A stretch of 47,709 nucleotides of DNA from Candidatus Omnitrophota bacterium (lineage in GTDB: Bacteria; Hinthialibacterota; Hinthialibacteria; Hinthialibacterales; Hinthialibacteraceae). The stretch spans positions 1-47,709 of the forward strand of contig JAFGTC010000291.1 in the NCBI GenBank assembly GCA_016934335.1, given 5' to 3'. Positions 1 to 47,709 of the stretch are shown here, piece by piece. Under the pieces are notes generated by a model. The model saw only the letters and a list, made by a program, of their open reading frames with translations, was not told where the DNA came from and searched no databases. A program made the position numbers and the translations under genes. Numbering within the stretch: position 1 is the stretch's first letter; each line of letters starts with the position of its first letter.

Positions 1-231
1 ACCAAAAATGGTGAAGTCGATTTCGTCGGCGAGGCGGGGAGCGGCGGCGGGCGGCGGGGCCGTGGGAGCGGCGCGCTGACTGAGCTCCGCCACTTGAGAA
101 ATCGGAACCCATTCCGCGAAGCCTTCGCGCCATGCATACCCGTCTGGATTGGCTCGGGCTTTTTCGGCGGCTTGGGCCAGTTCGAACGGACCGGACTGCT
201 GTCCATCATAGCTAAGAAACCATTGGCTCAT
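1..231 (-). CDS. GYF_2 (DUF4339) domain protein, probably fused to an AIM24/TIGR00266 domain; C-terminus beyond the window
   Basis: The reading frame starts at the ATG at 231 on the minus strand and is still open at base 1, so only the first 77 residues are visible. Residues 1-50 begin MSQWFLSYDGQQSGPF and contain the W-x-x-R-E-G-F-A-E-W-V-P-I pattern of the GYF_2 (DUF4339) domain, a small putative protein-interaction module common in envelope proteins. An Ala/Pro-rich linker follows, and the visible end (DEIDFTIFG) resembles the start of AIM24/TIGR00266 proteins. The fusion is inferred from that short tail. It lies 67 bases downstream of the DUF533 gene on the same strand and is probably cotranscribed with it. 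Confidence 0.7.
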   Translation of the reverse strand, partial: MSQWFLSYDGQQSGPFELAQAAEKARANPDGYAWREGFAEWVPISQVAELSQRAAPTAPPPAAAPRLADEIDFTIFG

Positions 232-298
232 CGGTTATCCTCCCAAACAATTTTTTCGTTGAGTTTTTTGCACAGGAATAATTTTATGGAATCCATAT

Positions 299-925
299 TT
301 ATTGCAATTCCAGGTTTTCCCGCAGTTCTTGAATGTCCTTTTCATGTAACGCGAGCCTGCCAGCCAAGTTTTGAAGATAGGCAATTTCCGCTTCCGTATC
401 GGCTTCGACGGCCAGCAGGGAGACGGCGTAGACTTTTTTGGCTAAATCGGGCGAGGCGGCCTGAGCCGCAATCGCTTCCATCGAGACGGGCGCTAAGAGT
501 TCCTGCAAAACAAAGGCTCGCTCTTCGCCGGATAATCCCGCATTCTCCAACTTATCGAGTATCTTTTTCCGTTCGTTCGCGTCGATTTGCCCGTCGGCAT
601 TCGCGGCGGCGATCATGGCTCGAATCAAGAGAATCGCTTCCTCATTGCGATCCGGTTGAGATTGAGAACCGGGCGGCGGGGGAGGGGAGGCGGTTTTCTT
701 TGCGCCGGGAGGAGGAGGCGGCGGAGAGGCGGGCGCGCTTCCATATCCCGGCGAGGAGGTCGCCGGCCGCCTTGTCGGCGAAGCTTCGCTCCGATCGGTG
801 AAATGATCGAAGGCCGCCATCGCTACGCCCAAGGCGCCCAATCCCAGGGCCGCTTTCGTTCCCATGCCAACGCGGCGGCCCATGCCCATGCGGAGCATGC
901 CGCCTAAGAGTTTTTCTGCGTCCAT
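299..925 (-). CDS. DUF533 (YebE-like, TerB-fold) protein with Pro-rich linker
   Basis: This 208-residue protein has a Gly/Met-rich, weakly hydrophobic N-terminus (about 1-42), a disordered Pro/Ser linker with two poly-proline runs (about 50-90), and a C-terminal all-alpha domain (about 92-208). The C-terminal domain reads LIRAMIAAANADGQIDANE and later YAVSLLAVEADTEAEIAYL, the DUF533/YebE pattern related to TerB. DUF533 proteins are typically inner-membrane associated and of unknown function. AGGAGA lies just upstream of the ATG at 925. The gene shares orientation with the GYF_2 gene downstream, suggesting a two-gene envelope operon. Family assignment is firm; the role is unknown. Confidence 0.8.
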   Translation of the reverse strand: MDAEKLLGGMLRMGMGRRVGMGTKAALGLGALGVAMAAFDHFTDRSEASPTRRPATSSPGYGSAPASPPPPPPGAKKTASPPPPPGSQSQPDRNEEAILLIRAMIAAANADGQIDANERKKILDKLENAGLSGEERAFVLQELLAPVSMEAIAAQAASPDLAKKVYAVSLLAVEADTEAEIAYLQNLAGRLALHEKDIQELRENLELQ

Positions 926-1196
926 ACCAATTCTCCTGTAGGAAAAGATGTTTTATCTTATCACAATTCCTGAATCTGTGAACGAAGAAACCAAGGGATG
1001 CATGAGCGGTTTACATGGCGAAAATGAGAGACTGTCATTATGATTTAGTTTGCGGCTGACAATTTTGAACAGCGCTTGCCATTACTGCTTTTCTTCTTGA
1101 TTGGTCCATTGTTCACTATTATTGTTGTTTTAGAAAAAAAACAGGATAAATGTGGAATCGTTGGATTCGTATAATGTTTTTTGGGATAAGGAGATT

Positions 1197-1868
1197 ATGA
1201 AAAAGTCTGCCTTCACGCTTATCGAACTTCTGATCGTTGTCGCGATTATCGGTATTTTGGCTGCGATTGCCGTGCCCAATTTTTTGAACGCGCAAATTCG
1301 CGCCAAAGTCGCTCGCTCGCAAGCCGATACCAAAAATCTGGGAACGGCCATCGAATCGTTTCGGATCGATCGAGGGGGATTGTTGATCGATATCTGGGAT
1401 GATGATGGGACGATTTGCCTGGATCTTTTAAATAAGTATTTCAAGCAGATTGCCAATCCCAGTAAGGCCACCCGCCTGATGCGCGACGTCATGGCGCCAT
1501 TGACCACGCCGATCTCCTACATGTCGGCTATTCCCCAGGATCCGTTCCTCAAAGATCCCAAAACAACTGCGGCAAGTGAAACCTGGACAGGGCAGTTGGA
1601 TACTTATACGTATGTCGATAATGATCCCCGTTGCACGGACGCTTGGCCGCCTCATAATCATAACATCGATGCTTATCAACCGGCCAATCAGGGCGTCAGC
1701 GGAGCTGTGCGGCCTTTAACCAGAGGAGAGTTTGCCATCATTGGAAGCGGCCCCGATGGAATCGTGGTTCAAAGCGGATTTCGCGGGATTCCCTATGATT
1801 CATCCAATGGGCTGACAAGCGCCGGCGATGTGACCTTCCGATCCGGCGGCGGATTCGATGGGGGATGA
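1197..1868 (+). CDS. Type II pseudopilin / prepilin-like protein (N-terminal methylation motif)
   Basis: The start is the ATG at 1197, preceded by AAGGAGA; an in-frame start at 1152 would add 15 residues before a normal prepilin leader and is rejected. The 223-residue product begins MKKSAFTLIELLIVVAIIG, a very short charged leader, the FTLIE prepilin-peptidase signature with Glu+5, and a hydrophobic helix. It continues PNFLNAQIRAKVARSQADT, the GspG-like pseudopilin pattern, and the C-terminal part is Gly/Asp-rich. The residue before Phe+1 is Ala instead of the usual Gly. Such proteins are cleaved by PilD-type peptidases and assembled in type II secretion or type IV pilus-like fibres. No assembly ATPase gene is adjacent, so it appears to be an orphan pseudopilin. 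Confidence 0.88.
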   Translation: MKKSAFTLIELLIVVAIIGILAAIAVPNFLNAQIRAKVARSQADTKNLGTAIESFRIDRGGLLIDIWDDDGTICLDLLNKYFKQIANPSKATRLMRDVMAPLTTPISYMSAIPQDPFLKDPKTTAASETWTGQLDTYTYVDNDPRCTDAWPPHNHNIDAYQPANQGVSGAVRPLTRGEFAIIGSGPDGIVVQSGFRGIPYDSSNGLTSAGDVTFRSGGGFDGG

Positions 1869-2010
1869 TTCCGGCGTTTCGTCTTCTCTTACGGATTCGT
1901 TCAATTCGAACACTTAGCGGAAAGTCTTCTCCACTCCTTCACGGATGTAGGTCAGTTTTTATCGAAGAAATCGGCGAAGGCATTCTCCGGGGTTGTTTTA
2001 TGAAAAGAGG

Positions 2011-2038
2011 AATCGCCTTTTGCGGCGGCGATTTTTTT
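2011..2038 (+). terminator. Rho-independent terminator after the pseudopilin gene
   Basis: AATCGCC (2011-2017) pairs with GGCGATT (2027-2033), and the right arm runs into a T tract at 2032-2038. It lies about 140 bases past the pseudopilin stop and before the next gene. The rest of 1869-2144 shows no gene. Confidence 0.6.
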
Positions 2039-2144
2039 CTAGGCCGATTTCATTGGGATTAACGTTATTTCTGATAGAAGATACACTATTTCTTCGATCT
2101 ATCGGCCTGCGAAGGTCAAAAATAGCATAGGGAGAGTCGATTCA

Positions 2145-3392
2145 ATGGAAGCCGCCTTGCCAAACATACGGCAAACCGTAGATAAGATTGTTCAAGAGAC
2201 GGCAATCGTGGATATGCACACGCATCTCTATCCGCCGTCGTTCGGTTCGATACTGCTGTGGGGCATCGATGAACTTCTGACATACCATTATATTGTCGCC
2301 GAAGTGATGCGCGCCGCCCCCATTCCTTACAAGACCTTTTGGGCAATGTCCAAAACCGAACAGGCCGACTATATTTGGAAGCACATGTTTCTGGATCGCG
2401 CTCCTATTTCGGAAGCCTGCCGGGGCGTCATTACTGTCATTCAATCGCTCGGCTTCGATCCTTCCGAACGCCGGTTGGATGTGATTCGCGATTTTTTCCG
2501 CCGCCAAAGCGTCGAATCGTACGTCGAGACGGTTTTTGAAAAGGCCAATGTTTCGTATGCGGTGATGACTAACGATCCCTTCGATGCCGAGGAGCGGCCG
2601 TTTTGGGAAAACGGCTTTCAAAACCATCCCCGCTTTCAGGCTGCGCTGCGAATGGATCCCCTTCTCTTGAACTGGGATTCGGCCTCTACCCATCTGCGGG
2701 AAATGGGATACAAGGTCGGCGGCGCTTTCAATGATTCTTCGATCAAACACGTTCGCCAGTTTCTGGAAGACTGGGCCGACCGGATGAATCCTCGTTATAT
2801 GGCCGTTTCTCTGCCCCCAAGTTTTGTCTATCCGGACGATTCGATTGGGACGCGAATCATCGATCGCTGCATACTTCCATTCGCTCGCGAGCGCAATCTT
2901 CCGTTTGCCTTGATGATCGGCGTCAAAAAACTGATCAATCCCAATCTCCAGTTGGCGGGTGACAGCCTCGGGCGCGCGAATTTGGAATGTCTGGAAAACC
3001 TCTGTCTGAAAAATCCCGATAACCGGTTTTTGGTCACATTGTTAAGCCGGGAAAATCAGCACGAACTGTGCGTGATCGCGCGCAAGTTCAATAACCTTCT
3101 GCCATTCGGATGCTGGTGGTTTATGAACAATCCCAGCATCATCGACGAGATGACTCGAGAGCGTTTCGAATTATTGGGTTGGAGTTTTATCCCCCAGCAT
3201 TCCGACGCGCGCGTGCTCGATCAATTGATATACAAATGGCCGCATTCGCGCCGCTTGATCGCCAATGTGTTGACCGATAAATACGGCGACCTTCTTCAGG
3301 CGGGATGGACGGTTTCGGAAGAAGAGATCCGGCGCGATGTGAAACGGCTGTTCCAGGACAATTTTGAAGCGTTTGCGCCGGGAATTTCCTGA
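2145..3392 (+). CDS. Uronate-isomerase-like protein (UxaC / amidohydrolase superfamily)
   Basis: This 415-residue protein is close to the 450-470 residues of glucuronate/galacturonate isomerase (UxaC). Near the N-terminus IVDMHTHLYPPSFG gives the metal-binding H-x-H on strand 1 of the amidohydrolase TIM barrel, followed by GIDELLTYHY. Late motifs FGCWWFMNNPSIIDEMTRER and FIPQHSDARV match the C-terminal barrel of uronate isomerases. UxaC interconverts uronates and fructuronate/tagaturonate in the cytoplasm. The nearby GH88 uronyl hydrolase makes a uronate role reasonable, though some divergent members of this superfamily act on other substrates. GGGAGA lies 9 bases upstream of the ATG. No uxaB or kdgK partners are in the window. 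Confidence 0.75.
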   Translation: MEAALPNIRQTVDKIVQETAIVDMHTHLYPPSFGSILLWGIDELLTYHYIVAEVMRAAPIPYKTFWAMSKTEQADYIWKHMFLDRAPISEACRGVITVIQSLGFDPSERRLDVIRDFFRRQSVESYVETVFEKANVSYAVMTNDPFDAEERPFWENGFQNHPRFQAALRMDPLLLNWDSASTHLREMGYKVGGAFNDSSIKHVRQFLEDWADRMNPRYMAVSLPPSFVYPDDSIGTRIIDRCILPFARERNLPFALMIGVKKLINPNLQLAGDSLGRANLECLENLCLKNPDNRFLVTLLSRENQHELCVIARKFNNLLPFGCWWFMNNPSIIDEMTRERFELLGWSFIPQHSDARVLDQLIYKWPHSRRLIANVLTDKYGDLLQAGWTVSEEEIRRDVKRLFQDNFEAFAPGIS

Positions 3393-3440
3393 GCGCCGGC
3401 GCTGGATGGCGAGAATGAGCAATCTACGAGATGATGGAAT

Positions 3441-4514
3441 TTACGGCTTTTTAACTGCCGTAAAATTTCCCGCATCGGTGATCGTCAATCCATACGATTG
3501 ATAGCCGGCGATTTGCAGGTCTTTGGTGTGGTACGTGAATTGGGCGTCGCCTTCAATGGCGTTTCCTGCGCCGGCCGCTCCGTCAAAATTAATAAAATAA
3601 TCGATCATATTGACTGGATTAAAAGGGCTGGATCGCGTAATGGCAAACACTCCGTTGATCGATCCGGTCGTTTCATCGTAGGTGTAAGTTCCTAAATTTT
3701 CGTTGGCGTATGGCGCTTGGAGAAGGATCAGGCCGTCTTCGTTTAATACGGCGTCGAATACGACGTGGACTTTGGTTCCGATGAGAGTGTTTTGCAGAAA
3801 ATTGAAGGTCCACGTTCCAATAAAGTTTTCAATGGAGGGCGCCTCCGGCGGCGTAGGCGTGGGCGTCGGTTGAGAGGAAATCGGCGTGGGCGTGGGCGCC
3901 AAGGGCAGGTCGGTTGCAAAATTCTGATGCCACGAGGCGTGCAGATAGAGCAGATCCTTCTGATCCACCCGGCCGCTGTTGTCGAAATCCAGGCGATGGA
4001 AGGCGTTTTGATAATTGATTTGGATGTCGTACCAGGGCCAATCGGGATCGAGCACGTAGATCGATCCCCCATGTACAAAGGCGCCGGCCAGCTCGCTGTT
4101 CAATACGGCGACGCCCAGATTGCTGTACCCGGCCGTGCTGGAGGCGGTCGCATTGACTTTAAAAAGTATCGCGTCGCCTGAAACAGGCTGTTTGAATTCG
4201 CCGTGGATGGTTCGCACAACGCTTTTTAGAGTTTCATCATAATAGCTGTCCACATCGAAGACGGCGTAATTGGCGCCGCCGGGTTCGATGGATTGCACTC
4301 GGCTGATCACCTCGATGGGAAGGTGGAGGTGAATCAGGAAGGATTGCAGTCCGGCGGCGTTGCGGGCGGTGATATGAAAAGAAAACGACTCGCCCGCATC
4401 GACCACAAGCGGATTAACGTAAACTTCCGCCGGATGGGCGCCGGCAATCAGTAAAATAAATAATGAGAAGATGAACCATCGCAAAAGTCTTTTGAACGCT
4501 CCCATTTGTTTCAT
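3441..4514 (-). CDS. Secreted protein with cohesin-like domain, dockerin-like EF-hand and C-terminal beta domain
   Basis: The ATG at 4514 is preferred because it gives a clean signal peptide (MKQMGAFKRLLRW then a hydrophobic stretch ending in AGAHPA) and has a GGAG upstream; an earlier TTG at 4580 overlaps the neighbour's stop. The mature part starts VYVNPLVVDAGESFSFHI, a cohesin-like beta-sandwich pattern (about residues 30-165). DFDNSGRVDQKDLLYL, a dockerin-like calcium-binding repeat, follows at about 190-205. A Pro/Thr linker then leads to a beta-rich, lipocalin-like domain beginning IENFIGTWTFNF. Cohesin-dockerin pairs mediate extracellular assembly; here both folds are in one chain. It is convergent with the uronate isomerase gene. 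Function is inferred only from folds. Confidence 0.65.
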   Translation of the reverse strand: MKQMGAFKRLLRWFIFSLFILLIAGAHPAEVYVNPLVVDAGESFSFHITARNAAGLQSFLIHLHLPIEVISRVQSIEPGGANYAVFDVDSYYDETLKSVVRTIHGEFKQPVSGDAILFKVNATASSTAGYSNLGVAVLNSELAGAFVHGGSIYVLDPDWPWYDIQINYQNAFHRLDFDNSGRVDQKDLLYLHASWHQNFATDLPLAPTPTPISSQPTPTPTPPEAPSIENFIGTWTFNFLQNTLIGTKVHVVFDAVLNEDGLILLQAPYANENLGTYTYDETTGSINGVFAITRSSPFNPVNMIDYFINFDGAAGAGNAIEGDAQFTYHTKDLQIAGYQSYGLTITDAGNFTAVKKP

Positions 4515-4576
4515 GATTGTTATCTCCGGCGGAATGTTTCTTCTCCTGCTTTTTCTATTCGTTAAGGCGTTGGGAT

Positions 4577-5923
4577 TCAATCGAATTTCGGTTCATTGGC
4601 GAAGGCGTTCTGCGGTTGAGCGGCTGATTGAATTATCCTGGCCAATTCATAGGCGGCGCTTGAGTCGTCGATTTCCGCTTTGTCGCGTAATTCAAGAATT
4701 TTCTTCTCTAATTCGGCGTCCGGATTTTCTAAAAGATCCTCCATGCGCATATAAGCAAGATAAGCGCCCGCCAATTCGCCTTTTTGCTCCAGCAACTGGG
4801 CGTATTTTTCGTAGAGTCTCGTGTTTTTGGGCGAACCTATGATATCGATAATCAATTCCTTTTCGTCGCCGGGATTGATCTGAGCGGCGTTTTCGACGCT
4901 TTTCTCAATGAATTGAAAAATAAACATAGAAAACAGAACGGGGCTCAGCATGCAATAAGCTGCGGCATTCAAGGATTGGTTCAACAGATCGTCTTTTACC
5001 TCGCCAAAAGCGGCGGATTTCATGGATTGAAGAGCGCTTTTACATAATTCGATGCGTTGAAACAGCAAATCTCTCGTTATGCCTCTTAACTGTTCCTCTG
5101 AGAAATTTTCGTCTTGATTCTCGTCGTTTTGATTGGGCTCGGTTTCGCCCTGCAGCAGAACGTGGCGCTTTTGATTCGGCTTCCTGGAACTTACATAATT
5201 AAGGATGCGATAAAAGCGCAGTCCATGGGGCCGAGATAATTTTTTACAAAAATCAGCGGCCTGATACGACATATAAAATGTAAAATCAGGCTCATAAGAC
5301 ATAGTGAGATCGGTCAACGCCTTCCAATCGTCATCATCAAACGAGTCGTCCAGGATTTTCTTATAAGAGAAATGGAAAGGTTCTTCTTCTTTGAAGAATG
5401 TATTGGCCCGGTTGGTAAGCTCCATGACATGATTCATGGATGCAAAAACAATGGCTTGGATCACTCGCGAGGCTCTTTGATCTCCTTCTTGCGAAAGACA
5501 CGTCGTGATCAATTCGCCCGTCGCCCAAAGCAGCGCACGCTTTTCTCGCTTGATTTTGGTATCTTTGACGGCGCTCATCAGTACATCCATGATGAAATTG
5601 GGATCGATCTGGTCGACGACATCCTGAAAAACGGCGTCCATGATGCGCCCCTCCTGGATCGACTCCCTGGTTAGCGTATTGGTTGCCATGGCTGTTCCGA
5701 CCCGGGACGCCATCAGGTTCATCAGGTGAAATGGATTGATCCGCATCGATCTCATAGGATCGTTTTTCTCCATGAGTTTGGAAAAAATGGGTAGATTTCT
5801 CTTATAGGCTTCTTCGTCCTTCAACTCTTCTTTGATGATGGCCCATTCCGTTTTGCTGAATGGATTTTTCCCATGATAAACATCGTGGGAATGATTCTTG
5901 GCGGATCGGTTTTTGGATTTCAT
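4577..5923 (-). CDS. Hypothetical cytoplasmic protein, mostly helical
   Basis: I do not recognise this 448-residue protein. It is highly charged, has no signal peptide, and appears largely alpha-helical. The N-terminal half carries a Met-rich stretch (MRSMRINPFHLMNLMASRVG, about 57-76). A disordered acidic linker rich in Asn/Gln/Glu lies at about 265-285. The C-terminal part (YEKYAQLLEQKGELAGAYLA) looks like one or two TPR-type helical hairpins, so a scaffold or adaptor role is possible. Its stop is 62 bases upstream of the secreted cohesin-like gene's start on the same strand, suggesting cotranscription. Confidence 0.6.
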   Translation of the reverse strand: MKSKNRSAKNHSHDVYHGKNPFSKTEWAIIKEELKDEEAYKRNLPIFSKLMEKNDPMRSMRINPFHLMNLMASRVGTAMATNTLTRESIQEGRIMDAVFQDVVDQIDPNFIMDVLMSAVKDTKIKREKRALLWATGELITTCLSQEGDQRASRVIQAIVFASMNHVMELTNRANTFFKEEEPFHFSYKKILDDSFDDDDWKALTDLTMSYEPDFTFYMSYQAADFCKKLSRPHGLRFYRILNYVSSRKPNQKRHVLLQGETEPNQNDENQDENFSEEQLRGITRDLLFQRIELCKSALQSMKSAAFGEVKDDLLNQSLNAAAYCMLSPVLFSMFIFQFIEKSVENAAQINPGDEKELIIDIIGSPKNTRLYEKYAQLLEQKGELAGAYLAYMRMEDLLENPDAELEKKILELRDKAEIDDSSAAYELARIIQSAAQPQNAFANEPKFD

Positions 5924-6030
5924 TACTTTTAACGCATTCCTTTATCAAAATCGATTTATCCCGAATCGGATGTTTCTATAAGAAACCGCCGCGGGATTTA
6001 CTACAATAATTTGCTTTCTCTTTTTTTTCG

Positions 6031-6699
6031 CTATTTTGCTTTAGGTGTTGACGTCGCCTGTTGAATTGCGCTCGGCGATATGGAATCTTTTATATCTTCT
6101 TTTTCCTCATTCCAAAAGGGATTGCCGGGCGGGGGCGAGCCGAACAGGACGGATGGAATTCCGGTAATCGTCCATCGCATAGACGTCGACATGGATCCAT
6201 ATCGCATATGAAACACAAAATCGCGATTCGTCAGCCCCGGCATGAAAACAAAGGATAGATGCTCCTGGATGGAGTCTTCCTCGTTCATTTTTATAGGAAG
6301 AGAAGCCAGGACGGTTAGCTGATCGGAAAGGATCAGGCTCCAATAAGGCGATTGATCCTCGGCCGGCGGTTCGTTGATTTTGATTCCTAAATAATAGACT
6401 CCAGGCCCGATCTGATGTTTGCCGCCGAATTTTAATTTGATGTTGGTCTCCAGAACGCCCATTTTAGCTGCGAAATAGGTATTGTAATAATCCCTCATTT
6501 CTTTTGAATCAGGCAGGGCGTTCATGACGTCTGGATTCCACCGAATCGCCAGGAAGGAGAGTTTAATCTGCGATCCGTCTCGCTGTTCGAGAAGAGTTGT
6601 AATCACCGGCGCATCGGCGTTTGGATCCCGGTTCAGCGCCGCCCAAGCGGCCGACGCCAGCAAACCGGCGATGAGTAGTGAACTGGTGAATCGCTTCAT
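6031..6699 (-). CDS. Hypothetical exported protein (possibly DUF2911-like)
   Basis: AAGGAGG lies 7 bases upstream of the ATG at 6699, a strong ribosome binding site. The 222-residue product has a signal peptide (MKRFTSSLLIAGLLASAAWA, probable cleavage after AWA). The body contains IGPGVYYLGIKINEPP and later a beta-rich segment, reminiscent of DUF2911 proteins in spacing and character, but the match is too weak for assignment. The C-terminus is disordered (Pro/Ser/Lys). It is on the same strand as the GH88 gene upstream (75-base gap) and may share its transcript. Confidence 0.6.
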   Translation of the reverse strand: MKRFTSSLLIAGLLASAAWAALNRDPNADAPVITTLLEQRDGSQIKLSFLAIRWNPDVMNALPDSKEMRDYYNTYFAAKMGVLETNIKLKFGGKHQIGPGVYYLGIKINEPPAEDQSPYWSLILSDQLTVLASLPIKMNEEDSIQEHLSFVFMPGLTNRDFVFHMRYGSMSTSMRWTITGIPSVLFGSPPPGNPFWNEEKEDIKDSISPSAIQQATSTPKAK

Positions 6700-6773
6700 G
6701 AAATCGCCTCCTTATGAAATGGCAATGAAACTTTCGAAAAGCCGCATCGGCCGCCCCCGTTTTGTGCATTTCA

Positions 6774-8147
6774 TCAGGAGAAAAATGTCGGGTAGGGGCC
6801 GCCGGCTGCTTCGCGTTTGATCAGGACCGCCAATTCCATCGCATGATAATCGCCCCACATGGAAGATTCTCCACAGGGAATCCTGCTTCCTTCCGGGACG
6901 GCGTCCCATCCGTTGGGGCGGTGGTAGATCGAGTGCAGGATCATGCCCTGGTGATTCGCATCCGTGGAGAGGTACGGCTCTTCGAACAAAGCGTCGGCGG
7001 CCGTCAATCCGGCTTGATAATACGTCTCGCCCGCTTCGCGGTCTCCGCGGCGCTTCAGAAAATTCCCCAACCGGATCATTCCCTGAGCGGCGATGGCGGC
7101 GGCGGAACTGTCGACCGGTTCGTATTCATTGAAGGGATTGGATTTTTCATGAAGATAATCGCCCATGAAAGCCAATCCGGGAGCGCCGGCGTCCCAATAC
7201 GGAATCCCGTCCGCCGGCGTATTGGCGATATAAAAATCGGAGGCGGCGCGGGCGGCTTCCAGGTATTCATCGATGACGGCCTTTTTCCCGCCGAACGGTT
7301 CGAGTTCTTCTTCGGAAACGGTTTCTATGAATTCCAATTGCTCCGCAAAGCCGGTGATCGCCCAGGCCAATCCTCGCGTCCAGGTGGAGAACGGCGAGTA
7401 GCCTTGCTGCGTGCTGGGGCAGCGGTATTGACCGTCATTGCAGTTGAAAATGCACTCGTGAACCGTCCGCCCGCGCACGTCGTAGGAATCGCGCTGCTTC
7501 CCGTAAAAAAGGTTGAAGCGGGCGGTGCTGCGAGCGTGTTGAATGCCTCGATCCAACAGGGAGATCGGTTTATCTCCTTCGCCCATTAATACATGGCCCA
7601 ATCGATGCGCCAAACTCAGAATGCGTACCGACCTGATCGTATCCACGAACAAGGAATGGGGCCCGTTGAAGGAGTAAATGTAGCCGAAGCCGTTAGCGTG
7701 GGTTGACCATCGAGCCGCCTGAACCGCGCCGGATATTTTTAAGGCGAGTTCGTAGAAGTTTCTCTCCCATTCGTTTTCGGGCATGCGGCCTTCATTCATG
7801 AGTCGGCGCAGGTTTCCGTAGGTTGAGATGTTGTTGAAGCCGTGATCGTGTACGCCGATGTGCGAAACGTGAGGCGCCATGCGCTCCAGGGTGTTTTGAC
7901 GCCCGATCTGCAAAAACGATTCGTCGCCGGTCGCGTCGAATTGCAGAATCGCGCAGCCGTATTGAAATCCCTGCGTCCATTCCGTCCATCCTCGGGAAGC
8001 ATATTGACCCTGAACGGTGAAGACCGGCGTTCCCTTGGCGGGATCCCAGGCGTTTTGGATCGATCGGATCTTGGGGCCGGCGAGTTCGAAGAAGCGATTG
8101 CATTTGGAATTCAATTGCGACGGTGCGAGCGAGTTTTGAATTATCAT
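6774..8147 (-). CDS. Glycoside hydrolase family 88-like, unsaturated uronyl hydrolase
   Basis: This 457-residue protein has the (alpha/alpha)6-barrel signatures of GH88 unsaturated glucuronyl hydrolases: TEWTQGFQYG (about 55-64), VHDHGFNN with the likely catalytic Asp101, HSLFVDTIR with Asp169 where the family has its second Asp, WTRGLAWAITGF, and DSSAAAIAAQG. GH88 enzymes remove the 4,5-unsaturated uronic acid left at oligosaccharide ends by polysaccharide lyases, using vinyl-ether hydration. No signal peptide is seen, so it probably acts in the cytoplasm on imported oligosaccharides. With the uronate-isomerase-like gene it fits uronate catabolism. The next gene on the strand, bioF, ends 47 bases upstream and is functionally unrelated. 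Confidence 0.85.
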   Translation of the reverse strand: MIIQNSLAPSQLNSKCNRFFELAGPKIRSIQNAWDPAKGTPVFTVQGQYASRGWTEWTQGFQYGCAILQFDATGDESFLQIGRQNTLERMAPHVSHIGVHDHGFNNISTYGNLRRLMNEGRMPENEWERNFYELALKISGAVQAARWSTHANGFGYIYSFNGPHSLFVDTIRSVRILSLAHRLGHVLMGEGDKPISLLDRGIQHARSTARFNLFYGKQRDSYDVRGRTVHECIFNCNDGQYRCPSTQQGYSPFSTWTRGLAWAITGFAEQLEFIETVSEEELEPFGGKKAVIDEYLEAARAASDFYIANTPADGIPYWDAGAPGLAFMGDYLHEKSNPFNEYEPVDSSAAAIAAQGMIRLGNFLKRRGDREAGETYYQAGLTAADALFEEPYLSTDANHQGMILHSIYHRPNGWDAVPEGSRIPCGESSMWGDYHAMELAVLIKREAAGGPYPTFFS

Positions 8148-8194
8148 GGATGCCGCCTTTCTATTCGATCTGTGACAAGGCGAATATTGTGATT

Positions 8195-9382
8195 TTAAAT
8201 GGAGTCATTCGATTCGATGATTTCCGCCAGGAACTCCGCGGCCTTTTTCAGATCGTCCGCTTGATGTGCGGCGCTGAGGGAAATGCGGATTCGCGCCGTG
8301 CCGTCGGGCACCGTCGGCGGGCGGATGGCGGCTGCGATGATGTTCTGCTGAAGCAGTTCGCCGGCGCACTGCAGGGCTCGGCGGCTCTCGCCCAATACGA
8401 TGGGAATAATCGGCGTGGGGAGATCGTCGACAGGAACGCCGCGTTGATTCAATTCGCCGCGCAATACGGAGACGGCGCTCCGAAATTGGGCGAGCAATTG
8501 CGATTCGCTGCGGATGCGGCATATGTTGAAATGCGCCATGGCCGCCATCCATGGGGAAATGCCAGTAGAGTAGATGAAGGATCGGCAAAAATTAATTAGA
8601 TATTCGCGGATCTCGTTCGTCGTGCAGACAAATCCGCCCTGGCATCCGATCGCTTTGCTCATGGTTCCCATTACCACGATGTCCTTGTCCCATTCGAGGC
8701 CGTAATGGGACAACGTCCCTGCGCCGTTCGGGCCTAGTACGCCCGATGCGTGCGCATCGTCGATGAAAACCATCGCTCCATAATGTCGAGCCAGATCGAT
8801 GATCTCCGGCAGCGGAGCGATGTCTCCATCCATCGAAAACACCCCGTCTGTAATAATGAGTTTCTTGCGGCCGCGCTTGCTGCTCAGCAATGACTGCAAG
8901 TCGTTCATATCATTGTGCCGGTAGCGGTGTAAGGCGGCGCCGCTCAATCGGCATCCGTCAATGATGGAGGCGTGGTTTAACTTGTCGGAAAAAACGCTGT
9001 CTCCTTTACCCGCCAGAGCGCTGATCACGCCAAGATTGGTTTGGTAGCCGGAAGGAAAAACCAGAGCCGCCTCCGTTTTTTTCCAGTCCGCCAATATTTT
9101 TTCCAATTCTTCGTGAATGGCCAGATTGCCCGTCACCAGGCGGGAAGCGCCCGCTCCGCTGGGCAGCACCTCGGCCAGCACTTTTCCTTCTTCATGACTG
9201 GAGGGATCGGCGGCCAATCCAAGATAATCGTTGGCGCATAAATTCAAATAGCGATTGTCGCCGGCAAGCAGATAGCCGGGCTGCAGCGAATCAAATCGTG
9301 GAAGAGATCGAAAATGCGCTTTCTCTTTTTGAGATTCGAGCCGTTTTTGAATATATTTTCCCCACGTGTTTTTTGGAGACAT
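8195..9382 (-). CDS. bioF: 8-amino-7-oxononanoate synthase (alpha-oxoamine synthase family, PLP)
   Basis: The ATG at 9382 gives the normal 395-residue length; the frame is open to 9637 but that extension has no family character. Motifs in order: NLCANDYLGLA, GAGASRLVTGN, LNHASIIDGCRLS, DDAH at 208-211 (Asp and His of the PLP site), and MGTMSKAIGCQGG with the PLP lysine at about 243. BioF condenses pimeloyl-ACP/CoA with L-alanine in the first dedicated step of biotin synthesis. The close paralogue 2-amino-3-ketobutyrate CoA ligase (kbl) is the alternative; the SGN and SIIDGCRLS segments read more like BioF. No other bio genes are in the window. It is divergent from the iscA-marR pair. Confidence 0.8.
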   Translation of the reverse strand: MSPKNTWGKYIQKRLESQKEKAHFRSLPRFDSLQPGYLLAGDNRYLNLCANDYLGLAADPSSHEEGKVLAEVLPSGAGASRLVTGNLAIHEELEKILADWKKTEAALVFPSGYQTNLGVISALAGKGDSVFSDKLNHASIIDGCRLSGAALHRYRHNDMNDLQSLLSSKRGRKKLIITDGVFSMDGDIAPLPEIIDLARHYGAMVFIDDAHASGVLGPNGAGTLSHYGLEWDKDIVVMGTMSKAIGCQGGFVCTTNEIREYLINFCRSFIYSTGISPWMAAMAHFNICRIRSESQLLAQFRSAVSVLRGELNQRGVPVDDLPTPIIPIVLGESRRALQCAGELLQQNIIAAAIRPPTVPDGTARIRISLSAAHQADDLKKAAEFLAEIIESNDSI

Positions 9383-9561
9383 AATGACAGAATAAATATT
9401 ACCTATATAATATTTCCCCCGAATGGGGAAATTGCTCCCGTAACAAAATAGTAATCGTATCCATTCTGAATGATTGCAGGCCAGGTTCAACCCTCTGGCT
9501 TCATAATCTGTTCTCATACTTGGCGAAGCTTTGTCATATGTGCATAATGGATGAGATTGAA

Positions 9562-9590
9562 CAATATACTTGACGTTGTCAAGTATATTG
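9562..9590. promoter_or_regulatory. Perfect 13-bp inverted repeat, probable repressor operator
   Basis: CAATATACTTGAC (9562-9574) and GTCAAGTATATTG (9578-9590) are exact reverse complements separated by GTT. The repeat covers the -35 box and most of the spacer of the promoter below, the classic position for repression. The MarR-type regulator two genes downstream is the obvious candidate ligand, giving autoregulation. Confidence 0.75.
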
Positions 9591-9598
9591 GATATGAT
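9570..9598 (+). promoter_or_regulatory. Sigma70-type promoter of iscA-marR
   Basis: TTGACG (9570-9575), a 17-base spacer and TATGAT (9593-9598) form a near-consensus promoter about 70 bases upstream of the iscA-type start. It is interlocked with the inverted repeat at 9562-9590. Confidence 0.75.
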
Positions 9599-9669
9599 TA
9601 CAATATAATCAAATATCCATTCTTTGTTTGAAGGCAAGATGATCGGCTTGAAAAGGAGATGAATTGATA

Positions 9670-9996
9670 ATGATTCAACTTACGGAGAAAGCGGCAGGCG
9701 AAGTAAAGCGATTGATTGAAGCGCAGGATCTTCCAGAAGGAACGGGTCTTCGCGTCGGCGTTCGGGGCGGCGGATGCTCGGGGCTTTCCTATTCCCTTAA
9801 TTTTGAAACGCAGGAACGAGAAAAAGATCGCGTCTTTTCCATTCATGACGTCAGAATCTACGTGGATACGAAAAGTTTGTTGTATTTATGTGGAACGACC
9901 ATCGATTATGCGGACGGCTTGAATGGCAGCGGCTTCACGTTTGACAATCCGAATGCGGCTCAAAGCTGCGGCTGCGGTTCGTCGTTTTCCGCATAA
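9670..9996 (+). CDS. A-type Fe-S cluster carrier/scaffold (IscA/SufA/ErpA family)
   Basis: The 108-residue product starts MIQLTEKAAGEVKRL and carries the three invariant cysteines: Cys36 in GGGCSGLSY, and Cys100 and Cys102 in CGCGSSF. A-type carriers pass assembled iron-sulfur clusters to apo-enzymes. The ATG at 9670 matches the family start; a TTG at 9664 sits closer to AGGAG (9654-9658) and cannot be excluded. It is the first gene after the interlocked promoter/operator and is followed after 145 bases by a Cys-rich MarR regulator, which suggests iron-sulfur-linked control. Which subtype (IscA, SufA, ErpA) cannot be told. Confidence 0.9.
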   Translation: MIQLTEKAAGEVKRLIEAQDLPEGTGLRVGVRGGGCSGLSYSLNFETQEREKDRVFSIHDVRIYVDTKSLLYLCGTTIDYADGLNGSGFTFDNPNAAQSCGCGSSFSA

Positions 9997-10141
9997 CCCT
10001 CGGAAGGGATGATTCCCGACCCGGTTTTTATGCTGCTCAATAATAATATGTTTTGAAGAGCGTAAATCTGTGCGTCCTGTTATTCTTTGGATGAGCAATC
10101 ATGGATTAAAAAACATCAAGCATCGAGGGAGAAGAAAATCA

Positions 10142-10738
10142 ATGTCTTACAATGAACAGGCGAATGAAACTATGCCGCAGCATCGTCTCTTGTCGAAGCG
10201 GCTTATATTATTCGCCGCCGCTGTTCGACAGGCGACCAGCGGCGAAGTGTTGTCTAGAAAACTGGGCGCAAAGGTCACTGATGCACAGGCGGATGCGCTG
10301 CGTTTTTTGATCCTCAATGAGAATGTGACGGTCGGCGAAATCGCGGTCGGATTAGGGCATACGATATCCGGCGCCACAAAGGCCGTGAATCGCTTGGAGG
10401 CGAACGAATGGGTGGAGCGCTTCAATAGGGGAGACGATCACCGAACAGTCTATGTTCGATTGACGAAAAGGGGGCGGGAATTGGCGGATGATTTAATCTC
10501 GGAAACCGAGTTGCGCTTGAATCGAATATTGCAGCGCCTGCGTCCTGATACCGTTGAAAAATTAGATCGTATTTTGGAGGCATTCCTCCGCGATTTCATT
10601 GATGACGGTGAAATCGCTACAAAACTTTGCATCGCTTGCGGTTTTGAAGGAGGCATTCACTGCTGCGAGTCGGATGTCGATTGCGTGGTGGCGAAAACCG
10701 TGCAGCAAATTGAGCCGGAAAAAGATTCGGTTCGTTAG
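10142..10738 (+). CDS. MarR-family transcriptional regulator with C-terminal cysteine cluster
   Basis: The ATG at 10142 gives 198 residues; an upstream in-frame start at 10070 adds nothing MarR-like. Winged-helix DNA-binding features are clear: TVGEIAVGLGHTISGATKAV as helix-turn-helix (about 63-82) and RGDDHRTVYVRLTKRGRE as the wing (96-113). MarR proteins act as dimers on inverted repeats. Beyond the normal fold, residues 163-181 hold five cysteines and a histidine in a C-x2-C-x7-C-C-x5-C layout (Cys163, 166, 174, 175, 181), a plausible Fe-S or zinc site. Next to an Fe-S carrier this suggests a cluster-sensing repressor; that is inference. The probable operator is at 9562-9590. Confidence 0.85.
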   Translation: MSYNEQANETMPQHRLLSKRLILFAAAVRQATSGEVLSRKLGAKVTDAQADALRFLILNENVTVGEIAVGLGHTISGATKAVNRLEANEWVERFNRGDDHRTVYVRLTKRGRELADDLISETELRLNRILQRLRPDTVEKLDRILEAFLRDFIDDGEIATKLCIACGFEGGIHCCESDVDCVVAKTVQQIEPEKDSVR

Positions 10739-11090
10739 CCAGGATTTTATTTTATAAATTCATTTTAAGTCATCTCCTTTCCTCCATATTCATTATCATG
10801 ATGGTATACGTTTTTTATCCTTTCTTTCCACTCTTTAGACAAGGGTTTTTTTGTAGATATTTGTAATCCATCCCCTTACTTTCATGTATTACATCGTAAC
10901 GGACTCTATCGATATTTTCAAAAATTTTCTTTGAATCGTTCTAATTCGAATTCCCCATATTTTTTACAGGTTTTATAATTTTATGTGCTTTTTATCTCAT
11001 TATTTATGTAATGTTTCTTGACATTCAATTGAATTGAGTGTATGATGAATGTCTCGTTAGATAGAAAATCGTGAAAAGGACGCCTCTTTC
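10739..11090. other. AT-rich intergenic region, no gene seen
   Basis: These 352 bases between marR and the sigma54 activator hold no convincing reading frame. They are AT-rich, and the only clear element is the consensus promoter at 11018-11046. Confidence 0.6.
11018..11046 (+). promoter_or_regulatory. Consensus sigma70 promoter with 12-bp palindrome in its spacer
   Basis: TTGACA (11018-11023), a 17-base spacer and TATGAT (11041-11046) match the sigma70 consensus almost perfectly, 45 bases before the activator gene. ATTCAATTGAAT at 11023-11034 is a perfect palindrome overlapping the end of the -35 box, so this promoter could be controlled by a dimeric repressor. Confidence 0.75.
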
Positions 11091-12101
11091 ATGACTAGAA
11101 AAAAAATTACGTTCAGCCAGGTGATTGCCAGAAACGGTCGCATGCAGCAGATCGTACGAACTGCTCAGCGTATTGCTAAGTCGGATATGTTGGTGTTGAT
11201 TACCGGCGAAGACGGCGTTGGGAAGGAGACCTTGGCGCAGGCTATTCACTATGCCAGCGACCGCGCCGAAGGCCGATATGTTTCCGTAAATTGCGCGGCT
11301 CTACCTGACGCCCTTTTGGAAACGGAAATTTTCGGTCATGAAAAAGGAGCGTTTACGGGCGCGGTTTATTCGCGAAAAGGGAAATTTGAGCAGGCGCAAG
11401 GCGGCACTTTGTTCCTTGATGAAATTGGAGATATGAGCCCGATCACCCAGGCGAAACTTCTTCGAGTGCTTGAAGAGGGCGTCGTAGAAAGAATCGGGAG
11501 CGACGAACCGATCCCCTTGGATGTACGCATTATAACGGCATGCAACCAACAAATATACAATCTGGTGCAGGATGGAACTTTCCGGCAGGATCTTTACTAC
11601 CGTCTTAAAGAGGTCCATTTGGACGTCCCCCCGCTGCGAGACCGAAAAGAAGATATCCCGCCTTTAGTCGACTATTTCATTAAATTGTACAACAAGCAGT
11701 ACCATAAAACTATAGAAGGCATCTCCGATGCGGCTTTGCAGTTTCTCATGCGGCATGACTGGCCCGGCAACATTCGCGAATTGCATCATGTGGTCAAATG
11801 CGCCGTTCTGATGAATGACTCCCAAGATATGATTTGGCTGGAGCATATTCCGCTTGACATCCATCTGGCCGAGTCTTCGCGTATGACGGATGATAAAACA
11901 GAGACCAAGGCGGATGAACTTTTGGAAATTCTTTCTTTGGATGAAGCGGAAAAGCGGCATATTTTACGCATCTTGGAATTTACGCGCTTCAACAAAAGCC
12001 AAGCGGCCAATATTTTAAAAATATCCCGTCCCACTCTGGATCGTAAAATTGAAAAATATCAACTTCATAATATCAAAGTCCAGGAAAAAGTCGGCGGTTA
12101 A
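11091..12101 (+). CDS. Sigma54-dependent enhancer-binding protein lacking a receiver domain (PspF-like layout)
   Basis: This 336-residue protein starts almost directly with the AAA+ domain: Walker A GEDGVGKE (39-46), the sigma54-contacting GAFTGA loop (86-91), Walker B GGTLFLDEIG (104-113), and the FRQDLYYRL and WPGNIREL motifs of the family. A Fis-type helix-turn-helix (NKSQAANILKISRPTLDRKI) lies at about 302-321. There is no N-terminal receiver, GAF or PAS domain, so activity must be set by expression or a partner protein, as for PspF. It precedes the envelope/pilus locus on the same strand and may control it. TATAAT at 12195-12200 lies in the following gap, but I see no clear -24/-12 sigma54 element there. 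Confidence 0.9.
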   Translation: MTRKKITFSQVIARNGRMQQIVRTAQRIAKSDMLVLITGEDGVGKETLAQAIHYASDRAEGRYVSVNCAALPDALLETEIFGHEKGAFTGAVYSRKGKFEQAQGGTLFLDEIGDMSPITQAKLLRVLEEGVVERIGSDEPIPLDVRIITACNQQIYNLVQDGTFRQDLYYRLKEVHLDVPPLRDRKEDIPPLVDYFIKLYNKQYHKTIEGISDAALQFLMRHDWPGNIRELHHVVKCAVLMNDSQDMIWLEHIPLDIHLAESSRMTDDKTETKADELLEILSLDEAEKRHILRILEFTRFNKSQAANILKISRPTLDRKIEKYQLHNIKVQEKVGG

Positions 12102-12272
12102 TTGTTACTTCCATCGCTCTGTGATAGTTTGTATTATAAAGGCTCTATGAATCTTCCATCGAAGCGGAATAGAGCTCGAAAGGTATTTTCCGAGTATAAT
12201 TATTCTGTAAGAAATCTGGTATTTCTAGTAAATTCTACCTAAGAAAAATGCCTTATTTGGAGCGCCCCCAAA

Positions 12273-12296
12273 TGGTTATCCCAGTGGTTATCCCAG
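12273..12296 (+). repeat. Direct tandem repeat of 12 bases
   Basis: TGGTTATCCCAG occurs twice head to tail (12273-12284, 12285-12296) just upstream of the preferred start of the next gene. It could be a duplicated protein-binding site or a replication slip. Confidence 0.7.
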
Positions 12297-12310
12297 AAAA
12301 TTTCAAACAA

Positions 12311-13939
12311 ATGCAAAAATTGACGCTTGTTTGTATTCTTGTTTCCGCCGTTCTCCTCTCGATACATTCTTCGGAAGCGCAAAACACGAATGAGCCCTCA
12401 AATCCAACTTATCTTCAGAACTACAACCCCAATCTGAACAATCAAAATCAGCCGAATTTTGGCAGCGACCGAAACGCCATAAGGAGCAATCAACAATCGA
12501 ATCGGAGAACTCGCCCGACGCGCAGCAGTCGAATTCAACCGGATGATTCTGCGGCGAATCCGAATTCCGCCGCCTCGCGATTTTCCCGGACTATCAATCC
12601 TCCTAACGCCGTACAAGGCGCCGCTCCATCGCTTCCAACTGCGCCGGGAAGACCCGACTCTCCATCCAATCCTCCTTCGGCGCCTTCGGGTGGGGACGGC
12701 GGCATTCAAATTCAAGGCGCCCGGTCGAGTAAATATCAGACCGGTTTCGGCAAAGATGAGACGGAGGAGCAAATTCGGCAGAACGCTTCGCTCTATCTTC
12801 GCCCATCCAAGTCAGTTGCGGTGATTCATCAGCCCGTGACAGTGGATGTCGTGTTATCCAACAAGAAAAAATTGGAATACGATCGTCTGTCTTTTCTGCT
12901 TCATTATGATCCCAAAGACGTTCTTTTGACTTCCGGGAAGGATGCGGCGGGCGATTGGATCAAAATCGATCAAATACCGATTCCAACCCAAAAAGCGTCA
13001 CCCGCCTCCGTCTCCGGGGAAGCCGTATCGAAGCCTGAATTTTTAGCTGGCGATGCGTCAGTATTTCAAATTGCAGCCAATTCGATCGATGATCAAAAAG
13101 GGTTGATCTTTTTTGACATGAAAACAGTCGGGAAGCCGTCGACGTTGGAAGGCGCTGTGTTGTCATTGACTTTGGTTCCTCTCCGAGAAACGGTTGCTCA
13201 TGTATCGTTTGAATTTATCAATCCATTCGAAAGAGATCCGGCGAGAGAACCATTCACTCGAATGATGTTGGGGGATCGGGATCAATTAGGTGCGAGCTTC
13301 AGCCAGGCGGACGGAGTAATTCATCTGGATTTGCCCATCTATGAGAGTTTGGATAAGGCTAAGCGGCAGCCCCAAATCCTAAAAGCGGGCGAAAGCACTG
13401 AAAAAGAAGAAGATGGAGCGTCTATTGAACTGTCTTTGGCGCCTCGCCGCTCCGAAATCAATGTCGGCGAGATTGTCAATGTCGATGTTGTGATCTCAAA
13501 TCCCGACCGAAAAGTGTTCGATTCCGTCAATCTCTTAATCGCGTTCAACAACCGAGTGTTTGAACCGGTCGACGCAGACGAACGCGCTCCCGGCGTCAAT
13601 ATCGCCGATCAAGAATATCTCGATAAATTTCCTTTTGATTTTCCTGTAGTTAATATCGTTGATAAAGAGAAGGGCATTATCGATTATCGGAAAAAAGCCA
13701 TGAGAAAGCCATGCCGCTCCGAAGGCGTTATAGCCACGATTCAATTGCGGGCTGTTCGTCCGACGATGAAGACGACCTTTCGATTATTCTTGAGCGAAAC
13801 TCGACAAGAACCCACCACCGGACTCTCGTATCGATATCAAGACCGTCTCGGCGATCCCCATGATCCTTTCGACGGCGTTTTTACATGTTCTTTAGGAGTA
13901 AGGGCTACGACCGCTTATTTGGATAAAATAAACCGATAA
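12311..13939 (+). CDS. Secreted protein with two cohesin-like domains, Asn/Pro/Gln-rich N-terminus
   Basis: The ATG at 12311 is preferred because it opens a typical signal peptide (MQKLTLVCILVSAVLLSIHS, cleavage near SEA-Q) that matches its paralogue at 14368; an earlier ATG at 12248 adds 21 residues. No strong ribosome binding site is seen for either. The 542-residue product has a disordered Asn/Gln/Arg/Pro-rich segment (about 25-165). Two cohesin-like beta-sandwich domains follow: one with VAVIHQPVTVDVVLSNKKK, one with EINVGEIVNVDVVISNPDR. The C-terminal 170 residues closely parallel the paralogue (PGVNIADQEYLDKF, GIIDYRKKAMR). The gene leads the envelope locus containing PilM-PilN and a secretin. 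Function unknown; extracellular or periplasmic. Confidence 0.75.
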   Translation: MQKLTLVCILVSAVLLSIHSSEAQNTNEPSNPTYLQNYNPNLNNQNQPNFGSDRNAIRSNQQSNRRTRPTRSSRIQPDDSAANPNSAASRFSRTINPPNAVQGAAPSLPTAPGRPDSPSNPPSAPSGGDGGIQIQGARSSKYQTGFGKDETEEQIRQNASLYLRPSKSVAVIHQPVTVDVVLSNKKKLEYDRLSFLLHYDPKDVLLTSGKDAAGDWIKIDQIPIPTQKASPASVSGEAVSKPEFLAGDASVFQIAANSIDDQKGLIFFDMKTVGKPSTLEGAVLSLTLVPLRETVAHVSFEFINPFERDPAREPFTRMMLGDRDQLGASFSQADGVIHLDLPIYESLDKAKRQPQILKAGESTEKEEDGASIELSLAPRRSEINVGEIVNVDVVISNPDRKVFDSVNLLIAFNNRVFEPVDADERAPGVNIADQEYLDKFPFDFPVVNIVDKEKGIIDYRKKAMRKPCRSEGVIATIQLRAVRPTMKTTFRLFLSETRQEPTTGLSYRYQDRLGDPHDPFDGVFTCSLGVRATTAYLDKINR

Positions 13940-14367
13940 ATTTCAACTTGCATTTTTTATCCATTCGCCAAATTCCCCATCCATTTTCGAAACGCTTGGG
14001 AAGGTAAGAATCCCCATTATGGAGGGGGAATTTCTCTTTTGTTCTTTTAAATTGTGCATCTGAAGTGAAATGGTTCTGCAATTATTTTTTTTGTATTTTA
14101 TTTTCAAGTCTTTTGTTCTTTTGGGGTTAGGAGAAAAAAAGCAGCCTCTCAAATCCAAGCGCGAAAATCTGGTTTGATTGTAATTCCACTAATTATACAA
14201 ACTGTAACTTGACATGAAATGGGGATCACGATACCTTTTCAAATGAGTTCAGAAAGCGAGAATTTCAATTTTCACACTCCAATTTATGGATTGACTGATG
14301 TAGACTCCTCGTATATCTGATTCGTTATTCTTTGGAGATGAAGAATAACGAGCGAGGAGCGAATATT
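13940..14367. other. Intergenic region between the paralogous cohesin-like genes; possible promoter
   Basis: No reading frame stands out here. TTGACA at 14209-14214 with a poor -10 (TACCTT, 14232-14237) 17 bases later is the only promoter-like element. GAGGAG near 14354 serves the next gene. Confidence 0.4.
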
Positions 14368-16260
14368 ATGAACTGGAAACGACTATATCTTTCGTGTTTT
14401 ATATATTGTCTGGCTGCTGTGACGTGGTTAACCATGTCCTCTGAAGCGCAAATCAACCGCTATGGCTCCAATAATTATGGTAATGGCGGCTATAACAACT
14501 ACGGAGGCAGCCGCTACGGGGGGGGTAATTTTGGCGGCAGTTATGGCGGAAGTCGTTATGGAGGAAGCAGTTACGGTGGCAGCAGTTACGGAGGAAGCCG
14601 CTATGGGGGAAGCAGTTACGGTAATTATGGAGGCGGCTACGGAAGTAATATGGGCAGCGGTTTTGGCAGCAGCAGCAGTAGGCGTCGCAGCGGCCGCAGC
14701 GCAGGAGGTGGACAAAGCAGCCGCAGTTCTTACGGGGGGGGGCAATATGGCGGATACGATAACTACGGCGGGGGATATAATAGTGCAAATTCACGAAGCA
14801 GCAGGCGTTCAAGCCGATCCGGGTATGGGGGGAATTATGGCGGGCAGGTTCCGAATACCGCCGCATCGCAAGGACAAGCCAAACAAACCACTCCGACGGG
14901 AATGACATCGGATCGGCGCGCCGCGTTGAGCGGGAAAACTTCTGTACGCAGCGCTTTACCGGGAGGATCTTCATCGTCAAGCGGAGCGGGAGGGGTTCAA
15001 ATCCAAGGATCCGCTTCGACATCGGGCCGCCCTTCGGGAGCGAGGGGAAAAACGGCGCCCGCGCGAAAACAGTCTGAAGTAAAAACCAAACCGATGGCGA
15101 CGTTATATTTGGACGCGCCCAGTAAGATGGCGGTTATCAACCAGGCCAAGGTCGTAAGCGTAGTTCTTTCCAACAATAACATAGAATACGATAAACTTTC
15201 TTTTGCTTTGCAATACGATCCGGACGACATTCGGCCGGTCGCCGGGCAGGACGCCGCGGGAAATTGGAAGCCGGCCGGCGCTGTATCCTTGTCATCCTCC
15301 AGCGAGGGCGCAGTGGAGACGGTCTCCGTTTCGGAAGAAGACGCCGAGGGGCTTTTTGTCGCTCAAAATCCGGGAAAGTATGAAATTACAAAAAATTCCA
15401 TCGATCTCCAAAACGGCGTGATCGAATTTGAGATGAATGTAAAAGAGGGTGCCAGCAAAGAAGGGGGAGAGTTGGTCAATCTCAATTTTCTCCCGCTCCA
15501 AGAAACTTCGACCACAATTTCATTTATTTTCAAGGATCCAGATGATCTCTCCAAAGACGCCGCGCCGCTGACGGCGTTGAAATTAAACGATACGGATCAA
15601 TTGGGAAGCCGTTTCAATGAGAATGACGGCGTGATTAATCTGGATTTACAAATTTTTGAAACCCTTGAAAAAGCGCGCGCCCCGATGAAAGTGAAAAAAG
15701 CCGGTGAAAAAAACTTCGATGAAGAAGAGGATGAGGCTTTTTACGAAACGACGCTTTCTTTAGTCGCGCGCGAAAACGCCATTGACGTAGGGGATATGCT
15801 GGAAGTGGACGTTGTTATATCGAATCCGGGAAGAGATGTTTATGACGCCGTCGATCTCTTAATCGCCTATAATCCACGTATTTTTGAAGCCATTGACGGA
15901 GATGATTTTGCGCCGGGCGTCAATATCGCCGATCAGGAATATAAGGACAAATTTGCCCTCGATTTCCCCATTTTGAATAACATTGATACGGATCGAGGCA
16001 TCATAGATTACCGGAAAAAATCGATGCGGCGCTCCGTCAGCGAGGAAGGCGTCATCGCAACGATTCGTTTGCGCGCGATTCGCCCCACGACAAGAACCAC
16101 GTTTCGTATGTTTATCAATGAATCCGGAGAAGAGCCGACAACCGGACTTTTTTATCGCAATAAAGATCGACTGGGCGATCCGGTTGATTCTTACGATGGA
16201 GTAAAAACTTGCACAGTAGGCGTTCGTCCAACGACGGCCTACCTGAAGCAGTTTCGATGA
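14368..16260 (+). CDS. Secreted protein with Gly/Tyr/Ser-rich low-complexity domain and two cohesin-like domains
   Basis: The ATG at 14368 follows GAGGAG with 8-base spacing; an upstream TTG at 14332 is unnecessary. The 630-residue product has a signal peptide (start MNWKRLYLSCFIYCLAAVTW, cleavage near SEA-Q). Residues of about 30-160 form a low-complexity region of repeated YGGS/YGGG units with later Arg/Ser clusters. The rest parallels the preceding gene: a first cohesin-like domain with MAVINQAKVVSVVLSNNN, a second with AIDVGDMLEVDVVISNPGR, then PGVNIADQEYKDKF and GIIDYRKKSMRR. The two genes are clear tandem paralogues that differ in their low-complexity regions. The following gene, 109 bases on, encodes a PilM-PilN fusion, which suggests a surface or pilus-associated role. 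Confidence 0.8.
   Translation: MNWKRLYLSCFIYCLAAVTWLTMSSEAQINRYGSNNYGNGGYNNYGGSRYGGGNFGGSYGGSRYGGSSYGGSSYGGSRYGGSSYGNYGGGYGSNMGSGFGSSSSRRRSGRSAGGGQSSRSSYGGGQYGGYDNYGGGYNSANSRSSRRSSRSGYGGNYGGQVPNTAASQGQAKQTTPTGMTSDRRAALSGKTSVRSALPGGSSSSSGAGGVQIQGSASTSGRPSGARGKTAPARKQSEVKTKPMATLYLDAPSKMAVINQAKVVSVVLSNNNIEYDKLSFALQYDPDDIRPVAGQDAAGNWKPAGAVSLSSSSEGAVETVSVSEEDAEGLFVAQNPGKYEITKNSIDLQNGVIEFEMNVKEGASKEGGELVNLNFLPLQETSTTISFIFKDPDDLSKDAAPLTALKLNDTDQLGSRFNENDGVINLDLQIFETLEKARAPMKVKKAGEKNFDEEEDEAFYETTLSLVARENAIDVGDMLEVDVVISNPGRDVYDAVDLLIAYNPRIFEAIDGDDFAPGVNIADQEYKDKFALDFPILNNIDTDRGIIDYRKKSMRRSVSEEGVIATIRLRAIRPTTRTTFRMFINESGEEPTTGLFYRNKDRLGDPVDSYDGVKTCTVGVRPTTAYLKQFR
14470..14850 (+). repeat. Degenerate tandem repeats encoding Tyr-Gly-Gly-Ser units
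   Basis: The DNA is built from imperfect units of 12-15 bases of the type GGAGGAAGCAGTTACGG, densest at 14520-14650. They encode YGGS, SRYGG and SSYGG motifs. Such repeats can change copy number by slippage, so domain length may vary between strains. Confidence 0.75.
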
Positions 16261-16369
16261 GTGAGTTGGCGTCGGACGAGCCCTAACCCTTCCGTTAGCC
16301 GGCAAGAATTGATAAAATCGCCCGATTGAGCAACTCTAAGAAGAATACATACTATAAAGGCGGAGATCC

Positions 16370-18478
16370 ATGGCGAAATTACCCGATCTGGTTATTGATA
16401 TTGGCCATCAAAAAATCAAAGTTCTTCAGATCCAAGTCGGGAAGAAGGGCGGCATTCGAGTCGTCAAAGCGGGAGAAGAGCCGCTTATTGCAGGCGAGGG
16501 AGGAGAAGAAGAAGAGTCTCTTTACCGGCGCATACAGGATACGATTCCCATTCTTTTGCAGCGCTTAGGCATTAAAGGCAAACGAGCCATCGTTTCGCTT
16601 CCCGGCCGATCTGCATTTACACGCCGTCTTCGCGTTCCAATGGTTCGCGGGCGGCAAATGAAGCGGATCGTGCAATATGAGGCTCGCCAGCATGTTCCAT
16701 TCCCTCTCGACCAGGTCAATATGGATTATCAGGTGACGGAGGCGCCGGGGGATTTATCCGAGTTGGAAGTCAATCTTGTCGCCGTCCGGCGCGAGATATC
16801 CGACGCCTACACCAAAAGCTTAAAAAAATGCGGCATTCGCTCCGATATTATCGAAGTCTCGCCGCTCTCGATTTACAACGCCTATGCGGCGACTCCTCAT
16901 CGCAATGAAGAGGATGTAACCGCCGTGGTCTCCATCGGCGCCAGCAGTACGGACATCGTTATTGAACAAAACGGCGTCATGCAGTTTATGCGCAGCGCGC
17001 CGGTCGCGGGGAACGCTCTCACGAAACTGCTCGCGAAAAATCTCGACATTTCTCTGGAAGAAGCGGAAGCGATGAAGAAAAAGCCTTCCTCTGAATTCGC
17101 CGATTCAGAAGGCGGCGCCTCCGCCGAAAAGGTTTCTTCCGTCTTGGAAAAGGGATTCGAGCAGGTCGTCACGGAAGTTCGCCGCTCCTTCGATTTTTAT
17201 GTATCGCAGCCCGACGCTTTGCCGGTGACGCGGGTTTTCCTGTGCGGCGGCACTTCTCGCATGGAAGGCGTGACGGAATTTCTCGAAGACCGTTTGGGCG
17301 TGCCGGTTCTTTTCCTGGATGGAACAGAGATCGAAGGCTTGGAATTCGCTCCGGAATACGCGGATATCATCAAATACGAGGCGCAGATGGTCGGCATGGC
17401 TTCGCGAGCCGCCGGAAAAGGCGCGTGTCTGCTCAGCTTTGCGCCCCAGCAGATCAAAGACCAGCTTGAGTTCGAGCGCCGCGTTCCCATGTTTGGAATC
17501 ATGGCTCTGTTGATAGCGGCGATGATAGGCGGCTCCGTCTTTTTCCTCGATAAAATGCTGGCTACGACCGCCAATGCAGTCGAGCGCGTCAAGGAAATCG
17601 TCGAACCCAGCCAACAATTTTCTCCCCAACTTGCGGCCGTTCGCAATGAGCAGAATCTTTTTAATGAACGTTATTCCCGCATCGAGCAAGTCGCCGATAA
17701 GCGGGGGACCTTGTCGCGGGTTTATTTGGAAGTGCAGAACCTGGTTCCTCAGGATATCTGGCTGGACAGCATCGAAGTCACCAGCCGGCAAATGACCATC
17801 AAAGGAAAATCCCTGAACGATGAGCGCGTGTCGACCTACATTCAGCACTTGATCATGTCGCCCTTCTTCGACAATGAAATCGTCGTTTTATCGGATTTGA
17901 GCCCTTCCAGCGACATTACGGGCTCAGGACCGGTTCAGATGGATTTTACTATCTCCATTCGCCCCGGCGCCGACGGATTCAACAATCCGACGGATGAAGA
18001 GATTCATTTTGTCGAAGAGTTGCGAAAACTGACCAAAGAGGGAGAGGTTCTACTCATCAAATTCGAACACATGAATCCCCAAGATCCTACATCGGACGCG
18101 ACGCTGGTGATTGGCGTCTATGAGCAGGACGAATCGGAAAAGATCCAGTTGATCCGCAAGGTCTTTTCATGCCTGGTCAAATCGAAGGATGAAGCGGTTA
18201 AAACCTTGGACCTTCGTTTTCATGACCGAGAAAGCAATTTGACCGAACATCTCACTGTGACCCGTGAATTGGTAGCGGCGTTTTGGGATAAAAGAAAAAC
18301 CCAAGAGGATTTGGTGCAAGGATTTACGCAGATCACTCCTTCTCCAAGCCCCACGCCTTCGCCGACTCCGACTCCCGAAAAAGAAGGAGACGAAGGTGCG
18401 TCTACAGGGATGGGAGCGTACGGCATGTACGGCGGCATGTATGGCGGCATGATGGGAATGCCCGGCGCAGGAGGGTGA
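16370..18478 (+). CDS. pilM: PilM-PilN fusion protein of a type IV pilus-like or secretion system
   Basis: The 702-residue protein starts MAKLPDLVIDIGHQKIKVLQ, the first ATPase motif of actin-fold PilM proteins. GASSTDIVI and FLCGGTSRMEG are the second phosphate and adenosine motifs (PilM part about 1-355). A transmembrane helix follows at about 376-395 (FGIMALLIAAMIGGSVFFLD), and a PilN-like periplasmic part with VYLEVQNLVPQDIWLDSIEV follows. The tail has a Pro/Thr/Ser linker and a Gly/Met/Tyr-rich end (MYGGMYGGMMG). PilM and PilN are separate proteins in Pseudomonas but always contact each other; here they are one chain. GGCGGAG precedes the ATG. It heads an operon with the membrane-repeat protein and secretin downstream. 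Confidence 0.85.
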   Translation: MAKLPDLVIDIGHQKIKVLQIQVGKKGGIRVVKAGEEPLIAGEGGEEEESLYRRIQDTIPILLQRLGIKGKRAIVSLPGRSAFTRRLRVPMVRGRQMKRIVQYEARQHVPFPLDQVNMDYQVTEAPGDLSELEVNLVAVRREISDAYTKSLKKCGIRSDIIEVSPLSIYNAYAATPHRNEEDVTAVVSIGASSTDIVIEQNGVMQFMRSAPVAGNALTKLLAKNLDISLEEAEAMKKKPSSEFADSEGGASAEKVSSVLEKGFEQVVTEVRRSFDFYVSQPDALPVTRVFLCGGTSRMEGVTEFLEDRLGVPVLFLDGTEIEGLEFAPEYADIIKYEAQMVGMASRAAGKGACLLSFAPQQIKDQLEFERRVPMFGIMALLIAAMIGGSVFFLDKMLATTANAVERVKEIVEPSQQFSPQLAAVRNEQNLFNERYSRIEQVADKRGTLSRVYLEVQNLVPQDIWLDSIEVTSRQMTIKGKSLNDERVSTYIQHLIMSPFFDNEIVVLSDLSPSSDITGSGPVQMDFTISIRPGADGFNNPTDEEIHFVEELRKLTKEGEVLLIKFEHMNPQDPTSDATLVIGVYEQDESEKIQLIRKVFSCLVKSKDEAVKTLDLRFHDRESNLTEHLTVTRELVAAFWDKRKTQEDLVQGFTQITPSPSPTPSPTPTPEKEGDEGASTGMGAYGMYGGMYGGMMGMPGAGG

Positions 18479-18555
18479 TTCAGCGCTGTCTATGTGGTCA
18501 TACGCACGAAACTGATGAAAGTAGCAAATCCCAAAAGGTATAGGGGAGTATAATC

Positions 18556-20127
18556 TTGGCTCTCAAAGTAAAATTAGATAAAGATTCCGTTCTCGAGTTT
18601 TTGGAACTGCGCAAAGACGTCCTTTTTATATCTGTTTTGGCTGTTTTGATTTTAATCGGCGGCTGGTTCCTCTATCAGAAAAGCGCTCTCTCGGTGGGAG
18701 AGATCATTGACGAGGTCATTCAAAATCCCTCCGCCGGAGCGGGCGGCGCGGGGAAAACGGAGGTCGTCGTTCCGAGCGAAGTGGTTAACTCTCTTTTGGA
18801 GAAGCGGGATCGCGCGATGTACTCCCTGCGGCGCAATCCGTTCGGTTCACCCGAAGAACAGCTGCGCATCCGCAGCGAAGTGCAGCGCACGTACAATCGG
18901 GGCGTCGAACTTTTCAACGCCGGCGAGTATAAGGCGGCCATCGATGAATTCGAAAAAGTGATCGCTATGGATGTTACGGAAACGCGCATCCAATACGCCA
19001 TCCAGCCCTCCGAATACATGCGCCGCGCCAACCGTGAATACCTGAAAGCCAATTTCCAGAGCATGCTGACAAGCGCTCAAAATGATATTCAAGAAGGCGA
19101 TCGGTTTGTCAACGCCAATCAACTGCAGGAAGCGGAAAAGGTTTATTCGCGCGCCAACAAAACCTTGAGCGACGCGATCACCGCGGATCCGGACGGATCC
19201 GCCATTGGGAAGGAAAATCTCCAATCCGTTCAAACTCTGCAGCAGAACGTTTTCAATAAGTGGCAGACCATTCAATCTAACATGCTGAAAAGCGAGCTGC
19301 AGAAGGGGATCGAAGAAGCGCGCCGCCTCTTGGCCCAGCAGGATTTGATCGCCTTGGTCAAAAATTATGTTCAGTTGAACCAAATTCAGGAGCAATTGAA
19401 CCTGGTCGATCCGAATTTCACAATGATCTCTCAAAATCAGCGCCAGCCCCTGATCACTTTGAATAGCCAAATTCAAGATCGGCTCAAGACCGGCTATTCA
19501 GAATTGATTGCTCAAGCGGAGGCGCAATTCACCCAGGCGATTGCGGATAAGGACAATGCCAAGGCTAAAGAGTCCATCCAACTGCTTCGGTTGGCTCTAA
19601 CCATCAATCCTCAGGATAATAAGAACTTGCAGCAGAAAATTGCGGCTTTGGCGGTTCAGCGAGCCAACCTTCTCCTTGAATTAGTGGATGCATTCATCGC
19701 TCAACAGGAGCAAATCCTGCAGAGCAATAATTTGGATCAGTTCGATGCGGAAGGGAAGATTCGATTCTTGGATGAGTTGATTGCGCTGCGCAACCTGGGC
19801 GGGAGCGCTCTTCCCTCGGATATCCGCAGTAAAATCGTTGATCGCGAAACGAAATTGAAACGCGATATTCGAAAGCCGCCCGAACTGACGGAAGCCTATG
19901 ACATCCTGGAAGTGAAAAAATCGTCTGTAGGCGAATCGTGGACGATTTCCGTTCGCGATAAAAACGCCCGTACGGGATCGCGCACTCGTAGTTTGACCCT
20001 CCGGCCCGGTCGGCGAGACGCCTCGACGAAAATCACCCTTACGGAAGTTGACACCGCGGGGGGCTTTGTTATACTCTCAAAGCCTGGATATTCACCAACG
20101 AAGGTCAATTTAAATCAAGGCAATTAG
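18556..20127 (+). CDS. Membrane-anchored helical-repeat (TPR-like) protein of the pilus/secretion locus
   Basis: The start is TTG at 18556, supported by AGGGGAG 7 bases upstream; no ATG lies near. The 523-residue product has one transmembrane helix (DVLFISVLAVLILIGGWFLY, about 21-40) and a long, probably periplasmic, helical region. That region has TPR-like repeats (GVELFNAGEYKAAIDEFEKV, about 116-135) and Gln-rich helices. A beta-rich PEGA-like end follows (FVILSKPGYSPTKVNL). Position between PilM-PilN and the secretin suggests the PilO/PilP slot, linking inner-membrane ring and secretin, but no PilO signature is visible. The following 297 bases to the secretin show no gene. Confidence 0.65.
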   Translation: MALKVKLDKDSVLEFLELRKDVLFISVLAVLILIGGWFLYQKSALSVGEIIDEVIQNPSAGAGGAGKTEVVVPSEVVNSLLEKRDRAMYSLRRNPFGSPEEQLRIRSEVQRTYNRGVELFNAGEYKAAIDEFEKVIAMDVTETRIQYAIQPSEYMRRANREYLKANFQSMLTSAQNDIQEGDRFVNANQLQEAEKVYSRANKTLSDAITADPDGSAIGKENLQSVQTLQQNVFNKWQTIQSNMLKSELQKGIEEARRLLAQQDLIALVKNYVQLNQIQEQLNLVDPNFTMISQNQRQPLITLNSQIQDRLKTGYSELIAQAEAQFTQAIADKDNAKAKESIQLLRLALTINPQDNKNLQQKIAALAVQRANLLLELVDAFIAQQEQILQSNNLDQFDAEGKIRFLDELIALRNLGGSALPSDIRSKIVDRETKLKRDIRKPPELTEAYDILEVKKSSVGESWTISVRDKNARTGSRTRSLTLRPGRRDASTKITLTEVDTAGGFVILSKPGYSPTKVNLNQGN

Positions 20128-20424
20128 GGATATTATTGTATCGAATACGAATGGATTTCTTTATTTATTGATCATTGCATTTGTCCGCATCGGATTGATG
20201 TTACATGTTATTATTGGTAACTGAGCAGTGGTGGGCGGTTTCATGAATGGAACAGAGTCCTATCTGTTTTTGTTAATAAATTGGAAGACTCCGTACGTCC
20301 GGATTTTCCGGGTCGGAGAGTGTATCGAGTAAAGATCGGTGTGAGGTGATAGTGCGCCTCTTTCGCCTATTATTCGGTTCCATCAGATCGGCATTCTTCG
20401 CTGAGAGAGTAAGGAGAGGCTTAG

Positions 20425-23400
20425 ATGGTTTCTGTTTTTCGTTGTAGGATTCATTTTTCTGTCCGGGAATTTGCGAAAGTCATTTTCCCAGCGGTTCTCA
20501 TGGGTGGATTGCTTTTTGGTCTTTGTCTGACGGCGTCCGCCGGTTCGACTCAAATCGGACTGTTGCCTGGGATCGCTGCCGCGGCTAAAAGCAACGCCCC
20601 CCAATCGGTGAAGGCGCAAGCGGATGCTTTGTATCGCATGGCTCGGAACGAACTGCGCGCCGGCGATCAGGAAAAAGCTATCGCACTTTTGCAGCAGGTT
20701 CTTTCATTGAATCCTCAGCATAAAAAAGCGCGAGAAGAACTTGAGAAGTTGAACAATGCGGGCGTCTCTCTAGAACCACAGCCTTCATTGATTACATCGG
20801 ATAATTTATCCGCTCAAGAAATGATGAATGTGGCCGACGCCATGATCAAAGACGGCGATTATGCCGGTGCGGAGTCTCTTCTTCTCAAAGCGCAGAAAAA
20901 GGCGAAAACCGATGCGGAAAAGAAACGCGTCGAGGCCTATCTCAGCGCCATCAGCAAAGAGCGCGAAAAAGCCGCTAAAGTTCAACAGGAAGTGGTTGAA
21001 TATAACAATTCTCAGTTAGACAGCCTGATTCAAAAAGGCGTTATCTATCTGGAAAACGATCAATATGACAAAGCCGAAGTGGAACTGCAGCGCGCTAAAA
21101 TGATCGCTCCGGATGATAAGCGCGTCGATCAACTTCTCAGCCAGGTCTATGCCAAGCGAGGGCAGGTCCAAAAGGGCGAAGCCGTTCAGCAGCAGGCCGC
21201 GCTGGCTCAACAAACGAAAGAACAGGCGTCGGCGGCGGATTCGTTGTTCCGCGAAGGCGTGGTGCTTTACAAAGAAGGCCGCATCATCGAAGCGGTCGAT
21301 AAGTGGAATCAAGCCCTTCAGGCCTATCCCGACCACGCGATGGCTCAGACCTACCTGGCTAATACCGAAGGGGAATACCAGAAGGCGTTGAAAGAGAAGA
21401 ATGCGGCGGCTGAATTGGCGGCCGAAGAAGCGGCTTTCGAACAAAAACTCGATCAGCCGATCATGCAGTATTCCACGGAAGGGGAAAGCCTGGACATTAA
21501 AAACGTATTGAGCACGCTCAGTAAAATCAGCGGCTTGAACGTCGTCATGGGCGAAAACCTGGCGGGCAATGTCGCGTTTGAAGTGAAAAACACGACTGTG
21601 CGCGAAGTTTTGAATCTTCTTCAGAAGCAGTACGGCTTTGTATGGAGCCGCGAAAAAGGAACTGTTTTTGTCGAACAGGGATTTAAAACGAAAATCTTCA
21701 GCCTCACAGAGGGACAGTACAAAACCATCGAAATGATTCTGTCCGATCCCTCCGTTCTCGAAGATTCCAGTAAGAATTTGCGCACCATTCTTTATGGCCC
21801 CGGCGATGAATTCAATGTTCCCGGAAAGCAGCTTTACTTGAATCGAACCAGCCAATCCCTATTGGTGACCGATACCGAGACCAACATTCGGCGCGTCGAA
21901 GCTTTTCTGAAGGACATGCCGGAATTGATCCAGGAAAAACGTCCCGTCGAAACGCGCACATATCGTCTCGATAAAGACATCGCCAAAGAAATCTATGAAA
22001 TCGTGAAACTGGTTCTTTACAAAGGACAGGGCGGATACGATTTGACCAATCCCAATCGGGCGTTGTATCTGGAGCCGAACTCCAGCGTCTTGATCGTCAT
22101 CGATTATCCCGAAAACATTGAAGAAGTGGAAAAGATTCTCTCTCAGAATCAGATCACTCAGCAATTGGAAGAGGGCACGCTGGAAGCCAAGCAATTCTCG
22201 ATCACCGATATGGACGACGTGGAAAGCACACCCGAAGCGTTGCTGCGCCGTGAAGAGTTCGTCACGGCGATCTCGGACATCCTCGTTCAAATGCTCTATG
22301 GGCGCGAAGGACGCGATGCGGCTAAATTGCAGGGGCGCATGATCGTTCCCAATCCGGACCGAGGCACGATTGACGTCGTCGATACGCGTGAAAATATTCG
22401 AAGAGTTGAAAACTACCTTAACAGCGTGAAAGGCGAAAGCACGCAGGATTTGATCATCGAGACGTACCCCATCCAGCATGTCGATGTCTTCACCATCGCC
22501 GACGCGCTTGCATACATGTTCTTTGATTCGCAGCAATCAACCCGATCCATGTTCCTTGAGCAGGACAGTTTTCAATCGCTCGGAACTTCGGAAGAAGGCG
22601 ACTCGGCGCTCGACGCCGGCGGTCTTTACCAGGAAGGCTCCCGCGACCGCTTCAATCTCGCCGGCGGCGGCGGCAGCACGGATCTTCTTCAGTTCTTGGC
22701 GGTGCGCTTCTATCCCGATGTCAATACCAACAGCATCGTGGTGCTTACGCCGGATGAAGAAACTTTGCAGATGGTGTCCCGCATCATAACCACCTTCGAT
22801 AAACCGCAGCGCATGATCGAACTGGAGACGCGCTCCGTACGCGTATCTCTCAACGATTTGCGCTCCATCAACTTTGATTACACCTTGACCGATCCATTCC
22901 TGGATAAAATCAGCACCAATCCGGAAAATATGATGATGGATGTCAGTATGTCCACGGAATCGAGTTCCGGATTGAATCTGGGAGTGCACACATTTGGAAC
23001 TTCCCGCCTGGATTTCGTCATGAATTTGCTGGAATCGCAGGATAGTTTCCAGGTTCTGAATGCGCCGAAAGTTCTCACTCTAGCTAACCCCGTGGATCCG
23101 CCGCTCGTTTTCGTAGGCCAGCAGATTCCTTATGCGGACAGCGCCGACTTTGATGATCAGGGCGACGACGACCCCACGAACAACCGTTTAGTCATCAATT
23201 ACGAACGAACCTTTACCGGTACGATGCTGGCCGCAATTCCCTTCATTCTTAATGACGATCATATCTACCTCGAATTGAATCCGCAGGTCATCGAACCAGG
23301 CGAACGTCTACCCATCGAAATCAGCGGTGAAACCCCTCCGGGCGCAGAAGTTCCCAACGTCGGCCCCTTGCTGCTCAATCAGCAGTACATCCGAACGACT

Positions 23401-23595
23401 GTTCGAATGAAAAACGGCTCCACCATGGTGATGGGCGGTTTGATTACGGAGCGGGAAAACGAATCCAAAGATATGGTTCCGTTTTTATCGAAAATACCTT
23501 TCTTGGGGAATTTGTTTACCGATCGTAATGTAGAGAAAGAGAAAATTTCTACTCTCTACTTTATTACGGCCCGCATAATCGAACCCAGCTTATAA
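20425..23595 (+). CDS. Secretin with N-terminal TPR domain (PilQ/GspD superfamily)
   Basis: This 1056-residue protein begins with a signal sequence (hydrophobic segment about 20-38, AKVIFPAVLMGGLLFGLCLT). TPR repeats span about 60-310 (MARNELRAGDQEKAIALLQQ and others). STN/secretin N-domains come next (GESLDIKNVLSTLSKISGLN, about 353-372). The C-terminal secretin domain ends with MVMGGLITERENESKDMVPF and PFLSKIPFLGNLF, the conserved gate/lip region. Secretins form the outer-membrane channel of type IV pili and type II secretion; an N-terminal TPR fusion is also known in the Akkermansia Amuc_1098 pilus locus. AAGGAG lies 8 bases before the ATG. It is the last gene of the unit and is followed by a strong terminator. 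No PilB/PilC/PilT is in the window. Confidence 0.92.
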   Translation: MVSVFRCRIHFSVREFAKVIFPAVLMGGLLFGLCLTASAGSTQIGLLPGIAAAAKSNAPQSVKAQADALYRMARNELRAGDQEKAIALLQQVLSLNPQHKKAREELEKLNNAGVSLEPQPSLITSDNLSAQEMMNVADAMIKDGDYAGAESLLLKAQKKAKTDAEKKRVEAYLSAISKEREKAAKVQQEVVEYNNSQLDSLIQKGVIYLENDQYDKAEVELQRAKMIAPDDKRVDQLLSQVYAKRGQVQKGEAVQQQAALAQQTKEQASAADSLFREGVVLYKEGRIIEAVDKWNQALQAYPDHAMAQTYLANTEGEYQKALKEKNAAAELAAEEAAFEQKLDQPIMQYSTEGESLDIKNVLSTLSKISGLNVVMGENLAGNVAFEVKNTTVREVLNLLQKQYGFVWSREKGTVFVEQGFKTKIFSLTEGQYKTIEMILSDPSVLEDSSKNLRTILYGPGDEFNVPGKQLYLNRTSQSLLVTDTETNIRRVEAFLKDMPELIQEKRPVETRTYRLDKDIAKEIYEIVKLVLYKGQGGYDLTNPNRALYLEPNSSVLIVIDYPENIEEVEKILSQNQITQQLEEGTLEAKQFSITDMDDVESTPEALLRREEFVTAISDILVQMLYGREGRDAAKLQGRMIVPNPDRGTIDVVDTRENIRRVENYLNSVKGESTQDLIIETYPIQHVDVFTIADALAYMFFDSQQSTRSMFLEQDSFQSLGTSEEGDSALDAGGLYQEGSRDRFNLAGGGGSTDLLQFLAVRFYPDVNTNSIVVLTPDEETLQMVSRIITTFDKPQRMIELETRSVRVSLNDLRSINFDYTLTDPFLDKISTNPENMMMDVSMSTESSSGLNLGVHTFGTSRLDFVMNLLESQDSFQVLNAPKVLTLANPVDPPLVFVGQQIPYADSADFDDQGDDDPTNNRLVINYERTFTGTMLAAIPFILNDDHIYLELNPQVIEPGERLPIEISGETPPGAEVPNVGPLLLNQQYIRTTVRMKNGSTMVMGGLITERENESKDMVPFLSKIPFLGNLFTDRNVEKEKISTLYFITARIIEPSL

Positions 23596-23621
23596 GTATT
23601 TAAGCGAATTTTGAAAAATCA

Positions 23622-23656
23622 GAGAGCCCCGGTTTGTTTTTCAAACCGGGGCTCTC
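23622..23656 (+). terminator. Strong hairpin terminator after the secretin gene
   Basis: GAGAGCCCCGGTTTG (23622-23636) and CAAACCGGGGCTCTC (23642-23656) form a perfect 15-bp stem with a T5 loop, 27 bases after the secretin stop. The downstream T tract is short (ACTTTAT). Confidence 0.85.
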
Positions 23657-23775
23657 ACTTTATAGATGACTGCCTGTTTTTTTGTCTTTTTATCGCATAG
23701 GAAAATAAAAAATCATGCGATATATGCATGTAATAATTTTAGTATAGAAAATCTATAGTTTTTCTCGTGTAAGGG

Positions 23776-23803
23776 TTTACAAAAGATCCAATTAATGAAT
23801 AAT
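23776..23803 (+). promoter_or_regulatory. Candidate promoter of an intergenic small RNA
   Basis: TTTACA (23776-23781), a 16-base spacer and AATAAT (23798-23803) each match the sigma70 boxes at five of six positions. They lie where initiation would occur a few bases before the paired hairpins at 23813-23888. Confidence 0.4.
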
Positions 23804-23808
23804 AGAAA

Positions 23809-23888
23809 ATGAAGGGGATATGTTCGGCATCCCCTATTCCACATTCTTTACTTGACCGTAGTCTCTCCCTGTGACTGCGGTCTTTTTT
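23809..23888 (+). ncRNA. Candidate small RNA of about 80 nt ending in an orphan terminator
   Basis: No coding gene lies between the secretin terminator and this site, yet there is a second strong intrinsic terminator. GACCGTAGTC (23854-23863) pairs with GACTGCGGTC (23873-23882) through ten pairs with one G-T wobble, followed by T6 (23883-23888). Upstream, AGGGGAT (23813-23819) pairs with ATCCCCT (23829-23835). With the promoter-like boxes at 23776-23803 this gives a two-hairpin transcript of about 80 nt. It does not match any RNA family I know. A back-up terminator for the secretin operon is the alternative. Confidence 0.4.
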
Positions 23889-24003
23889 CTTTGAGGGAAT
23901 GGAAATTCTCGATTCTTTGCAAACATCCAATTCCGGAAGAAAAAAATCCCCCATAAAGGGGTGAAAATCAAGCCGTAGAGAACAAACGCTTCGATGCCAA
24001 AGC

Positions 24004-24031
24004 CATAGTATGTTTAACATAGTATGTTTAA
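24004..24031. repeat. Perfect 14-bp tandem duplication at the 3' end of the GH95 gene
   Basis: CATAGTATGTTTAA occurs twice in direct succession (24004-24017, 24018-24031). The second copy supplies the stop codon of the GH95 gene on the minus strand. Confidence 0.7.
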
Positions 24032-26343
24032 CGGATCGCATCAAGACGATTATCCAATTCAATCGCCTCGTCTGGTTTGAATCTTATTTCCTTCACCTTG
24101 TCGCCATAGCGAATAGCGGCTTTGTTTCCAGAGATAGAACGAATTTTAGCCTTCGTCAACTTTCCATCATCCCAAGCCAGATCGATTTCGAATCCGCCTC
24201 TCGCGCGAAGCCCGGTTATACGGCCGGCCGGTAAAGCGTCCGGCAGGGCGGGGAGCAGATCAATCTCGTCGGCGTGGCTCTGTAATAACATTTCGGTTAT
24301 GCCGGAAGCGCCGCCGAAATTACCGTCGATTTGAAAAGGCGGGTGCGTGTCGAACATATTGGGCAAGGTGCTGTTCGACAGCAGCTCGCTCAGCATTTTA
24401 TACGAGTGATTGCCGTCATGCAGGCGAGCCCAGAAATTCACTTTCCACGCTTTGCTCCAACCGGTTCCTCCGTCGCCGCGGTGGCTCAAAGTAACCTTGC
24501 AGGCCTCCGCCAAATCGGGCGTTTGTCGCGGCGTTATTTCGTCGCCGGGATGCAGGCCCCAGAGGTGCGAGACGTGTCGATGGGTATTTTTGGGATTGTC
24601 TATGTCTTTCAGCCATTCCTGCAGTTGGCCGTATTGACCGATCTGGCTAGGCGCAATGCGCTTTTTCAAATCCGTCCATAGGCGGCGCAAGTCGTCGTCG
24701 ACGCCCAAAATTCGACTGGCCTCGATGCAGTTCTGGAAAAGATTGCGAATAATCTGGTGATCCATGGTCGGGCCGGCGACCAGGCCTCCATTTTCCGGCG
24801 AGTTGGAGGGGGTGCTGATAAGCCTGCCGGTTTCGGGATCTTCGACCAGAAAATCGGTGAAGAACAACGCCGCTCCCCGCATGGCCGGATAGGCGCGTTT
24901 TTCCAAAAACTCGCGCTCTTGCGTATAAGCGTAGTGCATCCATAAATGCTGGCAAAGCCAGGCGCCGCCGGTCATCCAAATGCCATGATTGGTCGCGTTA
25001 ATGGGGGCCGCTCCGCGCCATATATCCGTATTATGGTGGAGCACCCATCCCCGGCATCCATAATGTTCTTTCGCCACTTTTCCGCCGGTAATGACCAGAT
25101 CCTCAATCATGTCGAACAGGGGTTCGTGGCACTCGGAGAGGCCGCACATTTCCGCGGGCCAGTAATTCATTTCCGTATTGATGTTGCATGTCCATTTGCT
25201 GTCCCAGGGCGGCTGCAGTTCTTGATTCCATATGCCTTGCAGGTTAGCCGGCTGACTTCCCGGCCGCGAACTGGAGATCAATAAATAACGGCCGTATTGA
25301 AAATAAAGAGAAATCAATTGGGGATCGTTATTTTCGGAAAATTGTTTGATACGCTCATTCGTCGGCAGCCGGGCCGCACCGGTTTCGCCTAAATCAATGG
25401 AGACTCTTTTGAATAACTCTTGATAGTCTGCTATATGTGTTTTTCGTAATTCGGAATAATCTTTACCGGCAACGGCTTTTATGACGCTTTCGCATTTTGC
25501 CGCCGGATCGCCTCCGATATCGCGAAAATTCTGATAACTGGTTGCAGCGCATAAGATTAGAGTGACGGAATCGGCCTTTTGAATCGAGATTCCTTCCTCG
25601 GACGCGGCCGCTTCTCCGCCGTCGGTTATGACGCACAGCCGCGCTTCGAAGCGTAAAACGCTGGGCATCCATTTCTTGGTCCGCTGGTTGAAATAAGAAT
25701 CCAACTGGCCAAAGATTCGCAATGTTTTGTATCGACCTTGATCCAACGGTTGAATCTCAACTTGAGGGTGGGGGGATTGAAGCGCCGCTTTCATGTTGAT
25801 TTGACCGGGCTTATCGGCGCTGATGCGCATGACGATACTATGATCGGGATAACTGGAGAAGATTTCCCGCTTGAACGTTGCATCGCCGACTCGATAATGA
25901 ACCGCCGCGACGGCGTTCTCCAGATTTAGTTCCCTCCGGTAGTCGGAATAGACTTGATGATCGGGAAACTCCAAAATCAGGTCGCCGAACGGCTGATAGG
26001 CCTCTTGGCGCAGAGGGATGCTCATCATGCTCCCGGCCGCCTGCTCCGCTTCTTTCTGCTTCCCTTCGAATAGGAGCCTGCGCACGATGGGGAGCGTCTC
26101 CTGGGCTTCGGGATTGATATAATCGCGGGGGACGCCCGTCCATAATGTATCTTCATTAAACTGAATCCGTTCACTCTCTACTCCGCCGAAGATCATCGCA
26201 CCCAAGCTACCGTTGCCGACAGGCAGGGCTTCAACCCACTCTTTGGCGGGTTGATCGTACCAGAGACGCCATGGGGCGTCGCTCGCATAGATCGTCGAGA
26301 AAGGCGCAATAACAATGGCGCACACGAATATGAATCGTTTCAT
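24028..26343 (-). CDS. Glycoside hydrolase family 95, alpha-L-fucosidase-like, secreted
   Basis: The 771-residue protein has a signal peptide ([20 protein letters not shown]). The GH95 N-terminal beta domain follows ([32 protein letters not shown]). Central barrel motifs include [34 protein letters not shown] and [13 protein letters not shown]. Near the C-terminus are [13 protein letters not shown] and [20 protein letters not shown]. All are typical of the GH95 (alpha/alpha)6 enzymes that cleave alpha-1,2-L-fucosides or, in some members, L-galactosides. Length is close to the family norm. It acts in the periplasm or outside. It is the last of a run of minus-strand genes with a Gfo/Idh/MocA oxidoreductase upstream (151-base gap), suggesting a sugar-use cluster. 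Confidence 0.92.
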
Positions 26344-26494
26344 TCTTTCTTCCTTTCATTCAACATTCTATAAATCTGAGTAGGCATCATCGGTTGCGTC
26401 GTTTTAGTATTGGTCTATCGCTCCTATTACAAAAATAATAATGATAAATTTCCGAAAGATGAAAAATTGAAATAGTATTAACGAAAACAAGGTC

Positions 26495-27868
26495 TTATAT
26501 GCGTTCCGGAATGACGTAGGGAGCGCGATAGTTTCGTTTGACCAAAGAGTTGGCTTTCTCATGGTCTATGAATCTCTCTTGGTCAGGATCGAACCGGAGT
26601 TTCTCATTTCCTACGCGATGCGAAACGCTGGATAGATGTATCAGGCAGGCGCTGTAGTGGCCGATTTCTACATCCGCATTAGGCCGCTTGCGGCTGCGGA
26701 TGCAGTCGATGAAATTCTGCTTGTGCGGATCGTCGTGCTGAAAATCGGGGAAGCGGCCGTATTCCTGGGCGGCGACTTCGCCGTCATTGGTAAAGACTTG
26801 CCATCCCCCGCCGTGGCGGCCAACGAACATCATGCCTTTTGATCCGTAGATTTCGATGCGGGTTGCGCTCTGAAACCACAGAGGAAATTGGTCGCCTTGT
26901 CTTATTTCACTGGATGTTTTTTTCATATAGGGCGTCCATTGGGTTAATTCGAAGGTCATGACGAGATCGCTGCCGTATTCGTAAGTTGTGACAAGCGTAT
27001 CCGGAGTCTCGCGATCATCCTGAAAAGCGCAGCGCCCGCCGCTGCTATGGACGGCGGTGGGATGCTTTCGATCGATCAGCATTCGAGCCAGATCCAATTG
27101 ATGCGCGCCGTCGTCGGCCAGGTCGTCGGCGGTAAAATCCCAGAACAATTTCCAATTGCCTACCACGCTGGAGTTGTATGGCCTCGAAGGAGCGGGGCCG
27201 AGCCAATAATCATAGTTGAATCCATCGGGGATCTCGCCGTCGGGGCCTTTATGGAACGGACCGCCCGGCTTCATATTGAAAACCTTAACCAAATGAATAT
27301 CGCCCAGTTTTCCGCTTTGGATGTAATCGAGGGCTTTGTAGTTATATTCGGCGCTCCGGTTTTGCGTGCCGCATTGCACGACGCGCTTGTATCGGCGAGC
27401 CGCTTCAACCATTTTTCGCCCTTCCCAAATATTATGCGATATGGGTTTTTCGACATAAACATCTTTCCCGGCCTGGCAGGCGAAGATGGTCGCAGGGCCG
27501 TGCCAATGATCGGGAGTCGCGATGATGACGGCGTCTACGTCTTTATCCGGGAAGACGTCGTTCATTTCCGCGGTTAAAAGAGGCTTGTGATCTCGGGCGT
27601 TTTCAATATAGGCGGCCATATCGTGCAATGCCCGCCGCTTTTGGTTGACGTCGCATAGATGTTTGACGTCTATCTCATCCCATTTCAGGAAGCCTTGCAG
27701 CAGACTTGTATTGCGTCCTCCAATGCCGATGCCGGAGAGAACGATCCGTTCGTTGGCGCCGTAAATGCGTTTGTATTGTGCGGCGCTCAAAACGGCCGCT
27801 CCGGCGGCGATTTTGGAGGTTTGCGTGGATATTCGGTTAATAAAGGTACGTCGATCGATCGTTTTCAT
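26495..27868 (-). CDS. Gfo/Idh/MocA-family oxidoreductase with Tat signal
   Basis: The ATG at 27868 is chosen because it begins MKTIDRRTFINRIST, a twin-arginine export signal followed by a hydrophobic Ala-rich stretch; the frame runs upstream to 28009 without family character. The 457-residue product then shows the Rossmann start IVLSGIGIGGRNTSLL, VIIATPDHWHGPATIFACQA, the catalytic-lysine motif YVEKPISHN, and CGTQNRS. This is the planctomycete-type exported subgroup of Gfo/Idh/MocA enzymes, which use NAD(P) on sugars or glycosides. The substrate is unknown; the GH95 neighbour suggests a deoxysugar or glycoside. The two genes probably form one transcript. Confidence 0.88.
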   Translation of the reverse strand: MKTIDRRTFINRISTQTSKIAAGAAVLSAAQYKRIYGANERIVLSGIGIGGRNTSLLQGFLKWDEIDVKHLCDVNQKRRALHDMAAYIENARDHKPLLTAEMNDVFPDKDVDAVIIATPDHWHGPATIFACQAGKDVYVEKPISHNIWEGRKMVEAARRYKRVVQCGTQNRSAEYNYKALDYIQSGKLGDIHLVKVFNMKPGGPFHKGPDGEIPDGFNYDYWLGPAPSRPYNSSVVGNWKLFWDFTADDLADDGAHQLDLARMLIDRKHPTAVHSSGGRCAFQDDRETPDTLVTTYEYGSDLVMTFELTQWTPYMKKTSSEIRQGDQFPLWFQSATRIEIYGSKGMMFVGRHGGGWQVFTNDGEVAAQEYGRFPDFQHDDPHKQNFIDCIRSRKRPNADVEIGHYSACLIHLSSVSHRVGNEKLRFDPDQERFIDHEKANSLVKRNYRAPYVIPERI

Positions 27869-28030
27869 GGATTGATTCTCCCCGTTTGTGGAATTTCGAG
27901 AAACATGATCATAGCCGCTCATTGTCTTAAAAAATGATAGGAAAATCATAGTCGGAGGGCTAGTTCTTTGTTCCAATCGAACGGAAGAAAGCAAGCGCTT
28001 CCTGCTCATTTTGGTAAAGATTCGGATGGA

Positions 28031-28074
28031 AAAAATCCCCTGCTCATTCAGGAATGAATAAGCAGGGGATTTTT
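28031..28074 (-). terminator. Hairpin terminator after leuD (stem works on both strands)
   Basis: AAAAATCCCCTGCT (28031-28044) is the exact reverse complement of AGCAGGGGATTTTT (28061-28074), giving a 14-bp stem with a partly paired loop and a T tract on the minus-strand transcript. It ends the leuC-leuD unit. The rest of 27869-28118 shows no gene. Confidence 0.85.
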
Positions 28075-28118
28075 GTTGGTATTGTTGCTGGGGAAATTGT
28101 CGCTGTTATCTTGGATGA

Positions 28119-28676
28119 CTACATCATTCCCGCTTCCTTCGCATACGAGAATATGTTGCCGGATTTAAGAATTTCTTCGATGTCGCCGAGCGGCTGCAGG
28201 GGGAACGTCTCGCCGGTTTCCACTTTTTTGAGCGTCGACGATTTGACGTCGATTTCAATCTCGTCGCCGGTGGCGATTTGATCGTTGATCTTATTCGCTG
28301 TTTCAAAGGGAATCAGGTAGCCGCCGTTGACGCTGTTGCGGAAAAAGATGCGCGCATAGGATTGGGCCACAACCGCCGCCGCTCCCGCCTTGTTGAGCGC
28401 ATAGGGAGCGTGCTCGCGGCTCGAACCGCAGCCGAAATTTTTCCCGCCGATGATGATTTTGTATTCGGACTGCCATTCCCCCTTTTCAACAAAGGGGATC
28501 TTGCCTTGGGGCAGACCGGATTGAGATTCGGGAACGCCGGATAAAGCGAATTCTCCGTATTTTTTCGATTCCTCGCCGTCATCCAATTTATAGACGAGAT
28601 GATGAGCGGGGATGATTTGATCTGTGTCTATGTCGTCGCCGAGTACGAATGCCTTGCCGCGGATAATATCTTCCAT
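28119..28676 (-). CDS. leuD: 3-isopropylmalate dehydratase small subunit
   Basis: The start at ATG 28676 (MEDIIRGKAFVLGDDIDTDQ) has GAGG upstream and gives 185 residues; in-frame starts at 28694 (ATG) and 28736 (GTG) are possible but add non-conserved residues. Conserved motifs are GDDIDTDQIIPA at the N-terminus, NFGCGSSREHAPYAL (the swivel-domain active-site loop) and FFRNSVNGGYLIP. With LeuC it isomerises 2-isopropylmalate to 3-isopropylmalate in leucine synthesis; this compact form resembles the archaeal/bacterial type-2 LeuD, some of which also take related substrates. It lies 95 bases downstream of leuC on the same strand and is followed by a strong terminator. Confidence 0.92.
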   Translation of the reverse strand: MEDIIRGKAFVLGDDIDTDQIIPAHHLVYKLDDGEESKKYGEFALSGVPESQSGLPQGKIPFVEKGEWQSEYKIIIGGKNFGCGSSREHAPYALNKAGAAAVVAQSYARIFFRNSVNGGYLIPFETANKINDQIATGDEIEIDVKSSTLKKVETGETFPLQPLGDIEEILKSGNIFSYAKEAGMM

Positions 28677-28771
28677 TTTCTTTGCCTCGTTCATCGTTTG
28701 TTTTCTAGGAGTAAGAAAATCGTTTTCTTTTTTCACTCAAATTCTCTTCCGGGGGAAGAGGACGCCCTGGT

Positions 28772-30073
28772 TTAAGATAAGTATTTGCGGGGATCGGTGA
28801 TTTTCCCGGTTAAAGACGAAGCGGCCACAGTGTAAGGCGACGCCAGGAAAACCTGCGAATCTTTCGATCCCATGCGGCCGGGGAAGTTGCGGTTCGTAGT
28901 GGAGATGCAGACTTCCGGACCGTTCAAACGCCCGAAAGTGTCTTCGGGGCCGCCCAGGCAGGCGGCGCAGGACGGCGGGCCGATATGCGCTCCGGCCGCT
29001 TCGAAGATTTCGTAGAGCGATTTTCCGTTCCGCTTTGTTTCTTTCAACCCTTTTTCTACTTCGGTGGTCGCCGGAACGATGAAGGTTGGGACCTGGCAGG
29101 TTTGACCCTCCAAAATGGCGGCGGCCGCCTTGAAATCGGTCATTTTGCCGCCTGTGCAGGAACCGATGTAAGCGCGCGTGATTTTTATATCGCTTAATTC
29201 CTGCGCGACGCCCCGGTTGTCGGGCGAATGCGGTTTGGCCACCGTCGGGATAATTTCCGAAGTCTTATAGACTTTTTCGACGAAGAATGAAGCGCCGGGA
29301 TCGTTTCGCACGACGTTGAAGGGCTTGTCCGTGCGCGATTTGACAAAATCGATGGTGACGTCGTCGGGCTCGATGACGCCGTTTTTTCCGCCGGCTTCGA
29401 TGACCATGTTGCAAAGAGTCATGCGCTCTTCGATATTGAGCCCATAGACGCCGTCGCCCGCGAATTCCATGGCGCGGTAGGTGGCGCCGTCGCAGCCGAT
29501 GTCGCCGATAATGTGTAATATCAAATCCTTCGCCATCAAATAGGGGGGCAGTTCGCCTTCAAAAACAAAGCGCATAGTCGGCGGCGTTTTGACCCATAGT
29601 TTGCCGGCGCCCATGATGAAGCCCGCATCGGTGTTGCCGATGCCGGTTGCGAATTCACCGAAAGCGCCCGCCGTACAGGTGTGAGAATCCGTGCCAAAGA
29701 GGACTTCGCCGGGCCGGGTGTGGCCTTCTTCGGGAAGCGCCACATGACAAACGCCTTTGTAGCGCGGCGATCCGGGATCGAAGTAATTATTTTCGAGCCC
29801 CTGTTCCTTTACAAACTGTCGGAGTATTTCTACATTGCGATTGGCGTATGTATCTTTGGTGAAAATATAGTGGTCGGGGATAATCACGACTTTACTTTTA
29901 TCCCACACGTTCGCATTTTCGCCGAAATTCTTTTTGAAAACGCCGATTGTACCGGGACCGCAGACGTCGTGCGTCATTAAAACGTCTACGTCGATCCAGA
30001 TGTTTTCACCGGGCGAGACGCTGTCGCGCCCCGCATGTTGGGCCAGAATCTTCTCGGTTATGGTCATGCCCAT
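28772..30073 (-). CDS. leuC: 3-isopropylmalate dehydratase large subunit (aconitase superfamily)
   Basis: The 433-residue protein carries the aconitase-family [4Fe-4S] ligands in GSCTGGKMTDF and in PPSCAACLGG, plus FGTDSHTCTAGAFGEFATG and RNFPGRMGSKDSQVFLASP. Length and sequence fit the type-2 LeuC / homoaconitase-like branch. GGAGG sits 9 bases upstream of the ATG at 30073; a second ATG at 30067 is equally usable. With LeuD it forms the cytoplasmic isomerase of leucine biosynthesis. It needs Fe-S cluster delivery, which the A-type carrier at 9670 could supply. No leuA or leuB is present in the window. Confidence 0.93.
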   Translation of the reverse strand: MGMTITEKILAQHAGRDSVSPGENIWIDVDVLMTHDVCGPGTIGVFKKNFGENANVWDKSKVVIIPDHYIFTKDTYANRNVEILRQFVKEQGLENNYFDPGSPRYKGVCHVALPEEGHTRPGEVLFGTDSHTCTAGAFGEFATGIGNTDAGFIMGAGKLWVKTPPTMRFVFEGELPPYLMAKDLILHIIGDIGCDGATYRAMEFAGDGVYGLNIEERMTLCNMVIEAGGKNGVIEPDDVTIDFVKSRTDKPFNVVRNDPGASFFVEKVYKTSEIIPTVAKPHSPDNRGVAQELSDIKITRAYIGSCTGGKMTDFKAAAAILEGQTCQVPTFIVPATTEVEKGLKETKRNGKSLYEIFEAAGAHIGPPSCAACLGGPEDTFGRLNGPEVCISTTNRNFPGRMGSKDSQVFLASPYTVAASSLTGKITDPRKYLS

Positions 30074-30275
30074 GACTGTGTTCCTCCAATGGATAAATGC
30101 CTGAATCTAGTAGTATAGCCGCGCAAAGCAAAAATGGGCGAGATGTACAGAATCGCCGCGCGCATGATTTTGATGAAGCGTCGATTAAAGAAAGAGTCAA
30201 TGGAGTTAAAACAAAAGAGAATTGCTTTGAAATCTTTCGCTTCTTCGTTGAAAGCATCCAATTTTGATATGAATA

Positions 30276-31238
30276 TCATGTTTCATCTCCCATGCGAACT
30301 TCGCGCGTCTGCCGCTCGCGGCCGGTAGACTGCGCCAGGATGGAATACAATTCCGGCCGCCTCGCCTGCAGCCAGCGCCTGCCCGTGCTGGACGGCTGCA
30401 GCGACGCGTCCAGGTCGGCGATGACCATGTCGTCCCCCGCTTTTCCGGTTTCGCTGAGAATGCGGCCGTAGGGATCTAGAATCATGGCGTTGCCGGTGCG
30501 GACTTCGTCGTCGTCGACGCCGACGCCGTTGCTGAATAGAATAAACAGCCCGTTGTCGTGCGCGCGCGACGGGAGCCAGCGCATCAGCCATCCGCGTCCT
30601 TTGGGGCCGCGAATTTCTTCTTCGATGGCGTGAGGGTTATTCTCCCGATCGTCCCAGAGGAGGGGATCGATCGCTCCCATAGCATGAGGGCTGCGCGATT
30701 TGCAGCCGCCGGTCTGATGCGGGGCGAGGAGAATTTCGGCGCCCATCAGCGCATTGATGCGTGCGTTTTCAATCAGATTGTTGTCGTAACAGATCAAGAC
30801 GCCGATTCGGCAGCCCTGGGGCGCATCGAATACCGTGAAGCTGTCGCCGCAGTGGATGGAAGGATGGATGAATGCGTGCAGTTTTCGGTGGCATTGCCGG
30901 CGGCCGTCCGGCATGGCGATGAGATACGAGTTGAACAAACGATTCTGCTCGTCTATCTCGATGAATCCCGCTCCAATGGTTATGTTGAATTGTTTGGATA
31001 ACGATAACAATTCGTTTGAACAAAAACCGTCGCCCGCCGGTTCGGCGAGCTGAATCAGATCTTCGTGAGATAAATTTCGAAGATGCCAGTATCCGGTCAG
31101 GCAGCATTCGGGAAACGCGATGATTTCCACGTTGAATTGCGAAGCCTGTTTGACGAAATGCTGAATGGTTTGAAGATTGGCCTGTTTATCGCCGGGCTTG
31201 TGTTCGAACTGCACCGATGCGGCGCGTAGGTTTCTCAT
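30276..31238 (-). CDS. Nitrilase-superfamily amidohydrolase
   Basis: The 320-residue protein has the Glu-Lys-Cys catalytic triad of the carbon-nitrogen hydrolase family: Glu44 in AFPECCLTGYW, Lys119 in CHRKLHAF, and Cys150 in GVLICYDNN. Conserved flanks such as GAEILLAPHQTGG and DPYGRILSETGKAGDDM are also present. Members hydrolyse amides, N-carbamoyl compounds or nitriles; the substrate cannot be told. It has no signal peptide and is probably cytoplasmic. It lies between the leuCD pair (202-base gap, no gene seen) and a histidine kinase gene, all on the minus strand, with no evident functional link. Confidence 0.88.
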   Translation of the reverse strand: MRNLRAASVQFEHKPGDKQANLQTIQHFVKQASQFNVEIIAFPECCLTGYWHLRNLSHEDLIQLAEPAGDGFCSNELLSLSKQFNITIGAGFIEIDEQNRLFNSYLIAMPDGRRQCHRKLHAFIHPSIHCGDSFTVFDAPQGCRIGVLICYDNNLIENARINALMGAEILLAPHQTGGCKSRSPHAMGAIDPLLWDDRENNPHAIEEEIRGPKGRGWLMRWLPSRAHDNGLFILFSNGVGVDDDEVRTGNAMILDPYGRILSETGKAGDDMVIADLDASLQPSSTGRRWLQARRPELYSILAQSTGRERQTREVRMGDET

Positions 31239-31389
31239 GATCGCCTCGAAAAAAGGAAATATTATTGTACTCCGTGTGAAGATTGTGATGAGAGAAAATG
31301 GCGGAAATCATCGAAACGGATTTATTTCTCTCGCATCTTCTTGAGGAGCGAAAAATGAGAGGTTATTTTACCATTGATTGAAATGCGCA

Positions 31390-32880
31390 TCAGGTGTTGG
31401 AATCGATTTTCTCCGCCGTCGTTTTTTTCTGGGGAAGGCGGCATTGAACGATTGTGCCGCCGTCGGGATCGCATGCGATATCCAGGACGGCGCCGATCAT
31501 CCCCGCGCGGTATTGCATGATGCGCAGGCCCATGCCTGCCGGCGGCTCGTTTGCAGCGAGCAGGCCGACGCCGTCGTCCTTGACTGTCAAAAGAACCTGA
31601 TGGTTTTCACTCTCCAGACGAATCCAAATATGCTTCGCCTGGCTGTGTTTGACGGCGTTATTCAGCGCTTCTTGCGCAATCCTGTAAAGGTGGATTAAAA
31701 ATTTCGAATCGGCGTGAGGGAAGTTGGTGGTGCATCGAAACATGCAAGGGATCTTATGAATGCGTTCGGTCTGTTCCACCAGATCCTGCAAGGCGCTTTC
31801 CAATCCGCCCGCTTCCAGCTTCACCGGCATCAATCCGCGAGCCAGCCAGCTGGATTGACTTACGGCCTGTTTAACCAGGCGGGAAATCTCATTGATATTC
31901 TCCTCTTCGTCGGGAAATTTCTTGATGATTTTTTTCGTGAATCCCTGCAAGAGGCAGGAAATGCCGGTCAACAATTGCCCCAGCCCATCGTGTAAATCCC
32001 GCCCTATGCGGTTTTGCTCCTTCTGGCTGACTTCAAGAATCTCTTTTTCCAGCCATTTTCGTTCGGTCATGTCGCGGATAAGAACAAGCGCTTCCGAGTC
32101 GCTCATGGCGATCAGCCGCGCCTCGTAAGTGTGAACGGAATCCCCCCAGGTTTGCTCAAATTCAAAGATCTGCGATTTCTGCGATTCCAGTGTTTTTTGA
32201 ACGAAATCGATCATTTGATTCGCCGACGCTTCGGGCATGATGCGCGTCAGGTGAAATGTTTCGTCGGGATTGAGTGAAAGAATTTTTTCCATGCCGCCGC
32301 TGGGCTTGTATTCCAGGCACTCTCCATCGCATCGAATGCGGAGAATGCTGTCAGGGATGGCGCGAATCAGGGCGCGCAAGCGCGATTCGCTTTGCTGGCG
32401 GGCGAGGTCCGCTTTCTTCATTAATTCTATGTCAGCGGTGAGTTGGAGATTCAGATGTTTTAACTCCGCTGTTCGCAATTCCACTTTGGCTTCCAGCGCT
32501 TCCTTCATGAAGCGCAACTCGGCCTCGATTTTATTTTTCCTTTCAATGGTTCTGCCGAACAGTTCGCTGAACAGAAGGATGGAAAAGCCTACAATCGCTA
32601 ATTGATAGAGCGAATTGATGACGTCGTCCTGGATGACTACAATCACGAATGCGATAATGATCAGCGTCGATAATAAATTCAAGAATGAGTAGCGGCGCGA
32701 GTAAAAAAAGGCGGAGTAGAGAACCGGCGCGGCCAGAACGCCGTTCATGTCGATCAAAAATCCAGCAAAATTCTGCGATCCAAAGAGATAACAGAAAACG
32801 ATAAAAACAGCCAGCACTAGCAGGCAGGTGTAATAGATGATGGAATATTTCGCCCCGGGCGACAATTTGGAAAAATCCAT
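31390..32880 (-). CDS. NarL-type sensor histidine kinase with PAS domain, membrane-bound
   Basis: The 496-residue protein has four or five transmembrane segments in residues 12-108, a coiled coil (about 112-165), and a PAS-type sensor region (about 166-272, SRLRALIRAIPDSILRIRCD). The HisKA_3 dimerisation domain carries the phospho-acceptor His297 in NRIGRDLHDGLGQLLTG. The ATPase domain follows, with RIAQEALNNAVKHSQAKHIW (N box) and DDGVGL (G1 box). HisKA_3 kinases pair with NarL/FixJ response regulators, but none is in the window, so it is an orphan here. The ATG at 32880 was taken from the ORF; the 295 bases upstream show no gene apart from the start region of the plus-strand remnant. Confidence 0.9.
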   Translation of the reverse strand: MDFSKLSPGAKYSIIYYTCLLVLAVFIVFCYLFGSQNFAGFLIDMNGVLAAPVLYSAFFYSRRYSFLNLLSTLIIIAFVIVVIQDDVINSLYQLAIVGFSILLFSELFGRTIERKNKIEAELRFMKEALEAKVELRTAELKHLNLQLTADIELMKKADLARQQSESRLRALIRAIPDSILRIRCDGECLEYKPSGGMEKILSLNPDETFHLTRIMPEASANQMIDFVQKTLESQKSQIFEFEQTWGDSVHTYEARLIAMSDSEALVLIRDMTERKWLEKEILEVSQKEQNRIGRDLHDGLGQLLTGISCLLQGFTKKIIKKFPDEEENINEISRLVKQAVSQSSWLARGLMPVKLEAGGLESALQDLVEQTERIHKIPCMFRCTTNFPHADSKFLIHLYRIAQEALNNAVKHSQAKHIWIRLESENHQVLLTVKDDGVGLLAANEPPAGMGLRIMQYRAGMIGAVLDIACDPDGGTIVQCRLPQKKTTAEKIDSNT

Positions 32881-33175
32881 GATTATGATGAAAATTCATT
32901 TCAATTCGTCGTGCGGCGGAATCACGAATATTTATGATAGCTTCCGCCATGCATGAATGGATTTAGTGTATCGCATCTGAGTTCTCTTGAGAATATGTCT
33001 ATTGTCTATTGAACAAGATCGAAATGAGAAAAGGTTCGAATGAGGCAATTTTTTAGATGGCTCTCAGCCCAACTAGCCCTGTATTCGACTCCAGTGTTGA
33101 TGAACTGGCGACATCCTGGTTTCGGCGCCCGTTCGGGCCGCTCTTTTTGCATGCTTCGATTCCTCCAGGAGGGCG

Positions 33176-33472
33176 ATGATGATTACGCGATTGTCTGCCG
33201 TGTTCTTGTTTTTTCTTGCCGTAGCAATTGGTCCGGTCAGCGGAGCGGAAAAGAATACCGTTTTTCCTAGCAAAACGTGGCAGCAAGCCACGCCCGAGTC
33301 GCAAGGAGTCGCCGCCGTAAAACTCCAAGCGGCGCTCGATTACTTGCATGCCGCTGGGGGCAAGAACGTCGTCGGGTCCGAAGCAGAAATCATAGACCAA
33401 GCGCTGCTAGAGAAAGAGCGCTTTCCGTTATTCGAGAACCTGGGAGATGAATGGGAAAGAATAAGACATTGA
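33176..33472 (+). pseudogene. Truncated serine hydrolase (beta-lactamase family) gene, chimeric 3' end
   Basis: An open frame with good AGGAGGG upstream encodes a signal peptide (ITRLSAVFLFFLAVAIGPVS) and then TWQQATPESQGVAAVKLQAA, a typical opening of class C beta-lactamase-like serine hydrolases. The family resemblance stops near residue 64; the rest (SEAEIIDQALLEKERFPLFE) is unrelated and the frame ends at 98 residues. Family members are usually 350-500 residues with an S-x-x-K motif, which is absent. It looks like a gene fragment fused by deletion to foreign sequence. It could still yield a small exported peptide. Confidence 0.55.
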
Positions 33473-33879
33473 CCGGAAAATCGGGATCGTGAAATGTAAA
33501 TTTCTACACTTTTTTGTGTATGTTCAAGCAAGGGAAAAATGAAAAAAAGCCTTATTTTTAAGGAAATTTCTAGTGCAGTTTACACTTTTTTGAATATTGC
33601 ATTTCATAAGTCCTTTAAATTCAGCCAAAAACAACCGGACAGTAGTGATATTTCATGGATCCTTCGTTTTGGGCACAAACTATGAGTCCTTCATATCATT
33701 CATTCCAAATGCCGATGTCGTTGTCATTACAGTAAATATCTTAGATGAAATGATCGGATTCGCCTCTGATTTCAATGACTGCCCGGTATCCGAACATTTA
33801 TTTTTCATTCCCGGTTCAAGTAGACTCATAGAGGAACTTTTGAGAAAATCAGATAATATAACACCGCCTTTTTTTGAGT
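33473..33879. other. AT-rich region with one doubtful reading frame
   Basis: About 400 bases between the truncated hydrolase and the SorC-type regulator. A plus-strand TTG frame at 33597-33902 could encode 101 residues (VVIFHGSFVLGTNYESFISF and so on), but it has no ribosome binding site and overlaps the regulator's 3' end. I recognise no family. Probably debris from the rearrangement that truncated the hydrolase gene. Confidence 0.35.
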
Positions 33880-34917
33880 TTATAATTTCAACAGATCTTT
33901 AGCCGTGTCTCCATCCATCACAATTTCGCTCCATACTTTCAAATTCGGATTCACAAGAAGCGGAAGCAATGCGTGAACGCGCGTATTTCCGCAGCCGCCG
34001 CATTTTCGCGCGATTAAAATGACATGCTTATCTTTGGTTTTGGCCAAATCGACAAAATCCTCCAATTCGAACAATGTCACAGCGCGCATTTCATTTTTTT
34101 TCTCATGGATCGGGCCGTTGACAGAGAAAGGTCTGTATTGAACATTTCCAATCCATCCCTGCCGGATCAAGCGTTGGATGTTGATTTTGTTTTTTTCCAG
34201 GAATCCACGGAGAAGATCGTGTTGATCATTCATATCCCCCATGCCGGTTACTACTATATCCACGGCGTCTCGCTGTTTGAACGCTTCGGATACGATGGGG
34301 CGGTTGATGATTTCATCATACTCCTGGGTGGGAACAAGGGTTTCGGCGAACAAGCCGACCTTTTGCTTCACGAGTTTGGGGGGGAACAAGTTGAAAAAGC
34401 TGATGGAGGCGTATTGGGGAAAAAACGCAGAGCCGCCCGCGCTGATTGCGTATAGATTCAGGAGGGGAGCGTAGATTTCGGTTTGCACATAATCTTTGAG
34501 ATAGCGGCAGAAATCCAAAGTGGCGCTTCCCGGCCCCAAACCGATCCCGACCGGTTTATTCGTACTGCTCCCGATTTCTTCTATGAAGTCAAGGGCGATT
34601 TCAGCCGCCTTCGCGGCGACATTAGCGCCGGTGTTATCCTCCGATGAATAGACGACGGTGATATGTTTTTCGGGAAGGTTGAATTTTTTGCAAATCTCGG
34701 ATTTCAATGTGTTTTCAACCGGCGGAATAAGGCGGAGGATATTTTTTTCCTTGGCGATGACCAGCATAGGATAAACGGATTCTCGGTTGAATTTAGGCGT
34801 CGGATTGAATTCCTTGTTGATATGATCGCTGATTTTTTGCGCTTTGACGCCTTGGAAAAACAATTCCGCCACTCGGTAGACAAGATTTAAGTCATGTTCT
34901 TTTCGGGGTCTGCCCAT
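33880..34917 (-). CDS. SorC-family (sugar-binding) transcriptional regulator
   Basis: The 345-residue protein has an N-terminal helix-turn-helix (MGRPRKEHDLNLVYRVAELF, about 1-60). It continues into a SorC-type effector domain related to sugar-phosphate isomerases, with VGIGLGPGSATLDFCRYL, DIVVTGMGDMNDQH, GWIGNVQYRPFSVNG and HVILIARKCGG. SorC/DeoR-like regulators respond to phosphorylated sugars. AGGAGA lies 7 bases upstream of the ATG at 34917. It is divergent from the ubiquitin/Pup operon across 338 bases, so regulation of that operon is a reasonable hypothesis. The effector domain could instead have been adopted for a non-sugar signal. Confidence 0.75.
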   Translation of the reverse strand: MGRPRKEHDLNLVYRVAELFFQGVKAQKISDHINKEFNPTPKFNRESVYPMLVIAKEKNILRLIPPVENTLKSEICKKFNLPEKHITVVYSSEDNTGANVAAKAAEIALDFIEEIGSSTNKPVGIGLGPGSATLDFCRYLKDYVQTEIYAPLLNLYAISAGGSAFFPQYASISFFNLFPPKLVKQKVGLFAETLVPTQEYDEIINRPIVSEAFKQRDAVDIVVTGMGDMNDQHDLLRGFLEKNKINIQRLIRQGWIGNVQYRPFSVNGPIHEKKNEMRAVTLFELEDFVDLAKTKDKHVILIARKCGGCGNTRVHALLPLLVNPNLKVWSEIVMDGDTAKDLLKL

Positions 34918-35255
34918 GAGTCATTCTCCTTTAATTCATAATGTAATTTCACAGTTTAAAACCACAGTCATTTTTTCTATACAGTTTTTGTATTTCTATT
35001 TTATTTCTCCACAATTTCTGAATTGATTTTTTTATTGTAAATTATCATTGAAAATAAACAATTATTTTCATAAAGTTGAAAAAAAAGATTGACGCATCAA
35101 ATTACCTCATGTATAAAGGATAAAAAGATTATTTCTATCAATCTTCTAATCCTCAGGGAATAGAATAGCACGATTAAACACGGTTGTCTAGAGGTTTTTA
35201 CCAATACTGTTTATATATAGTGTATAAATATACAATTTTTATGGAGTCTTAAGTC
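34918..35255. promoter_or_regulatory. Divergent AT-rich control region of the SorC gene and the ubiquitin/Pup operon
   Basis: These 338 bases hold no gene. They contain the promoter at 35089-35117 and, close to the operon start, an AT-rich near-palindromic stretch (TATATATAGTGTATAAATATA, around 35212-35232) that could be a regulator site or a second promoter. Confidence 0.5.
35089..35117 (+). promoter_or_regulatory. Sigma70-type promoter of the ubiquitin/Pup operon
   Basis: TTGACG (35089-35094), a spacer of exactly 17 bases and TATAAA (35112-35117). It would give a leader of about 130 nt before the first gene of the operon, long enough for regulation. Confidence 0.65.
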
Positions 35256-35822
35256 ATGGCGATTTTATGGGTTAGACATTCTGCAGGCAGACAGGAAAAT
35301 CCCTCCTGGAGCGCGCTCTTTTTGAACGACGCCTGCTATGGGCATCCATCGAAGAGAAACGAGTCTTTCGAGATTTGCACGCAGCGCCGAACGGATGAGG
35401 CGTGCGCCTGGAGCATTAAGCGCTTCGAAATCCATGGAAGCGAAAAATGGATCCTGTTTGTCTCCCAATCGTGCGCCGCCAAGATTCGCGTCAACGCGAT
35501 TCGAACTTTTCTGGGAATCAAGGCGCTCCAACATCGCGATGAAATCTTCCTTCAAGGCTTTGGCCGTTTGTTTTTTTCGACGGACCAAAAAATAGTTCCG
35601 CAACGCTATCAAGGCGAGGGAGAGAAACTACGGTGTCCACGCTGCCAGGGCTTCATCCAACCCAATCAGTATATTGTCCGATGCCCGGCCTGTTCGTCAA
35701 TCCATCACCAGGACGCGGAAAATCAGTTGACTTGTTGGACCTATGCAGACGTGTGCGGCGCGTGCCACGACCAGCCGACTCATCTGGATGGCGAGTTCAG
35801 CTGGACGCCCGAAAATCTATAA
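35256..35822 (+). CDS. FHA-like / prokaryotic RING-like zinc protein, candidate E3 of the ubiquitin-like system
   Basis: This 188-residue protein opens the operon. Residues 1-112 are beta-rich and end with IRTFLGIKALQHRDEIFL and GRLFFSTD, resembling the last strands of an FHA-like domain. Residues 127-170 hold eight potential zinc ligands in the order Cys127, Cys130, Cys143, Cys146, His150/151, Cys160, Cys167, Cys170. This is a binuclear treble-clef layout like the Prok-RING families that accompany bacterial E1/E2 genes. By analogy it would recruit charged E2 to substrates; ligase activity is inference, and a substrate-adaptor role is the alternative. GGAG lies 10 bases before the ATG. The E1 gene follows after 20 bases. 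Confidence 0.7.
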   Translation: MAILWVRHSAGRQENPSWSALFLNDACYGHPSKRNESFEICTQRRTDEACAWSIKRFEIHGSEKWILFVSQSCAAKIRVNAIRTFLGIKALQHRDEIFLQGFGRLFFSTDQKIVPQRYQGEGEKLRCPRCQGFIQPNQYIVRCPACSSIHHQDAENQLTCWTYADVCGACHDQPTHLDGEFSWTPENL

Positions 35823-35842
35823 GGCGCGGGAAGAAAAATAAA

Positions 35843-36925
35843 ATGAAAGTGATACGAGTTATCGTAGCGGGAATGGGAAACATCGGCTCCATCCTTATCC
35901 AAATATTGGGGAAAATGCCGTTCATCCAGGAAATCATGTTGATTGATCGTGATTGCTATGAGGTGAAGAATTTGACCAGCCAACGGATCACGATGGATGC
36001 GGTGGGCCGGGAAAAAGTCTCAGTCCAAGCCGAATCTCTTCGAGCGCTGAATAAGGATTTGAAGATTTTGCCTATTCACAAAGATCTTCAACATCTTCCG
36101 GTGGGAATGCTGCGGTCGGATCTGATTTTTTCGTGCTTGGACAGTCCATGGGCGCGTCATCTGCTCATGGAATGGGCTTGGCGACTGGGAATGCCGGTCA
36201 TCGATGCTGGCGTCCGCACCGAAAACAAACTGGCGCGCGTCACATTCTATGATCCTCATCCCGCCTCGGCATGCCTGGAATGTTCATGGAGCGAGGATCA
36301 TTACAATCATGCAAGATCGGAATACCCATGTGAACAACAGCGGACGCCGTCGACGAACGGTTCGTTCTCTCTCGGCTCTTTGGCCGCATCGGTTCAAGCC
36401 ATTATCGGCGAGGAATTTTTGACCGGGAAGGCGGAACTTGGCTCGAAGAATCAAGAGATCTTGTTCAATGCCGAAAGCAAAGAGTATTTCAAAACCAATC
36501 TCCAAAGGAATCCCCACTGCCGGTTTGATCACAACATTTGGAGGATTCAATCCATACCGCGCCGTCCGCAAGACATCACCATAGGCCAATTATTTGACGA
36601 AGCCGGAATGAATAAGGGCCGCACATGGCTCCGAGTGGAGAACGCTTCCTTTTTCATGCAGGGAAGATGCCCCGCCTGCAATCACACATGGGAGATTTTT
36701 CAAGCGTCGCATCGAGATCCTCATACACAGTTGTTTTGCCCCACATGCAGAGAGAACCTCATTTCGACGTCAATCGATTATCGAGATCGCATCGAGAAGG
36801 GCGAATTCAAAGAGAAGCAGTTGCGGAAGACGGCGGCTGAAATCGGCATAACGTCCGATGACATCATTACTTTTCAGAGCGAGGACGATCAACAAGAGAT
36901 TCATGTCATGTTATCGCCAGGGTGA
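35843..36925 (+). CDS. E1-like activating enzyme (ThiF/MoeB/UBA fold) with C-terminal zinc ribbon
   Basis: The ATG at 35843 places the start directly before the Rossmann fold; an upstream in-frame start lies inside the RING gene. In the 360-residue product: VAGMGNIGS (8-16) is the ATP-binding loop, IDRDCYEVKNLTSQR (34-48) the strand-2 Asp and Arg region of E1s, and FSCLDSPWARHLL (96-108) the adenylation site. CLEC (144-147) starts a zinc site. Cys163 in EYPCEQQRTPS is the likely catalytic thiol, positioned before the GSFSLGSLAASVQA helix. C276-x2-C279 and C299-x2-C302 form a C-terminal zinc ribbon not found in ThiF or MoeB. It would adenylate the modifier encoded at 38479 and pass it to the E2. 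Confidence 0.88.
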   Translation: MKVIRVIVAGMGNIGSILIQILGKMPFIQEIMLIDRDCYEVKNLTSQRITMDAVGREKVSVQAESLRALNKDLKILPIHKDLQHLPVGMLRSDLIFSCLDSPWARHLLMEWAWRLGMPVIDAGVRTENKLARVTFYDPHPASACLECSWSEDHYNHARSEYPCEQQRTPSTNGSFSLGSLAASVQAIIGEEFLTGKAELGSKNQEILFNAESKEYFKTNLQRNPHCRFDHNIWRIQSIPRRPQDITIGQLFDEAGMNKGRTWLRVENASFFMQGRCPACNHTWEIFQASHRDPHTQLFCPTCRENLISTSIDYRDRIEKGEFKEKQLRKTAAEIGITSDDIITFQSEDDQQEIHVMLSPG

Positions 36926-37031
36926 AAAGATGAGTGATTCCTTGTTAGACGGGTTCTGAAAAATTGGGCAGCGGCAAGACGACGGTACATCTTATACGCC
37001 GATTTACACGCGAATATCGCAGGAGTTGATT

Positions 37032-37550
37032 ATGAACCCTATATTTGAATCATTTCTTCGACGCCAATATGACTGCTTGATGAAACTGGCGGAGGAGTCG
37101 GACATCGTCAAGTTGGAGCATGTGGAAGGCGAGCCGCCTCAGTTGTACATCATTCGCTTCCAATGCAAGGGTTTGATCCGGGAGAAATCAGGGGAAATCC
37201 GCGAAACACATGGATTTACCCTTGGAATTCATTTCGAGGATCAGTACCTGCGCCGTTTTACGCCAGGAAAGGTCATTTCCATTTTGGATCCTCCCAATGT
37301 ATTTCATCCCAATGTGAAATGGCCCGCGATCTGCATAGGCGGCATGTTTCCAGGTACGGGCATTACAGAGTTGATTTATCAAGCGTTTGAGATTCTGACG
37401 TACCAAAAAGCGACCGTGCGCGAGGATGACGCTTTGGATCCAATCGCGTGCCAGTATTCCAGAAATCATCAAGAACGATTTCCGATCGATCCACGGCCTC
37501 TCAAACGCAATATCGTTCCCTTAAAGATCACCAAACTAATGGGGCGTTAA
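37032..37550 (+). CDS. E2-like conjugating enzyme (UBC fold)
   Basis: AGGAG at 37021-37025 selects the ATG at 37032 over the TTG at 37026. The 172-residue product is close to a minimal UBC domain (about 150). It carries the HPN motif (His92-Pro93-Asn94) in VFHPNVKWPAICIGG and a cysteine (Cys101) seven residues after the Asn, the eukaryotic active-site spacing. ITELIYQAFEILTYQ then matches the helix after the catalytic cysteine. It should accept the modifier as a thioester from the E1 at 35843. A 106-base gap separates it from the E1 gene; the next gene starts one base after its stop. A canonical HPN plus Cys makes an active E2 likely. Confidence 0.88.
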   Translation: MNPIFESFLRRQYDCLMKLAEESDIVKLEHVEGEPPQLYIIRFQCKGLIREKSGEIRETHGFTLGIHFEDQYLRRFTPGKVISILDPPNVFHPNVKWPAICIGGMFPGTGITELIYQAFEILTYQKATVREDDALDPIACQYSRNHQERFPIDPRPLKRNIVPLKITKLMGR

Positions 37551-37551
37551 A

Positions 37552-38448
37552 ATGATTCCGACCAGGGATGTCGTTACTAAAGTGTTTCGCGATTGCGGCT
37601 GCAATCTGACAGTCATCGAGCCCGGCCGTGCATGGCAATGTCATTTATCGAATGGGGCGGATATTCCCGTTTCGGTGCATGCTGAGGATCCATGGCTTAC
37701 CATGCGTGAAAGCCGCTCATCAAATAACAGAAATATTCAATCGATGCAAGATAATCGTTTATTTCATCTATTGAGTCAAAACAGCAGTATGCATGGATGC
37801 GCCAAGTATGTCCTTGAAGAAGACGGCGGCATAAGAGTCAAAGCCGAAATTCCACTTTGGGATGGAGAGCATCTTTCAAAGGTCCTTGAGAAAAGCATCC
37901 AAGGATTGATCCACGCGATTCAAGTTGTGAGCGAGCCGCAGAGTCGTAGCAATCCACCGCAAAGACAGACGAATGGATGCCGCTTATCTAGCCGCCAACA
38001 AATCCAACTGGTTGAAACAATCGAGAGAGCAGGCGGGAAAATCATTCAAGGATCGAAAGAAGAGATATGGATCGATCTCGAATCTCAATCGACTTACGCG
38101 AAAGTGAACTGCGGCGATGAAGAAGACTTCCGCATCTATTTTGAAATCCTATCGGCGGATCATTCATCTCCAATCGTACATCGCTCGCTCATGATGTTGT
38201 TATTGATCGTGAGCAGGGTTGTGAAGATGGTTCGGGCTTTCGTGATGCGAGAGAACCGCCGCACAAAATATTATCTGGAGGCGCCGATCTGTTTTCGTCA
38301 TGATCCCCGAAATTGGGAATATGCGATCGCTTCACTCGAACTGGCCGGCCGCCTCTGCAAAAAAGAGATGATGGCGCTAAGCCGGAATGAAGCGCTTGCC
38401 AGAGATTACATGGCGTTTCAAGGCTTTGATGCAGAAGCGTCCATTTAA
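37552..38448 (+). CDS. Uncharacterised two-domain protein of the ubiquitin/Pup operon (possible YbjN/secretion-chaperone fold)
   Basis: I do not recognise the family. The 298 residues appear to contain two copies of one alpha/beta unit: a helix, three or more strands, then a long helix. The first spans about 1-125 (RAWQCHLSNGADIPVSV ... LSKVLEKSIQGLIHAI). The second spans about 147-290 (EEIWIDLESQSTYAKVN ... WEYAIASLELAGRLCKKEM). This layout resembles YbjN and type III secretion chaperone (CesT) domains, which bind unfolded peptide segments. Its start is one base after the E2 stop, so it is translated with E2. A substrate- or modifier-binding adaptor is possible; nothing catalytic is seen. 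Confidence 0.55.
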   Translation: MIPTRDVVTKVFRDCGCNLTVIEPGRAWQCHLSNGADIPVSVHAEDPWLTMRESRSSNNRNIQSMQDNRLFHLLSQNSSMHGCAKYVLEEDGGIRVKAEIPLWDGEHLSKVLEKSIQGLIHAIQVVSEPQSRSNPPQRQTNGCRLSSRQQIQLVETIERAGGKIIQGSKEEIWIDLESQSTYAKVNCGDEEDFRIYFEILSADHSSPIVHRSLMMLLLIVSRVVKMVRAFVMRENRRTKYYLEAPICFRHDPRNWEYAIASLELAGRLCKKEMMALSRNEALARDYMAFQGFDAEASI

Positions 38449-38478
38449 AAACCATGCGCGAAAGAGAGGTGAAAACCA

Positions 38479-38760
38479 ATGAGCAACGGCAGCTGCATGA
38501 AAGAAATCACAGTGCGGGATATTACAGGGCAAAAGCGATTCGCCCTGAACGATGTTCCCAAGGATTTGTCGATGGCCGAGTTTGTCAGAGGCGTGCTCGA
38601 TAATACGGATCTGCCCCAGCATGAATCTTCGAGCCAACAGCGCATCATGTATCGAGCCCGTCTGGAGCGTGAAGGACGATATCTCAATCCGGAAGAGAAT
38701 GTTGGAGTTCTTCAGGAAAAAGACGAGATCGTTCTTCAGCCCAATGTGGACGCCGGATGA
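38479..38760 (+). CDS. Ubiquitin-like modifier (beta-grasp) ending in a single glycine
   Basis: This 93-residue protein starts at ATG 38479 (AGAGAGG upstream); a start at 38497 (MKEITVRD) would give 87. The beta-grasp pattern is visible: strands KEITVRDITGQKRFAL, helix SMAEFVRGVLDN (31-42), strand RIMYRARLEREGRYLNPE, and final strand DEIVLQP. The C-terminus is NVDAG, a single Gly with Ala before it, instead of the Gly-Gly of ubiquitin, so no cleavage is needed to expose a terminal glycine. It sits between the E1/E2 genes and the JAMM peptidase gene. YukD/EsaB-type Ubls are the closest simple relatives by feel. Role as conjugated tag is inferred from context. Confidence 0.78.
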   Translation: MSNGSCMKEITVRDITGQKRFALNDVPKDLSMAEFVRGVLDNTDLPQHESSSQQRIMYRARLEREGRYLNPEENVGVLQEKDEIVLQPNVDAG

Positions 38761-38829
38761 CATCCGGGGGAGGCGCTGATCGGGATAAAGTAATTGCGCC
38801 TCCCTTTCTTCTTTTCGGGGAGCGGAAAC

Positions 38830-39843
38830 ATGATTGAAAATCACTATGATTATTGCGTTGAAATCCATTCGAAAGAGGATGGATTGATAGCGAAATGCCG
38901 AATGAATATAGATTGGGCGCCGGCCGTGGAAGATGCGCTATGGCGGGGGATATGCCTCGGCGTCTTGGATGCATTTCATCCTGATGGGGACATCGCCATA
39001 GAACCTTCTTTTGATCCAGAACTTCAAGCGCCTTATATTGCGGGATTCTCGATCCGTCTTCCTATTGCGAATCATCCGTTTTCCGTGGAATTCAATAGTC
39101 AATATTTCTGGATGCAACTTTACCCATTAACCAGTCTGCTCCATCAACAGAATCAATCCGGCGACAAAAACGCCTATTATTATCAATTTTTCGCCATGAA
39201 GAAATCGTCTTTTGTGGAAACGGAAACTAAATCGAGCATCAAAATCAAAGCGCTCGAGCCTGCGTTTTCTATGATTTCCATCGATCTGCAGTCTTACCGG
39301 GAGAAATCGGAATCCGTGGATAATCCCCAGAAAGAGTTTCCTGTTTTTATAAGAAGGACGGTTTTGGATGAATGCATCGAGCAATCGAAAGAAGCCGGTT
39401 CTCTCGAAATCGGCGGAGTCTTGCTGGGCAGCGTCGGGAAAGACAAAGACGAGACATTTTTGGAAATTACGCATCAGATTCCCGTGCAAAGCCCTGGAAC
39501 TCTGAATAAATTGGAATTTAAGCCCGAAACCTGGGAGTACATGCGATGGAAAGTTCAGCAGCGAGGCGTACAAGGAGACTGGATCGGCTGGTGGCATACG
39601 CATTCCTATCTTAAAGACGTCTGTCATAAATGTGAGAAATACAAAACCAACAGCTGCCATGCGGGATCCCTGTTTTTTTCCACCGATGACTATGCGGTTC
39701 AACGAACCGTCTTTCCACGGGCCTATTCAGTAGCTCTTGTGATTGGAGAAAGCCCCTGCGCCGGTTTGCAATATGGCCTGTGGGGCTGGAGGAAAGGGCT
39801 CATGGAGCGGCGCGGCTTTTATGTGCTCGATTCCAATGCATAG
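38830..39843 (+). CDS. JAMM/MPN (JAB) metalloprotease, probable deconjugating isopeptidase
   Basis: The ATG at 38830 (GGGGAG upstream) gives 337 residues; a TTG at 38794 is unlikely. Residues 1-165 form an unrecognised N-terminal alpha/beta domain. The C-terminal MPN domain has Glu193 in LEIGGVLLGS, His256 and His258 in IGWWHTHSY, and Ser284 with Asp287 in FFSTDDYA, the complete JAMM zinc site. Between H-x-H and the S-x-x-D there is an insert with Cys265, Cys268 and Cys276, perhaps a small metal knuckle. JAMM enzymes such as Rpn11 hydrolyse ubiquitin isopeptide bonds. Because the modifier already ends in Gly, removal of the tag from substrates is the more likely task here than precursor processing. 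Confidence 0.88.
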   Translation: MIENHYDYCVEIHSKEDGLIAKCRMNIDWAPAVEDALWRGICLGVLDAFHPDGDIAIEPSFDPELQAPYIAGFSIRLPIANHPFSVEFNSQYFWMQLYPLTSLLHQQNQSGDKNAYYYQFFAMKKSSFVETETKSSIKIKALEPAFSMISIDLQSYREKSESVDNPQKEFPVFIRRTVLDECIEQSKEAGSLEIGGVLLGSVGKDKDETFLEITHQIPVQSPGTLNKLEFKPETWEYMRWKVQQRGVQGDWIGWWHTHSYLKDVCHKCEKYKTNSCHAGSLFFSTDDYAVQRTVFPRAYSVALVIGESPCAGLQYGLWGWRKGLMERRGFYVLDSNA

Positions 39844-39868
39844 CGAATCAAAGAGAAGGAGGATTTTC

Positions 39869-41578
39869 ATGATGCCTAGAGAACGGTCTCTTTTTCATAA
39901 CTTAAAATCTATTTCGGAAATCAGCAGCCATTCAATTCCGTTGGAGGAAAAAGTCAATATTTTACGAACGGCGAGATCTCAAGGAGGAGGATTGGATGAT
40001 AACATCGACTTATTTTTATGCCAGGAAATAGAGCGCTATAAAAAAGGAATGGAAAAACTGATGGAAAAGCATGCGAAACTGAAGGAAATTTTTGATCGCA
40101 TGACGGCCCCGCCCTGGCATTTGGCCATTTTTTTACAGCGAGTGGATGTCAAAGAAGTTCCTTCCGCTCTGGTCTCCTATGATGGAAGACTTTGCATCGT
40201 TGGATTGGATGAACATGTAACTTTGGAAGACTTGCGCACCGGCGATGAAGTGTACCTGAATCAAGAACGGAACGCCATTATGGGGCGCTCGGTGGAAAAA
40301 TTATGGCCATGCGGCGATACGGCCGTGTTTGAACAATATCTTCCCGAAGGACGCGCCTTGATCAGAAAAGAGAATGATGAAGAACATGTAACCAAACTAT
40401 CCGGCCGACTCCAGGCGGATTGTTTGGAGCGAGGCGATCGAGTCTTATGGGATCGCTCGATAAAATTGGTCACGGAAAAACTCCCTGCGACTGAAAATTC
40501 GGCGATATCCGATATGTTTTTGGAGACGCCGCCGGAAGATGCTTTCGACCAAATTGGAGGGTTGGAGGAAGCGAAAGAAACGATAAAGAGAAGCATTGAA
40601 ATCCATTGCTTCCATCAAGACGCGTCTCAAAAATATCGGCTAAAGAAAAGAGGGGGCATTTTACTTATCGGCAAGCCGGGCTGCGGCAAAACCATGATGG
40701 CCCGAGCTTTGGCCAATTACCTGGGATCGATTTCACCATCCGGAAAAGCGAAATTCGCCAGCATCAAGCCCGCGGCGCTTCATTCATCCTACTATAGTCA
40801 GTCGGAAGCCAATTACAGGGCTTTGTTTACGAAGGCGAAGGAATTGGGGCGTCTTCACCCCGAAATACCCGTCATACTCTATTTTGATGAATTAGACAGC
40901 ATCGGCATGGCGCGATCTTCAGGAAATCAATTCATGCATCACATCGACGAAAGGGTTTTAACGGCCTTCGCATCCGAATTGGACGGACTCGAGGAGCGTG
41001 AAAATGTAGTCGTCGTAGGCTCGACAAACAGACCTGATAAATTGGATTCAGCCCTGATGCGTCCGGGGCGTTTCGGCGATCTGATTATCGAAGTTCCCCG
41101 ACCCAATCTTGAGGCCGCGCGCTCGATTTTCAAGAAGCACTTCAAGCCGGATGTTCCTTATGCAAGCGATGGCGGCGATATTCCTTCCGATGAAATTCGA
41201 GACGACATCATCGAGGCAGCGCTCTCTACCATTTTTTCTCCCAATGGATGCGGGCCTATCGCCTCCATCCATTTTCGCGATGGGATGTCCCGGCCTATCT
41301 ATTCATCCGATTTCATTAGCGGCGCCATAATCGCTAACATTGCCGAAACCGCCGCGCAGGAGGCCTGTTATCGTGAAATTGAGACGGGAAGCGAAGGCAT
41401 CGAATTAAAAGACGTCTTGGACGCCATCGAGGATGAGATGGAGAAGCACTTGTCATTTATCACGCCGGGGAATGCAAACGCTTATATCGACAACCTGCCT
41501 GATGACGCCCATGTCACCGGCATTGAACGCGTTAAAAGGCGCGCGAAAAAAAGTCATCGTCTGCTCAATGCCGTTTAA
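39869..41578 (+). CDS. arc: ARC/Mpa-like proteasomal AAA+ ATPase without a proteasome-docking tail
   Basis: AAGGAGG 6 bases upstream selects ATG 39869 (569 residues). After about 45 extra residues comes a coiled coil (about 52-80), then the two OB-type domains of ARC/Mpa/PAN, recognisable in VTLEDLRTGDEVYLNQERNA (118-137). The AAA+ domain has Walker A GKPGCGKT (268-275), Walker B VILYFDEL (335-342), GSTNRPD (sensor 1) and MRPGRFGD (arginine finger). The pore-loop region reads SSYYSQSEANY where ARC has the K-Y-V-G loop. The C-terminus is KKSHRLLNAV and lacks the G-Q-Y-L type motif that inserts into 20S proteasome pockets. In Mycobacterium the coiled coil binds Pup; the same is expected here. 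The Dop-like gene follows after 54 bases. Confidence 0.88.
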   Translation: MMPRERSLFHNLKSISEISSHSIPLEEKVNILRTARSQGGGLDDNIDLFLCQEIERYKKGMEKLMEKHAKLKEIFDRMTAPPWHLAIFLQRVDVKEVPSALVSYDGRLCIVGLDEHVTLEDLRTGDEVYLNQERNAIMGRSVEKLWPCGDTAVFEQYLPEGRALIRKENDEEHVTKLSGRLQADCLERGDRVLWDRSIKLVTEKLPATENSAISDMFLETPPEDAFDQIGGLEEAKETIKRSIEIHCFHQDASQKYRLKKRGGILLIGKPGCGKTMMARALANYLGSISPSGKAKFASIKPAALHSSYYSQSEANYRALFTKAKELGRLHPEIPVILYFDELDSIGMARSSGNQFMHHIDERVLTAFASELDGLEERENVVVVGSTNRPDKLDSALMRPGRFGDLIIEVPRPNLEAARSIFKKHFKPDVPYASDGGDIPSDEIRDDIIEAALSTIFSPNGCGPIASIHFRDGMSRPIYSSDFISGAIIANIAETAAQEACYREIETGSEGIELKDVLDAIEDEMEKHLSFITPGNANAYIDNLPDDAHVTGIERVKRRAKKSHRLLNAV

Positions 41579-41632
41579 TGCAGGTATTTTTGGTATTCGT
41601 GTTTATGACAGGCCCAAATTATACATATCGAG

Positions 41633-43306
41633 ATGACCATGGAAACTGATCGGTGTATGTCCAAATTGAACGGCGCGGATATTGAACTCGGCAATTATGT
41701 ACAGGGATTGCATATCAACCAGCCTACAGGGAAGATGGCGAGCCGATTGCTGTTGAAAGTAATTCAGGGGATAGAAAGACCTCCTGATTATATGACTCGC
41801 CATATATCCACCTATCCTTCTGCAAAAAACATTCTTGCCGGTGGAAATTGCGTCATCTACTCGCATGAAGCCGCGCTAAAAGAGAGCGATCATTCACAAG
41901 TAAGCCAGGACATGGGAAGAAAGTTCCTGCCCGCCAACGGAGGATGCTTCTACATCGATTTGGACCACTTGGAACTTTGTCTGCCGGAGTGCTTATCGGC
42001 GTTTGATCATGCGGCATGCTGGAATGCCATGCTCCGCATAGTAAGGAACGCCATGGATCGCGTCAATGAACAAATGCCCCGCGGCCAAAAAGTGGTGGTG
42101 CTTGTCAATAATTCCGACGGGCAATCGAATGCGTATGGATCCCACTTAAACTTTTTGATAGGTCGGAAAACCTTTCATAATCTTTTTGAACATAAGTTGC
42201 ATTTACTGCTCGCTTTAGCCTCTCATCAGATTTCCAGCATTGTATATACCGGACAAGGGAAAGTCGGAAGTGAAAACAGGCGACCCGGCGTTGATTATCA
42301 GATTTCACAGCGAGCCGACTTTTTTGAGACGATCCAAGGAATGCAAACGACTTTCAAACGCCCCATCGTGAATACGCGGGATGAAGCCTTAGCCGGCCGG
42401 ATGAATCATCAATATTCAGACGCCATGCATGAGGGAATGGCCAGGTTTCACTCGATTTTCTTTGACAATACTTTATGTCATGGCTCCAGTCTGCTGAAAA
42501 TCGGCGTCATGCAAATCTTTCTTTCCATGATTGAAAAGGAGATGATTCCTTCCGGATGGATTTTTGAAAATCCATTGTCGGCCCTGCTGCAATTCAGCCA
42601 TGATCCCTCTCTGGAAACTCGCGCGAAGCTGGTTGACGGCCAATCCGTCACCGCCGTCGAACATCAAATGATGATTCTTGAATCCGCTAAGAGATTCGTC
42701 GATCAAGGATATTGCAATGATGCAGTTCCTCATGTTCATCGCATCCTTGAACTGTGGGAAGACACCTTGAATAAACTTGAACGCCGTAATTTTTCTTCTT
42801 TGACAGGCCGAATCGATTATCTGTTAAAGTCCGCCATCATTTACAGGGCCTTCCAACAAGATTCCTCTCTGCAATGGAATTCCCCTGCAGTAAAGCGTCT
42901 GGATCTTACCTACAGCGACTTGGATTCATCACGCGGATTGTATTGGATTTATGAACGCGCGGGTCTTACGGAGCAGCTTGTTTCCGAGGATGACATCCAA
43001 CGTTTTATTCACAATCCCCCTGAAAATACGCGAGCATGGACAAGAGCCATGCTGCTGCGAAGCGTATCTTCCAAAGAAATTGACGACGTCGATTGGGATT
43101 GGATTTCATTCAAAAAAACCACCAATAAATACTGGCGGATGACGGAGCGAATTGAATTAGACAATCCACTGGGTTACACGCGCGCCGATACAGAGCCTAT
43201 TTTTCAAACCAGCCAAAGCCTCCAGGAATTGGTGGACAAATTCCAAACCCTGCAATCTGATTTGACAACCAACGAGTATGACTGTTCCAAATCGACGAAA
43301 AAATGA
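41633..43306 (+). CDS. dop: Dop-like Pup deamidase/depupylase
   Basis: This 557-residue protein belongs to the glutamine-synthetase-fold Pup enzymes. It has NNSDGQSNAYGSHLNFLIGR (159-178; Dop usually S-H-E-N), YTGQGKVG, QISQRADFFE and TTFKRPIVNTRDE, the last almost identical to actinobacterial Dop. The catalytic region YIDLDHLELCLPE has Asp109 with D-x2-H-x-E spacing as in Dop; PafA has one more residue. A Dop-loop-sized segment (about 25-95) lies before it. NPPENTRAWTRAMLLRS is the C-terminal domain motif. The metal-binding G-x-E-x-E near the N-terminus is changed to GADIE, so one Glu is Asp, and activity could be altered. The start is uncertain among three nearby ATGs. pup follows after 33 bases. 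Confidence 0.85.
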   Translation: MTMETDRCMSKLNGADIELGNYVQGLHINQPTGKMASRLLLKVIQGIERPPDYMTRHISTYPSAKNILAGGNCVIYSHEAALKESDHSQVSQDMGRKFLPANGGCFYIDLDHLELCLPECLSAFDHAACWNAMLRIVRNAMDRVNEQMPRGQKVVVLVNNSDGQSNAYGSHLNFLIGRKTFHNLFEHKLHLLLALASHQISSIVYTGQGKVGSENRRPGVDYQISQRADFFETIQGMQTTFKRPIVNTRDEALAGRMNHQYSDAMHEGMARFHSIFFDNTLCHGSSLLKIGVMQIFLSMIEKEMIPSGWIFENPLSALLQFSHDPSLETRAKLVDGQSVTAVEHQMMILESAKRFVDQGYCNDAVPHVHRILELWEDTLNKLERRNFSSLTGRIDYLLKSAIIYRAFQQDSSLQWNSPAVKRLDLTYSDLDSSRGLYWIYERAGLTEQLVSEDDIQRFIHNPPENTRAWTRAMLLRSVSSKEIDDVDWDWISFKKTTNKYWRMTERIELDNPLGYTRADTEPIFQTSQSLQELVDKFQTLQSDLTTNEYDCSKSTKK

Positions 43307-43323
43307 AACTGATTTTTCAGTTT
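43306..43323 (+). promoter_or_regulatory. Small hairpin between the dop stop and the pup ribosome binding site
   Basis: AAACTG (43306-43311) pairs with CAGTTT (43318-43323) around a T-rich loop, ending five bases before GGAGA (43328-43332). It may slow readthrough or tune pup translation; it is short and could be chance. Confidence 0.3.
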
Positions 43324-43339
43324 GCATGGAGACAATATC

Positions 43340-43531
43340 ATGAAAACCCGATATCGAATCAATTCCGAAGATGAATACGAAGAAAGAAGCGAGCTCAATG
43401 AAGGCGGCAATGATGACTTGCATGAGCAATCGAAGAATTTATTAGATGCATGCGACGCCATTATCCAAGAAGTGCTTCATGAAGACAGCGAATTCTATCT
43501 ATCTCAAATCACTCAGAGGGGCGGTCAATGA
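43340..43531 (+). CDS. pup: Pup (prokaryotic ubiquitin-like protein; UBact type) ending in Gly-Gly-Gln
   Basis: The ATG at 43340 follows GGAGA with a 7-base gap; a TTG at 43322 is an alternative. The 63-residue protein is nearly the length of mycobacterial Pup (64). It is acidic and probably disordered at the N-terminus (NSEDEYEERSELNEGGNDD), then has the ATPase-binding helix region LHEQSKNLLDACDAIIQEVL and the terminus QRGGQ. Pup that ends in Gln must be deamidated by Dop to a C-terminal Glu before PafA attaches it to substrate lysines. The stop overlaps the next start in an ATGA junction (43528-43531), so Pup and the ligase are translationally coupled. It lies between dop-like and pafA-like genes. 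Identification is firm despite small size. Confidence 0.93.
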   Translation: MKTRYRINSEDEYEERSELNEGGNDDLHEQSKNLLDACDAIIQEVLHEDSEFYLSQITQRGGQ

Positions 43532-45102
43532 ACTTTCATGATGCCAAAGTGTTTGTGCTTTTCGGATTGGAGACGGAATACGGCTTCGCCGTCGCTTCTG
43601 CCAAAACCTCATTGGAAAGAAGAAAATATTCTTCTTCGCTATTGCTGAACGCGGCCATGGAGAAATTAGCGCATCTGCCCAGCGGCGGATCAACAGGCGT
43701 GTTTCTCCCGAATGGGAGCCGTTTTTATATCGACCAGGGAGATCATCCGGAAATAAGCACCCCCGAAACCGCCAATCCCTGGGATGCTGTGCGCTATCAA
43801 TTAGCGGGAGATTTGATTTTATTGAGATTAAAGGAGGCGGTCGAAGAACTCTTGGATGAAAAGGAGGAGGTGGTTTTATTCAAGGGGAATGTATGTTATC
43901 GCAGCAAATCAACGTGGGGCTCTCATGAATCTTATGTACACCGGATTCATCCGAGTCAAATCGCAGAGCAGATCATTCCACATCTAGCGTCAAGAATTAT
44001 ATACACCGGCGCGGGAGGATTCATCAATACATCAACCGGCTTGACTTTCACGTTGAGTCCACGGGTATGGCATCTCGAACATGAGACATCCGAGTCATCC
44101 ACGCATAACCGAGCCATCTTTCATACGAAGAACGAACCTTTGTGTTCGCATGGATGGAATCGTCTTCATCTTTTATGCGGCGAAAGCCAGTGTTCGATCA
44201 AGGGAGCCTGGCTGAGAATGGCGACGACGGCGTTAATCACGGCCTTGATTGATCATGGCCGATGTCCCGGAGAGGAAATGCAATTGCGAAGACCCATCGA
44301 AGCCATGCGCCGTTTTTCTCTGGATCCATTCTGCAAGACCGATGTTCCGTCAAGAGCAGGAAGGAAGTTGAACGCCATTCAAATTCAACGGCATTATCTC
44401 GAAGAGGTTAAAAAATGCATGGAATGCAAATGGATGCCGGATTGGGCTGAAATCGTCTGTCATGAGTGGGATGAGATGCTGGCGCGATTGGAAGACTCCC
44501 CTGACTCCGTGTGTCAAACGATCGATTGGGCGATTAAATATGTCATGTATACGGACTATTTGGAGAGGAATAACTTGTCTTGGCGTCAGGCTGATGAGAT
44601 AACTCATGCTCTAAAATCGATGCCTGCATGGAAGCCTCCAAGAACGATGTCAACAAGTATGTTTGCATCCTGTTTTCAGCGAGATGATTCTGACGCCAAG
44701 CGAAGGCATATGACAATCCAGCAAAATCTTCTCAAAAACATCGGCATGTCGGAAGCGGAATGGAATCATTTTTCGAACATCCGATCCAAAATGTTCGATA
44801 TCGATGCACAGTTTTCAATTCTGGGGAACAAGGGAATATTTAACTTACTCGACCGTCAAGGTCTTTTGGATCATGGAATTCAAGGCGTCAATCGGATTGA
44901 GGAGGCCGCTGAGCGGCCCCCCGATTATGGGCGAGCTAAATTGAGAGGATCCTCTATATCCCATCTATCAAAAGGCAATCAAAAACAATATATTTGTTTT
45001 TGGGATTCCATTTACAATCTGACAGAGAGGACTTTACTCGATCTTTCCGATCCATTTTCGGAGCAGGAACAATGGATCGCCTTCGAGTCACGTCATGTTT
45101 AA
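43528..45102 (+). CDS. pafA: PafA-like Pup ligase
   Basis: This 524-residue protein retains GLETEYGF (13-20), the intact metal-binding G-x-E-x-E of Pup ligases. NGSRFYIDQGDHPEISTPE (62-80) has catalytic Asp69 with D-x3-H-P-E spacing as in PafA. No Dop loop is present between these motifs. Further family motifs are WGSHESY (130-136), NRAIFHTKNEPL and NRLHLLCGES (211-220). The C-terminal RPPDYGRAKLRGSSI matches the Pup-ligase C-terminal domain. PafA phosphorylates the C-terminal Glu of Pup with ATP and links it to a substrate lysine. It overlaps pup by four bases. In actinobacteria prcB and prcA lie between pup and pafA; here they are missing. Dop activity cannot be wholly excluded from sequence. 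Confidence 0.85.
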   Translation: MNFHDAKVFVLFGLETEYGFAVASAKTSLERRKYSSSLLLNAAMEKLAHLPSGGSTGVFLPNGSRFYIDQGDHPEISTPETANPWDAVRYQLAGDLILLRLKEAVEELLDEKEEVVLFKGNVCYRSKSTWGSHESYVHRIHPSQIAEQIIPHLASRIIYTGAGGFINTSTGLTFTLSPRVWHLEHETSESSTHNRAIFHTKNEPLCSHGWNRLHLLCGESQCSIKGAWLRMATTALITALIDHGRCPGEEMQLRRPIEAMRRFSLDPFCKTDVPSRAGRKLNAIQIQRHYLEEVKKCMECKWMPDWAEIVCHEWDEMLARLEDSPDSVCQTIDWAIKYVMYTDYLERNNLSWRQADEITHALKSMPAWKPPRTMSTSMFASCFQRDDSDAKRRHMTIQQNLLKNIGMSEAEWNHFSNIRSKMFDIDAQFSILGNKGIFNLLDRQGLLDHGIQGVNRIEEAAERPPDYGRAKLRGSSISHLSKGNQKQYICFWDSIYNLTERTLLDLSDPFSEQEQWIAFESRHV

Positions 45103-45196
45103 AAACTCGAACAACAATGAAATCGCATCCTGTGCCTCGCATTGAATCGTACGCATTGGGGCCATTGAACTTACGGTATTCGCCGCGTAAGATTCA

Positions 45197-45520
45197 ATGA
45201 TGCTCAAGATCATCAAATTTTGCTGTGGTTGGCTCTCCCGAAAGTTCAATATCGTCGCGAATTTGACCGCTTAGAACGTCGCACTGCGCCGCCAACTTAT
45301 CGTATTGAAAATGAATCAAAAGGTCCCTGCTTTGGAAGGGCGAGATCGATTGTTCTGGGTGGTCATGTACCATGTCGGATGGCGAGACGCACTTCTGATT
45401 GTGCAACCGGATGCCGTCGTACGCTGACATAAAAGGGCCTTCAAACTCTACTGGCGTTGGAAGTTCCAGACGAGCCGACGTGGAAGACCTGCGCTGGATT
45501 CCGATGTGAGGGCGCTGATT
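45197..45520 (+). pseudogene. Degraded integrase-core transposase fragment with in-frame stops
   Basis: Reading from ATG 45197 in one frame gives NVALRRQLIVLKMNQKVPAL, then RDRLFWVVMYHV, LLIVQPDAVVR, FKLYWRWK and RRGRPALDSDVRAL, a pattern typical of the N-terminal part of rve-type (IS3/IS481-like) transposases. The frame is broken by TAG after NLTA and by TGA where the family has Trp after VVR. The rve catalytic domain is missing because the copy is cut at about 45520 by another element. Inactive. Confidence 0.7.
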
Positions 45521-45640
45521 CTCAATGCTCCAATGACTTCGAACCGCCTTGGCGAACTCCTCTACATCAACCCAGTCATCCGCGCCGCAGATCACTGCAC
45601 AGATCGTAATAGTAATGATGTCCAGCAATTTATGCGATGT
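45518..45640 (-). mobile_element. ISAs1-family transposase remnant with internal deletion
   Basis: On the minus strand, HKLLDIITITICAVICGADD and WVDVEEFAKA are the N-terminal signature of ISAs1 transposases. The frame then jumps directly to VRSHWSIENQ, which belongs near the C-terminus of the family. About 200 or more residues including the DDE catalytic core are deleted. The remnant abuts the integrase fragment, so at least two insertions and a deletion happened here. Confidence 0.7.
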
Positions 45641-46084
45641 TTTGTTGATAAAACTTGCTGAAATTCGAGCGTTGACTGCTGGTACTACATCTATTCAAGG
45701 CATCAATTAAAAGACGCCTCGGGCGATTTTGTCATTTTAAGGGAGATTCAAGAAACAGAGCGTCCCTATAGTGGGAGATGTTCCTGATTGTGCAACAAAA
45801 GGTGACAAAAAGAATACTTCCATCTGTTTGAGTGTATGGATACAGCCAATCAGTTGAAAAACAAAAAATCGCCTTTATGAGCGAAAGTAGATGAATCCCA
45901 GTAAAAAAACACATGCCCCCTCATTACATATGAGAAAATAGAAGAAACTTGGTGTTCATGGAAAACAGTCTTTAGGGTACAAACAATTGACAGAAATCAA
46001 TATGGCATAAAGAATAAATAGGCCGTACTCGAGAAATTCGATCTTTGTAACCGAAACATAACCGATGCATAGGAGAATCCAGCG
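45641..46084. other. Intergenic region before the rhamnosidase gene; possible promoter
   Basis: No gene or recognisable repeat. TTGACA at 45987-45992 with AAGAAT (46010-46015) 17 bases later is a possible promoter about 70 bases before the GH78 start. Confidence 0.4.
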
Positions 46085-47709
46085 ATGAAACGAATATTCT
46101 CATGTCTGTTGTCAGCCAGCATTTTGGGGCTGTGCATTTTCGCCGCGAATCTATCCTTCGCGGATCAATCCAATCCCCGGATCGTCATCGATTCGCTGCG
46201 CTGCGAATATTTGAACAATCCCCTGGGAATCGACGAGACGGCGCCCCGCTTGAGCTGGATGGTGAAATCAACGCAATCGGTTCAGAAGCAGACGGCCTAT
46301 CAAATCCTGGTCGCCTCCAATCCTCAATTACTGATTGAAGACGCCGGCGATTTGTGGGATTCGGGAATCGTCAACAGCGATCAATGCGTCAATGTAATTT
46401 ATGCGGGAAAAGAGTTGCCATCGCGCCAGGTCTGCTACTGGAAGGTGCGCATCAAAGACCAATCGGGGCGGTTTTCCGATTGGAGCGATGCGGCGAAATG
46501 GACGATGGGCCTGCTTTCCAAAAACGACTGGAAGGCGGACTGGATCAGTTTTCGCGACAAGCGATCGATTCAAGCCTCCCAAAAAACCATGGAGCTTCCC
46601 CCGGCCCGATATTACCGGAAGCCGTTCCACACGGATAAAAGCATCCAGCGCGCCATGTTCTATTCGAACGCCCTGGGGATTTATGAGCTGCATTTGAACG
46701 GGGAGCGGATCGGCGATCAGATGTTCACCCCCGGTTGGTCGGATTATCGCCGGCGCGTTTATTACAACGCGTTCGACGTCACCAACCAGGTCCGGCACGG
46801 CGGGAACGCTCTGGGCGCCATCGTGGCGGACGGATGGTACAGCGGCTACCTCGGCTACGGGCTGCTGGTCGGCTACGGTCCCAATCGGTGCGGGCGCTAT
46901 ATCTACAGTAAAACGCCCGCTTTGATGGCGCAATTGGAAATCGAGTATACGGACGGCTCCAAGGAAATTGTCAAAACCGATCCAAGTTGGAGAGTGAGCA
47001 CGGGCCCGATTTTACAGGCCGACATGCTCATGGGCGAAACCTATGACGCTCGCCTGGAGCAAAAGGACTGGAGCGCCCCCGGATACGATGACGGCGCCTG
47101 GAATCCGGTTGTACTCGCGAAAGAAAACGGAAGCGCGAAGATGACTTTCTACGATCAGGCGGGCGAGCGCGAAGTGGAGTTGGGCTTCGTTGAACCGCCG
47201 ATCATCCAAGCGTATCCCTCGGTTCCCATTCGCCCGACGGAGGAAATCCGCCCGGTGAAGATCACCGAACCCGAAAGGGGGACGTATATATTCAATCTCG
47301 GGCAGAACTTCTCGGGCGTAGTGCGTCTCCGGGTGCGCGGTCCTCGCGGGACTAAGGTACAGATTCGCCACGGTGAAATGCTGCACCAGGACGGGTGCCT
47401 GATGACGGAAAACCTGCGCAAAGCCCAGGCGACCGACGTTTACATCCTGCGCGGCGGCGGCGACTATGAAACATGGACGCCCCGCTTCACCTATCACGGA
47501 TTCCAATACGTCGAGTTGACCGGGCTGGCGGAAGAACCGTCCTTGGATGCGGTCACGGGCGTCGCTATTCATTCGGACGCGCCGATGGTCAGTTCCTTTG
47601 AATGCTCGGATTCCATGGTCAACCAACTCTTTCAAAATGTCACATGGACGCAGCGCGCGAATTTCTTCGAAGCTCCCACCGACTGCCCCCAGCGCGACGA
47701 GCGCTTCGG
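46085..47709 (+). CDS. Secreted GH78 alpha-L-rhamnosidase, C-terminus beyond the window
   Basis: The ATG at 46085 opens a signal peptide (MKRIFSCLLSASILGLCIFA, cleavage near SFA) and the frame is open to the edge (541 codons). Family segments in order: CEYLNNPLGIDETAPRLSW (opening of the N-terminal domain), YWKVRIKDQSGRFSDWS, PARYYRKPF, YELHLNGERIGDQMFTPGW, ADGWYSGYLG, GTYIFNLGQNFSGVV, TYHGFQYVELTG, and at the edge EAPTDCPQRDER, the start of the catalytic (alpha/alpha)6 barrel. GH78 enzymes release terminal alpha-L-rhamnose from pectic, ulvan-like or glycoside substrates. It fits the polysaccharide-degrading profile of GH88 and GH95 elsewhere in the window. The catalytic acids lie outside. 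Confidence 0.93.
   Translation, partial: MKRIFSCLLSASILGLCIFAANLSFADQSNPRIVIDSLRCEYLNNPLGIDETAPRLSWMVKSTQSVQKQTAYQILVASNPQLLIEDAGDLWDSGIVNSDQCVNVIYAGKELPSRQVCYWKVRIKDQSGRFSDWSDAAKWTMGLLSKNDWKADWISFRDKRSIQASQKTMELPPARYYRKPFHTDKSIQRAMFYSNALGIYELHLNGERIGDQMFTPGWSDYRRRVYYNAFDVTNQVRHGGNALGAIVADGWYSGYLGYGLLVGYGPNRCGRYIYSKTPALMAQLEIEYTDGSKEIVKTDPSWRVSTGPILQADMLMGETYDARLEQKDWSAPGYDDGAWNPVVLAKENGSAKMTFYDQAGEREVELGFVEPPIIQAYPSVPIRPTEEIRPVKITEPERGTYIFNLGQNFSGVVRLRVRGPRGTKVQIRHGEMLHQDGCLMTENLRKAQATDVYILRGGGDYETWTPRFTYHGFQYVELTGLAEEPSLDAVTGVAIHSDAPMVSSFECSDSMVNQLFQNVTWTQRANFFEAPTDCPQRDERF

Follow-up and report, generated by a model that had tools for sequence, protein, structure and literature searches.

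The window, a stretch of 47,709 nucleotides from a Candidatus Omnitrophota bacterium (contig JAFGTC010000291.1), contains ten tightly packed plus-strand genes at positions 35256–45102 (Table 1), which, as read from the sequence, comprise the genes of a ubiquitin-like protein (Ubl) conjugation cascade (genes 1 to 6), an ATPase gene (gene 7) and the genes of a Pup conjugation cascade (genes 8 to 10). The earlier note on this DNA described ten plus-strand genes with one overlapping; all of the open reading frames lie where they were expected, and with the likely starts the sole overlap is that of 4 bases between Pup and PafA. False overlaps within the operon are due to mechanically assigned ORF starts, and the revised likely starts of the E1, E2, JAMM, ATPase and Pup genes are those listed in Table 1, which leave intergenic gaps of 20, 106, 1, 30, 69, 25, 54 and 33 bases. 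Terminator-like sites are found at chance level (14 versus 12.7 in shuffles), and the scan for such sites found none in the gap between the JAMM and ATPase genes. The gene identities given in the same note, with both cascades complete and a single ATPase between them, are borne out by the matches and the conserved order described below.

Table 1. Genes of the operon, in order, with their provisional identities
Gene	Provisional identity	Position	Strand	Evidence and remarks
1	FHA-like domain + RING, candidate E3	35256..35822	+	Prok-RING_1 E=4e-4, under cut-off; AlphaFold/Foldseek
2	E1-type adenylating enzyme	35843..36925	+	ThiF E=1.9e-25; start revised from 35633
3	E2-type enzyme, HPN...Cys101	37032..37550	+	profile vs structures + motif
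4	conserved, function unassigned; predicted two tandem T3S chaperone/YbjN folds	37552..38448	+	AlphaFold, Foldseek
5	ubiquitin-like protein, 93 aa, one domain, ends -AG	38479..38760	+	conserved AG, profile matches
6	JAMM metallopeptidase with N-terminal extension	38830..39843	+	JAB E=6.7e-6; start revised from 38794
7	ARC/Mpa-type AAA ATPase, tandem OB domains	39869..41578	+	Pfam/profile matches; start revised from 39743
8	Dop-like deamidase/depupylase, GxDxE replaces GxExE	41633..43306	+	Pup_ligase 3.4e-90
9	Pup, 63 aa, ends RGGQ	43340..43531	+	Pup Pfam E=0.005, under cut-off; start revised from 43322
10	PafA-like Pup ligase	43528..45102	+	Pup_ligase 3.9e-83

Gene 1 contains a RING whose eight Cys/His zinc ligands are invariant in the alignment (16/16), and a Foldseek search with its AlphaFold model (pLDDT 83.8) retrieves FHA domains as well as RINGs of E3 enzymes (best E=5.9e-3, with no match at E <1e-3). 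Of the motifs usual in FHA domains, only Asn-Gly stands out in the alignment, and not the phosphothreonine-binding Arg/Ser. The E1 profile is nearest to MoeB (6e-22); the enzyme possesses Cys163, a candidate thioester residue present in 16/16 aligned sequences, and a CxxC...CxxC pattern in its C-terminal domain; alignment A16 leaves out the permuted E1 of locus L072. The E2, Ubl and gene 4 proteins of the window have no Pfam match. When a 19-row E2 profile was compared with solved structures, ubiquitin-conjugating enzymes made up 12 of the 16 among the matches listed (best E=0.04), and Cys101 is conserved in 19/19 aligned sequences, His92 in 18 and Asn94 in 17. Similarly, five of the six among the matches listed for the Ubl profile (20 rows against solved structures) are MoaD, SAMP1 or a Ubl domain, at weak E values of 0.2–0.7 (best E=0.2), on which the putative beta-grasp fold rests. 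The C-terminal -AG of the Ubl is invariant in 20/20 rows of alignment A14, which excludes the truncated Ubl of L087; conservation stops there, and 10/20 carry a variable tail of 1–12 residues, which is presumably removed by the JAMM peptidase. The provisional identities of E2 and Ubl rest on these profile matches together with motifs (HPN...C and the C-terminal -AG, respectively). The JAMM peptidase, whose profile is nearest to RPN11 (E=8e-5), retains Glu193, His256, His258, Ser284 and Asp287 in 20/20. The protein of gene 4 is predicted to contain the type III secretion chaperone/YbjN fold twice in tandem, as its AlphaFold model (pLDDT 87.0) matches SicP, SycH, Spa15, YbjN and others in Foldseek (none with E <1e-3) and its relatives show a YbjN Pfam match in 2/19 (best E=0.009).

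The ATPase matches AAA (8e-31), OB_N (1.4e-4), the proteasomal-ATPase OB_C (1.5e-12) and pup_AAA (1.6e-86, under the curated cut-off), and the Walker A lysine and Walker B glutamate are conserved in 22/22 and 21/22 sequences, respectively. The motif by which the C-terminus of such ATPases docks on the 20S core is given as GQYL in the consulted part of PMC8223512. The ATPase of the window ends in ...HRLLNAV, without -YL, and a -YL end is found in 0/22 ATPases of hybrid loci (those carrying both halves) versus 12/17 non-hybrid ones, of which 4 end in -II and one in neither. The absence of -YL does not exclude docking, because the ATPases of L143 and L147, two loci with a 20S-type subunit, end in -NII; many hybrid ATPases contain an RYL-like stretch a few residues short of the C-terminus.

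Dop matches Dop structures (8e-58) and contains Asp16, Glu18 and Asp109 in 19/19, while PafA contains Glu15 and Glu17 in 15/15 and Asp69 in 14/15, has no insert of Dop-loop length and differs from Dop in the region after S[QP]R. The last residue is Q or E in each of the 16 hybrid Pups read, with a GGQ or GGE end in 12 of them. The Ubl cores of L073 and L082 and the Pups of L076 and L089 contain no lysine, so that neither tag depends on its partner's lysines. On the ground of these cases, the joining of one tag to a lysine of the other is rejected, in both directions, as a general link; attachment at an N-terminal amine is possible.

A scan of named genomes with Dop alone as bait identified 24 loci, all of the named relatives being MAGs of unstated completeness. 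The earlier note made its case depend on the order being conserved in some relative; this test was run, and both halves occur in the order of the window in 20 of the 24 Dop-seeded loci, a co-occurrence that exceeds chance; in 13 of these loci the contig carries the full set of ten genes. The hybrid loci come from MAGs labelled with seven phyla, and the order is fixed even though protein identity between them is often only 20–45%. Four named Planctomycetota loci, L078, L079, L089 and L084 (5' end cut), have the full order. Two very divergent planctomycete loci (L128 and L129) show the same order with a Pup that was not recognised. The JAMM and ATPase genes overlap in 11/20 loci, as judged with heuristic starts. 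The order survey applied length limits and left out 17 locus-gene pairs (fragments or non-hybrids) and L036. An assembly accident is rejected, as many bins contain the operon, on contigs that are independent of each other. Around the ten-gene unit, no further recurring gene family was found among 69 of the 102 listed neighbour ORFs (Pfam: 25 of 103 families among the matches listed).

Pup-half genes of the hybrid type without adjacent Ubl genes are present in L081, L088 and L127, and the Pup half can therefore stand alone. A strong E2 match is missing from 27/30 Pup-containing genomes, and genome G296 encodes Ubl, JAMM and E2 with PF03136 absent genome-wide. In the phylum of the window, PF03136 is found in 1/14 genomes, that of the window itself. 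Among 392 genomes of one phylum, the Dop profile gave 10 matches, of which the five strongest are genomes from the Dop-seeded scan, three with the hybrid operon and two (L077 and L081) without; among the five weaker ones, the hybrid order is present in L128 and L129 and missing from L127, the contig of L130 ends within the locus, and in L131 only PafA and a weakly matching ATPase are seen. When viral contigs were scanned with PafA as the single protein, none of the 15 pattern matches was a relative; tblastn against plasmids returned 2 records for Dop and 98 for E1, none of the latter covering 80% of the query.

Distance correlations for E1–PafA (r=0.75) and E1–Dop (0.70) are close to that for Dop–PafA (0.76) in a Mantel test that has no species-tree control and leaves out L087 (a near copy of L076) and L084 (an outlier), which indicates at the sequence level that the two halves are probably co-inherited. 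Seven of the 45 correlations have p >0.05 (RING–E2, RING–Ubl, RING–PafA, E2–JAMM, E2–Pup, JAMM–Pup and JAMM–PafA). In the tree, the rows of L074, L082 and L086 labelled hybrid PafA are in fact Dop sequences, as these contigs break off before reaching PafA; the deep position of L084 and L117–L120 is unsure, their branches being long and the method quick.

The ten-gene unit contains no 20S gene, and the genome of the window encodes no 20S-type subunit, only HslV. No 20S-type subunit is found in 16/20 hybrid genomes, and no PF00227 protein at all, HslV included, in 10/20, on which ground docking of the ATPase on HslV is rejected as well. In the other 4/20, the 20S-type subunits are encoded on a different contig, next to a Dop/PafA locus distinct from the operon. 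The missing 20S core and the altered ATPase end are observations that the earlier note did not contain.

UBact, the Gram-negative variant of Pup, has a gene order of its own that includes prcA/prcB, and bacterial Ubl operons with RING were reportedly described by Burroughs et al. in 2011. Compared with Pup-proteasome loci, the operon possesses a Pup with a Q/E end, PafA, Dop and a tandem-OB ATPase, and lacks 20S genes and a GQYL end; compared with RING-type bacterial Ubl operons, it contains the E1 and E2 cysteines, the JAMM set and the RING zinc octet. It also agrees with the proteasome-less pupylation locus of corynebacteria, as far as described in the consulted parts of PMC3511204 and PMC8223512, in having a proteasomal ATPase, Dop and pup just before pafA with neither 20S genes nor a C-terminal docking motif, but differs from it in the complete Ubl cascade with RING, JAMM and gene 4, the very divergent Dop and PafA and the GxDxE of Dop. 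Separate E1, E2, JAMM and Ubl genes are shared with the Bil, Bub and Burroughs-type operons, and the RING with the last of these. However, when set against the Ubl definition in the available text on Bil (PMC11354881), the operon differs from Bil, Bub and Burroughs-type operons in having one short one-domain Ubl of 93 aa ending in -AG, not a two-domain BilA, and in its linkage to ATPase, Dop, Pup and PafA. The FtsH-ternary Ubl system (Ubl-E2 fusion, vWA, MoxR and FtsH), as outlined in excerpts of PMC7159879, does not fit, as Ubl and E2 are separate genes here and none of the ten genes is a vWA, MoxR or FtsH gene. The pairing itself is mentioned in one sentence of Kaur et al. (eLife, 2020), which describes Ubl and Pup conjugation as coupled in Thermofonsia and in planctomycetes (PMC7159879), so the caution in the earlier note that genome surveys may already know of it was right. 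The six planctomycete loci named above (L128, L129, L078, L079, L089 and L084) carry the same pairing. In the part consulted, that text gives no gene order, proteasome account, motif analysis or experiment, whereas six more labelled phyla are added here; the literature search, in the excerpts retrieved, found no fuller description or experiment beyond that sentence.

The ten genes may form one integrated two-tag protein-remodelling system with no 20S core of its own, an interpretation to which we give an even chance. Each single reaction of both branches is assigned from the protein families. A Ubl that carries a tail would be trimmed back to -AG by the JAMM peptidase, E1 would adenylate the Ubl and hand it over as a thioester to E2, and the FHA-like/RING protein would recruit E2 to substrates, while Dop would deamidate Pup-Q to Pup-E, PafA would ligate Pup to lysines and Dop would remove it again. 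The ARC-type ring would then grip the disordered Pup as a handle and unfold or extract the substrate, the Rpn11-like JAMM would clear the Ubl at the ATPase, and the protein of gene 4, whose predicted fold resembles that of chaperones, may bind polypeptide in extended form; we infer the meeting of both tags at the ATPase, the action of the ATPase in the absence of any protease, and the role of gene 4. It is tentatively proposed, as a possible rather than a probable arrangement, that the two tags form a dual-key unfolding signal, in which the folded Ubl selects the substrate via E1, E2 and RING and the disordered Pup, which PafA would attach to that substrate as well, serves as the initiation tail for the ATPase, and that the Rpn11-like JAMM strips the Ubl during translocation. 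The eukaryotic 26S lid and base may work in a like manner, in that an AAA unfoldase, an Rpn11-like JAMM and a ubiquitin-type tag are combined in both, but the operon has no 20S core, an ARC/Mpa-type ATPase and a second, unrelated tag.

It is also conceivable, though rather unlikely, that two independent tagging systems share one regulon, with Ubl and Pup on different substrates, the ATPase being common to both or serving Pup alone, and the linkage reflecting common regulation or joint transfer. The occurrence of each half alone (the 27/30 Pup-containing genomes and G296), the dispensability of each tag's lysines to the other and the weakness of some cross-half correlations are consistent with such independence, but the order kept at such low identity, the overlap of the JAMM and ATPase genes and an E1–PafA correlation matching that of Dop–PafA argue against it. 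Degradation, in which the ATPase would feed a protease (a 20S core encoded elsewhere or another peptidase) and the two tags would be alternative degrons, is improbable: the coupling is read by Kaur et al. (PMC7159879) as supporting the view that the Ubl is linked to the degradation of targets, and the 20S-type subunits in 4/20 hybrid genomes, the RYL-like stretch and the -NII ends at loci with a 20S-type subunit point the same way, yet JAMM is the only protease gene of the operon, and neither the genome of the window nor 16/20 hybrid genomes encode a 20S-type subunit, half of the 20 lacking PF00227 altogether. A conflict or anti-phage system that tags invader or host proteins is very improbable. 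Related Ubl systems are placed among conflict systems in the consulted part of Kaur et al. (PMC7159879), and Bil is counted among immune operons in that of PMC13373217, where Bub is termed putative and not shown to protect. The E1 protein matches the PADLOC E1-E2 models (best E=1.8e-10) and the JAMM protein the JAB models (best E=3.3e-8), and the spread over phyla is patchy. However, toxin, nuclease and effector genes are absent from the operon, RING, E2, Ubl, gene 4, Dop, Pup and PafA have no PADLOC match, and any one PADLOC family matches at most 3 of the 69 neighbour ORFs.

Ubiquitin-type and Pup-type tagging are textbook examples of convergent solutions. Here, a single conserved module combines both with one unfoldase, most of the genomes concerned lack a 20S core, and the two unrelated chemistries seem to have become one machine. 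Should Ubl selection and Pup initiation indeed act on the same substrate, two chemically unrelated tags would work in series on one client, in one machine without a 20S core. The naturally occurring -AG ends and tails, together with the tags that contain no lysine, provide clean reagents, and the operon makes testable both the role of the proteasomal ATPase in proteasome-less pupylation and the cooperation of a ubiquitin-type tag, a JAMM peptidase and an AAA motor outside the 26S proteasome.

The ten open reading frames described in the earlier note, which proposed a ubiquitin-like cascade and a pupylation cassette in one operon, are all present where it placed them. Most of the apparent gene overlaps vanish when likely starts are used, leaving gaps of 20, 106, 1, 30, 69, 25, 54 and 33 bases from gene 1 to Pup and a 4-base overlap between Pup and PafA. 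Promoter-like matches number 14 against 15.6 in shuffled sequence, and terminator-like ones 14 against 12.7; both are at chance level, and the JAMM-ARC interval contains none of the latter. The gene upstream of the operon is divergent on the minus strand; downstream lie the remnant of a transposase and a gene for an alpha-L-rhamnosidase that is truncated at the end of the contig. The remnant fits recent mobility, as PF03136 (the Pup_ligase family of Dop and PafA) is found in only one of 14 genomes examined from the window's phylum, the window's own, and is absent from the 13 others.

Likely gene starts of the operon and the neighbouring transposase remnant (window positions)
Feature	Position	Strand	Remark
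Gene 1	35256	+	likely start
E1	35843	+	likely start
E2	37032	+	likely start
Gene 4	37552	+	likely start
Ubl	38479	+	likely start
JAMM	38830	+	likely start
ARC	39869	+	likely start
Dop	41633	+	likely start
Pup	43340	+	likely start
PafA	43528	+	likely start
Transposase remnant	45194-45694	-	DDE_Tnp_1_assoc, E=5e-10; just downstream of operon

The window's E1, JAMM, ATPase, Dop, Pup and PafA proteins are all named by Pfam and NCBIfam, and as the NCBIfam pup_AAA, Dop and PafA matches and the Pfam Pup and Prok-RING_1 matches fall below the curated cut-offs, the proteins concerned are divergent family members. For the window's E2 and Ubl, Pfam gives no match. The E2 profile weakly matches E2s (12 of the 16 matches listed, best E=0.04, the remaining four being HIV capsid and alkaline phosphatase chains), and the Ubl profile weakly matches beta-grasp proteins (5 of the 6 matches listed, E 0.2-0.7), namely MoaD, a single Ubl domain and, in three cases, SAMP1. 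From structural models, the gene 1 product is predicted to contain an FHA-like domain and a RING, and the gene 4 product to adopt twice the fold seen in YbjN and in type III secretion chaperones; the best Foldseek matches of both models never reach E < 1e-3, and the good ones to gene 4 cover about 130 of 298 residues. Compared with solved structures, the product of the Dop gene finds Dop at 8e-58, while that of the PafA gene matches Dop (1e-44) better than PafA (1e-36), so that it is assigned as a ligase because it lacks an insert of Dop-loop length and has a non-Dop-like region after S[QP]R, a region used as Dop/PafA discriminator (extract of PMC7947786).

Of 386 genomes sampled from across the bacteria, 30 contain PF03136, and two of these 30 (G304 and G112) have the window's set of genes in the window's order. 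A scan of named genomes with Dop as sole seed gave 24 loci, which were then read with profiles for all ten genes. The co-occurrence of the ten families, suggested in the earlier note as a check, is borne out by 20 of these Dop-seeded loci, the hybrids, which carry the Ubl half (gene 1 to JAMM) and the Pup half (ARC to PafA) in the window's order. All ten genes lie on the contig in 13 (L068, L070-L073, L075, L076, L078-L080, L085, L087 and L089, among which L087 has broken frames and L072 a permuted E1); the remaining seven (L069, L074, L082-L084, L086 and L091) are truncated where their contigs end. Pup was chosen among small ORFs by C-terminus and position in L071, L073 and L084, in the last by profile too. 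The hybrids are labelled Verrucomicrobiota (5), Acidobacteriota (4), Planctomycetota (4), Armatimonadota (3), Deltaproteobacteria (2, mapped to Myxococcota), Hydrogenedentota (1) and Gemmatimonadota (1), labels which depend on binning, as all 24 loci come from MAGs. Two planctomycete loci (L128 and L129) show the same order, their genes being highly diverged and Pup unrecognised. Among neighbouring ORFs (69 of 102 scanned), no Pfam family matches more than two among the matches listed, and no PADLOC family more than three. The four non-hybrid loci are L077, L081 (Pup, PafA and Dop), L088 (ARC and Dop) and L090. The last (L090:6069-12618), on a contig binned as Woesearchaeota, is a conventional locus with Dop, PafA, an ATPase ending KEYL and two 20S-type subunits, and represents either gene transfer to an archaeon or a misbinned contig.

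The expected active sites are largely retained in the aligned hybrid proteins: E1 Cys163 in 16/16, E2 Cys101 in 19/19, the JAMM catalytic set in 20/20, the RING ligands in 16/16, the ATPase Walker A lysine in 22/22 and Walker B glutamate in 21/22, Dop Asp109 in 19/19, and PafA Glu15 and Glu17 in 15/15 and Asp69 in 14/15. One of the two usual arginine finger positions of the ATPase is variable (Arg in 12/22). All 20 Ubls contain -AG, where conservation ends, followed by nothing in 10 and by 1-12 variable residues in 10, the pattern expected of a glycine that JAMM uncovers. The 16 hybrid Pups read all have a C-terminal Q or E, within GGQ or GGE in 12 and PPAQ, GAQ, SGQ or SGE in the rest. In hybrid Dops, aspartate replaces the first glutamate of GxExE (19/19 by column, 18/19 by pattern), a position occupied in 46 other Dop/PafA rows by Glu (34) or Asp (4) and unmatched in 8; judged by motif, it would correspond to Glu8 of Acidothermus Dop, a magnesium ligand (extract of PMC8599861). 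The L072 E1 (L072:3753-5570) is circularly permuted in one stop-free frame, where the segment that follows the candidate catalytic Cys, together with the CxxC domain, precedes the nucleotide-binding half; the permutation is either natural or an artefact of assembly. PafAs of L070, L071, L072, L080 and L085 carry a C-terminal extension of about 180-340 residues, which the window PafA lacks and which is possibly a substrate-recruiting part; that of L080 has a weak TPR match (8e-5, below cut-off).

Cross-half distance correlations (E1-PafA 0.75, n=13; E1-Dop 0.70, n=15; E2-PafA 0.59, n=13) may be read beside 0.76 (n=13) for Dop-PafA within the Pup half, figures to which shared species history may contribute, and p > 0.05 in 7 of 45 gene pairs. 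Hybrid Dops group in a single clade (SH-aLRT 96), and hybrid PafAs in a separate one (SH-aLRT 98); L081 falls inside both, and L084 and other planctomycete genes lie just outside on long branches. The E2 match is strong in three of the 30 Pup-containing genomes, marginal (40 residues) in two and absent in 25. At E up to 1e-5, the E2 profile finds five of the 386 genomes, namely three hybrids together with G149 and G296, both outside the PF03136 genomes. The G149 E2-like protein, inspected by eye, misses the Cys at the expected place. G296 (L155:9767-11394) encodes a Ubl ending -AG, a JAMM and an E2, with Pup genes absent from the examined stretch, and is a plausible candidate for the Ubl half's parent. 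Hybrid-type, or nearly hybrid-type, Pup-half genes stand without an adjoining Ubl half in L081, L088, L127 and L077, the last retaining a RING and a piece of an E1 immediately upstream of Dop, as though the central genes of the operon had been lost.

The ten-gene unit itself includes no 20S gene. In the window's genome (94% complete), PF00227, the family of 20S-type subunits including HslV, matches an HslV encoded next to HslU and, weakly, part of an unrelated protein. The 20 hybrid genomes, MAGs of unstated completeness, comprise 10 with no PF00227 protein at all, four (G390, G398, G400 and G403) whose 20S-type subunit is encoded on a different contig, next to Dop/PafA-like genes, and six with HslV or a weak unclassified match, one HslV genome also having an Anbu-like protein as judged by eye. 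HslV alone is present in G112, whose completeness is given as 100%. Mpa docks via C-terminal GQYL (extract of PMC8223512); none of the 22 hybrid ATPases ends in -YL, showing ends such as HRYLHAA, whereas 17 non-hybrid ATPases end in -YL (12), -II (4) or neither (1). As two of the four -II ATPases (L143 and L147) belong to loci with a 20S-type subunit, the absent -YL makes docking only less probable. Proteasome-less pupylation loci have ATPases without the docking motif and pup directly before pafA (extract of PMC3511204), and the Pup half is thus laid out like such a locus. The non-hybrid pupylation loci L143 (G304:C2:68000-82000), L144, L147 and L149 have ATPases ending -NII or -SII, which may be an alternative docking end. 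G052, G197 and G329 each encode four Dop/PafA-type genes and two separate 20S-type subunit pairs, hence two Pup-proteasome loci per genome.

A single sentence of Kaur et al. 2020 notes that some Thermofonsia and planctomycetes couple a Ubl-conjugation system to Pup conjugation (extract of PMC7159879), as the earlier note had anticipated in cautioning that surveys may have noticed the pairing. Searches of open-licence papers and few preprints turned up neither a more detailed account nor an experimental study of the pairing, a coverage that makes this negative no proof of absence.

In the families concerned, JAMM peptidases cleave, E1 and E2 form a relay, Dop deamidates and removes Pup, PafA ligates it, and the ATPase unfolds the pupylated protein. 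In the operon, both tags may converge on the ATPase. The JAMM gene, whose profile has RPN11 as nearest match, directly precedes the ATPase gene; with starts assigned heuristically, the two genes overlap in 11 of 20 loci. The Ubl core is lysine-free in L073 and L082, and Pup in L076 and L089 (the truncated L087 being left out of the count), so that Ubl and Pup need not be attached to each other.
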